Source: Antedon bifida (lineage: Eukaryota; Echinodermata; Crinoidea; Comatulida; Antedonidae). Taken from it: a stretch of 64,000 bases of DNA. Location: assembly GCA_963402885.1 (NCBI GenBank), contig OY727102.1:1674001-1738000 (forward strand), given 5' to 3'. Positions 1 through 64,000 of this stretch are shown here, piece after piece; within the stretch, counting starts at the first letter, position 1; every line of letters starts with the position of its first letter. Both the position numbers and the translations under genes were made by a program. The notes under the pieces were generated by a model, which was not told where the DNA came from, searched no databases, and saw only the letters and a program-made list of their open reading frames with translations.

Positions 1-459
1 GTATGCTTTGCTAGCTCGCACGTTACCAACAATATATTAATGTAAGAAATCCTCACTCCGGTAAGTTACGCAAGGCTTACGCCGTGTGTGTGAACATATC
101 CCTCATTCAAATTACAGTAACCTTGTATTGGACGATTCCATTATCTAAATTAAAGATGTTTTTATTTCTTCTAATTTAAATTGTCATCAATATCTGCTCA
201 TTAATATTTATCTTTTATGATGTCCACTTCTAGACAATATAATGCCCGACTTATAAAATGCCCGACTTTCAAGTAACTTTTACTTACCACAACTTGAAAG
301 AACGAAATAATGGTTTTGCCCAAAACAGTGAGCACCGTGTCGCGGTAGTTCAAAGGCTTCCTTCAATGTTAAGTGTGGTGGTGTGGACCTCGTACTTTTG
401 CAGGGATTGGGGTTTTTATTTTGGAATTTTCTTGTATTTTTTATGGAAAACTTTTCAAG
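1..459 (+). promoter_or_regulatory. Upstream region and probable 5' UTR of the laminin gene
   Basis: This stretch precedes the chosen start codon. It has no in-frame upstream ATG joined to the coding frame: the ATGs at 258 and 443 are in other frames. No convincing TATA box or initiator was seen, so the transcription start cannot be placed and may lie outside the window. The sequence around 60-105 resembles ends of dispersed repeats elsewhere in the window (compare 7320-7340). Confidence 0.35.
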
Positions 460-535
460 ATGAGAGGGGAACTGACTGTATTCATTCTTTTTCTGTGCTT
501 CAATTTAATTTCCTGCCAACAAAACGACGATGTTG
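460..535 (+). CDS. LAMA1/2-like: Laminin alpha exon 1: signal peptide
   Basis: The exon encodes residues 1-25 plus one base (phase 1). The peptide starts MRGELTV and continues with a hydrophobic core ([10 protein letters not shown]) ending near Ser-Cys at 18-19, a typical secretory signal; cleavage is likely just after residue 19. The donor is GTGAGT at 536. The last base joins exon 2 to make a glycine codon, giving [12 protein letters not shown], which matches the start of the mature laminin alpha LN domain. This match and the signal peptide decide the start. An overlapping longer frame starting at 258 is out of phase and was not used. Confidence 0.9.
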
Positions 536-3500
536 GTGAGTAGGCTATATTACTTTTTGTCTTGATATATAATAATTTGATTTTGACAGTTGAGCCATGC
601 TACACAATATACTGTTCTGTTTATTTGACAAGTTACAATGTAAAAGCATGGACCTATATAGTTATGGGTGCATGGATGGTACAAGTGAGAGTGTAGATGT
701 AAACTTGACAATAGTATTTTCACGTCTCGTAAAATAAAATAAATAAATAAAATGTTTTAGAAATTAATTAATCAAAAAGTGTTTATATATTGAACATATA
801 GGCCTTTATTGTTGTCAATAAATTGTGTTTACTTTCTTTCACAAACTTGAAAACCAACTCATTTTTTAATACAATCTCAATTTATTAGGCCTACATCTGC
901 TTTGATATTAAGGTTTCACTCATTAAATGAAAAACATGTTAAAGGATTTGTGCTGGGCAGAGGGGTTGGGGGGGGGGGGGGAGGGTTCACCCAACCTTGT
1001 TTCATCCATCCATGACTTTTTTTGACACCCATTCCCTAGATTTCACTACAACCCTGAACGTTGATATGTACTGTTCTTTCGTGAATAATAGAGATTTACT
1101 AACTAATACAACTAGAACTACTGTATATTATATTAATATCTACAAACAATAAATGCTCAATATAATAATGCCACATGGTATACGGTTTTAGTAATCTGGA
1201 ATATTTACTTAGAAACTGTAAACTTGGACCATTGTTGTAATACTGGATTTAAATTACTTTAAATCTATTAGTGTTTGATTAAAATTTTAAGCAGAAACCA
1301 ATTATTGATGACTATTAAGTTAGCATGGATTAGCATCAGTTACGCTCAGTAGCTATGAAAACATAACGAAGAGATAATTGTAAGTAGATGTACTTAACTT
1401 TTAAGCATGATCATACTATACACCTATGACCATGGTGTGTACTTTTTTTAACCTTATGTTTATTTTAAAGATATATTGTCCCCCTGAAAAATAATTGTTA
1501 CAATTTTTTTGTTGAAGATGCCATTTTAATGTCAAATAATAGTTATCCACTTTGATGAAAAATTGGATCCAAACAAAATGTATTTACCTGAAAAAAGTGT
1601 ACAATTTAAAGCAAAAATTTGCCAGCCAATGGCTTTTTGGTTGAATTTAAACCATTTATTATGTTATTTTATAAGTAAAAACATTATTTGTTTTCGTTTT
1701 TTTGCGAAAGTGATACACATTATTAAAACTACAAATTATTTTTAGTCTGATTTATTTAATCTTTATTTTGCATGTTTTTGGGGGACAATACATCATTAAG
1801 AAAAATATATTCAATAAATATAATACTTTTAATAGGAAAATATTTACAGTGTATTTGTGTAATAATAAATGACTTTTGTTCCAATTTTAAAGTGGTATCA
1901 TCACCTGCTAAACATCCTTGGATGTGACCTATATACAATGCTCATCTCCTTTTTTAAAAATAGTACATCAGCATATAAAGTGACTATCAGGGATTACTAT
2001 ACAAAAAAACCACAGAATCCATTTCATTATTGTTGGCATTGTTTCATTTGCAAAGTTCCTGGTTTAGCCTTGGCTGCAATAACACTGTCTGTATAGTGTG
2101 TAATTTGAACAAACAGTAATTAAATGGTTAAAACTTTTTCAGATATTTCAGATAAGATCAAGTCATTTTTCCCCTGTGCGATTTCTTTTCATTTTTTTAA
2201 AAAGAGAATTGAATAAAATCAATTTATTTCTTTTTTACTTTTAAGGTAACAAAATAAATATTTAAATATTAATAATAAAGAGGCAAAAACTCTAGGCCTA
2301 ATTAAAATAACACAATTTCAAAGTTTCCCTTCAAAAAAACTTGTGACGGGTAGCCAGTTAAGAAGAAAAAAAGTGTAATCATATTGATGTTATTTTAACA
2401 TGTTGATACAAAACAGGACAATTTTTTATTGAAATTTTTTAATTGTTGTTCTTGCTCGATGTTCTCAAATTGTAGAAAAAATGCACATATATCCTCAATA
2501 TAATTATTTTATAGTGTATAACAAAAAAAATGTTCTAATTCTTGTTAGTATTGTAGTCTATTTTCTTCTTCAAAAATAGTATTTAAAAACCATGTTAAAA
2601 GTTCATACATCTGTGAAAGAATTGTGAACAAATACAATAATTTCATTTTTGAATAGCAATTACTTCACAGGTCTTTACTGTTTAGGTGGGAAGAGATAAT
2701 AACACGTTTTCTAAATTAAATAGTTGATATGAATCTTGAATCTACAACAGGTTTATTCATGTTGACTCAATGGTGTATCTTTCACTGTCAATTTATTTTG
2801 CACGCCCCATTATGCAGTTGAGTTAGCTTATACTTTAGATGTATGCTTCACTGCCAATCCTCCATCGGATCTCTGCTGTTTTGTAGCAAATCACTTGTCT
2901 ATAATCACTCAGTCTTTTCAATAATAAATTCTTTTAATAATGAATACCTTGTAATGAATATGTTAGATGACAAAAGGGCAGACATTTGGAACCATTTGGT
3001 ATTATCACAGAAATGTCACTCCACAAGTTGTTAAACTTTTCTATATTGTTGTGTGATATAGTGTAAATTGGATTACTATATTAATAATTGTTCCTGGTTG
3101 TTGTTGGTGGTGGTATAAACTCTCATAGATACTATGACTTAATATTTGTAATAAAACAATTGGTATTCTGTCTGCAATAAATGCAATTTTTAATGATTTA
3201 TTTAGGGTTAATCCCTTCACGTCTAAAAAATAGGGCCAAACATGCAATTTTGACTCTGATAAATGGGAGGATTTCTTTTAAAGAATCCAGCAATTTCTTG
3301 AAAAAATATAGCCAATCAATAGAAAAAATCCAAAATTTGATAAGGGTGAAAACGTTAAATAAATTCTCATAATTAGCTTTTGATTGTGTTCATTTTGAAA
3401 TACCTGATTTTCAATGAATTTCAGAATCAGTGAAACAGAACAGAATTTACGGACTTACCTTCTCACATGCAATTAAATCCTCAGTTATTGTTTTCTCACA

Positions 3501-6500
3501 CCTCTATCCTTTTGTAATTTTTATATTTTATGACCTACTGATAAAAGTCTGATTTTAAACAATGAATCCAGTGTCCTTGATCGAACAAAGTTTAATACAA
3601 ATTTAGACAATTATAGCTTTGAACAGATTTCAGAGATAGGATTGCCCTGCATCTAGACTACCTATCAATAATTAGCAACCACTTATTCATTTATATAGAA
3701 AGAATGGACATCCTATTATGGGAAGTCTACTGTGTCAATTCTAACAGTATGTTCTGGTTTTTTACGACCTTTTTCCCCCGATGAAAAAATATAAAAAATA
3801 ATTTTGTCACGTACGTAATAGTCATTCACTTTGACAAAAAATGGATCTAAACAATTATTTACCTTCTACTTCTCCTTTTTTTTTATATTTTTGTATGTGC
3901 AAAGGAAGATCATTAGTTCTCTGGCCCTTCATGATAAACTTAAATAAATTTAAATAAAAAAACAGCCATAGTACAATTTCAATATTAATACAGTATATGT
4001 TGATATAAAGTTTGCAGTACACAACCTAATAATGTTAGTTCTGAAAAGAACTGTTGAGTTTCTCGACGTTTCGATCAATATGCTTTGATCGTCCTCAGGA
4101 GTGAAAACCTCCAAACAATATGTAGTATATATCAAATAATAATTTGTTTGAGATGTCACACATTTTTAAACCCAGCAATTTGTTTAGGAAGTAATTTTGG
4201 TTCGGTCGTGCACATTCCATTATTTTCTCATAGCTAGTTTTCTCATCAGTAGCAATGCGATCTTCACTAAGATTACTGCCATAATCCATTTTGTAGAGAC
4301 TGTCCTATGATTCAGATATTCTGCCTATGGTATGTATACTGTATGCTTATCGTTGTTCATCGCTGTATTGTCCTGGTCATGCACTGGCTTATAATTAAAC
4401 TACCATCCAGATTACTTTGCCTCTGAGACTGTGGGAATATACATCAGTCAAACTCTCCATGTCTGCATGTTCATAGCACAAATACAACATTTCACCAAAC
4501 ATTACACCATCCATTATACTATCCTCGGATGCAAAATGTTTTTTACTGGATTTGCCCGTTCTAATGTAGTATGCTTATAGTTACCATAGTTTTTATCAGA
4601 CTTAAATCCACTCAAAAAGTTTTTAAAACAACAAGAATAATCATTCTTGGATCAAAGGTGTACTAAAGAATCACATACATCAGAGTACATAAATGTATTT
4701 TTTGTTCACCATTCAGTGGAGTTTAGACTCTAGTTAATTACACATTGGTTGCATACGTAACAACTAGAATTTAAAACTACAATTCTACCAAAAGTTCAAA
4801 TATAGTGTTTGTATAAGTGAAATCTTGTGAGATGTTCCTTCTACTATTAATGACAGTATTGGTTAATGTACTTTATTAAAAGGAATGACAACCTATATCT
4901 CTAATCACAAAAAAATCCCCTGACCTTGTTGTATAATGATTTTTAAATCTTTTTATAACTTTGAACTGTGAATTGATAATTTCCGATGGTGTGAATAGTA
5001 TTGCCTAGGGCCCTGATTTATAGGATAATCTACCTGAAGTATGAATCCTAACAATCAATTATTTAACTTATAGTTAAATATATTTAAAAAAACTAAAATA
5101 CTAAATAATGAACACTTGTTAGAAAGTCAATGCTGCTTTATTGATAAAAGATAAGGATAGCACAATCGTTATTTATAATATTCTTTGTGAAAAGGAAGGT
5201 TCTCTCGGGAAAATGCTAAATTTGTACAAATACTATCACTATAGAATAATTATAATTAAAAATATGGCATTGTAGTGCATTTGATTTTAAGATTAATCGA
5301 TGCAAATAATTGGTCAATTTCTCTGAAATCCTTTTTTTTAATTCCAAATAATGGGTTTATATAATTTTACAGGCATATGAAAGAAATTCCAAACTAAACC
5401 AAAAACAAAATTGATTTATAAATGGTGAAAAAGATGGAAATCTGTGAAAATGGGTAAATTAAATGTATTCTGCAGAAAATAGAGCAAGGCCTACTAATAG
5501 TGTATATTCCATGTCCAATCTGAGGCTACTGCATAGTGTATTGTACAGTAAATTATATTTTTTTAGTGTATTATTATAAACTAATTTAAAATTAATGTCA
5601 TTGACTTTGGAGCAATTTGGATGTTATAGTAATTGTTTGTATTAATGCCAGAGTTTAAAAATCATTTTTCATCACGAATACAAATTTGTCACAACGAAGG
5701 AGTTCAATCGTAGCGTATGTCCGTGATTATTTTGGTGACCACTGTGTCCTGCGTTCAATTGATACTGGTTTCCCACGCTGTGAACTTAAGGTAATCGGCG
5801 TGAACTTAACACTCAATAATACTGTTGTTCTTTCATTTATCACTAAACCAATTTAATGCAATAAGAAATTGACAAGTTAGTCCAACTGAGCTGTTAATGG
5901 GTGATCAGCAGGTTACCCTCAAGATGTAACCCTTTGGTGCACAGATGAGATATTCTTGTGTTTGAAACACTACAATCAAAAATTGTTTGTTATCTGAATT
6001 TTGAAAGAAAAAATAAACAGCACTTACTTCCAAATTGAGAGATACAAACAGATCCGTATAGAAAAGAAATGGTAACGGTGGTATGTTGTGACTTTTCTAC
6101 CATAAGAAGACACAATTCGGATTGTATTGTATCTTTCACTCTGGAAAGAATTGTCAATTTACCCAGGTAAGTGGCACTCATAGACTATACCATAATCTGG
6201 AATTTTTAAATTTTTTTGTAGAAAATGATACACTAATTTAATCAGTATTGCGAGTTATTAGGGCGTGTTGAGCTGAATGGAATGAGGTGCAATGATCCTG
6301 GTGTTTACAATGCACATTTTGAAAAGAGAAAAATTAATAATTCAATTTTTATATTAAATTTTGTAATTATTTTTCATGATTATTTTCAATTGTCCATATT
6401 TTCCTTTTGTAGCAATGCAGTTCTTAATTTGTTTCTTTTTTTTGGACTCATTGTGGATCATTTATTTCCTTCAGAATCAAACCTTGATTCATAGGAACCA

Positions 6501-9500
6501 CAACTGCCCACACTCTTGTGTGTCATGGATCAATACAATGATTGCTTTAATTTTAAAATTTGATAGAAAAATATTACTTATAAGAAACACCCTTTTAAAC
6601 AAGGTCAATTAATTTGACTGGGTCACGTTTGAAATAATTTATCCTTCATGTTAGAAATTAAATAATCAAGGTTGCAATTGTGTACTGTACTATTTATAGT
6701 ACATTCGTATTGAATACACTGTACTTAAAATTGTAAACTTAAATAGAAGCCTCAATTTCACATTTCACCAATGAAATTCCAGTAAACATTTCTATCTTTG
6801 ACACTGGCAGAAAATATTCTTTTACAACTTCAAAACTTCAAATCCTTTATTGATTGTATTGTTGCAATCAAAGTTTCCCATTTACATTGGTGAACTACTA
6901 CTTACTGGTACTACTTGTTTTAAATAACAATTTTTATGAATTAAAAAAAAGAAAAGAATTCTTTGCAACTAATTATTTTGTGGATACAAACCAAAATATT
7001 ACCTAATAATTAGTAATATTGTACTCGACTGTGTTTACTTGATTTTCTAATAATTACTGTAGCATGTTTACATATTCTTTTCTCTATTTGTAGTTTCCTT
7101 TTTATTTGTATTGAAGTATATTTATTATTTATAAAATGCAGATACCTGTACATATAACTTGTTCTGCATTCAAATGTGTGTGTACATTGGATGTACTTAT
7201 GTACCATCAAAGTTAACATGATACTTGATATTTATAGAGAGCTAACAACACATTAATTTCCTTAGATATAACTCTGATATGATTCGGATCAGCTTAAATC
7301 CATTCTATGCACGCTTAACTCTAGTGCGTGTGAACATAGACCCCATTTACACTTTCGTTTGGGTCCAGGGCCGGTCCTGGGCCGGTCCTGGGCCGGTTGC
7401 AAATATTTACTTTTTAGGCCGGCCCAGAGCGTTTACACTACCGACGCAGATTACTGGTCGTAAATAATTTTATCGGAAGTACCATTGCATGCTGGGATAC
7501 GAAGTACAGTTTGTTTACATTTTTCTCGCTCGATTCGTCAATTCAACTTTCCGCGCGAACCGACCATTTTATATTTATACTGTTGTTGTTTTTTGTCCCG
7601 TCCCGTTAAAAAACAAAATGAACCCCACTGTTTTATATATATATGGCTGTATTTTATGTATATGCGAAACAAGCGGAGGAATACTTTATTGAAAGAAGTC
7701 ACAGATGAGGATAATGAAGAGGAGGTTCATTTTACAAAATATCAACCCAAGTACCTCCTCGTATGTCCAATTGGAACCACGATTTTCAGACATCTTATAA
7801 AAATTGGTACAAATAAATTTAACTACGGAATATAAATGATGAAGAAAACAAATTGTCGCGCGAAAAAGAAGGTATGTACCGAGAATGTCGGATCGTCATA
7901 ACAACCACCTCATAAAAAGGTCAAACGTTGTTCACGGTTCACTGCGTAAGCCGGCCCAAAACGTAAAAGCCGCTCCTGAACCTACCTGGAGAGGTGGCCC
8001 AGATCTGCGTCCGGCCCAGGGCCGGCCTAACTTTTTGGAGTATTTACACTTATCAATTGCCGACCCAGGGCCGACCCAGGGCCGGCCTAAATCGTAAGTG
8101 TAAATGGGGTCTAGATGCAGATACCGGTACCTTTCTTAAGAAAAACCTAAGAAATAGAATTTGTAATCCAACCTTGCTTTGATAATTGATACTGATTTAA
8201 TTTCTTTTACATTCTGCTCAAATGTCAGATCATGGCTAGGTGTAAAGAAAGAGGTTTTCGCTAATAAATATCACTTTTGTGTGTTTCTTTGTCTATGTTG
8301 GTTTGTTTGTTCAGGTACACTTTAATCTATTTTAAGATCTGCTGAGTTGTTTTCAAATGTGTGATATTTCTCATTTCATTAATTTTTAAGTAGGACATGG
8401 ATATGCTTTAGATCTATTGTATGTAGCCTACATTTTAATTGTTGAAGCTCTTTTTTCTTGTGTTTCATTGGGGGCAAGTAGACATCGTGGCTCATGGGTA
8501 CGGTATTTCTAAGATGCCGACATTACTCCAATTGTGTTAGTGTGTAAATTTTGACACACAACAACACAAGTATAATATATAGTTTCTAGCACCATTTCAC
8601 ACATAAAAATACAGTAACTTAAATATATTACTTGTGTTTTTCAGCAATACACAGAATTATTCCATAAAATGACAAGTTGTTGTTAATTGACTGCAAGTGG
8701 GTTTATGATAGCTATCTTAAGTTACTAACGATCCACTGAAGATTTCAGATAAAATAAAATTTAGGTGGCTACAAATAAAGAGACATTGATTGAGACATCA
8801 ATTTTTATTCTCTTTATTTGGAGTTTACCCTATGTTTTATTATTTGTAATCTTATTGTTCTTTAACACTATTTTTGGTATGCATTTTTAGAAAAAAAAAC
8901 AGGCACGGATTTAGGCGGGGCTAAACAGGCTTTAAATCCTGGATCCGACAAAACACATACGTCAGGTTGTTTTATTGTAAGGTAATCATTTTGAAAGTTA
9001 ATTGGATCGTTGCATAGGTGACAAAGATTTCAAACATAATATGGCTTGTGTTTAGATAAATCCACAACTAAACCTTTAATCTTTAAAAAGGGCCAGCAAA
9101 TTTACCCATCAAACATGTAAAGGTACTCATTGTAAACTGATTCAAATTATTATGGACAGGCAATTAAATTAGAAAGTGGTGCTTTAGTATCAAAGTGGTG
9201 TATATTGAGTGCAAACCTTCTGAATATTAAGTTCAAAACAAACATCCTTAAGGGGGCCAATTCAGCTTACCAGCAAGCTACTGGTATTTCAGTCCTCTTA
9301 GGCCTGGAGCTTTACTCACACCACAGAGGTGACATGCCCTATACCTAAGGGCTGGTCAATACAAGGCGTCGTAGGATTTGTTTGGATTGATTTTCATTTA
9401 GAATAATTTGCCCTGACCATTAATTAAAGCTTTAGAAACCACATGAGATTATGAAAATGGACAAGTTTTGTTATGGCATGTTCACGCATTCTCTTTACAA

Positions 9501-12500
9501 TAACCCAATGTTACTGTACTGCCTCACGCTGTCTTGGAGTTAGTTTACTTAACTCCATCGCTGAGATGTTTATTCTATTTACAACTACTTTACTTTAGTG
9601 TTTTAAAAGTTACTGAATTTGTTTTTACAGGTTGGATTAACAAGTGGCCCTAATTAATTAGCATAAGTGATTAATTATCATAATTTTGCAATTTTGTTCA
9701 TATTTGAAAAATTAAGTATTATTAGGCGATAAAATTGATTGATTTTTTTGTGTTTTTTTTTTCAATATCTTAATAAAATACTAGTCAGGCAATGTACAGA
9801 AATTTGAACCATCATCATTCAAAACAGAAATAAAGGGTATAATAGGATGAAGGTCAGGTGACAGTCTTTTGTGTTTTTTAAATTTCAAATTGGTTGTAAA
9901 AAATGATGAACTATGCTTATGTGATGCATTTTATATGTTTTTGTGAACCATGATTTGCAATCTAGGGTAGCCAGGCCTATCAGGTTATCTATTGATCAAA
10001 ATCATGTGCACCCTTAAGTGATGATGTCACATAGAGTGAGAAAACTAAAAGCTTGTTTGTGAGAGGCTAAAACGTGTAAATTATAGAAGCATGTAGTCAC
10101 GAAATACAAACACTCCCCCTCAATCCCCTAACACTGGTCAATAGGTCATGGTCAACATTGTTATGTATGATAAAAATATCTGTAAATTTATTTGAGCTCT
10201 TCAAATTTAACCTGTATTTAGTTACAGAACCTCCCCTTATGCTCTGTTTTTGTGTCAATAGGATTGAAGTCTGTAATTTTGAAATAAAATGTGTAGTTTT
10301 AAATGAATAATAGATTTTAGTTGTTTTTAACTTCTTTAACATTTATGCATGGTTGTTCTTCCCTTGGGCCGTGCACATATAAAAATAATGTCAACAATCA
10401 TTAAATATTAACAGTATTAAAAAAAGTACTTAAAGTTTATGTTTAATCATGGAGGAAAAACCCTCCATGGTTTAATTGATTGTTGAGAAATGGATGAATG
10501 ACTGTTAGATTGTTCCATTCATGTACTTTTGTAATCAATCTTCGGTATAAAGAAAGAGCAACAACCATAGTGGCTGTGATGCGTATTGTTACAAAATTTG
10601 AATTTATGAAGATTTGCATTTTAGATGCATTTTTTATAAAAGACTAAATTGTAGACCTACCTATTACTATGTTTTAAAAAATGATTTTGTTCACATCCTT
10701 TCTTGAATTAGTTCGTTTATAGAATAAATTGGACTGCTTGTTGATTGACTTTAGATTACATTTATATTGTGTGTATCTAACTAACACACAAATGATAACC
10801 TATGAACGACCTCTTTCTAGTTTGGTAAATGGATTCAATAGTATTGCAATGGATACAAATCTATTGTCAAGTTGTTTGGATTTGTTTTTATTTGCCGCTG
10901 TTTTCATTTTAGTTCTTTTTTTTCTCTCCAAAATATATAATCAATAAATGGGCCTGTTTGTATGGAAAATCGTAGTTTTCTTTTAAACCAGCTTGGGTGT
11001 AAGTTTACTTTATAACAAAGGTTGTGTTGCAGCTTATTTTTTACTCATTTTGTGATCATTCATAGTTGCTTTAGTCTAGGTTCAAGATGGTGCTTCGATG
11101 TTAAATTATGATAAAAAGATAAAACGTTCACACCATTTACATACCTTCTGAGGTATAGTTCAAATTGATTCTTCAATTTAATTGCAGCTAACATTGCTCC
11201 AAAAAGCAAAAAAAAACAAACAAAAAACAAAACAATAATGACCATTAAAACAATTTTTATTCCATATTACTTAATTTATTTTTTTATCAAAATGCTTTGC
11301 TTTTGGAGGTAGGGATAGCCAGGATTATAGGTCATATTTTGCAAGTGAGATATTGAGATGAGATCCTGGTTTTTGACAACCCCCTAAGGAGTTCTTAGGC
11401 TAGATAATGACTCATCAATCAAGTTGCCCTCTTCATGCTCATCCTGATAAGAATCTAGCTTTGATTAAAGAATTCCTTTCATAAGGTTCATGATCTAGTA
11501 AAGCTGCAGAAATGGGGATTTAAAATACTCAGCAGCAGCGAATTCCCCACTGCAGTTCAGCGAATTCCCCACTGCAGTTCAGCGAATTCCCCACTGCAGT
11601 TCAGCGAATTCCCCACTGTGGTTCAGCGAATTCCCCACTGCAGTTCAGCGAATTCCCCACTGTAGTTCAGCGAATTCCCCACTACTGCAATTCAGTGAAT
11701 TCCCCACTGCAGTTCAGCGAATTCCCCACTAACTGTAGTTCAGCGAATTCCCCACTGCAGTGAAATCCCCACTCGGGGTCTAGTTAAATTATTTCCAAGT
11801 ACAAAGCTACATTTTATTGCATAAGTGAAATCTAGTGAAAATATTAAAGTCTAATAATTCTCAAAAATTTTTATAATTTAGATTTAGGTAGAAATTTCAG
11901 GTACCATTTATTTTAGACTCCCAAGATTCTGCCAAATATCACTCCTACTAATCACTTTTTAAAAAGATTATATATTGATTCTTTTTGAGACACACATCAT
12001 CAAATGATACATTTCATTCATTCTAAAAATGAAAAAATCTAAATGTCTTGAAAAGATAATGTAGTACCCTATTAACCCCGGTTTCCGGCCATCAACAAAT
12101 AATGCAATTTTAAAGGGTGTTATTGGAATATTAGGTTAGAGATGGAACACAGATGTTGACATTAAAATCTTATTAACATTCTGTAGGTTAGGTTTTTAAT
12201 CATTTTTTTGTGGCAGTTGGAATTTTATCAATATTGATATAGTAGAGTTGTTGCTATATATACCAGAAATCATCATCCTAGGTAATTGGACTGTATGGAT
12301 AGTTCACCAAAGATATAAACACAAGTTATGACCATAGTGCTACAAATATGCTATTTTCAATACACAGGAGTTTATTCATTCATTACTCTGTATTTCTGAC
12401 TTCTTATATCCATAGAATAAACAGTACAAAAACACATACTTAACAGAAGTTTCTCAACCATCTAGACATACACTTAGGTTGACTGTCACTTAAGTATAAA

Positions 12501-15500
12501 GTAACTAAAAAACAAAAGTTCATTCAATTTTTTCTGAAGTTTAGATTCACCATATTTCGATTAATATGGTGTCAGTTAGCGATTTAAAGTTTTTTTGCCT
12601 TGCTTGCCGGACCTGGATAACCAGACAATAGCCCAATAGACAAAACATTTACAAAAAGAGGAAATTCTGTTAAGCAACCCTATCGGTTATAATGGTAGTA
12701 ATCCGTGAAATCTTGCAATATATTGTCTTAAACTAACGTTAATTGATGTTAATTGACAATTGTGATTATCTCACATCATGTTTGTGTTTAAGAGAATACA
12801 TTAGAGGATAAATGTGTGAACATTGTTTCTATGTTATTGCCACTGATAAGTTTATTAATCAATATAGAAGCTATGATTTAGGATTGTCCTAGTTTCTGAA
12901 ATTGAAATTCATTATTCAATAAAACATCAGCATTTCCCAGGGCAGAAACTTTATTAAGAAAGAGGTGAGTGATTGCTCACTAACATCATAAAAACTTGAA
13001 TTTCAAAACTCTTGACCTCTGACATGTAATGTCACAAAAGGTGAGAACACAGATGATAGACTTGTTTTAGGATCCCATAGGGTTGGTTATCAACAATAAT
13101 GGTTTACTTGAGGTACAGTAAACAGGACACTATTTGAATACTATATTTGATGTAATTTAATTCTAAAAAAATCCCCACATTTTGTTATATTTATGTAAAA
13201 GCTACTGCTGTAATACTTGTATTGATAATCTAAAGCTCTGTCTACACTATCAAACCTTATGTGACAACAAAATGTGATGTGCCTATATATGGACAAGATG
13301 ACATCATATCACTACCTTGTTTGAGCATATCACTGGGTACATCACACTAGTTTGATAGTGTAGACAGAGCTTTAATTATTAATTTTTACTCTTTACTGGA
13401 TTCTGACAATTTATAGTATGCACATTCATATGGGATTGACAGTAGTAATATTTTGATATATTTCACAATCACATCAGGTATAAAAATGTATGAATTATTA
13501 TTATACAGTGGATTTTGTGTTTGTTTAATACTAGAAAACATCACATTTACTGAATATGTTACTTGAAACCAATATTTTTATTGTTAATAATTATATGATT
13601 ACTCTAATTAATTGTATCTTAATGAAATGCAGTCGTAGGTCTGCAATCCATCTGTTTGATGTGGTCTCTTGCAGGAGTTTAGCTGACATAACAGCAGGTA
13701 TCCTAGGCTGTGTACATTGTACCGAGTCATGGCCAACTACCAACCATTTCAGTAGGCGAAACAGAAACAATATATTTTGGTCTCCCTAAGTGTTCATATG
13801 GCTTTTCTCTAGAAAAGTAATCAGATGTTTTGATATGGTTTGTCATATACTTTAAATTACTCCAAACACGCAACCAAATTAAAGTACGAATTAAGTTTAA
13901 TATAAAACCTTCCCTTATGTTGAAGATTTATATTTTAACTCAAGACAATGGAGTTATGCTTTCGTATCGCAAGCAATGTCATATTATAATTAGCGTCGTA
14001 ACAGAAAAGTGTTCAGATTCGCCTAACTAATCTTGTACCTTGAGCTGTCGTAACGAACAAAAGATCAGTGTCGTACGAAGTGGCTTCCACTAATCTTTTC
14101 CTGGTTCAGACCTATGGAGTTGTACGCTGCGTACAATACAAAAGCATAACTCCGTAGGTCTGAACAGACCCTTGGTGAAGTTATTGGCATACTGTACAGT
14201 AGACCTATCATTAATATTCACTTGCAGCTGACCGAACTATAAAATATTTTGAAGAAGCTCCCCATACTAATTATTAACACAGTTTATCCAGATCCCTGTA
14301 CTAATAATTAATTGAGGCCCTTATAGTCAGGCAGCATTTGTATTTTACTTCATATATTTAGCCAAGTTTGATTTTTCACTTTTAAGTGATCAAGGACATC
14401 ACAACGAACAACTTCCAACTTGTTGTCCAAATTCTAAACGCGTTTTTCATTCGCTGGGGGCGCTTTTTCAAAATGGCCGCTTATGTTATCAAGTACTTAT
14501 ATCTCAGCAACCACTAATCGTAGAGACTTGGTTTTAATCTTAAAATGTTCGTAAGGTAGATATTTCTATTTACTCTAATGGAACATTTTGACCAGAAATG
14601 ACTGGAAATGTCATTTCTGACCATTTGACCTTTGACCTTCTATCATCATATCTCGGTAACTAATGGTCACACAGACTTAAAAATTGTTTCAAATTGTTCG
14701 CAGTATGCCTTTTTATATTTACTGTAATTAAATGTTTTGTTTTAAAGCAAACAGAAATGCCATATCTGACCTCTTGCCCTAATGCATGTAATATCCACAA
14801 CTGAGAAACTATAGATTTGTCTAGTATTGTTTATAACTTGTACCGGTACTTGTGGTTTTGTTGATGATATCCCTTGTTCCAAAATCAATATTTCAAATCA
14901 CCAATGGAACTGTTATAATAAATAAGTACATACCATAAATATTGATGATAGTCAGATTACCCTCTCCAGTAAATAAAGTTCAGCTCTACATTTGTGTCCT
15001 TTGTATTCTCACATCCATCACCACACTCACATGCATCAGTACAGAGCAAGTTGTTTTTCTTACAACTGCAGCGATTTGTTGAGCATGAACCATTGCAGGT
15101 ACATCAACGAATTTCTAGAAGAGCTTCTGGTGCTGGTGGATTGTTGCAAAATACCGGCCTCAAGTGACCATCTTCTCGTTGCCAGGAGTAGTCAGTTGCT
15201 GGTGGAATAGATAGAGTTGGCTTGCATGATGAATTCCATACAATAGACATGTAGTATGCTCTTTCCACGTGTGGTCTAAGAGTTCCTATGGTTGGAGGTA
15301 ATTGTTGTCCTTCCTTGCCTTTCTGTGCAAATAACATCCATCTCAAGTCTGTGACATAAATCTGCCTTGATCTTAGAAGTACTGATAATATGCAAACATA
15401 TCTTTCCATTTGCCTGAAAATCCAATTTGGTATTTCAGAGGTCAGTCCATATACAGCAAATGCATCTAGTATTTCATCGTCACATTTCATAAGTGCTTTG

Positions 15501-18500
15501 AAATGGGCGGACACTCCTTTTCCAGCAAATGTACCCGTGTTATCTGTACCTTTAAATGCGTACCATCCAATCAGTGCTGCTGATATTTGTTTTCCAAGTC
15601 GGTAATAGCATTCCCATATAGGTATTTTTTCCCCTCTTTTCCTACAAAATGTGGTCATTGGAGGAAGTAGAGGATAGCTTCCTGTTAAAAGGATAAAGAC
15701 ATCAGTATCTACAGAAAATATGTCAACATTGGCACTTGGGTCTTTGTTCATACAATCAAAGGCATTCAATAAGACCAGTTGGTCCCCTTCTTCCAATGTG
15801 TGTTGTCCGTGTGTCATCTCTGGCATCATGATAATTTCTGAGAGATTGCAGTTTGCCATCATGGACGTGTGATGTGTTACTAGGACCTTCTTCGTGTTGT
15901 TCTTGAAGTGATTAAGTATCTTCTCTGACAGGTATTTTGTAAGTTCAGCTTTGTTCTCTATGTGCGATAAAAATGTCTTAATGTTCTTAATCTCAGTGTT
16001 GTCATTGACATGGTAGTGAATGGTAGTTGTTTTCTGTGTTCTCTTATCTCGTGTAGATTCTTTTAAAGATCCTGATAGATATTGATCAAATAAAAGACGA
16101 ACTTCATCATATGGTTTGCTCATACCAACAATCAGGTTAACAAATTCAGATGCAAAGTCAGAAGCATTGAACTTATCGGACACCTTCTTTACCATATTGA
16201 CGACACACATTCCATCAATAATTAGGATTGATGCTGCTTTTGTATCATCTTTCTGTACAGGCCTGCTGACATTATCTGGTAGAGGGAGTTCTGTTATTGA
16301 CTGCAATACCTTGGATTTTCCAGAAAGCATTATCATTCTTCCATCTGGATGGAAATTTGATGGTGGAGTGCTATTGAACTATGACATCCTTTAGAGCGAA
16401 CTCTGGCCTGCTCTTCGCCACAACTAACAATCTAGACAGCAGCTTTCTCTTTTGCTAGTTGACCTTTAATTTTGGTTTTCACCACTGCTCCTACATCCTT
16501 GAAATACGAGAAGTTGTTTTTCTTTTGAGGGTCCCAAAATTTTACGGTTTTTCAACCATTCGTGAAATTTATCCAATGCTTCTTTTCCTAATTGGTCTCG
16601 CTTTTCATTCGTTTGACTGAAATCATCGGATGTTACCACAAAACACTTACCATTTAAACTCATGAAATCTAATCTGCTTGAACTTTCAGCCAATTACAGG
16701 CTAGGATTATGTATGGAGATAATGAGTGGCTCTTATTTATTTTAAAACTTTAATTTCCAAGCTTAAGTGAATTTTTTAAAGCATCAATAATTGAAAAATC
16801 AATAATGTGTTACAAATATGGATGTTCTGAGCAATCTGTCGAAAAATGTTATCTATAACCAACATGTTGTGGATATCACACAGGTTATGGTCAAAGGTCA
16901 GATATGGTTTTTCCGGCCATTTTGAAACAAACCTTTGCATTAAAGCAAATAGAAACATGTATTTTCTGAACAATTTGGGATAAATATCAACTCTTTCTGA
17001 CCAATAGTTATTGAGATATGATAAGATCAGGTCAAAGGTCAAATGGTCAGAAATAGTATTTCCGGTAATTTTAGGGCAAAATGTTCCATTATAGTGAATA
17101 GAATTATGTACCTTACGAACATTTTAAGACTAAAACCAAGTCTCTACGATTAGTGGTTGCTGAGATATAAGTACTTGATAACATAAGCGGCCATTTTGAA
17201 AAAGCGCCCCCAGCGAATGAAAAACGCGTTTAGAATTTGGACAACAAGTTGGAAGTTGTTCGTTGTGATGTCCTTGATCACTTAAAAGTGAAAAATCAAA
17301 CTTGGCTAAATATATGAAGTAAAGTTAATATAGTGACAAATGCTGCCTGACTATTAATTCAGAATGTTTTTTCTAGGTCACTTAAGATTCCTGTAGATGT
17401 TGACACAACCTTTCCATGAATACCTTTTAAACTTTCTTACTGCTGATGGTACAAATCATCAGCGATTTTACTTTTCATTAGCTGTGTTTACACATTCTTG
17501 TTGTCTCTATTAGAGTTAAATTGTGTTCTGTCAGAGTTACTTGTTCTGCATCAAATGCAAACAAATCAATTACATCTGATATCCCCCTGATGGGGATTGT
17601 TTTTACAGTCTGAAACTTATTGGTTTTCTGTTTCCAAAAACAGAATGAAGTAAAAGTTGATAATGACTCAATGTTTGCTACAACCGTCTTCTTGACTAAT
17701 GCTAGGCATCTGTAAAACTTCCATACCCAGTTTTTTTTTCACAGATCTTTGTTGGCTGGATGCGAATATAATGGAGCTTATCAAGTAATTGCATACTTTG
17801 TTGACTGCAGTCAAAAAAGTGGTTAATTATTTTATTACACTTTGATGGATGTAGCCTATGATGAATTGAACAAACATGTAATATTGACAACATCATCACA
17901 ACTGACAAGTACTTATTTACATTGCATCAAGTACCTCTATTATAGTTTGAGTCTTGTGTACACTGTTAAGTTTGCATACTTTTTAAGTATTAAGTTATAA
18001 AGGTGTAAACTTGGTTTAAATGTGTAATTTTCAGGTGTGGTACGAACACATGTTATTTAATTTGATTGCAATTACTTGTTTATAAAAAGCTTTAAGTGAA
18101 TTATTATGATATTAGATTTGAAGTGTTTGCTTGATGTACTTTGGTTATGAAGACCTTCTGGTCCAGGGTTCAATTCTGGTCTGTTCAAAAAATTACAGGG
18201 TTATAGGATAGTATTGATGTAAACATTCAGGTGTTCATGATCAAATTACTGAGAATTCAAAGCTGAAACAGTGTTGATCAGTAGTCTTCAGGGGAAATGT
18301 TGGTTTGATGTTTCTCATTATTTTGTTGAAATTATTGATTTACTTGAATTTTATTATGTGAACTATGTAGAGGAACAAGTAGTTTATTGCTAATTTAATA
18401 TCCAAGATGTTTAATGTGGAATACATCAAACCAACATTTAGCAACCTCCATCTAACCCTTCTACCCTTTGCCTTGCTTGTGTCAGAGGAAGGTCATAATT

Positions 18501-21500
18501 TTTCCCCAGTGGATCTTTTCCAGTTGTGTCCCTTTAACCTTTTAATGTCAAATAAAATGTGATAGGAATTAGTTGTTAAAAGCATTTAGTTAAATTACAG
18601 TACCTGTATTAACAAATTTGAGCAGTCTAGTAACAGGTTCTTTAATGCAGAAACTTGACTGAAAATGAACCAACTATAAATGGCATTTCTTAAATGACAA
18701 TCACATGGTGAAAAATTAAATTTATTATTAAGGAAAAACAATGAATACAAATAAATAGCAAATCAACTTAAGTAATATCCATATATACAAGTGCCTACAG
18801 GTATAGAATAAACACCCGTGAGTATAAACTTATTTTTATAACTGCTGTTATTGGTATTTGCACATGTTCACTAATTAACATAATACTTGTCATAACAGGT
18901 GTCAACATGTCAAAATAATAATTTAATTGTGAATGAATTCAACCTGATGTAATTTTATGTTGCCACAGTACAAGTGAACCCACAGACATATCTTCATATT
19001 AATAAATGTATGTTGAAAAGACAAATTTGTGACAAATGAAGAAGATTTTTTTGGGCTGTGAAGGACCTCTTTTTTTCGTTTAAAGCTATTTTGTAATTTA
19101 TCAAGAAGTAATGTACACAAAAATCCACAAAGTTTGCCATCAATGTTGTGCTGTTGTTGTCGTCTGAGAGTTTTAATTGGACTATATTCTCTTCATGAAA
19201 CTTTGTAGCACCACTGTAGATAATAAATTATTAATATTGTGTTCAAATGTCAACCATGATTTTATGATAGTCATTAAAAGAAAAGCTCAAGAACAATTTA
19301 TTGAAAAGATCTCAGAGTATCAATTGGAAATGTCAATGGTGTTTAGATGTTTAACTGATTTATAGTAATGACTAGAAGAAGATGTTTTATGCTCTGTTCT
19401 TATGTCACAACAACTTCCAATGTGCATGATATTGCCACAGTTTTAGGGTGCAACTCTTTCAGGCAACTTTATTGAAAAGGAAAATGGGAGGGTGTTCTCC
19501 CACTTTAGGCCTGTGTAATCATAATGATCAGTTGCTTCACTGGAACCAGATAGGCCACACTTAAAGATGGTATTTAATAAATCAAGGCCTACAATTGAAT
19601 AACTCGCTTGATGTTTATTGCAAATACCCTTCCATCCACAAACAATTATTGTAAAATGATCAACTATAGTAGTAGTACATTTTAATGATGTACAACAAGG
19701 AAATATGACATGGTTGGAGGTAAAAACCTTTATGGTGAAATCACACAGCAGAAATATCTTCAGGCATTAAAAGTGTATAAGCGCTATACACACCATGAAT
19801 TAGGAACAAATTATTTGAAAAGTAAGTGTTGTTCTAAAAGATTATTTGTGTTAAGTTGGCAGAAAACGATCACTCAAACTAGAAAATTACTAGCATGCTT
19901 TTGTTGAATTAATAGGTATAAAGAAAACGCCCCAGGGCAAGAGTGCTACTTCCAATGTATTGTTTATATTTTCATTGAATAACCATAAAGTGTTATGAAA
20001 CCCAAGTGGTATTTTAGCCAAACCCCAAGGTAGAGTCAGAACTCTCCTATTGTGTAATGTGTTAACACTTTCATAAAGCAACATTGTTTAAGTCACACCA
20101 AGCAAAATATTTCTTTCTAACAAGATTAAAAAGACAAAAAATCTTGGAAGACAAACATGGAAGTTCTGGGGACAGTTAAGATAAAAGTGTGCCTGGTGGC
20201 ATTTATTGTATAGACTGTGTGAAAAAAGGTAATTTGTATATACTGTAGTACTTCTTTACAAGCTAAAGAAAGAAATGGTTTCAAGTTTCAATGACTTGAG
20301 TAAACTGTCTAGAAATCAAGAGCCCACATAGGGGAAACCAATATTTTCAGAATTTGTTAATTATAGAACAATCCTGACATTGATCACCTATGGGTGCATG
20401 GACCTGCCAGCTCTTCAGTTTGACAATAGCCTATTTGGCAGGTACCGGAAAACTATTGTTTGCCCAATTTGTTTAATATAAACCTTAATATTAATCAAAC
20501 ATGTTAAAAAGATTATTTTAATTGAGTTGTTATAGGTTCAGGGCTATAGGTACGGGGAAGTGCCATGCTTTAGGGTGTGAGAGTAAAGTTGAGTGGAAGG
20601 GTGGTTTTTAAGAAATTAGGCAGGAACAGCCCAGCAGCTCTATCCATGAAACAAAAAGAAAGTAATTTTAAATGGACACAATAATGTTTATTTCTCTATG
20701 ATATACAGTGTTCTCTCAACTGTTTATCAGTTTGTTAAAATCAATTTGAATGTGCTTCCATTGAAATATATTTAAACTGGAAAGTTCTTTGATACGAATC
20801 AGTTACAGTATCATATTTGATTATAACAAATTCTGATTAGAATTATTATTGCTTGTTAACCATGAACTATAAATATAGTTATAGTTTAATCGCACATAAC
20901 ATATTTGTTACTTAGTAGAATAGCAAGAAGAAAGGTGTTTAATTCGTTTTTGATTGAATAGTTGATATCGTGGCAAGTAATCTGTAGGTTTAATATTATA
21001 CTATTATGATAGCTGCGTATAGTTGAATAGTAATATTGTGTAGTATTTGTTTGTTAGGATATTGCTATTATTTAACCTTTATTGACCATGTTTTCTCCAA
21101 CAGTGTGAGGCGTGTTTCTCAGCTCCCTGCTCCCTTAGGCTGTTGTTATAAGCTGTATGTTATAGTATCTACAACAAAATAAAAAAAGACTGTTAATTAT
21201 TGTATTTTTTAATACATTTTTTGTGTTGGATTAGGAAACGTCGTCAACCGTACCGCAGTGTGCACAAAGTTTTTAGAATCAACTTTCTGAATTGTTAAAA
21301 ATGTAAATATTTGCAAATTCTTTGTGTTTTCTAGTTTCTAGGTCTCCTGGTTTTAAAATACCTATTAAACATAAATATTTTGCTTATTATCCAGTATGTT
21401 TTGAAAGTTTATAATTTATTAACATTGGCAGATGAAGACTTGGAGTCTGGAATATTAAATAAACTTTTCATTCACTTCATCAAAACATAATAGGCCTAAG

Positions 21501-24500
21501 CAAAATATTGTGTCATTTTTTTTTTTATTTCAAATGAAATGGAAAAAATTAGTTTGAGAGTATTATGTTTTGATGAAGTAAATGAAAAGTTTGTAATCTA
21601 TTAACATTAGCAGACAGTGAGTACTTGAAGTCTGGAATGTGGTTAATGAACCAAACCAAAATAAGGAAGTATCATTACATGTTAATCAATGAATGGTGTA
21701 TTATGTCACTTCTAAATTGTTCATTTTATTATAAAATTCCTTGTCTTCTCATGAATATTGTACAGTACTTTTGAATCCTTCTGTTTTATCTTTTCTCTTT
21801 TATGTAAATTTACCAAAGAAAAACAGTACACTAGTTATTACTATTTAGTAACACAAGTGTATAAGTATAGTAGCATAGTATTGGAAATAATTAACTTTTC
21901 ATTATCTTAATGTTGTAAAGATTGTTTACATAGAGAATTCTTGTTGTTGAGTTCATATTGAAATAGGTCAGAAACTCATACAAATATTTCATTATAAATT
22001 GAAATTATATTACAATGTTGCATTTGTAGGCCTATGTCATATAAAAAATAAAGGTGAAAACAGACATGACATATACAGTAATAATATACACAGCCTACAT
22101 CATTTGTACAGATAAGAAAATAATTGTTTTGTACTACTATACACTGTACTACTGGTTGTTGAATGCAGTGTACTGGTTATTGTGCTCTTCGTGTCTCCAA
22201 CTTAATCCAATGACTTGATACCTTTGACCTCACTATTTAAATCCCTAAATATAGTGCTTAAATATGTAGTATAGTTATGTTGTTGTTATTATTGTCTTTT
22301 TTAGCTTTGTTGTGGGTAGCTACTTCCTGGGTTTTGACATTAAGCTATTTGATTGCCATTATTAGGAAGTGTTCCAGTCATTGAATTTATCTGAATACCA
22401 CAACCAAGGACTATCAGCTTAGTTTTTGGAATTCTACATTTACAATTCTAGAAATGTAATTTAGAGTTAATTTAAATTACAACACAAAGTTATATGAAAG
22501 TATTATATTTATATATATATTGGCTGCAATTACAGGATGTGTTGTTTTTGCAAACTTGTATCAGTGAAAAATGAAGATTATCTGTAGACCATGTAAATAC
22601 TGTATGCCTGTTTTCATGGTAAAACCTTGTATAATAATATGTAATAATAAATATAATAAAGACCAGCTTTGTAGAAAACTTAGTCCTAGTTCTCTACAGT
22701 TGGTACAGACAACAATCTCAAACTTAGATGTGATCCAAGATAAGCTTCATATACTGTAGTAATTGATGAACTGATAACTGTAGATAGATACTTCTACTAA
22801 TCATATGGGAATTACTCAGAAATGTATTTTTGTTAAAGATGTATGATTTCATAGGTCGTTGCTCTTTAGGTATACCTCGTTTAGGTAGTATAGTCTATTT
22901 GTAGACGTACCATGGGCACTGCTGCAGGCTACCTACTATTAAGCATTATATATACAAGTTAGATTTAAAGAAAACATTTACATTGAGTATGTATTTAACT
23001 GTCCATCATGCTTGCCCTGGTTAGTAGCCACAGTTGGCGAACTTCAGCTAAAATTGAAAGGAATGTTAAGTTATTTTAAAATGAAGCTTTATAATGATCC
23101 ATGAAAAAAAATGATTACATTACTGCTCTATTTTCATGGTGGACAAATTTTGAGAAATTTGTGAGATATGCTAAGCCTGTGGATTGTATTTGTTGAATGT
23201 GGAGAGTATTTTCATTTGGTTGAAAGCCTGACTGTCGTATTTAACTTGGCTCATTGGATAGCATCTATCAACTCATGAAAATATTTGTCCTATTCAACTC
23301 ATACAGATTATTTGTTTGATCACCAAATTAAAGACAACTACATAATATCTTTGCAGGCCCAATTTGATAGATCCATAGCATTGTTAAATTGTAAAAATAT
23401 CATATTGCAGTTTATTAGTGTAATAAAGAAATTCTCATACTTTATTTCTTGTATGTACAGTATTCTATTTGTCTTTCACTTAACTTTACACTTTTGACCT
23501 TTTTCTACTAAGATTAAAAGATACAGATTCAAATTGATGCATTTGTGATTATGTGATTTTTAGCATAAAGAAAAGTTCAACATACTTGACAATTGTTCCC
23601 AAATCATGATTAAAATCACAAATCTGCCACATTTCATAGGCACACCTTAGGCAAGTTTGATATTATTAGATCTTAAGATTTATTATCAGATGATATTATC
23701 TCTATAATGATCTTCTTGGTAACACTTTTGCTATTAACCTTCAGTAGTGTGTGTGAACTCATTATTTCGACAGCAGCATATTGTTAGGTCTAACCCTATG
23801 CCCTTGGTGTCTGTGCCTGTATACAGTATTTTAGTTTCAATCACAGTTGGATTCAAACTGTAAAATAGTGTATTCACATGTAAAAATTGTAAGCTACAAT
23901 GTGCAAAACTCTATCTTTTCACTATAAGACTGCCTTTCAATACAAGATATTTATTGATATTATAAAAAATACTCGTTGGCTTTGTGAGTAAACAAAATCA
24001 CAATGTTGTTTTTGTACTGATGTATTGATAATTTTGTTACACTATAAATAATAACCAAATCCATGTGACCAACATTAATTGTGGAAGGCATAGAAACAAA
24101 ATTTCTGGAATTATCATAAAAGGTAGGCCTATGTTAGGAAAACAATCAAAAGGCAAAGGTAAATTATTTATTCTGGTTCTCAAGCTTGAATTAAAACTAA
24201 GGAAATTCTTATTAGGCAAATTATAGAGCAAAATACACAGTAACAAAATGAAAATATAACCAATAACGAAATGGAAAAAAAATAAGATCAGCACACCAGA
24301 AGACAATCCCCTTCTAATAGTGTACCGAGTTCTTTTACATGTACTATATGTACACAGGACCAATGCTTTACGTCCCATTCAAAAGATGAGATAATGAGAG
24401 TAAAGCATCTTTCCTATACAATGACAACAAAAATCACCAAATATTACATTTTCATTTGAGAATCATAAATAAATCAATAGATGACAACAATGATTAAGAC

Positions 24501-27500
24501 AAAAACAGTCACATCAATGTCAATCAGCAATGTATTTATTGATGAGAGGAAACAGCTAATGTCTGACACAGCACCAATAAATACCATAGGAAGTATCTAG
24601 AACAAAAACAAACCATAGTTTTTATCATTTCAAGATTTATGAGTGAAGATTTACAGTATGTTAACTCCTACTGTATTTTAAACAGTCAGTCAGTTTTTAT
24701 TTGCATGTGCCAAGTATAGATAGTACAGTACAGTAGTATAAGTAGCAGTGCTAGTATTGTTGTTAAAATTAAATTCTTTTTCTATTTATAATACTTTGCT
24801 TCATTATATTCATGGGATTTCCCAATAGTTCATATCTTCTGTCACCCACTACAGATGCAATATATATTCCCAGTTTTTTTGATATACAAAAAAATACATC
24901 TCGAATTGATAGTGAATATATTTATCGTTAAGGTGAGAAATAGCATATAAAGTTTTCAATTATATCATTTCAATTTTCCTTTGCAATTCATATCTCAAAT
25001 TTTGTTATTGAAAAGTATTTCCAGCAATACTGTTCTTGTAAAATACTGTTAAAAGCTAAAACCTTGTTTTTTCTGAGCCTGTTGCACTATACCATGTGCA
25101 AGGTCCTGTAAGTCCCATGGGTTAATAAATGGCCTTAAAACTATCATTTACTGTGGTAACAGCTTCTGTAATCACCTTTATACTATCATCACCCAGGGAA
25201 TTGGGTTGTATAATTAGATCTTGTTTAGCAATGACTGAATTCATGTCCCCAGTGAGTGACATTTGGCCTATCTTTTCAACAGTATGTAAAGTAGTAAGGT
25301 TTGATGCTTTTTACCAATTTTGGGTGAATATCAAAATAGGCCAATGACACTGTTTTCTATGGATGTGTTTCATTATCCAACATCCTGTTCTTAAGTAGAA
25401 GGTGTTGTTTTTAAGTTTGTGGCATAGACCACATTAAATATTAATATTTAAAGGAGTGTATCTAAAATTGAGAAAATTCAAAACAGAGTAATCAATTTTA
25501 AATCATGTTTTTTTTAATACACAATTATTTGAACACAGTTTACTTCTATAAATACCTATATAATATCAGCTTCATTTATTTTTCCATCTTGGGCCCATGC
25601 TTCTCTGTAACATCAGTCACTTGTCATTTTTGTTATCTTTGTGATTTGTGTCTGATATGATGTTAACAAATGGGAATAGATAATAAATTGAATTGTACAA
25701 TTAGTGAATTTGTTTTAGATAAGAATTCATTTGTTTTATTTAGTTGCTATGGAATAATTGAAAATTACTATTTTGTTAAATTTTAGATAAATCAAATTAA
25801 ATCAACCTGTTTGATTGTCATTAATCAACCAATTGTTAATTTTATGTCATAAGGATTAGTAAAACACAATAAAATAGTAGACAACTAGTCTACCTCCCAC
25901 TTACCATACAACAGCCATTATTACTTAAATATTTCAACTGGTAACAAATGGTGCAACTGGTTAACAACTTATCCAATTAACTAAAATCACTATTAAGGTT
26001 ATGTTAAGCCTGATATAGCACTTTATGTACAGATTTTACAAGGGTGCAGAAAGCTTCAAACTTCCTGAAATCACCCTGGATTTAAACAAACAAAACTACA
26101 GTTTGAAATTGAAGTGAACATCTAGTAAGAAGTACTTAGTGAATTAGCAAATTTATTCTTAAGAATAATTTAATCCAAAGTACCTGATACTGTGCAGTAT
26201 TATATTTGCTTCTAACTTCAAGAGCATAAAGGATCCAGAAAGGACCGTTTAACATATATTAAATTATTTGTGTCTTTCAGGTCTCTTTCCACATATCTTC
26301 AATCTTGCCACCAATGCCAAAATCACCACAAATGCAACATGCGGCGTAAACGGTTCCGAAACATATTGCCGATTAGTTGAGATCATTCCAGATGAACAGC
26401 CTACAACTACAAGTAATCCACAGTGTCTTGTATGTGATTCAAACAGTCTGGATGAGAAGGATCGGCATGTTATATCAAATGCTATAGATGGTACTAGTTC
26501 ATGGTGGCAGAGTCCATCAATATCAAATGGTGACCAATTTCACTACGTCACCATTACTCTTGATCTCGGTCAGGTAAGTTCTAGATAACCTTTTTTGCTA
26601 ACAAAATATTTGGTCAAGTCAACTTTCCTAATTGTTTTGTTAAAATGGTAAGTAAGAGAACAAGCAGATTCTGGGAGAGTTTCTTTTCAGGGAGTCTAAT
26701 TTTCGGAGAGTGTATATTGTATTCATTTCAGAATGTGTTTGAATTTGGGATCATGGTTTCAAATTTGTTGAGACTGTTTAGATAGACTTATGTGGTCGTT
26801 AATGACAATTTATATTATGATTTTTTATATAGAAAATTGTGGAGTAACATTAAGGTACCTAACCTGCAACCTACCTTAATACGTTTAGTTTTTAATTAAA
26901 TTATGTTCGGCAGTTCATATCTTTGATTACCTTTCGAGGATATTATTCCAAAATTAATCTACTGAGAGGTAATATACTGTAGTCAACAGTCAAACAAATG
27001 TTATTGGCTAAAGTTAAAAGGTTGTTGTTATACTTTCATTACATTTCAACAAAGTGAAGATATATTGTACATGATAACTTATAGTTTAATGCTGTTCATA
27101 TTTCACTGCTAATGTAACCCAATTCCATGTTAAAAGTTTAATGTAATGACAGCTAGAATGTTTTGTCAGTTTCTGAGAAAATACATGTAGGAGGACACCC
27201 AGTAAGTTGATGGGCTGTAAATTTGTTTTATGTCTGTGTGTGGAGTCATATAGGTGCTTTCTGTCAGTTGTAAATTTGCTGGATCTTCTTTTATGTCCTT
27301 ACACAACATAAAACATATCTGCCAATCATGTCTGTCCAGTGGCATCAATATCTCAAATGTTTATATTGTCATTCTTTTGGTGTCATCATTAATCATCTTT
27401 GTCATTATAAACATAATGATAAATGATTTCCTATTACTACAATTAAATTAAGATCATCATGATGTCAGCCTCATAAAATTCATTATAATGATCAATATTT

Positions 27501-30500
27501 AAGGGCTAGCTGTTTTCACTGCATAGCTGCTGAAAAAAAACCCCAAAACTGTGTCCAATGAGGTTTACCATGTAAATTGCGGGCCAAATAATAATTTTGT
27601 ATGGACTTTGTATTTATCTCAATTTTTGTACGTTGGTAATTGGGCCAAATTTCCTTATTAATTACGGACATTCCATAGTAGAACCCCGTATTTTTTAATG
27701 CCAAAAGTAACAAACTTTATTAAAACTTTTAAGTTCATTTTCTTCATATTATTATTATCATAATTTTTTAACGTTTAATTGGATTGATAATAAAAATACA
27801 GTTAACCACATTAAAACTTTTCTGTATAATCATAGAGGAATTATTTAGAAATAATTCTTCCATGGTATAATATATATCCAGCAGTATTCAGTTGTAGGCA
27901 GAATGATACTAAATATTCTGACCTTAATTGAACTTTCTTTGATTTGTTTTTTTAGCCAGGTAAACTTGTGTTAGTTTATTTTAATATCTTGTTTGTACCT
28001 ACTGGGTATTTATGTATGTCTGTAAATTGTATCATGCAGAGAATACCTTAGCTATAGATAACATTCATAAATAGAATATTTAGTTATTTCTAGGTTTTGT
28101 TTCAATTTACTGATGGTGCGCTTCTTTTCTTTTTTATAGTATAAATTATAGGCTCTTACAATGCTTTCACTGATAGTGCCGTCAATAAAATTCAGTTTTT
28201 TTAAAATATTTTCACTAGTATTATTACTATGGAGACAGTTTCTGAAATACGAGATGAAGTGATGAATGTAATTACATCTGATACAATAAGGTCATAAAAT
28301 TGTTTTTCCTAAAGTGATGTGGTGGGTGTAGTTTGACTATTAATTTCAATTCTGTCAAAACATGTTGCCAACTATAGTTTCCAGAATAACAGAGTTCAAG
28401 TTGCTAACTTTCTATTAGCAAAGCTAGAAATTCAAGCTTAAAATATGAAATTGATTACTACCATTGATTGATATCAAATAGCTTTCTCTAGAGGAAATGA
28501 AAATATCTGTGCTATGTATTGGCCTATGGCAAATTGGCCATAGCACTGTTATTATTTTTTATTTTTTTATTTCCTTATAGATAATCTATTCTCAGAGGCC
28601 TCCTTCCTAAGTCATCACTATGGATTTACTGATAAATGTCAATATTATCTAAAATAGATTAAAACATGTTTTAATACATTCCTGCTGTTGTTGAACTTCA
28701 ACCTCACTGGTCTGATATCAAGATTATGATTTTTTAATAACATAAGCTACCCCCACCCTTTTCTCCATTCCCATCCCTCATCACCCAGTTTGTTTTGTTT
28801 GTTTTTGTCATACTTAGTGCTCCGGGGAATTTTTAATGAAGAGTGGTACTGTATTATAGTATTCATTTCTCAAATTTTCTTTTCTAGTAAAAAAAAATAG
28901 AATATAGTTGACACCCAGGATCTATTTATCATGTCATCAAACACACCACACAGCCCCCCAATATAAAAACCAATAACTATAAATTTTGCATTTTACTGTA
29001 GTAATATTGCTTTAGTGCACTGATGTCTTTTTGAACTTACAACCTTTTAAATTGAAATGTTAAACTACACACAAGTTTATATTAAAAAAAGTATAATAGT
29101 TTTTTCTTCCTGTTTCTTATAATTTATGACATAAACACCAATTACTTCCAAACTTTTATGTAAACTGATATTTCAACATTTTCAAAATATTTGATAACAT
29201 ATGACAGTAAAATTGTTTATAATGTTTCTTTTAGTTGTTGAATGACACTATACCAAAAACTACGATGTAAGCAATTGCTTACGCTGCCGTAGGTGTGAAC
29301 AGACTCTAATCCATGTTGTTTTCTTTGTCTTTTAATCTCGCTGTCTGCTGGCATACCATCAATGTTTTGTCTCCTATTGCTGGAAACTATGTGTCTATTT
29401 CTGCGGCAGAGCGCTGAAAAAACTGATTATTTCAAAAATGTAATTTTTATATTGACTGCATTTCTGCTCAATTTTTGGTTGCTCCAAAATAACCGTTTAA
29501 ATCAGTGGGTGGTCGTTGACAAAAATCATTAGAATTACCCAAAATGCAATTGGTCCTGGCGGTTAATTCAAATGTTACTGCAGTGTAGTTGACTCAAATT
29601 CGGCAGCTGTCAATCAAATCACTGTTATTTCGTGTTGCAGCTAAAAATTACTCAGCGATAACCGGTTAAATGGCGTTCTAACACCGAATGGATGGGTGTT
29701 TTTAACCGGTTATTTTGCGCTGCCTTTTAACCGGTTACCACAAAATTGTCTGGTTTCTGCTCCCAAGAAAATAAATGGAGTTAATTTATTCACACCGTTT
29801 TTAACCAGTTATAAAGATCAACATGCAAAGATAACTGAAAAGTTAATTTAATTTGAATTTTAAGCCAGTATATTTTGTCTGAATTCATCACATCTTACAA
29901 AGCAATAAAACATCCCTGTTGAGGCAGTGTAAATGTTGTGTATAAGGCACAGTAAAGCTCAGTTGCTAGGATGAAATGCTAAGAAATAATCGCAACGCAA
30001 GTAATTTGACCAATAGATCATCCAAACTCCTACTTGTGATTGGTCAACTCACTCGTGTTGTTGCATTGCGTCTAAAGCTTCTGTACTTAATATTGATAGT
30101 CTAGCCCATGAGGTCTTTCTAAGTTTGCTTCATAAAAGTGTTAAACTTACAGCTGTATACCATACTATTACTGCACACTATTTGTTCCTCAGTAGACACA
30201 GCTTGGTACCCCAACCTATTCCTTCCAATTACCTTGACCTACCTTGTTTGCCCCATATATCATCCAGGGCCTCTCTTGTATTTCACTGTATTCATTTATT
30301 GTTTTAATTTTCTGTTACATCAGAGTATCTTAATTGGACAGCTGCTTAGGCCTAGCAGATGCCAATGTTAGCTAGGCATATCCTTTCGTTTACTGATATA
30401 CCAACTCAGTGGTGGTCCTTCTAACGTGAGGTTCATTTGTACTTACAATTATGTGTCAATGTAATTATAAAATAGTTTGCCAACTTTGATACAATGTAAA

Positions 30501-33500
30501 ATGTATTCTCACTACTACTTCCACAGAATCTAGATAGCAAATCTTAATATTAAGAAATTACTAATCCACCAGTATATTACAGTTTAAAACTAGAATATCA
30601 TAATGTATAGAGGAGTAACTTGGTGTTACCATGTAGCAAAATATCTTGCCCAATGTAGTTATTAAACTGTTATTAAAAGAAAAAAGGTTGAATATAATTC
30701 AAAGTATACAGAAAAGTGGGTCACATTAAACTGGAAAAAAGAAATCAGTGAAATGTTAAATCCTCATAAATGCTAAAAGCAAGGTAAATATCAACCGCAT
30801 TATTAAATACCTAATACTTTAATGTGGACTACATTTATCCAGTCTGACTTAGCCTCAAAGGAATTGTAGATTTGTAATTTTAGTTTTTAAGAACTAACAT
30901 AGACCACACACAGAGAACAGAACTGTACAAACCTGTAAACTAGTTTTTCACATGATGCTGTATGAAAATGTTTTATTTTATGTTGATATTATTAAATCAA
31001 AACAATTTTGAAATAAGTATAGATGGATGTTATGAGATGCATGGGTATTTTATGTGCAGAGGTGTCAATGCGATTTAACACTTTGTTGAAGAAGCAAGGT
31101 TTGTACCCAAGTGACTGAGGCTAAATAAGTTATTTTTAATAGGTTTAGGAAAATTCAAAATACAATTTTATGACTGTAACTTTCTGCAATTGTTGGTTTT
31201 ATTGTTATGTGAAATGTTTTGGCCTTCCAAAAAGTGGAAATCAATGACCCCCAAAAAATCAACCCATACATATACAGGCCTCGCGTCCTGGGACAGTAAA
31301 TTACCCCTATGGGATACAGACCACGTCTTCAAATGGTTAAAGAGGAAAGTTTCCACAGTAGAGCATTCTACTGTGGTTTCATTGTCCATAGAGATATTAT
31401 CAGTGTATTATCTCTATGCATTGTTCAAGGCTATCAATGTACCATCCACACTCTCTTCTTATTATAGATTATATTATGTAGAATAAACAGTATAAATGTA
31501 CTCCCATATCTAGTTCTTATGTTTATCGTTTCATTTTCGAAATTGTTCTTGTTCATCCACTTGAAAAGATTTCCAAGAAGCTCCCTCTTTACTTTTCAAA
31601 TGATTTAGTCTGCTAGGAAACTGTGTTATTAAATGAGTAGCATTGACATAATAGAGGATAATAAAAGCCAATTGAAATAATACAGATATTTGACTAGAAA
31701 CACATTTCACCCTTCTACTCCAAAGCTGATTGTCATTAGTCCATAAATCAGTCTATTTTTGTCATGAATGACACATCTTGACATTGTTTATGTTGTTAAA
31801 CAGCTTTAAATACATCATTAAAGCCCTATAACATCAAATACATGATCATTTTCTTGATATCCTATCACCTTAAACATAACAATATGCCAACATTATTTTT
31901 GTATTCAGACCACCTATTAAGTAACTTTAGCTTCATTCTTAGTTATTATCATTTTATATGCTTTCTTTATCAAACTTCAAGATAAACATTACTTTACAAT
32001 TTATCCAGTTTTTTTAATAAATAAAAAAAAGTATTTTTTCAGGGGTGATATCTTTAACATACATAATTATTTTATTTAAACAACATTCTTGTGTTTTTAT
32101 GGTATGGATTATTATTCACCTATGCACAAAAAGAAAATTTAATTTATACTGATAACATTTGCCCAGTTAAATTTTCATTTAATTGTGCTTTAAACTATGA
32201 CAAAAAGTCACATTTAGTCAAAGTGGAGAAACCTTGGACATTTCAGTTATGTAAATGTTTATTGTGTTATTGATAGCTTATTGTATAAGATTTATACTTG
32301 ATTCCAGGCAAGGTCCATAACAATTCTAATACCAGTATTGAGTGTGACTTTGCCAACAGGATCTTAATGCTTGGTAGATATAGAAATACCTTGAAGAGAT
32401 GAGTATGATAGAGCATGGAGGGATTTGTAGTTGAGAATGTTAGTAGATAAAGAATGTAATTCAACCTTTGCCTTCCATTCTTCTAGAATTTGAAGAGCCT
32501 TGCTAGAAAACATTAAAATAAAAAGTGGTTTGGAATATTGTAAACATTGTGTTACTTAAAGTTCTTCAAGAAATATTAGGAAGATTGTTTTTAATTTTAA
32601 TTTATATAAAAGTCAAATATTGACTGTATCGATACAGGAAAAATATAGCATTAAATAAATGGTACTGTTCATTTATACAGCATTAGAAAGCAAGATTACA
32701 TACTTATAATTTTGTTCAACTTCCAGGGATTTAGGGCGTACTGTATTGAGAGATTCTGCCAACAGAATGGAGCTTTTATAGAACAACAAAAAGACCTGAT
32801 CTTTGAATAGAAACAGGCTCTTGAATGTAGCCTGACCTACATAAACTATTGTCTGTCAATTACCTTCAGACAATTTGAATTGAGAGAACCAGGACATTTT
32901 CCTCTGTGCTTTTACTTTTCTATTATAGGAACTCTTTGGTAATACCTGTATGATTTAGATTTTTAACTGATAACATTCCAGCTATTGTTGTACAATGGAA
33001 AACAAATTTATAGTTTTACATTTTCTATTAAAGTAATTTGTTATCGTGTTATATTATCTTGTTTTGGAAATTTGTCTTTAGAATTTGAACCAATTCTATT
33101 GATACATAGGATAGTACTATTCAATTTTTTTCATCATATGGCCCAGTAGTCTATTTTAATATCTGAATTTGGCAATTTACGGCGACGGCTGTACGGCGAG
33201 CGCGTGCGGCGATATCCTTAATTTCGCGATGGTTCTAAAATCATATGTACATTCCTAATACGTTGTTAAAATATGGTACTCAGTCAAGATTAAAAATTAT
33301 TATAGATATATTATATAGTATAAATACTGTAAATCAACTATAATCCCATGATGCCCAAGTATAATCCCACCCCTAATTTAGCCTAATTTTATACCCAGGC
33401 CGCCATACATTTGCCTATTGTGACAGTATTGGAGAATATGCTCAGTGCATCAGTATCTGGTCAGCTGAATATTGAAACACCTGAGTTTAACCAATTGGTT

Positions 33501-36500
33501 TACATTATCACGTTTAGTGATCAATATTTGTTCAATGAACAAGCCAAAGTTTTTCTAAGAAGAAGTCAGACTTTAAGAAAGCATGTTCATCTGAGCTATA
33601 GTGTTTACTCAGGGCTTCAGGTGATGGCAGTGCCGGCAAGCATGTGAGACAGGGTAAAACAGCTGCGATGTCCTGGCATTCCGCTTTGAGCCACTGCTTG
33701 TTCAGAGAAGAAGAGACACTTATGAAAACGATGTCTCTCAGCGATGACATTGGTCTTGTTTAACCTGGGGGTTAAGGAAGAAAGGATAGAATATCATTAA
33801 CATATTTAAGAAAGCTACATAATTTATTCATTTATCTGTTTATAAAGTATATAAATAAAGCCTTTGTGTAATAGTTGTTAAAGAAGAAGCATATTTAACT
33901 GAGTTTAAAACAATTTGAAAAATAAACATAGATTTGGGTGCAGTCCAGTTTTTGAAGTTGCGATTCAAGTCATATCATTCATGAGGCCTAGTAATGAAAT
34001 TCTTTAATTATGAAAGTATTTCAATAGCAAGTAGTTTCTAGTTGTGTAAGTTTTTTGGTATTGCAAAAAATATTTTTGTGCATTTTAAGTAATATTTAAT
34101 TATTCATTTCAGATTTTCCAAATTGCTTATATTATTCTAAAAGCAGCCAACTCACCTCGCCCTGGCAATTGGATCTTGGAGAGGTCAATTGACGGCATAG
34201 TGTACAAACCATGGCAGTATTACGCAATGAGCAACGAGGATTGCTACAATGTTTACGGTATTCCAGCAAAGAATAGTATGTGGCATTTTGAACGAGATGA
34301 TGAAGTCATGTGTACTTCATATTATTCCAAATTGGAGCCACTTGAAAATGGAGAGATACATACATCATTAGTAAATGGAAGACCATCAAGCTTATCGAGT
34401 CCATCTAAAGAATTTCTTGTAAGGAATTATTTTCTTAATATTCTTTTAGTTTTTGTAATTAATTTGATGGAAAGATGTTTATCTCCACTAAATGATTCCT
34501 CTAATTGCAGGAGGATATATAAATAATACTAATGAGACATTGTTTTTACTATTGAGAAATATTTCATTCAAGTTGTGTTATGACATAGCTTGCTGAACAG
34601 TAGCATCTCAAAAGTATAGTAAACAAATTTAGTTTACAGTTTGTTGTTGCATGTATCTTTCACACATTCAACCAAATAGAACAGATATTTATACTTTAGA
34701 AAAAAATAGTTAAAAGAAGACAATGTGTGAAAGGAGATCGAAATAAGTAAAGATTACTTTAAGCATTGACCACCTAAGCAGTTGTCGACATGACACGTAA
34801 ACAAGAACTATATTATATTGACAAAAAAAATATACAAACAAAGAAAAAACATCGTATAATTAACTAATTAATGAAACATTTTGAATCAATAGAATATTAA
34901 AAATGGTCTTTTTTTATTTTGTAGAACTTCACCACTGCTCGTTTTATAAGATTTAGGTTTCAACAGATTCGTACGTTGCATGGATATTTAATGAGTGATC
35001 CAGAACTGCAGGGCAATATCGATCCACTGGTTACAAGAAGGGTAAGATCTTCATACCCATTTCCAAATCCTTTATTATTTAATCATTATACCAATGCTGT
35101 ATGTTTACGTTCTGAAATATAAGTGTGCTGATCTTCCAGTCCTGTTCTTCCTCTGTGTATCCCCTTTTTTGGGAATTCGCTTCCTGTAGGATTAATTTGT
35201 ACCAACATTATTTTTAAAACTTCCTATTCATTTGAGCACACACTTAAGAGTTGACCATTAAGTTCCAAATAAGTACAATCAATAAGTTTGCGACAATGAA
35301 AACCCTGCTGGGCTCTGGTTTTATTCCTATTAATAATGTTTTTTAATTACCTTTTTCCTATAATGATCACTAAAACTTCCCCTCGTTAAAGTTATTTCAT
35401 GTGATTAAAGTGCTGTGACTTGCTGCATTTGGCTGCAATACTTCTCCCAACAACTTCCTGTGAATTATTACTGTCTGTCTCCAGAGAATATGCTTATATT
35501 CTTGCTAAATGGTTTGGAAAATTTGATTTACACCTTTTATGAATGTCTCTTATTTCATCAAACACATCAGGCTACTTAATTCATTTAGATTAAGGCCCAT
35601 TACCATATTATAACATCTTCCCTTGTGACTGCACATGGTAATATTAATAATGCCATGCTTTCTGCTGTATTAATATTGAAATGGTTATTCTCATAATTGT
35701 CTTTATTTGTATTTTGTACTATTCCCATTTGACATCTTTAAAGATAAAACAATGACAGTTAAAAGTTTAAAATGGAAACACTTCTTTTTTTTAAATTAGT
35801 AAATCAATTAAATGAACCTATGGCAAATTAATCCAATGACATCCATATGTTTGTGACCTTAAGTTGTAGTTTGTAATTTCTAAATTTGGGTAGAAATATA
35901 AAATCATCGGAGAAATTTGTTTTATTCTCTATGCTTAAAAACTAAATAAAACTCAAGTTGTCAAGTTAGTAGTTGTCATATTTACAATTTCAGGTCCAGT
36001 GCTGACAAGGCTTTATTGATACTAAAATGTTTTGGTCTCTGTAAAATTGTGTCTGGACAGCAGTTTGTCTACACTGGGTTATTAACCAGCTAAATGTTCA
36101 GGGTTGTAGGAAATAAAGAAATCATTTAATAGCTTTGTCCTGGTTTGATATACCACATCATTTATACTACTACCATTAATAATAAATAATGTGGTCATAC
36201 CAATGGGGAAGGAACTAAAATATTAAAATGATTCACAGAATTCTGTCTTTAAAACAAATTTATAACAGTGTTCTTTATAATAACAATCTTATAAACAATT
36301 GATCTTATACTACTATTTAGTTGATATCATCTATTATGTTAAAAGTAAACTGTGAACTATTTTTGTTCTTTTGTTTTAGTATTATTACTCAATTAAAGAC
36401 ATCTCAATTGGGGGACAGTGTATGTGTTTAGGACACGCAAGAACGTGTGTACAAGACCCAACATCCCCTGCAGACAACCCAGTAAGTAATTATAGACATA

Positions 36501-39500
36501 CATGTGTGTTTATGGACCACAATTAACCTCTCCTCTGTAGAAGAGTGGTATACTGCCGAGTGACTGGAGAAAAGCCTAATGATTGGAACTCAAAGAGGAT
36601 GCAGTATAATCAATTAAAAGAGATTGAAAAACTTAGAAACTTTTCATCTCATTTGTTAACTACGAACCAGATAGACATTTAAGTATTAATAATAATTATG
36701 GTACATTATTATGTCATTTTTTTGCCAAATTAATGTAATCAAAATAATAATGAATAAATTGTATGTTGCAAAGTCAACAATGTAATGATATGATGTAATG
36801 CAGTGTAATTGAATGTAATGTTTACTTTGGCTTATTCATTACATTTTAAAGGACATAAATTGTATTTATCTTTGACTTAGATACTTAATCCATTTGACCT
36901 TTTTTAACCCTGCAGATATATTGATACCTTGTAAAAAGCGTTTGATCAAACCAGTTTACCGCTTAGTGCTACAAAATCTAATAGGCGGACTATATGTCAT
37001 GAAATTAGAGACAGTATCTGAATTAATTGGTATCCAGTTTAGTAGCACTTGATAACATCTAAATAAATTAGTCTATTTTGTCTGCATGACTACTTGAGAT
37101 TCTGTAATGACTAAATGGAATTTAATGAGACCTGATCTGCCTCTATAGACATACCAACTTACAACATAGCATAACAACTTACATAAATTGTTGATTAAAA
37201 TTGTTATGTTTTGTAGTAAACAATGAAGTCTCCCTTAAAAAATAAAACATTATACAAACTATCAATGTCTTTAAAAACATATTTTTCACAGATTTTAAGG
37301 TGCATATGTGAACACAACACATGTGGGAGTAGCTGTGAACAATGTTGCCCTGGCTACCATCAGCAACCATGGCGACCAGGCAGTCAAATAGAGGGCAATC
37401 GGTGTGAGGGTATGTAGTAGTAGTAATACTACTTGTTCTCCAGGAAAATGTATGCAGTCTCTTTGTTTGTTGTTTACACAGTTTTGAATTTGAATGAGGA
37501 ACTACATTTATGTCATAACCATGTAGTATATCTATTTGTAGATTATTTATGGCCAAATTGATAGTCAGGTTTCTATACCTTATTTTGTTTACCACAAAGT
37601 TTCTGTTTATAAAATGATCCTTAGATTCAGATTTAGTTTAGTTTACTCTGATTGATAAACTTTTAATCCAATCTCTTAGGCCCATATTCTTGAAGAGGGA
37701 CTAATTTTATCCCAGGACTAAAGTTAGTCCCCTTTCAAGAATACAGGCTTTATAGTTTATATATTTTATTCACATTAATATGATGTTATTATTGTATATT
37801 CTCAGCTTGTAATTGCCATGGTCACTCAAGCTCATGCTACTATAGTGCTGAGGTTGCTAGGAAACAAGAAAGTCTAAACATGTATGGCAAATACATTGGT
37901 GGTGGAGTGTGTGTCAACTGTAGATTCTACACAGCTGGTAACAATTGTCAAACTTGTAAAGATGGCTTCTACCGCCCTCTAGGAATTGAACCTGATGATC
38001 CATTTCCATGCACAAGTAAGTGTGAACACATGTTTAGTATTGATATCTTTGTTAGTAAAGGTGAATTTACCGACCATGCAAGTCTAACACTTTGATTGGT
38101 TAGTAAAGATGGGTTTTACCATTTTCAACAAATTGTACCAGATGGTGCATGCACAAGTAATTTTGAATGAATACTTTGATTAGTACCCCTATTTCTACAG
38201 AAGGCCAATATAGCAGCATAATGCATGTTTACCAGAGAACCTACTGATTGTTCATTCAATTATGGAAATGCTATTTTCTCCTTTAACTAAATGAAAACAT
38301 GAGTTATATCGTCATTTATATATATTTATGTTAACATTTATAAACTTCTTTTTTCAAGGGTGTCAGTGCAATCCAATTGGAACAACTGTGACCTTTGACT
38401 ACATGATGATGTGTATCAAAAGTGATAGAGATATGCCCACTGGAAAGGTGTACTTTTTGTTTCTTGTTTGTCTTTCCTTAGGAAATTTAGTAGACATACA
38501 ATTTTCCATTCCAGAATAATTTCCATGAAAGTCATTGGATTTGTCTAGATACACAAAAATGAAAACAAAATAGAAATAGTAAAATCTTAGCTGCCTGTTA
38601 AAATAACAAGTTTACGCCTACATGAGAAAAAAAATTATTTGTGTAAACTTCATTTTTTTTCTTAGAATCCTGGTGATTGTATTTGTAAGGAAGGGTTCAC
38701 TGGGGCTAAATGTGATAGGTGTGCATTTGGTTACCGTGGTTTCCCGAATTGTCAGCCTTGTCCGTGCAGCACCCTCGGAAGCATAAATTCTGACCCATGT
38801 GATGAACCATGTTTATGTAAAGTAAGTTCAACTAATTTGTTTTTTTCATCTCATAAACACTTCATAGACTCGATTATTGAATGCAATAAGTGGAGTTGTG
38901 GATTGGTGCTTATGATGCTTGACTATCAATCCAATGGTTCTGGGTTCTAGTCATTTTTACTAATGACAAATTACAACTCCACTCCCAAAGACTTGTAATA
39001 AGACTTTGTTTATGAAAAGCATCTTGTGGATATGTTTGTCTTCTGAACAAGATTGGCACCTTTAAGAAGGATAGTGAATGAATTCACTTATGGTTATCCT
39101 TTCGCAATTTGCCTAAAAATAAAAAAAACAAAACAAAGATAACAATTATTTATGTGAAATTTAAGTTTCTTTTACACTGGTTATTATTTACAGCCTAATG
39201 TTATTGGAAGTCAGTGTAATGAATGCAAACCTGGTTATTTTAATCTACAACACCACAATCCAATGGGTTGTACAAAATGCTTTTGTTTTGGTCTTACTAC
39301 TGTATGTGAAAGTCTACCGTGGGGCATCAAAAAGGTAAACACTTCTGATTGTATTTTGAATGTGTATTGTGAAAATCAATCAATCAATCGTTCGATTTAT
39401 ATAGCGCCATTCCAACATTCATTGCTCATTGAAAATGTTCATTGAAAATGAAACCTTTCCACAAAAAATGTAATGTCATGAATGTTTTTTAAAAAGATGT

Positions 39501-42500
39501 TTAGTTAAAGACATAAATTTTATATACGAAAAAACAAAAATGATATAGCTTTAGTTTTAATTGTTCATTGAATTTTTAATTTCAGATAAAGACTATGTCA
39601 GGCTGGCTTGTTACAAACTTTGATGGGTCAAGTTCAATTCTTCCACAAAAAGAAGTCATCACAGAGCTGGCTATTGAGCACACTGCAGTAGTAGAAAGGC
39701 TACAAACACCAGAATATTACTGGAGCGCACCTACTGAATTCTTAGGAAGAAAGGTAAACCATTCATTAGTACGGTGTATAAAGTAGAAAGCTTGACAAAA
39801 CGTACCATTTTCATCAACAAATGATTGTATTAGAATCATATTAGATTTGTTATTTGCAAGCCTGTATTAATTGTTAACTTAAAACAATCACAATAACATT
39901 TAAAATATTAAACTATTTTAGAATCACTGATGTTTCTTTTTTGTAACTTTAGTTAACAGCATATGGTGGAAAATTTGAATATACAATTTTATTTGAAGCT
40001 AGTAGACCAGGTGTAAAATCAGTCCCAGGAATGGATATCGTAATGATGGTATGTAGAAATTAACATACATTTTCAGTTTTTAAAATCTTAATATATTTGT
40101 CTGCTTATTTTAAATTGCACGCTGTTTAAACATGCAAACAAAGTGATGTAATGTTGTACTTGAAACAGGGTTAATTTTAAAGATTATTTTCCCTCATGGT
40201 CTTCTAAAAATACCTTCTTTTTGCACATTTTTTCAGGGAAATGGTATAATTTTGTACAGAAGTTTTTTATCAATTGCACCTGACAAAAATGAGTTAGTTA
40301 GTGTACAAATGACAGAGGAAGGATGGAATGTCTATAATAGAAATGTTGATATCAGAAGTCAACGACATGGACGCAAAGCAACACAGAGTGAATTCATGTC
40401 TGTATTAGCAGGCTTAACCAGGTTACAGATCAGAGCTAGTTATAGTAATGCTGCAACATTCACAAGGTAACCTCTTGAAATATTTCATACTCTTGCTATG
40501 ATAATACATCATTTTGAAATGTCGCATTTTCAGTTAGGGGTGTAAAAATTATTATTATTTTCATACTGTTCTCTCACTTCAGAAAGAAGGGCTAATATGT
40601 GTTTATCCTAGTACGTAGCACTACAAACACCACTGTTAGTTTGTGCATTTTTTTATACAATCCACATTTAGATAGTGGTGAATTAAAATGCCAAACATCA
40701 TTAATATTTTACTTTTTATATTTTGAAAATGTCAGATTAAAAGATGTTTCATTAGATGTTGTATCAGAAGATGCTACTGATTCTGAAGCTGAATATTATA
40801 CAAGTGTTGAAAGATGTATGTGTCCTCCTACTTTTGAGGGCTTATCGTGCGAGGTAGGTTGTTGAATGAATATACAGTGGAATATATAACATTGAATAAT
40901 AATATAATACAGTCATATAATGTCAACAAGAATATTGATTTGATTTATTTCTATACCATGCATAAAGAAAACATAATCACTTCATTGCATTTATGTATGT
41001 ATTTTATTATATTGTGGAAATAAATTAAAATTGAAATTGAAAACAAATATAAGAACAAACAAAAAATATATAGTTTTTATGCGACTAGGGATAGCCTTCT
41101 AAATCCCCAAAAAACATTCAGATGGGTCCCTCAAAAAATATAATACATATACTTACAGTATCTACCAAGTATTGAGGAAATAAAATGTTTATAAGACTAC
41201 CAGACAATAATCTGTGTTGAATAGCCAAAGCAAACTACCTCACTATCAATGAATTTATATCTATGTAGGCATATCAAACATAACTATTGGTATGTTTGTT
41301 ATTTATCATTTAGGAATGTGAAGTTGGTTATCGACGTGTTGGCGGGCTGCTACTTCAAGGGGAGTGCGAGAGTTGTGATTGTAACGGTCATACACTCAAC
41401 TGCGATGATATCACAGGGGAATGTCTAGTAGGTGCTTCACTTATCATCTAGGTATCAAAGCTCATAAGCAGACATTTTCAACAGTTAACTGTATGCAAAG
41501 GATGAGGCAATGATGATTGTGAAGCATATGAACAATGGTGTCAGCCAGCAAGACAGCAAAGAATGCCTCCTATTTAGATTTTATCAATTTGCTTAATGAA
41601 AAAGACATCTTAACTTTGTTTTAAGTCAACAATGTTCCATAAGTCAGTATTCAAAATAACTTAAGCAAATATTTATGCATAAATTTTTTTCTTAAATCTT
41701 AGATGACAAAGTCTATTCCATAAAAACTGGTTTGATAAATAAAGCTTCACTTTACTCTCTATAGACTTGTTTGCATAACACCTATGGACCAACTTGTGAG
41801 TATTGCCTACCTGGTTACTATGGCAACCCGTTGATTGGCAAGGCTGACGACTGCAAGCGTTGTGCTTGTCCGCTTCTAGAATCAAGGAACAAGTAAGTCC
41901 TGACGTTAAATTTAGTTTAAAACATGTATTATGTACATTTATTTATCAATTTATTTATCCGAGCTACTACAGTCCTATACCATCAATCCTTGTCATTATT
42001 TATTTCTTCTTCTAATGCTTTCTTCATCATTTATCTTTTAATTCATTCTCTTTACTCCTCTATAACCATTATGAATTCATGAAAATGCTGCAGTAACAAA
42101 ATATAAAATGTTTTCAATAACTAATCTATTCAGGTATACTTATTATCCAAAAAAAAAAGATGCCACAAATAGCCGGAAGGCTGAAATTAAACATTTTACA
42201 ATACAAAAGTTAAAGGTCATAAGAAAATAAATGGATGTATGTAATTTATAAAATGTATAGTCCACTCATCAAATCCTTTTAATATTTAGTATTTGATACT
42301 AAATAGTACTTTATTATTTAGTTTCAGTCCTACATGTGAGATTGATGTTAATTATGGTTATGTATGCACTCAATGTCAAAAAGGCTATGAAGGAAGACGT
42401 TGTGACAGGTCAGTTCAGTTCAAATTGCCATCATTTTCATCATCATTATCATCATCATCGTCATCACCATCATCATTATCATCATCATCATCACCATCGT

Positions 42501-45500
42501 CATCATCACTATCACACAATCACATTGTTTATGCCCCTATTGTATTCAATGTCAATTCAATTCATTTTGCACTGAGAGGGTAGTGGAGCTGTTGCCTTGT
42601 GGCTAACATGCTTTCCTTCCAATCCCAAGGTCCGGGGTTCAATCACAACTCTTTCAACTCCACTCCCTAAGCCTCAAATGAGACTTAGTTTATAACCATG
42701 ATAACTTTTAAAATAGTTTATCCATCCTGTAATTGGTGAGTTGCTGTCTGGTCACACATACAGTACATTCTGTCATCATTCCGCATCAATGATAACAAAG
42801 GGATTTGCATAATAGTAATCAGCCATCAATTTTGATGCCATTCTATTTTACTGAGAGGGTAATCACATCATCATTCATTCTATCATTTAGTGGCACATAT
42901 TGATGATGAAAAGATTTGTACAATAATAATCGTATTCGTATTTGTATTATGAAGGTGCGCAAATGGCTACTTTGGCGACCCTACAAAATCTGGAGATACC
43001 TGTAAACCATGTCAGACAATCTGCAATAACAATATTGATCCGTCGGTTCCTGAAAGCTGTGACCGTGTTGTAGGAAAGTGTTTAAAATGTATCTACAACA
43101 CGGCAGGTAACAGGTGCGAAAGGTGCGCTGATGGTTACTATGGTGATGCTGTACGCAATAGGAACTGCCAAGGTAAACATTTGTGTTATATCATTACATT
43201 TGACTTTTTCTGTGGTTTTCAATGCTTAGTTTAAAAAGTAAAAACTATTGGGGTTCAAACAATTTGTGTCTGATTTTTAGAGAGTTGATAAAAAAGAAAC
43301 AAATATGCTGATATGTCACTCACTCACTGATATTAGTTGATTTGCTGTATTCAATTTTCCATTGAGTAATTCCTTAACAGGTGCAATCACATACAATGTG
43401 TTTTTTGGTACCATTCAGAAAAAAAGTGCAAAAATTTGTTATGTTTAGCGTAAAGGCTTCCAATGAAATATGTCGATTGTGTAAACATTATTTTTTTTAC
43501 TGCACTTCGCTATCCCCACTATTTAAAAAATAATGTTTATTTTTCTGTAAATTTGTTAAATTTGGTGTCTATTATTTCAGCATGCCAGTGCGATGTTGTT
43601 GGTTCCATTTCACATATCTGCAACTCCTTTACAGGAGCCTGTCTCTGCAAACCTCTTGTTACTGGTCTTTATTGTGACAGTTGCAAGGTAAACTGTACAG
43701 ATTATATTGTTACTTCTGATTATGATTTGCAATTTGAAATTGAAAATCAACATTGTATTAAAATCTCTTTATGTTTTCCTATACAAACATCCACAATATT
43801 AATTACTGGATAAAACAATATTTTATTGATCATCTTCGTTCTCACTTCAGCCTGGGTTCTTCAACGTCTCCAATACTGGATGTCTTCCATGCCAGTGTAA
43901 TAACATTGGATCTGTTCACAGTAGGTGTGATGTGATCACAGGTCAATGTTTTTGTAAACCAGGTGTTTCAGGAATCCATTGTGATCAGTGTGAAGCAGGA
44001 TTCTATTCATTTACATCAAATGGTTGTATGGGTAAGTGTCTAGACTATTTTGTGCCTAGCTTACCTGGATAAACCGACAATGGCCTATTTAGTTACAGCT
44101 TGCGACGAATACATAGAAATACATTTAAAACTCCTATCATACAATGATACATTCCATGAACCCTGAATAGAAAAACTATGTGATCTTGATATTAGTTGTT
44201 AAATTACTGTTGAGCTGTTCTAGTCTGTAATTGCTGTGAACTTATGTTATGTAAAACACAAAAGTGAAGTGGAGACAGATAATTTCCACTTCAATCATCA
44301 ATAAAGAGATGCCCTCTATAAATTTGAAAACGTTTTATTACAAATATCTAATTTCTGAGCATAATGGTGTTTATTTCGCAGCTTGTGATTGTGGAGGGGG
44401 GTCATGTAACCCAGTTACCGGTGACTGTCAGTGTCCTCCTAACACTGAAGGTATACGCTGCGACAAGTGTCTACCAGATACATGGGGCTACAACCCAATC
44501 ACTGGATGCAAGGTAAAACTAGATCTTAGTGCTTCACTGTGTAATAAAAAATGTAAAATAATAAATGGATAAAATGAGTACAAAACCTTTAGCTCTGTAA
44601 ACTTCTAACCCATGAAACTTTGTGTTTGAAAGGAAAGCTATGTTCCTTTCAAACATAAATGGATGAAAACAAGAAATATTGTGGATAATCTACAATTAAC
44701 ATAGAGTGAGACGAGTTGGCCTTTATGTGACCTCTATATAGGATGTATTTAAAATAAATTCTAATTGATTATGAACTTCTTTTGATACATTGACAAAATG
44801 AGGGACAATACCTAATAGCTGCCATGAATGTCAAATACATAGGTTTTTATTGAATAAAAAGTAAATATTCCTACAATGATTTTATTAACAGACATGTAAT
44901 TGTAGCAGTGTTGGTTCCAGTGACTCCCAATGTGACCTTAACACTGGAGATTGCAAGTGAGTAACATAACCATCTCAAGATAAGATTATTTTTGTTGAAA
45001 TTTACAAATTGGAGTATTTTTTCTTTTTAAATATTATTTTTAAGAAGAAATAATTATATGGCTATTGTTTGTATGGTATTCATAAAAGTAATCACGCTTA
45101 CACTTACCAGACTCAGAACTTACTTATTCAATTTAATTTATCCAAACATATTTGACTTTTTTAGATGTGATGGACGATTCATGAGGCCATTTTGTGACAG
45201 GTGTAAGCTTGGTTACCGGGATTTTCCCACCTGTAGAAAATGCAAATGTGATCTAGCTGGTTCAGAACCTAGTAGTTGTCGAGGGAACAAGTGCGGCTGT
45301 GAAAATGATGGTCAATGTCTTTGTAAGGTATGGATATTTAATTTGAAATTTAAAACTAAATTCAAAGAAGAAAATTCTAGTTGAAAATCAAGTTAAAAAA
45401 TTGGTTCCTGGTAATAACTGATTTACCGATAATAATATCTGATTTAAATTGTATTTAAACATTTTCAGTTGATTCTCATTAGAGTCAACACGTACTAGTT

Positions 45501-48500
45501 AAAACCAGTTTACAACTGGGATTTGGTTACAAGTATTTACTGGAATTTTGTCCTTGGTTAGAAATTGGTTCGTTTGTACACTGTAGTTTGATTAAAATGA
45601 AAGAAGCCATCAATGAATAGCAACTGAGTTACTACAGTATAATTCCTCCTTTTGGACATCCCTTGTCAGAGGACACTTTCGTGTGAATTGAGTTCCTATT
45701 CTTTTTTTGTCACTTTAGTCAAATGTGAAAGGTAAGATGTGTTACAAATGCAGGAAAGGTTCATTTAGTCTCCAAGAAGTCATTCCGAGTGGATGTGTTA
45801 GCTGTTGGTGTTCTGGGGTTACTTCCGAGTGCCAGGCAGCAGACTACATATTCAAAAAGGTAAATCAACTTTATTAAGTAATATATTTTTAAAAATCATC
45901 TAAATAGTAATGTATAGTTGTTTTTAGAATTACAACTATTATTATTTAGGGATGACATGGTCCACTGTAAACCTTACTTTACTATTTACAATATTGCATC
46001 TAAAACTGGTACTAAATCTACCAAAATTTTTTAATTTATTCATGACTTTCAAAACATTAGCAAAATATCTTAATAAAGAAGACATATTAATACAATTGTT
46101 TCTTTTTCCAGTTGACATCAAATCCTGATTGGATGTTTGTATTAAGTAACATGGAACGTAGTATTATTACTGAAGCTGGTCTAAACGTCATGATAGAGGG
46201 CGTGGTGGTCGATTTGAGGTTCGCAGGACCAGCAGTTGGTTCACATGTTTATGTGAATCTGCCAAAACAGTTCCTTGGCAAAAAGGTAATGTCAATGCTT
46301 TGCTTTTCCATATACAGTACATTTGTTTTTATACCACTTTTGCAACACCAGTTTTATTGAAATAGCATAATCTTCCTAGTTAAATATAAAGTACCAGTTA
46401 ATCATTGTGTTGAAGTTATTTTCTGACTTTTGTATTCATTTCTTTTAATACTATTTCCAATTACTTTATCTTATTCTTAATAAAATATTTTCAGCTTGCT
46501 TCATATGGTGGTAAGTTTAGCTATGTGATCAAGGCCATGTCTGGCTATGTGCTTGACGATGAGGAGCCTGATATTGTGGTCATGGGACAAGACAAGATAC
46601 TGACGGCAGTAACCCAGAATTCTGGATCGTTGAGGACTCTAGAATTACTGGAGGTAAGTAAACAAGATTAAATGAATATAGATCTGGTATCCTCCAACAT
46701 TCCTTAGTGATAAAGCATTTCAGTATGTTTTCAGATGGCATAGTTGAATAAAATGAGGGCCAATTTCCCCTATCCACAAGGTTTCATTTTCCCCCAGCCA
46801 ACAACGGGATTGCCACCTTTGAGAATGATAGTGAATGAATTCACTTGTGGTTATCCTTGGCAATTTGTCTGAAATGAGAATTAAAAAAAACTGTTATTGG
46901 TTAGCTGTGTCTAAGATAGTGTATATATCTTTTATCATTTCAAATTATCAAATTAAATTCTTTTTGTTATCTACAGATGAATTTTGTTCATAGTGAATCT
47001 GAGGAACTAGTAAGTCGTAGCGAACTTATGGAAGTTTTCAACGAAATTGAAGCGATACTTGTACGTGTCTCTTACAGTGACAAAGCAATGGTTGTAAGCG
47101 TATCCGAAATTGAACTTGATATTGGTGAGTCTCGCAGAGGGCAATCTGGAGTGGGGGCGCTTTCCATCGAACAGTGTATGTGCCCACCTGGATATGAAGG
47201 CCTTTCTTGTGAGGTAATTGTTTTGAAATCATTATAGAATTTTTAAATAATATGTAAATACTGTAGAGTATTATTTTTGTATATAAAAAAAAACAAAAGT
47301 TACCAATTTGTACCTATTTGTACTAGGTTTATGTTCACATTTATATTACTTTTTCATTCTTTTCTTAAAATATGGTAGAATAAAACTAGCTTATCTCAAA
47401 ATATACTTACTCTCCAGACTTGCATACATTATAAAAATATGTAATGACATTCTGTAAATTATTTTATTATATTTTTAATCCAATTTAGAGTTGTTCTGCG
47501 GGGTATCATTACATCTCTCAAGGACCATTTGCTGGTCAATGTGAAACATGTACATGTAATGGACATTCTAATACCTGCAACACTACTACCGGTATTTGCT
47601 TAGTAAGTTTTACACATAACATTGTTTTATGCGGTAATACACTTAAGTATTAGAAGCATTGCTTGGTAGTGTATAAAGTTGATAACCATACTTATTTTTA
47701 GAAAAGAGATAAATCTAATCCACTGGACTTACTTGTTTAGTAAACAGCGACGTTTCACGACCTATCCAGGTCGTATCATTAGGCCGAATAATTGTGGTGT
47801 TTGGTCAGTGACCACCTGGATGAATATCCATATCCCTGATGCACACTTAACAAAAATAATAATGGTGGTCTTATATAGCGCCTAATACAATGTTTCTAAA
47901 CTCTTTACACACAAAAATGATCATAAAATATCCTAAGATAACAAAAGAAGAAGAAAAGCAGAGGAACCATTTACACTGCTTCGTTGAACTTTAACCCTTT
48001 TTCAAACCACTTGGTGTATGTTTAAACTTTAACAATATAAAATAATATATTTTTTTAGGATTGCCAACACAACACATATGGACCTCGATGCGAATCATGT
48101 TCATCTGGTTACTATGGTGACCCGACCCAAGGTACAAGTCGTGATTGTCAGCAATGCGCTTGTCCACAATCTGGAAGTATTGGAAAGTAAGATTTGTATA
48201 GACCTTAATTGATATAATTTTATTCAAATTAAAGAATTCTGTGTGTTCTTTTTTCGTTGTCTTGTAAATGGATTTTCACCTATTTATTGAACAAAATTGA
48301 TATTGATATTCCTTAGCAATATTATGCTATAAAATTCAATCTTTTATTTTTAATCTCTGGTTCATATATTAAACTTAGTAAAGCATTAATAATAATAACA
48401 ATATACAGTATAGAAAAAGTTATAATTATTGGTAACATGGAAACTGTTTAAAATACTGAAGGCTATTATAACATGTATCTGCTATTAGTTTCAGTCCAAC

Positions 48501-51500
48501 ATGCACACTTGCTGATGATAGACAACTCAGCTGTACAGATTGTGACCCTCGCTATACCGGCAGGTATTGTCATAGGTAAGTCATCTTGTTTTCTTATGGT
48601 TTATGAAGATTATTTCTTTTTATGGGTATTATTTCTTTATTTTTTAAAAGATGTCCATAATATTTAAACACTACACTAATACTATACTATTCATACAGTA
48701 CAGATACAATCTATCAATAAACTACTGTACATTGAAAAGTGTCTATATCTCTAATTCCCTATGAAATGGACCATTACATTATGCCTCATTTATTTAACAG
48801 GTGTGCTGACGGTTACTATGGTGACCCGACTACCGGAACAGGCAGGTGTTTCCCATGTGAATGTGACAAACTTGGTTCAGTCTCTAACACATGTGATAAG
48901 GTCACAGGTCATTGCACATGCTTAGCGGGTGTCATGGGACGATTATGTGATCAGTGTGAGCTGCTGTACGGCCTTGAAGAGGGAGGATGTGTTTGTAAGT
49001 GTACCAATCTTGTTTATTCTCATAACATTATGTCAAAATGTTGTTTAATTTATTTTAATTTGCATTTAACAATGGAGAACCCATACAGGAAGGAATACAT
49101 AAAACAATGATTAAATTACAACCTGCAAAATAAATCCTTTTTTAAGAGTAAATAGAAAATAAAATATTCAGAAGAATACTTATTTTAAACGAAATAATCA
49201 TGGTTTTTAGATGAACACATATATTATAATTCTTTTATATGTTTTACAATTTGTAACTTGTACTTTTTAGCTTGCTATAACAACAACTGTACTGGAAGAC
49301 TATTGGATATGATAGACTCCTTGCAGACACCTAATTTTAACTTGAAAGTGACAGCTGTTGCACCATGGCCTACTCTTGCAAAACTTGAAAATGAAACTAT
49401 AGAATTAAAGGTATGGATGAGAAAAAAATAATCTCCAATAACGATTTTTTTTTATTGATGATGCTTTCAAATGATATTGATATTGATTAAAATCTTATAC
49501 TATCTTCTGCAATGAGTAAAAGCGGTCAAATGTAAGAATGAATTGTCAGGAAAGATTGGTGCACCTTTTAGGCATCATGTGTATTTACAATAATGTTGGT
49601 GATCATTCCACTGCCCTTATAACCTTGGTACTACTGGACATATGATTAAAATGCAATAACTTTATTTTCTTAGCAAAAGTATGAAGCGGCAAAAGCAACA
49701 AAACCTATTGAAGTACGACAATTAGACAAGCAATTAAAAGACCTGAAGAAGCAAGCAAAACGACAAGAGAGAGAAGTAAGTTAAATTTTAGTGCTTCAAG
49801 CCTTTGCATTTTAAATAAGGTAAAATAAAGTTCCAGGAAAAATTCAGCTAAATCTATGATTATTGATATTCTAGTCTGTTAATCTTAAGAGGAGTGCCAA
49901 GGATTTCAGTGGAAATGCAAATGAAACAAGGCAAAGTGCTGTAACTTTGGAGAATTATATTAACAGCCTTTCCAGATTGGTCCAAGGTAAATGATAATCT
50001 TTTAGATACTAGAACATTTTGTGCAAGGTTTCTATTATGAAATATATGAAAGAGGATAAATATTTTGTTCTTAGTATATAATACAAACAAAGCTATACTG
50101 GTATTGGGTGCAGGTATATATTGATAAGACCTAACTACACTACAAGTGCTTACAAGCCAGCCAAGAAGATTCATTCCGCCACCAGAAATATGGAAGAAGA
50201 GAGCCTTCAACCTTTTACTGATTGAATGGCTGTTGATCTCAGTGTCCTGCTTTCACCACCTGATCATTCTTTCTAATTTAAATTATTATCCAATTGATTC
50301 CTCTGGATAACATGTGTGAACATATCTGACATTTCCTGCTGAATTTCTTTAAAATAAGAAATTTAATTAACTATTCATTTGTATTTTTTTTTTCAACAGA
50401 TACTATAGAATATGTGAGGAACCAAATTGAAAACTTTGCAACAAAACCTGTCCTAGAAAGTCAACTAATTATAGATGAAGCTAAAAGAATCATAGCAGAA
50501 ATTGAGGCCAAAGATTTTAGTAACCAAGAGTTATTGTCTGATCAGGAACTAGCGTAAGTTACACTAAAGTAAATTCAGAAAAGTCAAATCGTGGCTTTGA
50601 ACATTTTTTTCTGATATCGCTAAAAAGATACTATTGTAAAGTTTGGTTTGTAGTACATGTATTTCCAAAAGGAAATACATGCAAAGTAAAGTTGATAATG
50701 TCTCTACATTTTACTGTTACATACAGTATTACATCCATCTTTTGAAGATTCTCTTACCATCTTTACCAATTTTTGACTCATCTGTTGATGTAGTATGCTT
50801 TTTATTGTTAAGGTTGAGTCAGGATGTGTTGAGAAGAGCCCAAGAATTACTGGACCTAAGTGCTGATGACCTAAATACACTAATAATGTCCATCCTGCAA
50901 AGTATCAATGACGTCAACAACAAGTATGTTGAGATTATTGATTGGAGTACGCAAGCAAACAATGCATCTGAATCAGCTCATCTGCTCAATCTAAGAAGTT
51001 TAGCAAATAAACAACAAGTTGAGGTAAGACACAAATAAACAGAAGGGATTGTTTTCATTACTTTTGTGAGTGTACCAATTTTCAAGAAATAGAAACACAA
51101 AGAAAGAAGAATGTTTAACCAAGAGAGTACCTACCTGGATTGACATTGAATTTGGTCGTATTTTCTTGCATAGTGGGGCTTGGAGCTAATAACGTGCTGA
51201 TAGAAAGTAGCTAATTGCCCCAGATTGCTAGTTAATTTTGTTTTCCTATTCCGGCATAATTGTACAGTACAACACTTTGCTAAATATTACTATTAGATTA
51301 GGGCGAAACGACCATACACACAATTATAATAAAATCGTTGCATCATCATTACTTTTAATGCCTCACTATCATGCTGATCAATCCCCACTACTATAATTTA
51401 ATGTTTATTATTATTTATTATAGATACACACTCAATCTGCTAAAATCTTGGCAAAAGATGCTGAGAAGAATTTGAGAGATGCTCAGGGATTGTTAGTAGA

Positions 51501-54500
51501 TGCGAACAGATTCCTGAATATTGGCCTAGCAAATTCACAGGTTTGTGTTTGTTTTCAGACTCTTTTACTGTACCTTATAAAGACAATTTAAAAACCCTCA
51601 CACTTTTATTATTCACATTGATAGTACTTGAATAACACCATGTATGGAAAAATATGGAAAAGATGGCTTTTAAAATATTTCAGTGATCATTTGAATGTTT
51701 GTTTTGAATAAAATTGTTATTTCTTTTATCTTCCCAACATAAAAGTTTGGATTTTATATCAAGCTATAATATGATTGTGTATTTATAATAATGATATACT
51801 ATAGGCAAGATTATTTCTTCATATTTTTGCATGTATCCATATGGCAGTAACCCACTCATTTTGTTTTTAAATAGATTCTTCAAGCAGATTACAACAACCT
51901 CACAACACAGGTTGAGATTTTGAGTGAAGCTACTGGCCTTCTTGCCAGAGGTGTGCTGCCATTGCAAGCAATAGTTGACACGGCAGGCAGACACTCGGCT
52001 GATCTGCTAGCAATATCAAATAGTATAATTGAGTAAGTTCTTATGTTAAAGCTATGTTGGCTATTAGAAACACGCCCAACTTTAGGTACTAATTTAAGTT
52101 ATTGAGACTGAAAGTATTAGTAATTTTGTGGTCAGCCTTATGTTTTAAATCTTAAAACATAAGTGATGATCATATTTTTAATTTCCTTTTTAATTTAAAC
52201 CAAAATAAAACAATAATATTGTATTATAAAATAATTAAAACATTTTTTGTAAACAGATTATTTGGTCCAACAAGGAATTATGCTGAGGATGCACTGAGGG
52301 CAGCAAATGCTTATAGTGACATTGTACGTGCTGTTAGAGAAGCAGATAATGCGAGTAAAATAGCACGTAGTGCGGCAGACGAAGCGTATAGAACCGTAAG
52401 TTAAATGTTTTTGTTCATTTAATCTAATTGAAAATGTAGTGAATCTTGAAATTTGTTAGATTATTCAAATAACTAAGCAGGATGGGAAAACAAATTTCAC
52501 TTATTTTTATGAATTTTATTTTTGTTTAGAGTTATCCGAATTCTGGAGCTTCTTTACCCGACCGAGCTGAGTCGGCTGTAACCAGAAGTAATGACCAGCT
52601 AACTGCTGCTAATAGAGCCAAAGGTCGATCTGAGGCATTGAGGTCAAGATTGAATGATGTGATTGCTAAAATGGCTCTTATCCAACCACTATTGGTGGAA
52701 GGACATACAGAACTAGATGTTATTCTTGGACTTCTTGGTTCATTTGATACAGGTGAGGTATTATTGTATTTTTTAAGTTGTGATGGCGTATGTGTGATTT
52801 GTTGTTTAGACTTTTGCCTATTCTCACTAATTTGTAGATCTATAATACTGTCACTCATTGAACTAATCAAATTTGTAAATGATTTACAGGAAGGTGGTAT
52901 ATTTTAAAGTGCAAACATTCATGAATAACTATTGTTTTTGTGTACAGTCATATTTTTATCTTTCTTTAGACCTTGGTAGAAAGGCTATCAATGCCACAAA
53001 CGTTGCTTATAATGCAGAAGTGACTGCTCAGGGAGCCAAGACTATTATTGGTACAGTGTCTGCAGGAATTATTGCTAGCACAGCAGTATTTCAAAAAGGA
53101 CTAGAAGATAAAAATGCAGGCGAAGTGTCTTTAGATGAGGCAGATAAAACAAGTATGTTTTTTCTCACTTAAATAGTGACTTTTAACTTTAGAGATATGG
53201 TGCATCAAGTTAAATACGTTTCAGATTGTCAAGTTTGTTTATTTATATCATTTTCTTTCAGTTGGGTCTTGGCTCTTTATAAAACTTTTGAGGGGCCCTG
53301 TGACACATTAAAATCACAATTGTTTCTATTAGTATTGATTATCATGTATCTGGAAAAACAAAACTACAACTATGTTATTGTGCACTAACAAACCTGTTTA
53401 TTAAATTACTTACTTTTTAGTTTCCCGACTTGAAGCTTCAATTCGCATTGCTCGTGAAAAAACAACTGCAATGGAATCAACAGTTACTGAGTTCAATGCC
53501 CTCAATGATGTGGTCATTGGAAAGTTTGCAATGTTGAAAGAACAGATTCGAAAAGCTAGACTTGTCGCTTCAGATGTAAGTTGGATTTTAATTATTTTTT
53601 AAAGCAGTGCAAGCCAATGTTTTTGTAGTGTGAGAGTGTAAAGTATAATGCAGAACAAAGTCACAGTAACAATGTTTTACTGGTACATAGCTTAGTGGAG
53701 AACATGCTTGCCTACCTTTCACAGGTTGCTGCTGTGTTCATGCATAGAGATATTCTCTAGGTTCATGTCCTTTCTACATCACATTTACCCATTGTATGTG
53801 TTTGTTCTCATACTGTAGTTACTATTGTAGTTTTGTGTGTATAATGATATTTTAAATTTCTTTGTTTAATCAATCTTTGATTTTTAGATTCGGGTTTCAC
53901 TGAAATCTGGAGAAACTTGTTCACGGTCTTATAAACCTCTGGTGACATCATCATTCTTCAATACAATTGTTGTCAAGGTGTCGATTGAAGGTGGTAGCCA
54001 TCTTATCTTCTACATGAATAATACTGAATCCGTAAGTTTACTTTTATTGTTAAAACAAATAGTAGGTTTATTAATATTATCCTGTTGTGTAGTCTGACTT
54101 CCAAAGTTTAAACTTAATACTAAAAGGATGAAACTTGAGCAACCTTTCCGAATAACAAACTACAACAAACTGCAGAAAACTATTTTGCCAAAGTCAGGCT
54201 GTGCACCTTCTTGACAAACTAGTTTGCTGAAATTTCATTTGATTTAAAATCAACAATATACTAATCATAGCCTTTCATGATTTTTATGCTAATGTTAATT
54301 TTTGTTTGATAGTCGGACTTCCTATCTCTAGAGGTGTTAGACAGACAAGTTGTCCTAAAGTTTGACTTGGGTTCAGGATTTTTCCGCCTATCTCATCCAG
54401 CTTTATTACAAGATAATAAATGGTATAAAGTTGAAATTACAAGGTATGTCATATTTATCTTTTTAATTTTGTGATATTATTGTGCTGCTTTGATAAATTC

Positions 54501-54698
54501 TAAAATCAAATTTGAGGCAAGAAATTCAAATAATTTATAATGCTTTAGTAGCAGTGAGCTTGTTGTAGATGTTCTCTGAAGCTATTTCGGCCATATTTAT
54601 TTTTACTTTTCCTTTTGGCCACACTGTTTAATCATCATTGATTTCATTGCTGTCATTTTCATTATCGTCATCGTCATCACTATCGTCATCACTATCAT

Positions 54699-54736
<38 letters not shown>

Positions 54737-57700
54737 CCACTATCATCATCATCATTACTATCACCACCATCATCATCATCATCATCATCACTATCATCAT
54801 ATTAACCATTATCAGTTTTTCTCTTTCCTTATGTCTCAAACTATTACGATCTAATAGAAGGATTTTATGAACCAATAAATTAATTGATATAACAATATTC
54901 ATCAGCGGTACATTATTTTGTTTTATAGATCAGGGCGGCAGACGTTGCTGAATGTGAACATAGTGAAAGATGCACAGGATACGGATGGATTGGAAGTTAC
55001 GGAACCGAATGTAGCAGTAGAAGGTGAATCGAGTGGATCCAATACTGTTCTGACATTCAATGAAAACAGTAAATTCTTTGTAGCAGGACTACCTGATGGT
55101 GTATCTGTAAGTGTTGGTGCAGTTTTTAAAATCAGGTCAAAAGTGTAATATAATGTGAAATTAAACAGTCACACTATTTGCACCATCTCTGCCAGTTGTT
55201 ATAGAATGTTCATAAAGGCAGGAAAATCAATTTTTTGGTTATTTATTTCCTTTAATATTCATTTTGACAGAGTTGAAAGAATTTGAATATATATATATAT
55301 ATCTCTGCAAACTTTTCTGGCTGTTTTACTTTATCATTTTGATTTAGCTTTTCGCCTTTTTTTGTATCTCATCTGATACCCACAGCATTGTCAATTTTTC
55401 AGTAATTTGCCTTTGGATTTATATATATATACGGTATATCCTTTATTATTTATTTTGAAAGAGTTGAAAGAATTTGAATATATATATTCAATTCAATTCA
55501 AAATTCTTTAATCATCCCACACTGGGCAATTCAAATAAAAAGGTCTGGATTAAAATGATCTTACAAAATATACAAAATATATATGTATATACTTTAACAT
55601 CCGCGTTAGCGTGTTCTACTATTTCGTGCCATTTATTCCTGCTGTGGGGGCTTGGTGTATCTTAAGTGAGAAATCACAGGTGTGACTTGAAAATATACAC
55701 ACTGTAATTAACTTATTTGATATTACAGGATTCTCATCTAAGAACAACATCGTTCAGCGGATGCTTGGATGTAATTAAGTTTGACAGTAACTTGATTGGA
55801 CTACATAACTTCCTTACAACAACAAATAATTGCAGTTTATGTTCTAGAGCGTAAGTTGAATAAGTGAATTATTGACAAAGATTAGCAATAATTTAATTTT
55901 GAAACAGCCCTGTTGTACATTACTAGATTAATTAAACATATTTTGAAACATCTTGTGTTGATTACACTTAGCTGTACCGTCATTGGTTTTAATTACACTA
56001 ATCAGTATTTATTACTGATTATATTGAACATAAATTGTAATGCTGCTTATTTAATAAATGTATGTGTATATAAATTGGCAACAGCATGGATAAATATTGG
56101 TTTGATGCAAAACATTATTTAGATTTAATTAGTTTTTTGCTAAAGAGTTGGGGTTTTTTTTCACTTATAATAATAATCTGAATATTTTAAAGCGCTCTTT
56201 ACCAAAACAGACAACGGCTAGGTTGATAAGGTCTTAAGCCTTGTCTACACTATCAAAATTTATTTGAGAAAAAAATGTGATGTGCCCATATATGGACATG
56301 ATGATGTCATATCACTACCATATTTGGGCATAGCACTACCATATTTTGACTATTGGCTCTTCTGTAAAGAAGACCACCTTCACAAGTGAATATGATCTAC
56401 ATAAAACAGTCCAAACAAAACCAACATATTTAATTTATAGTCCAGCATATTTGATTATTTTTTATTATATTATTATACAATTATATATACTTTGATTGTT
56501 TTAGTCCTGAGGAAGTCACTACTACAAATGAATACAGTTTTCAAGGAACAGGGTACGTTGTACTGCAGCAGAAGGAGAATATCAATAACTTCAAACTGGA
56601 CATCAAAACATATGCTGAGAATGGCCTTATATCTTTCGCAGCTTCAGATGATCAGGTTGGTATATTTAGTTGTTCACACACGACACAAAGTAAGGTTTGG
56701 TTTACACACTAGGTTAATTGTTACATACTTTTCATTTTACAGTTATGTGTGTTTTGTCTAGATGTTGCTAGTTTTTTTAGGTTTATTGATTTCCTTTGGT
56801 TGTTCATGAGAACTTTGGTGGATATATGTGCTTAAAAAATCTTATTATTATTCAAAATTAATAATGGTCTGTTTACCAGGTAGTCATTTCAACAGTTACC
56901 ATGAGAATTATGGTATTACTATGTCAACTTTCTTTTTTACAGTAGCATGCAGTTTCATAAAATCTATATCATATTTTAAATTTCAGCAATCTTTTACATC
57001 ACTGGAACTGATTGATGGAAAGGTTGTTCTCAAGTTTAACTTTGGTACTGAGACCTTTAAGATCATATTTGATAAAAAGGTAAACGATGGAGAATGGCAT
57101 TCAATCTACAGCAAATGGAACGGAGAAAGGGGTGAGTCGAATTGAATTTAGCTCAAAGTACTAACTGTTTTCCTTTTCCTCAGCAAGCACAGTCATAATA
57201 CTTCATATGAAAGACAATGCAAAGGCAGCAAAAAATTGATTTGTATTGATATAAGAAAGCAAACAACATTGTTGGCATAGTTTGCTAGAGGGTGCAGGCC
57301 TTTCTGGCTCCACAACTATTAGTACAAACATCTTAATGGCAGTCTGATTCTATATTAATTCTTGTTGGATGAGTACAAACATGTTGGTCTGTTGGTCCCA
57401 TGTACACACATACCATGTCTCCCAGTTTCACGATCAGGATAGGCTTCACTACTGGCTCTCATAAGTCAGTAGAAAGCCTATAATCCAAATTTCCTCATTT
57501 TCCAGTTCTACTTGATGGTACAGTTTTATAAAGTTAGCAAAATTACAGTAAAAACAATTAATAAAAATCAATATAAAAAATGTTTAAAAGTAATTTTTAT
57601 AAATGTTGACATTAATACTTTGCCAAATACTACTTTTAAAGATTAGTTTGTCCTTATTTGTACAATTCCTAATAATTACTGCTATATATAATTGAATTCT

Positions 57701-60700
57701 TTGCACGTGATATTGTGTGGTTTATCGTGTGACATATTTTTCAGCTTTTGTGAATGTTGATGGTGAATACGAGTCTGTGATGTTTCAAAAGCGCACTAAG
57801 GAAGGTGTTGAAACTAATGGCAGACTTTATTTTGGTGGATTAGACCTAATGTATCAGTTAAGGTAAATTTAGACCAATGACACTACATTTGATATTCATT
57901 CAATGTACATAAGCCTACCTAACTAATCACCATTTCGGCCTGAAATATGCTGTAAATCAGACCTTTTTGGAGCTAGAGCAGTAGGCCTACCTAGCTAGCC
58001 TAATCTGCTCTAAATTAAGTTGAATAATAGAATAAATGAGACTCAAATAATAATGTTAATAAATAGTTATGAAAATCATTAGTTTATGAAATATAGGGGT
58101 CTAAAAAATTATTTAAAAAATATTGTTTTTCACAATGCACTAATGCAAACAAATTATGGCTTTGAAGTAAATGTGTACAACTTTTTGAATGTTGATGTTC
58201 TAGTCTACTTTGTTAGATCCTTGTGTATAATGCCTCCCTACAAACTGGACAACATTTTATGTACAAGTCTGTACAGTACATAACACGCATAGAAATAGGC
58301 ATAATAAAAAAATAAATAGATTAAAAAATAACAGAATGATAATTTTGTTTTCAATAGTGTGGACGTAATGCGCACCCCATACCGGGGTTGCATGCGGAAA
58401 CTCCAATTAAAACTTCAAGTGCTATCACTGCAGAATAGTGAAGAGTTTGCAGGTTTTCGTGTAGGGTGTGTCGAACAGGTAGTTTGCTCTTTTCTTTCAA
58501 TTTTTTATTTTGATATTCATTCATTCATTTCCTTTATTTTGGATATTTCACCAGGAAATTAACAATACCATCTTCCACAAAAACAACCTACGATATCCTA
58601 AAATATCAATTTGCACCAACGCTGATTCAGGTTGGATTGACTATGGTTTTAAAGACTACTGTAACTGTCATAAATTCTTTTCTTAAAACTATGAATGGAG
58701 TTCCTCCAATATTCATAAAATTAGGGAATGTTATTCGTAATAAGCATCATGCTTGTATGTACTAGGGTATAGTATATATTTTTCATTGTATTATATTTTG
58801 ATATATATATATATGATGTCATCTTCCTCATAACAATAGCCGTCAAGAACAGTGAGTTTTCAAGGAGATGGCTACCTTGAAATGGAAGGTATCAATCTGC
58901 CAGCAGATGCTAACATTACACTCGCCTTCTCAACTTTCCAAGAAAATGCCTTGTTGTTGCTTGGCATTAACAAACCAAGTCGCAAGAGAAGAAATAATGT
59001 TGACAACACACAGGTAATCATCTTTTTGCTGAAATTGACTTATCGTACTCAATATATTGTCAGAGGTATCATGCAAAATGCATTTTATTATTTTTTGCTG
59101 AAATTGGCTTATTGTACTCAATATATTGTCAGAGGTATCATGCAAAATGCATTTTATTTGCAATAGCCAATCAGTAAGTAGATTGTGTAGGGTTTTTTTT
59201 TAACACATGTATTTACATGTACATATTTATTCTTTGATGTAACATGTGTATATGGTTTTGAAAACAATGCCACATGGGAATCCAATGTTCATCCACACTT
59301 TATGTAAAAGTGGTATGTAAATGTGTATTAGGTAAAAAATGGTAACTGATAAATACAATATGCAATATAATATACAATTATCAAAAGAGATAAAATGGCC
59401 CATGGGTAATCTAATTCCTACTACTTCCTGTATAAACCAGTATAATAGAAGATAACATTATCACTTATTATCCTTGGCTAATGCTAATTTTATATAGCAT
59501 CAAAGAATAAGGTTGCAAAAAGAGAAGTGTTGATGAATGACATCATGAATAATAACAATTATTCATACATTTCCATGTGCTTTGAACTTATATGCTGTAT
59601 CATGAAGGCTTGAACAATTTGAACCAACCTACTAGAAAAAGGAGACATTTAAACTGTTTTAAAAAATATTGATATCATAACGAGCTTATGGGGGTCCCTG
59701 AGCAGTCTCCAGAGGGAAAAACAGCCATTAAAATATTTCTAAAATGGCTGAAAATGCCTGAATCCTCCAGTGTTGAAGGGCCACTTAGGGTTCCTAAACC
59801 AGAGGCCTCTGCATTACGCCACTGATTGTTATGGTCTCATTGTTTTTGGTTCATTAGAGTGGTTACTCAATCTACTTGAGTGGTGGCCATATTGAAGTTG
59901 CAATGAATGCAGGCTCTGGAGAACGTATTGTAAAAACAAAAAAGGCAAATGGCATGTTTAACGATGGCAAACCACATGTTGTTATTGTTGAGAAAGCTGG
60001 AAAAAAGTAAGTGTATAATAATAAACCTGAGGTAGATTATTTAATTTACCATCGTGTTCTGTAGCTAAGGTTGTTATACATAATGTTTCGATTTACAGTG
60101 TAATCTTCCCTTTTTGTGTGAACATGTACAAAAGTCATCAAATATGACCCTTTTGAAGGTCAGTCGTTATATAATATATATGACCAACATACATACATGT
60201 AGCAATTTTACACCACAGAATGCCAGTGCTGAGCCACAAAAAATAAAGTGGTGAGGGAACGGGGAAGAAACGGGAACAATCTGTGTGCAGGCCACAGAGT
60301 TGTCAAAGGCTCTCTGTGACAATGTGGTCAGGTTGACATCTTACAAACCATACTGGCTACGCCCCTGTCCAATATGAGTCATTATTTGTCATTTGCCTAT
60401 TGTATAGAATCAAATTGTATGTAGACGACATTGCTGCACCAAAAAGCCGAAGGTTGCTTGGTACAGAGGAGAAAGTGGTTGTGACATCAATATTTATAGG
60501 TGGAGTCCCTTCTGAGCAAGCCTCAGCAGCACCACCTCTATCTGGCTGCATCCAGAATCTTGCAATAAGTGATAATGTTAAAATTGATAGGTAAGTACAC
60601 TATTTAAAGTTCACTTTTTGATTAAATGTTATTAAACTTGGACATGGTCTATGGTATATGCTTTACACATGTTCGAGAATGCAAAAAAGTGTTTGCATGT

Positions 60701-62525
60701 TTGACAAGTAGATGATTGGTGTATATATGTTCTGCGTGTGTTCGTAGAGGTTAACAGATGATTGGTGTATATATGTTCTGCGTGTGTTCAAAGAGATATC
60801 ATAGATGATGTAGCATTATGATAGTAAATAACACCAATGATATCTAAAAACGCTATTGTTCTCACGCAATCGACCTTTTGCGAGCAACATGTGTTTTAAT
60901 AAGTCTTATTTTGGTTTTATTTTATCTTATCGCAACCATATTTTTAAAAAAATCATTTCGATGTTTTTTTTTGTAGGCCTCCCATTGACTTTGCAAACTA
61001 TCTTGGTTTCTCTGCCGCATATATTGATGTCTGTTCTGTCATAGCTGAACCTTCTATCTCAGAGGAAGCATCTGTGTCTTTTGTCACTCAAGTTATACCT
61101 GTTAACACACCAGGTAAAGTTTTAAAATTGCAATTTATGTGGGTAATACATTTGTACTTTTGTACATAATGTTCACAATAAATGATTTATAATAAGTACC
61201 ACAGTCAAACATGTACCGCAGTCAAACATGTATCGCAGTCAAACATGTATCGCAGTTAAATAAGTACTACAGTCAAATACGTATTGCAGTCAAACAAGTG
61301 CCGCAGTTAAATAAGTACCGCAGTTAAATAAGTACTGCAGTCATCAAACATGTACCGCAGTCAAACATGTACCGCATTCAAATAAGTACCGCACTCAAAT
61401 AAGTACCGCAGTCTATTAAGTGGTATTAAGTAGTATTGCTCAATGTATTATATAATTAAATAAAAATTAACTGACCTTCATTGTTGATTAATTACCTACA
61501 TTTTACTGATGTTCTCTATTTTTAAGTATGTATTAGTTTTGACTGTTATTGTAAGTCAAGGTTAAAGTCATTAATGTATGGAGATCACATTAGGTTTTGT
61601 GTGCCAGCAGGTATGGATACATTAAAATGAAATTCAATCAATTTGGTTTTGAACAGCTAATTTTATTCATTTTCATTTATTCTTTATTTCGTTTTCAAAT
61701 GTACATATACAGCATTACAGATACAAAGCTCTTTAATTAATATGCATAATTACATAATAAAACAATACAATAATAATACAAAAGCTCATGGACCACAAAC
61801 TGGTAATACGTGTACATTAAATTAAATCTCTCGGAGTAAAAATCCCCAGTTTGCATCCAGTGCTGAGCCGTGAAAGGCATTTCTCATAATGCACATAACC
61901 AGGATATTATAATACATTCTATGTTAAAGTGAGTCAACTAGGCAGTAGCAAAGTGGATAGAAACTCCCCCTCAAAACACAGGTGTAGTGGTGCGTAAACT
62001 CAGTAGAGGCTTAAGATTTAAAACTGACATAAACTGTACGTGATTGGCCGACAGCTGGAGCTCCATATTCGGTGGTTCCTCTCTATGGTGGCTTGAAAAA
62101 AATATTTAAATGATAACATTGATGACTGAACTTCCATTTATCGTAAAACTTACATATTGAAATTTATATTAACCGCTGGTTTAGTTTTATTATAATTTGA
62201 TATTTTTAAAACTGTAGCTGTAATATCTATAGATTTAGACTCAAGTTTCAGAAAGTTGTCATTTAGTTTTGTTTGTCACTAATAACATTGATTGTTATTT
62301 TAATGATGGTAACTACAATATTTTATTTATGCTTGCTCACATTGTAGGATTGTTATCCTCTCAAAACCAACAAGCACTCGAAGCCCAAGAAGAATCTTTT
62401 TTCACATGGCCTCAGTGTTATAAAGGTGAATTTGAGACCATCCTAGGAGCTAGGCAGTTTGGTATTACCAGGAACAGTCGTCTTGAGTACAATGAAAATT
62501 TACTCACTCGCAATATGCAAAAAAT
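460..62525 (+). CDS. LAMA1/2-like: Laminin subunit alpha (alpha-1/alpha-2 type), 55 exons, 3'-partial
   Basis: This gene encodes the alpha chain of a secreted laminin heterotrimer of the basement membrane. Fifty-five exons join in phase through GT-AG introns into 2757 codons plus two bases. The domain order is signal peptide, LN, LE, L4a, LE, L4b, LE, coiled coil, LG1, LG2, LG3 and the start of LG4. Two L4 domains plus LN mark the alpha-1/alpha-2 class (vertebrate LAMA1/LAMA2, fly wing blister) rather than alpha-3/alpha-5. Human alpha-2 has about 3120 residues, so roughly 360 residues, the rest of LG4 and all of LG5, must lie past position 64000. No frameshift or in-frame stop was found in any exon. 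Intron 1 is about 25.7 kb; most later introns are 0.2-1 kb. The exons were read by hand from splice signals, frame and similarity to known laminins. Whether it is closer to alpha-1 or alpha-2 cannot be decided, because the vertebrate pair arose by a later duplication. Confidence 0.97.
968..981 (+). repeat. Poly-G tract
   Basis: A run of 14 G residues sits in otherwise AT-rich intron sequence. It may vary in length and be error-prone in sequencing. Confidence 0.8.
4065..4100 (-). ncRNA. Hammerhead-ribozyme-like motif, copy 1
   Basis: Read on the minus strand, CTGAGGA is followed by a hairpin with a 6-bp stem (GATCAA/TTGATC) and then GAAACGTC. This follows the hammerhead core plan CUGANGA, stem II, GAAA, with a minimal self-complementary ACGU in place of helix III. 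One extra C lies between the core and the stem, so activity is doubtful. Such motifs are known at the ends of Penelope-like retroelements and retrozymes. A second copy at 47749-47783 has a different but also paired stem. Confidence 0.4.
7337..8113. mobile_element. Inverted-repeat DNA element with GGCCGG subterminal repeats
   Basis: The two ends are inverted copies (TAGACCCCATTTACACTT at the left, its complement at the right). Just inside, both ends carry several GGGCCGG/CCGGCCC-type units, likely transposase-binding repeats. The ends can be read as TA followed by GACCCC, so a TA target duplication is possible. Between about 7480 and 7870 the sequence changes to a more gene-like stretch with an open frame of 116 codons (7485-7835) that I do not recognise. 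No transposase domain is visible, so this looks non-autonomous. The superfamily is uncertain. Confidence 0.7.
11531..11772. repeat. 22-bp minisatellite, about 11 units
   Basis: The unit is close to CGAATTCCCCACTGCAGTTC plus two bases, repeated head to tail about 11 times with small changes and a few insertions. Each good unit contains GAATTC and most contain CTGCAG. It lies in intron 1 and has no visible coding role. Confidence 0.9.
13231..13374. mobile_element. Palindromic MITE, copy 1 (complete)
   Basis: This 144-bp element begins AAAGCTCTGTCTACACTATC and ends with the inverted copy. The interior also shows ATGTGATGTGCC and CATATATGG segments shared with copies at 56233-56352, 63685-63807 and 63836-63984. 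TA bases at both ends suggest a TA target duplication. It has no coding capacity. Confidence 0.85.
14104..14165. repeat. Short inverted repeat (hairpin)
   Basis: GTTCAGACCTATGGAGTT near the start is matched by its near-perfect complement at the end, around a palindromic GTACGCTGCGTAC centre. It is probably the end of a MITE. The matching outer end may be near 13945, where a similar GGAGTTATGCTTTCGTA segment occurs. Confidence 0.6.
14324..14850 (+). repeat. Left terminal inverted repeat of the transposon
   Basis: The outer part (to about 14575) is almost identical to the inverse of the right end, apart from a roughly 10-bp indel near the tip. Further in, the repeat breaks into degenerate units of about 145 bp, each starting ATATCTC or ATATCC and ending with a TCTGACCATTTGACC-like block. 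These inner units match their counterparts on the right only loosely. Confidence 0.85.
14957..15103 (-). pseudogene. Cysteine-rich (CXC-like) tail of the transposon protein, cut off by TGA
   Basis: Directly after the TGA that ends the main frame (15104-15106), the same frame continues for 48 codons to a TAA at 14957-14959. The peptide carries nine cysteines in the pattern C-x-C-x3-C-x4-C-x-C-x6-C-x3-C-x-C-x3-C followed by Glu-Asn. This resembles CXC (tesmin/TSO1-type) zinc-binding modules, likely for DNA binding. The frame match and the compact Cys pattern make it very likely that this was the original C-terminus and that one base change, for example CGA to TGA, made the stop. Programmed readthrough is an alternative but less likely. 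Confidence 0.7.
15104..16336 (-). CDS. FEN/XPG-like nuclease protein of the transposon (410 aa main frame)
   Basis: This is the largest single open frame in the window. Its protein keeps the layout of the FEN1/XPG (PIN-like) nuclease fold: an N-terminal ILIIDGM strand with Asp41, an acidic HTLEEGDQ block (Glu182, Glu183, Asp185), a [11 protein letters not shown] strand with Asp210 and Asp212, and a [12 protein letters not shown] segment (263-274) that resembles the GCD...GKG helix-hairpin-helix region. These acidic residues would hold the metal ions that cut DNA. The annotated start (Met1) is probably not the true one, because related coding sequence lies upstream in other frames; the downstream Cys-rich tail is cut off by TGA. 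The protein probably acts in transposition of its own element. Family assignment rests on motifs read by eye. Confidence 0.75.
   Translation of the reverse strand: MIMLSGKSKVLQSITELPLPDNVSRPVQKDDTKAASILIIDGMCVVNMVKKVSDKFNASDFASEFVNLIVGMSKPYDEVRLLFDQYLSGSLKESTRDKRTQKTTTIHYHVNDNTEIKNIKTFLSHIENKAELTKYLSEKILNHFKNNTKKVLVTHHTSMMANCNLSEIIMMPEMTHGQHTLEEGDQLVLLNAFDCMNKDPSANVDIFSVDTDVFILLTGSYPLLPPMTTFCRKRGEKIPIWECYYRLGKQISAALIGWYAFKGTDNTGTFAGKGVSAHFKALMKCDDEILDAFAVYGLTSEIPNWIFRQMERYVCILSVLLRSRQIYVTDLRWMLFAQKGKEGQQLPPTIGTLRPHVERAYYMSIVWNSSCKPTLSIPPATDYSWQREDGHLRPVFCNNPPAPEALLEIR
16343..16693 (-). pseudogene. Frameshifted N-terminal part of the transposon protein
   Basis: A 75-codon frame (16466-16693) begins [10 protein letters not shown] and includes [12 protein letters not shown]. 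Coding-like sequence then continues in other frames: [16 protein letters not shown], then [19 protein letters not shown], then [14 protein letters not shown] leading into the main frame at 16336. At least two small frameshifts are needed to connect them, so the gene is broken here. A short intron is possible but no good donor and acceptor pair was seen. Confidence 0.6.
16790..17353 (-). repeat. Right terminal inverted repeat of the transposon
   Basis: This is the inverse of the left end. The outer part (about 17100-17353) is nearly identical to 14324-14575, including an AATGGCCGC block. The inner part holds two further degenerate units with GGTCAAAGGTCA-like motifs. The open frame at 16776-17042 lies inside this repeat and is not a gene. 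Confidence 0.85.
18130..18200 (+). repeat. Possible tRNA-derived SINE fragment
   Basis: GGTCCAGGGTTCAATTC resembles a tRNA B box (GGTTCAANNC). There is no good A box or cloverleaf, so it is not a tRNA gene. It resembles the B-box region of the SINE at 42584-42849. Confidence 0.4.
21407..21637. repeat. Hairpin flanked by direct repeats (MITE-like)
   Basis: Arms at 21461-21492 and 21561-21592 are inverted copies (CTTTTCATTCACTTCATC against GATGAAGTAAATGAAAAG). A direct repeat (ATTTATTAACATTGGCAGA and a few following bases) lies just outside the left arm and again after the right arm. The layout suggests an insertion that copied its target, or a larger rearranged repeat. Confidence 0.6.
26281..36481 (+). 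CDS. LAMA1/2-like: Laminin alpha exons 2-5: LN domain (residues 26-298)
   Basis: Exons are 26281-26573, 34113-34418, 34925-35041 and 36380-36481. The LN (laminin N-terminal) domain joins other laminin short arms to form the basement-membrane polymer. Diagnostic segments are NATCG, an NPQC-like [90 protein letters not shown] and [15 protein letters not shown]. The last begins the first LE repeat. Each matches vertebrate alpha-1/alpha-2 almost residue for residue, and all four exons end in phase 0. Intron 2 (26574-34112) is 7.5 kb. A polymerising LN domain is expected because its conserved core is intact. Confidence 0.95.
29660..29736. promoter_or_regulatory. Three perfect AACCGGTT sites (Grainyhead-type motif)
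   Basis: AACCGGTT occurs at 29660-29667, 29704-29711 and 29729-29736, with near-matches AACCGTTT at 29491 and AACCAGTT at 29803. AACCGGTT is the known consensus of Grainyhead-like epithelial transcription factors. The sites could form an enhancer in the laminin intron. They could equally be subterminal repeats of a transposon, since the surrounding 29270-29830 looks different in base content from its neighbours. Confidence 0.4.
29991..30070. repeat. Imperfect hairpin
   Basis: CGCAACGCAAGTAATTTGAC at the left is answered at the right by GATTGGTCAACT...TTGCATTGCG, forming an imperfect inverted repeat of about 80 bp. It is likely a small MITE or a MITE end. Confidence 0.5.
31095..31334 (+). repeat. 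Dispersed repeat, copy 1
   Basis: This segment matches 62766-63050 in the opposite orientation. Long shared blocks include AAGTGACTGAGGCTAAATAA, CTGCAATTGTTGGTTTTATT, TTTTGGCCTTCCAAAAA and CCTGGGACAGTAAATTACC. It appears to be a non-coding transposable-element fragment. The 98-codon open frame across it is not a gene. Confidence 0.8.
34419..37291 (+). other. Introns 3 to 5
   Basis: Introns are 34419-34924, 35042-36379 and 36482-37291. They are AT-rich, with standard splice ends. I see no repeat or gene in them beyond simple AT-rich tracts. Confidence 0.7.
37292..39334 (+). CDS. LAMA1/2-like: Laminin alpha exons 6-10: first LE block (residues 299-536)
   Basis: Exons are 37292-37409, 37806-38015, 38359-38447, 38666-38821 and 39194-39334. 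They encode laminin-type EGF repeats, each with eight cysteines, forming the stiff rod between LN and L4a. Recognisable segments are [68 protein letters not shown] and [11 protein letters not shown], which runs into L4a. Phases are 1, 1, 0, 0, 0 and all junctions restore cysteine spacing. The stretch between CQCNPIGT and the next exon is shorter than in vertebrates but keeps frame. Confidence 0.95.
37681..37747. repeat. Palindromic repeat in intron 6
   Basis: ATTCTTGAAGAGGGACTAA at the left pairs with TTAGTCCCCTTTCAAGAAT at the right around a short loop with its own GGACTAAAGTTAGTCC. It is probably a MITE or MITE end lying just before exon 7. Confidence 0.7.
38890..39125 (+). repeat. tRNA-derived SINE, copy with 3' tail
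   Basis: The 5' part (GTGGAGTTGTGG, a TTCTGGGTTCTAGTC B-box-like block, ACAACTCCACTCCC) matches the SINE at 42584-42849. The 3' part (GGATAGTGAATGAATTCACT, GGTTATCC, CAATTTGCC) matches the fragment at 46796-46890. It ends in an A-rich tail and lies in intron 9. Confidence 0.7.
39380..39445 (+). repeat. Short repeat tail (TTATATAGCGCC)
   Basis: The segment has repeated ATCA units and then CGATTTATATAGCGCC, a block also seen as TTATATAGCGCC at 47870. Such blocks are found in SINE tails of many marine animals. It starts a short distance inside intron 10. Confidence 0.4.
39586..40853 (+). CDS. LAMA1/2-like: Laminin alpha exons 11-14: L4a domain (residues 537-740)
   Basis: Exons are 39586-39753, 39953-40048, 40237-40466 and 40736-40853. 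The laminin IV (L4) domain is a globular insert between the two halves of an LE repeat. Diagnostic segments are [40 protein letters not shown], a [18 protein letters not shown] strand, and [13 protein letters not shown], where the interrupted LE repeat resumes. In vertebrate alpha-2 the last reads CQCPPGYTGSSCE. All exon phases fit (0, 0, 2, 0). Confidence 0.94.
41314..45859 (+). CDS. LAMA1/2-like: Laminin alpha exons 15-24: middle LE block (residues 741-1185)
   Basis: Exons are 41314-41427, 41765-41892, 42322-42408, 42955-43172, 43581-43687, 43851-44031, 44382-44512, 44892-44956, 45165-45327 and 45719-45859. They encode a long run of LE repeats between L4a and L4b. Typical segments are [92 protein letters not shown] and [10 protein letters not shown]. 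The order and spacing match vertebrate alpha-1/alpha-2. The lengths of the first three exons (114, 128 and 87 bp) are the same as those of exons 28-30. Confidence 0.94.
42431..42515. repeat. TCA/TCG microsatellite
   Basis: A run of TCATCA and TCATCG triplets starts about 20 bp after the exon 17 donor. The Ser-rich and His-rich open frames crossing it are artefacts of the repeat. Confidence 0.9.
42584..42849 (+). repeat. tRNA-derived SINE flanked by a direct repeat
   Basis: The segment begins GGAGCTGTTGCCTTGTGGC, has an A-box-like TGGCTAACATGC and a B box in GGTCCGGGGTTCAATCAC, followed by the ACTCCACTCCC block of the family. The sequence CTGAGAGGGTA lies on both sides (42571-42582 and 42850-42861), which fits a target-site duplication. 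It lies in intron 17. Confidence 0.7.
46112..47213 (+). CDS. LAMA1/2-like: Laminin alpha exons 25-27: L4b domain (residues 1186-1375)
   Basis: Exons are 46112-46285, 46495-46653 and 46977-47213. This is the second laminin IV domain. Segments include [47 protein letters not shown] and [13 protein letters not shown], parallel to those of L4a. Presence of this second L4 separates alpha-1/alpha-2-type chains from other alpha chains with LN domains. All three exons end in phase 0. Compared with L4a, the second half is spread over two exons instead of three. Confidence 0.94.
46796..46890 (+). repeat. SINE 3' fragment
   Basis: GATTGCCACCTTTGAGAATG, GATAGTGAATGAATTCACTT and GGTTATCCTTGGCAATTTG match the 3' part of the SINE at 38890-39125, followed by an A-rich tail. 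The 5' part is missing. It lies in intron 26. Confidence 0.7.
47489..48994 (+). CDS. LAMA1/2-like: Laminin alpha exons 28-31: third LE block (residues 1376-1549)
   Basis: Exons are 47489-47602, 48059-48186, 48489-48575 and 48801-48994. They encode the LE repeats between L4b and the coiled coil. Segments include [62 protein letters not shown] and [15 protein letters not shown]. Exon lengths 114, 128 and 87 and their phases repeat those of exons 15-17 after L4a. The last exon is shorter than exon 18, because the LE run ends here. Confidence 0.94.
47749..47783 (-). ncRNA. Hammerhead-ribozyme-like motif, copy 2
   Basis: On the minus strand CTAATGA is followed by a hairpin with a 7-bp stem (ACGACCT/AGGTCGT) and then GAAACGTCG. 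The plan is the same as at 4065-4100, with a different stem sequence that still pairs. A core G is replaced by A, so this copy is likely inactive. It lies in intron 28 next to a repeat tail (TTATATAGCGCC near 47870). Confidence 0.4.
49271..53575 (+). CDS. LAMA1/2-like: Laminin alpha exons 32-42: coiled-coil domain (residues 1550-2114)
   Basis: Exons are 49271-49410, 49674-49775, 49875-49986, 50400-50553, 50813-51023, 51424-51540, 51875-52032, 52257-52395, 52530-52752, 52970-53152 and 53421-53575. This long alpha-helical region joins beta and gamma chains into the laminin long arm. It opens with Cys1551 and Cys1556 in [14 protein letters not shown], matching the conserved CxxxxCTG of vertebrate alpha chains; these cysteines link the three chains. 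The rest is rich in Ala, Glu, Lys, Gln and Leu with heptad-like spacing (for example [18 protein letters not shown]) and almost no Cys. Sequence similarity is low, as is usual here, so these exon borders rest mainly on frame, phase and splice sites. Confidence 0.88.
53690..53800 (+). repeat. Possible tRNA-derived SINE fragment in intron 42
   Basis: TAGCTTAGTGGAGAACATGC resembles a tRNA A-box region, followed by a weak CACAGGTTGC block. No cloverleaf can be drawn, so it is not called a tRNA gene. Confidence 0.35.
53888..55850 (+). CDS. LAMA1/2-like: Laminin alpha exons 43-46: LG1 domain (residues 2115-2306)
   Basis: Exons are 53888-54031, 54313-54443, 54929-55106 and 55729-55850. LG domains are beta-sandwiches; LG1-3 with the coiled-coil end bind integrins. 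Markers are [14 protein letters not shown] (vertebrate VSSGGDCIRTYKP), [52 protein letters not shown] and [10 protein letters not shown], ending in a NNCSLCSRA pair of cysteines like vertebrate CKGC. Phases are 0, 2, 0, 2. Confidence 0.94.
54661..54801. repeat. TCA/TCG microsatellite in intron 44
   Basis: About 140 bp of TCATCA, TCGTCA and CACTA triplets. The Met-rich minus-strand open frame across it is an artefact of the repeat. Confidence 0.9.
55288..55590. repeat. AT microsatellites and possible retroelement tail in intron 45
   Basis: Short (AT)n tracts occur near 55291, 55421 and 55478. A duplicated block (GAGTTGAAAGAATTTGAATA) occurs at about 55270 and 55460. From 55486 a run of TTCAA units leads into AAAATTCTTTAATCATCCC, similar to 3' tails of CR1/L2-like LINEs. 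No reverse transcriptase coding sequence is present. Confidence 0.5.
56233..56352. mobile_element. MITE copy 2 (right end missing)
   Basis: The segment begins AAGCCTTGTCTACACTATC and shares ATGTGATGTGCCCATATATG with copy 1. It lacks the inverted right end, so it is truncated or rearranged. It lies in intron 46. Confidence 0.75.
56505..58478 (+). CDS. LAMA1/2-like: Laminin alpha exons 47-50: LG2 domain (residues 2306-2484)
   Basis: Exons are 56505-56655, 56987-57131, 57745-57862 and 58358-58478. Markers are [12 protein letters not shown] at the start of the domain, [53 protein letters not shown] and [10 protein letters not shown], ending VGCVEQ. The two cysteines near the end are the usual LG disulfide. 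Phases are 0, 1, 2, 0. The exon 50 segment MRTPYRGCM matches vertebrate alpha-1/alpha-2 SRTPYNILS-type text in position only, so fine detail is diverged. Confidence 0.93.
58840..61113 (+). CDS. LAMA1/2-like: Laminin alpha exons 51-54: LG3 domain with basic cleavage site (residues 2485-2699)
   Basis: Exons are 58840-59013, 59858-60006, 60408-60590 and 60977-61113. Markers are [83 protein letters not shown] and [19 protein letters not shown]. Exon 51 encodes RKRR at residues 2532-2535 (bases 58981-58992), a furin-type site in the same loop as the RRKRRQ site of vertebrate alpha-2. Cleavage there leaves a non-covalently held LG3 in the vertebrate protein. Exon 54 also carries the start of the LG3-LG4 linker. 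Confidence 0.93.
59023..59160. repeat. Tandem duplication, period about 69 bp, two copies
   Basis: Two near-identical units (TTTTTGCTGAAATTG through CAAAATGCATTTTATT) follow the exon 51 donor directly. They differ at a few sites only, so the duplication looks recent. Confidence 0.85.
60710..60801. repeat. Tandem duplication, period 46 bp, two copies
   Basis: The unit AGATGATTGGTGTATATATG with TTCTGCGTGTGTTC after it occurs twice in a row in intron 53. Confidence 0.85.
61194..61415. repeat. 17-bp minisatellite, about 13 units
   Basis: The unit is close to GTACCGCAGTCAAACAT, with variants ATAAGTACCGCAGTTAA. About 13 imperfect units lie in intron 54, with one short insertion. Confidence 0.85.
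62348..62525 (+). CDS. LAMA1/2-like: Laminin alpha exon 55: LG3-LG4 linker and start of LG4 (residues 2699-2757)
   Basis: The exon starts in phase with exon 54 (a glycine codon across the junction) and encodes a linker followed by [28 protein letters not shown]. This corresponds to vertebrate alpha-2 segments near GSKQFGLSRNSHI, the opening of LG4. The exon ends in phase 2 at a GTAAGT donor (62526). The next exon is not in the window, so the dystroglycan-binding LG4-LG5 pair cannot be judged. Confidence 0.9.
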
Positions 62526-62765
62526 GTAAGTACACACTGTTTGATATAGTTCATAGTTCATAGTTCATTTTATTTGTCCAAAAGGAAATTATGTTGACAT
62601 ACAATTGCTCACAATTAGTTGAAGGTTAGTAACACAGAAAAAGACAAAAATATTTGAAAAATACAACAGAGCTACAATATTACTCTGATAAACAATGAAA
62701 TTAACTTAGTTGATGAATTATAAAGTATTGATTAATTGAATAAATGATTTAATTATATTACACCC

Positions 62766-63050
62766 TTTGAAGACGTGGCCCATATCCCATATGTGGTAAT
62801 TTACTGTCCCAGGATGTGAGGCCTTTGTACAGGTTGACTTTTTGGGGTCACTGAATTGCACTTTTTGAGCATTTCACCTTTGACCTACATCAAACAAAAA
62901 AAAATGCAATTTTTGGAAGGCCAAAACATTTCACATAACAATAAAACCAACAATTGCAGAAAGTTACGGTCATAAAAATGTATTTTCCATTTTTCTTAAA
63001 CCTATTAAAAATACTTTATTTAGCCTCAGTCACTTGGGGTAAAAACCTTG
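62766..63050 (-). repeat. Dispersed repeat, copy 2 (inverted relative to copy 1)
   Basis: The reverse complement matches 31095-31334 over nearly its whole length. This copy has about 45 extra bases, including a GGTCAAAGGTGAAATG block. No coding potential is apparent. Confidence 0.8.
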
Positions 63051-63684
63051 CGTCTTCAAAAATTACTGAAGAGGTTAAATCTTTGTCACTTTCGGTGTTA
63101 TTGATGTGTTATGAGAGAAAAAAACAGCATGTCCGCAGGTGGTATAGTTGTCCATTGAAAAAAGAAATAAAATGGTGGAAATTTGATGGTTAGTTTAATT
63201 ACGTGAAAAATTCCCTTGCCTCTGGTTATTTGGAGTCAGTTTTATACTATGTTATTTACTAGAATTTAAATCATGATTAAAGTTGAACAAAAACAATGGT
63301 CACAGATGTCCAATTGATATGGTCTGCATTGTCCATTTGAAAAATGAAATAAAATGCTGAAATTAGGATAGATTGATTATTTACCTGAGAAGTACTAATG
63401 TTTAGAATACCATCTGTTGCAATGTTGATTTTGTTAACGATTGATTGATACCGAAAAATGAATGATACCGAATGCCGCAAAGGACCTTTGTTATTATAAA
63501 CACAATAATATTTATTACAATTAAATTATTTATTATTAACCAGATAGATATTTTATAAAATTGTTTTTCAGAAAGAAATAGTATTTGTATTCCGTCAATA
63601 ATACTATTTATTGGTGCTCAGAACTTATAATGTATACTTTTGAAAATGTCATTCAACAGTACGTTGATATCGACAAAAATGTTA

Positions 63685-63807
63685 TTAAGCACTGTCTAAA
63701 CTATCAAACTAGTTTTACAAAAAAAACTGTGATGTGCCCAAATATGGTAGTGATTTTACATCATCATGTCCATATATGAGCACATCACATTCATTTTGTC
63801 ACATCAT
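63685..63807. mobile_element. MITE copy 3 (right end missing)
   Basis: The copy starts AAGCACTGTCTAAACTATC and keeps the interior but lacks the inverted right end. The flanking TGATATCGACAAAAA is repeated before copy 4, so copies 3 and 4 look like a tandem duplication of about 150 bp. Confidence 0.75.
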
Positions 63808-63835
63808 TCAAGACATTGATATCGACAAAAAATGT

Positions 63836-63984
63836 TTATTAAGGACTGTCTACACTATCAAACTAGTTTCACAAACAAAAGTGTGATGTGCCCCATGGCA
63901 GTGATATGACATCATCATGTCCATATATGGGCACATCACATTCATTTTGTCAAATAAAGTTTGATAGTGTAGACAGAGCTTTAA
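63836..63984. mobile_element. MITE copy 4 (complete)
   Basis: The copy runs from AAGGACTGTCTACACTATC to GATAGTGTAGACAGAGCTTT, with both inverted ends present. It closely matches copy 1 and copy 3. Confidence 0.8.
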
Positions 63985-64000
63985 GAACGTATATACCATT

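Follow-up and report, generated by a model that had tools for sequence, protein, structure and literature searches.

The window that we analysed, a 64-kb stretch of the Antedon bifida genome, contains a 3030-bp element at positions 14324-17353. As the first-pass annotation had described, it is a 3-kb element with long inverted ends (~480 bp each) and one gene, which appears as a single long minus-strand open reading frame (ORF). Its features, with the evidence for each, are the following.

14321..14323, no strand: left target-site duplication (TSD), TTA (sequence; 3-bp TSDs in sister copies)
14324..14801, plus strand: left terminal inverted repeat (TIR), first letters TAGTCAGGCAGCATTTGT (85% identity to the right end over 488 columns; genome-wide copies)
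14499..14780, plus strand: two degenerate subterminal repeat units (14499-14631 and 14648-14780), 149 bp apart and 63% alike (self-comparison of the left end)
14997..15103, minus strand: nine-cysteine CXC-like module, in the ORF frame, beyond the TGA stop in this copy (translation; sub-threshold TCR/CXC profile; joined in L031 and L035)
15104..16336, minus strand: 410-aa ORF, putative FEN/XPG-like C-terminal half of a transposase (conserved D41, D84, E182, E183, D185, D210, D212 and D265)
16337..16639, minus strand: what is left, with a frameshift, of the linker that joined the DDE-like core to the FEN-like domain (translations; sister-copy homology to P0001/P0002; alignment)
16639..16649, no strand: internal-deletion breakpoint, with TAAGTGTTTT (16640-16649) the last stretch common to copies in which the parental 5' side is retained (alignment of 14 copies)
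16866..17353, minus strand: right TIR (comparison of both ends)
17354..17356, no strand: right TSD, TTA (sequence)

The left TIR lies past the 3' end of the gene and the right TIR ahead of its 5' end.

The two ends, 478 and 488 bp long, are identical at 416 of 488 aligned columns (E 2e-163), and ends of this type carry TAGTCAGGCAGC. They differ at 3 sites in the outer 236 aligned bases and at 59 in the inner 242. We rejected this divergence as a measure of insertion date: the right ends of sister copies, too, match the window left end at only ~74-85% over its length (L045 reaches 89%, over 352 columns), and the inner difference therefore predates the insertion.

The search for other copies that the first-pass annotation had proposed recovered sister copies across the genome, nine copies sharing one internal junction among them. 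Matching 3-bp flanks surround 15 of the 16 copies with both termini (15 sister copies and the window element), L040 being the sole misfit. This count leaves aside L045, whose right terminus is absent, L048, in which one end is degraded, and L049 and L050, which have one end each, are ~74% identical and belong to other families. The duplicated sequences vary, with TAC, ATA, TTT, TAA, GTA, TTC, GAA and TGA among the sister copies. The TTA duplication proposed earlier is thus borne out as the flanks of this copy, but not as a preferred target.

The 410-aa ORF is longer than expected by chance: when the element was shuffled 500 times with dinucleotide composition preserved, the longest ORF reached 165 aa. 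All four FEN/XPG-type motifs that had been noted in the protein (ILIIDGM, EEGDQ, VDTDV and GTDNTG...GKG) are present, and their acids are kept in relatives. Across 17 aligned family stretches, which come from 16 loci, the acidic residues and the GxD...GKG motif are conserved in order, and each key FEN-type acid is present in every sequence that covers it or missing from just one. A profile built from these stretches aligned with 49 archaeal FEN1 sequences in hhalign at a score of 34.0 (E 0.0017, with a probability of just 15.6%) versus at most 23.5 for 50 column-shuffled controls, and the alignment is in register at GTDYNPGGIKGIG. Pfam, PDB-sequence, NCBIfam and PHROGs searches did not name a FEN/XPG family for this part. 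Scans of viral contigs gave no lead, and tblastn against phage and plasmid sequences gave one match at E 7, which we attribute to chance. The motifs, together with a weak profile match above the controls, make the C-terminal half FEN-like; it may have a FEN fold and act as a nuclease.

The nine-cysteine module had been read as part of the same protein. In the window copy, an in-frame TGA at 15104-15106 separates the two; they are joined in two of the nine same-structure copies, L031 (502 aa) and L035 (499 aa), and the open frame of L035 lacks the VDTDV motif. The ORF is stopped, shifted, shortened or without VDTDV in every junction-sharing copy except L031 (8/9). The window module does not reach the cut-off of the Tesmin/TSO1-like CXC family (PF03638; E 0.13, 13 bits versus 23.5), and matches to this profile are likewise sub-threshold in five of seven sequences. 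Change in the ORF among copies looks neutral. In the nine copies, changes fall at the three codon positions as 14/25/17, and 14 are silent versus 42 replacement, for an opportunity of 800:2890 (p 0.52). We therefore rejected purifying selection on the FEN-CXC ORF, since codon-position bias and a significant silent excess were absent in nine, twelve or thirteen copies; the thirteen-copy count takes in L047, which differs by 14.8% and is probably badly aligned.

Related elements in the same genome encode much longer proteins, with ORFs of 1616, 1524, 1700 and 1397 aa and one of at least 977 aa. These one-piece proteins of ~1400-1700 aa have a Cys/His-rich N-terminus, a DDE-like core and a FEN-like domain, and three of the four C-termini in hand carry a CXC tail. 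At 10 loci, matches to the DDE part and to the FEN part give open, stop-free frames of the same length; in each of the five that we read, the two parts form one frame. One relative, L063, is a complete element of 6145 bp, with its ORF inside TIRs TAGTGTAGGC... that begin with TAG, and a TSD of ATG. The zinc-finger-like reading of the Cys/His-rich N-termini was made by eye, and Pfam gave no family for this part of L063 or L065. In the N-terminal half, the alignment has invariant columns DNxD, H, D, GxxH and DxxxE. The DDE part of two of the five relatives matches DUF6589 (PF20231) below threshold (best E 1.5e-5, 24.3 bits, cut-off 27), and the DDE part had no match when searched against PDB profiles. 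Two other weak Pfam matches, DUF1547 in L063 (E 0.003) and Alpha_kinase in P0002 (E 0.049), were taken as chance. The conserved acids and the DUF6589 match below the Pfam cut-off are our basis for calling the core DDE-like, and they point to probable DDE catalysis.

Compared with these proteins, the gene in the window is incomplete: it lacks ~940 (counted on P0002) to 1080 (counted on P0001) residues at the N-terminus, and a frameshift interrupts the linker ahead of the ORF. The absence of a classical DDE transposase, also noted earlier, holds for the entire window, where tblastn with the DDE parts of five relatives found no DDE-like stretch at E <= 0.01. Full-length relatives with a DDE half, which had been named earlier as a finding that would refute the nuclease-only reading, do exist, fused and in related families; the genome search found none inside the exact TIRs of the window element.

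An alignment of 14 copies locates the point at which the missing half was lost. Past the breakpoint, the half with the Cys/His-rich and DDE-like parts is missing from the window element; this junction is common to nine copies, each at a different site, and L047 and four others continue differently. L047 has the same ends as the window element and retains an N-terminal piece that is 34% identical to residues 75-163 of P0001 (E 2e-10). In full, this piece was found nowhere else in the genome, the six other matches all being partial. The parent of the window family is itself an inference, since no same-TIR copy with a DDE half was found and the L047 piece had no second full match. L042 (1.7 kb) keeps even less of the ORF and still has a matching TSD. 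Two longer loci were considered as the parent and rejected. L031 (6.5 kb) owes its extra 3.5 kb to a nested element that has ends of its own, GGCTGGTATTCATGAAAG..., as well as a TTA duplication, and in which tblastn detected no DDE part; L032+L033 (8.7 kb) is a fold-back derivative, and the related element nested in it bears a DDE-like end fragment. A direct repeat at the deletion was likewise rejected, as the one parental side in hand (TAAGTGTTTT) does not show a second copy.

Taken together, we consider it highly probable (roughly 90%) that the window element is an internally deleted, non-autonomous Academ-like transposon, moved by a transposase made elsewhere, whose ORF is a decaying passenger. 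The element keeps the nuclease-like back half and has lost the presumed catalytic front half, and it is therefore most likely moved by the enzyme of another element. Nine copies with one junction at different sites indicate repeated movement of the short form as such, presumably in trans. The suggestion that it is a non-autonomous relative of Academ elements borrowing the transposase of a larger copy is supported by the architecture and the 3-bp TSDs, judged by a published description of Academ (PMC10045372).

The full-length parent would have encoded one large transposase in which a Cys/His-rich, zinc-finger-like N-terminus was followed by a DDE-like core, then by a FEN/XPG-like nuclease domain and finally by a CXC tail. 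The N-terminus and the DDE core would have been lost in an internal deletion, one of whose breakpoints lies right after TAAGTGTTTT; the FEN-CXC half stayed behind, and both ends remained intact. The resulting short element would then have been mobilised several times by a transposase from elsewhere, which recognised its termini and made cuts 3 bp apart in the target, while the remaining ORF decayed as a passenger.

A very improbable alternative is a self-sufficient transposon that moves by its FEN/XPG-CXC nuclease alone, the compact single-enzyme element of the first-pass annotation. Such an element would explain why the window holds no DDE-like sequence, why a form with a common junction multiplied and why two of nine copies stay open through the CXC module. 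It is at odds with the DDE-like core fused upstream in relatives, with the junction and frameshifted linker of the short form, and with an ORF that evolves without visible constraint, is damaged in all junction-sharing copies but L031, and is further reduced in copies such as L042 that nevertheless have matching TSDs. The same absence of constraint argues against a two-part system, in which the free FEN-CXC protein would act in trans on larger elements as helper, repressor/regulator or end-processor. The two open frames that persist speak for such a system, but one of them, L035, has lost VDTDV, and we hold this reading to be similarly improbable. If true, it would make the nuclease and DDE functions separable parts of one transposition system.

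An unrelated superfamily might instead move a non-autonomous element that had captured an Academ-like gene fragment. Harbinger elements, for example, usually duplicate TTA/TWA, as in the window copy, and no copy that combines the window TIRs with a DDE half was found. The sister TSDs are not restricted to TWA, however, and capture does not account for L047, which has the same ends and retains, in its proper place, a piece from the N-terminus of the same protein. In L063, moreover, TAG-starting ends and a 3-bp TSD surround the full protein. This, too, is very unlikely.

With the window element read as a deletion derivative, an apparent exception is removed and no new nuclease-only mode of transposition is needed. 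The genome has several related families whose proteins unite DDE-like and FEN-like parts in one piece, mostly with a CXC tail. Some of them occur repeatedly and with long open frames, and these families are good material on the role of the FEN-like domain in Academ-type transposition.

Among host proteins, the closest comparison is with the FEN1/XPG/GEN1 nucleases. The family shares their conserved acids, and its GxD...FxGKG is in register with an archaeal FEN1 stretch that we take to be the helix-two-turn-helix, but it has no sequence-level match to them. To our knowledge, host FEN/XPG proteins carry neither a CXC tail nor a DDE fusion. The DDE-like half resembles Pfam DUF6589 in the two relatives with a match; that match is under the curated cut-off, and Pfam gives DUF6589 no function. 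PIF/Harbinger membership is contradicted by TSDs that are not TTA/TWA-restricted. Within Academ, AcademH bears a helicase and has TSDs of 9-10 bp, according to a published description (PMC10045372); our family shares the superfamily name with it, and has a 3-bp TSD and a nuclease-like domain in place of the helicase. AcademX, known here by description, bears a nuclease and has TSDs of 3 or 4 bp in the same account (PMC10045372). The window family has TIRs and 3-bp TSDs, in all two-ended copies but one and in L063, and the full-length relatives fuse a DDE-like core to a FEN/XPG-like domain, so far as conserved acids indicate. The window copy, unlike AcademX, is without the DDE half, and because this half is missing we classify it as a deletion derivative and not as a complete member. 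Compared by description, architecture and TSD length fit Academ, of the AcademX type, to which the family probably belongs.

The transposon in the window, in which the first-pass annotation saw a compact element with a nuclease-like protein as its only enzyme, is a deletion derivative of an Academ-like transposon and was most likely mobilized in trans. That description was sound in outline; the mystery of a nuclease-only transposon was not. We searched the whole genome assembly (315.6 Mb in 27 contigs, with the window at G000:C15:1674001-1738000), and the features of the element are as follows.

Features of the window element
14324-17353: transposon of 3030 bp, flanked by TTA duplications
15104-16336, minus strand: main ORF, 410 aa
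16640-16649: deletion breakpoint, immediately past TAAGTGTTTT, from an alignment of 14 sequences
14469-14480 and 17187-17198: CAA(A/G)ATG(G/A)CCGC sites, also at L063:805, 969, 6498 and 6656 and L032:3046

Compared end to end, the inverted repeats are identical at 416 of 488 columns (E = 2e-163), with degenerate repeats about 149 bp apart within each end. Three related families have the motif CAA(A/G)ATG(G/A)CCGC within their inverted ends; in the window it is confined to the two ends of this element; it is a possible candidate site for the transposase or a host factor. The ORF is longer than the longest in all 500 dinucleotide shuffles (maximum, 165 aa). The nine-cysteine module shares its frame but lies beyond a TGA, and fragments of the same protein occur upstream in other frames. 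Elsewhere in the window, a short palindrome (14104-14165; 18-bp arms, 94% complementary) lies immediately outside the element, and exons at 48739-51038 encode a laminin EGF domain (E = 1.4e-10) and also match laminin domain I weakly (E = 0.0097); these laminin-type domains mark the genome as that of an animal.

Protein searches of the genome returned at least 108 matches with the 410-aa ORF as query and at least 94 with one relative's DDE-like part, many of them broken pieces in each case. At 10 loci, both searches found an open frame of equal length with no stop, and we read the ORFs of five.

ORFs of full-length relatives
L063: 1616 aa
L064: 1524 aa
L065: 1700 aa
L066: 1397 aa
L067: at least 977 aa, running past the edge of the fetched stretch

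The N-terminal half of these five proteins carries the invariant columns DNxD, H, D, GxxH and DxxxE (D516, D519, H532, D688, H717, D940 and E944 in the full-length relative P0001), and the C-terminal half has the same acids as the window ORF. A Cys/His-rich N terminus was identified by eye; Pfam named no family in the N-terminal part of L063 and L065. Of the four relatives whose C terminus is in hand, three have the CXC tail, and L066 stops short of it. L063 is a complete element of 6145 bp with ends TAGTGTAGGC.../...GCCTACACTA and an ATG duplication. A 1397-aa open frame with identical scores at three loci (L066 at C7:20481920, C11:26452019 and C12:2353397) suggests a recently active full-length Academ-like family.

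The left end of the window element has at least 40 scored matches across the genome (821 first-look candidates). Among the 20 stretches fetched, L032 and L033 are two halves of one copy, and L049 and L050 come from different families. No DDE-like stretch was detected (E <= 0.01) in the window or these stretches, except in a related element nested in L032, where a DDE-like end fragment lies upstream of its own FEN-like part. Both termini are present in 15 fetched copies, and 14 of these (all but L040), as well as the window copy, have matching 3-bp flanks. The flanks vary (TAC, ATA, TTA, TTT, TAA, GTA, TTC, GAA and TGA), and the duplication is therefore 3 bp long, with no specificity for TTA. 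L042 and L044, which have flanking sequence in common, may represent a single insertion. Three copies (L039, L041 and L032+L033) have folded back: each carries two left halves of the element, arranged head to head, between matching 3-bp duplications. Such fold-back derivatives are a recurrent product of rearrangement.

When the 14 sequences were aligned in gene sense, nine shared a single deletion junction (the window, L031, L034, L035, L036, L038, L043, L045 and L046), the far side in L031 being taken from a separate comparison. ORF-region pairwise differences are 0.6 to 2.0% among seven of them, and the other two, each compared with the window, show 1.2 and 1.3%; the short form has therefore spread recently in the genome. 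The remaining five have different sequence past the breakpoint, about 135 to 180 bp in L037, L040, L042 and L044 and 816 bp in L047. The L047 stretch encodes a Cys/His-rich piece that aligns with a full-length relative at residues 75-163 of the latter, with 34% identity (E = 2e-10). In full, it was found at no other place in the genome; its seven matches comprise L047 itself, a 34-bp piece in L040, four that are again the first ~140 bp of other copies, and a 91-bp match (76%) to the coding piece at G000:C11:13487043-13487133, which may be a remnant of a sister or parental element. In gene sense the right end reads ATGAGTTTAAATGGTAAGTG (window 16640-16663), with TTTTCAG about 400 bp further on in L047 (L047:994-1398), and the two may mark a 5' exon and an intron that belonged to the lost parent gene. 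Adjoining the junction of the L031 copy, an element of 3503 bp has inserted (L031:2874-6376, on G000:C10); its ends read GGCTGGTATTCATGAAAGGGGACTA, and TTA is duplicated at the insertion. With one parental side of the junction in hand, we make no claim of a direct repeat there.

It is unlikely that the free FEN-CXC protein of the short form still acts as a helper or regulator for larger elements. Across the nine shared-junction copies, changes split 14/25/17 over the codon positions, and 14 silent versus 42 replacement changes fit the expectation without selection (p = 0.52); the ratios were 35:101 in twelve copies (p = 0.25) and 67:193 in thirteen (p = 0.11). The frame is open through the CXC module in two of the nine: L031, with 502 aa and all four motifs, and L035, with 499 aa. 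It is stopped, shifted or shortened in the other seven, the window included. Because L035 has lost VDTDV, the odds of a helper or regulator role are slightly lower.

Family libraries and PDB sequences gave no FEN/XPG match to the C-terminal domain. Profiles were compared by hhalign with 49 archaeal FEN1 proteins (of 53 loci fetched). A family profile built on 17 stretches (16 loci) scored 34.0 (E = 0.0017, probability 15.6%), against 23.5 for the best of 50 column shuffles and 18.6 for the reversed profile; a seven-sequence alignment scored 30.0 (E = 0.0055, probability 6.6%), whereas its 20 shuffles reached at most 21.1 and the DDE part scored 17.4. The alignment is in register at GTD...GKG and the GTD...GIG of FEN1, the upstream acids lying outside the aligned stretch, and D41, D84, E182, E183, D185, D210, D212, G263 and D265 are each conserved with at most one exception among the sequences that cover them. 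This supports a FEN-like domain, short of proof.

Among the papers listed by a whole-word search, none mentions XPG, which is no claim of its absence from print. AcademX proteins are fusions of DDE with XPG, and invertebrates have an abundance of DDE-XPG fusions that end in a CXC tail. According to PMC10045372, target-site duplications are 3 to 4 bp for AcademX and 9 to 10 bp for AcademH, a length seemingly tied to the nuclease (AcademX) or helicase (AcademH) encoded.
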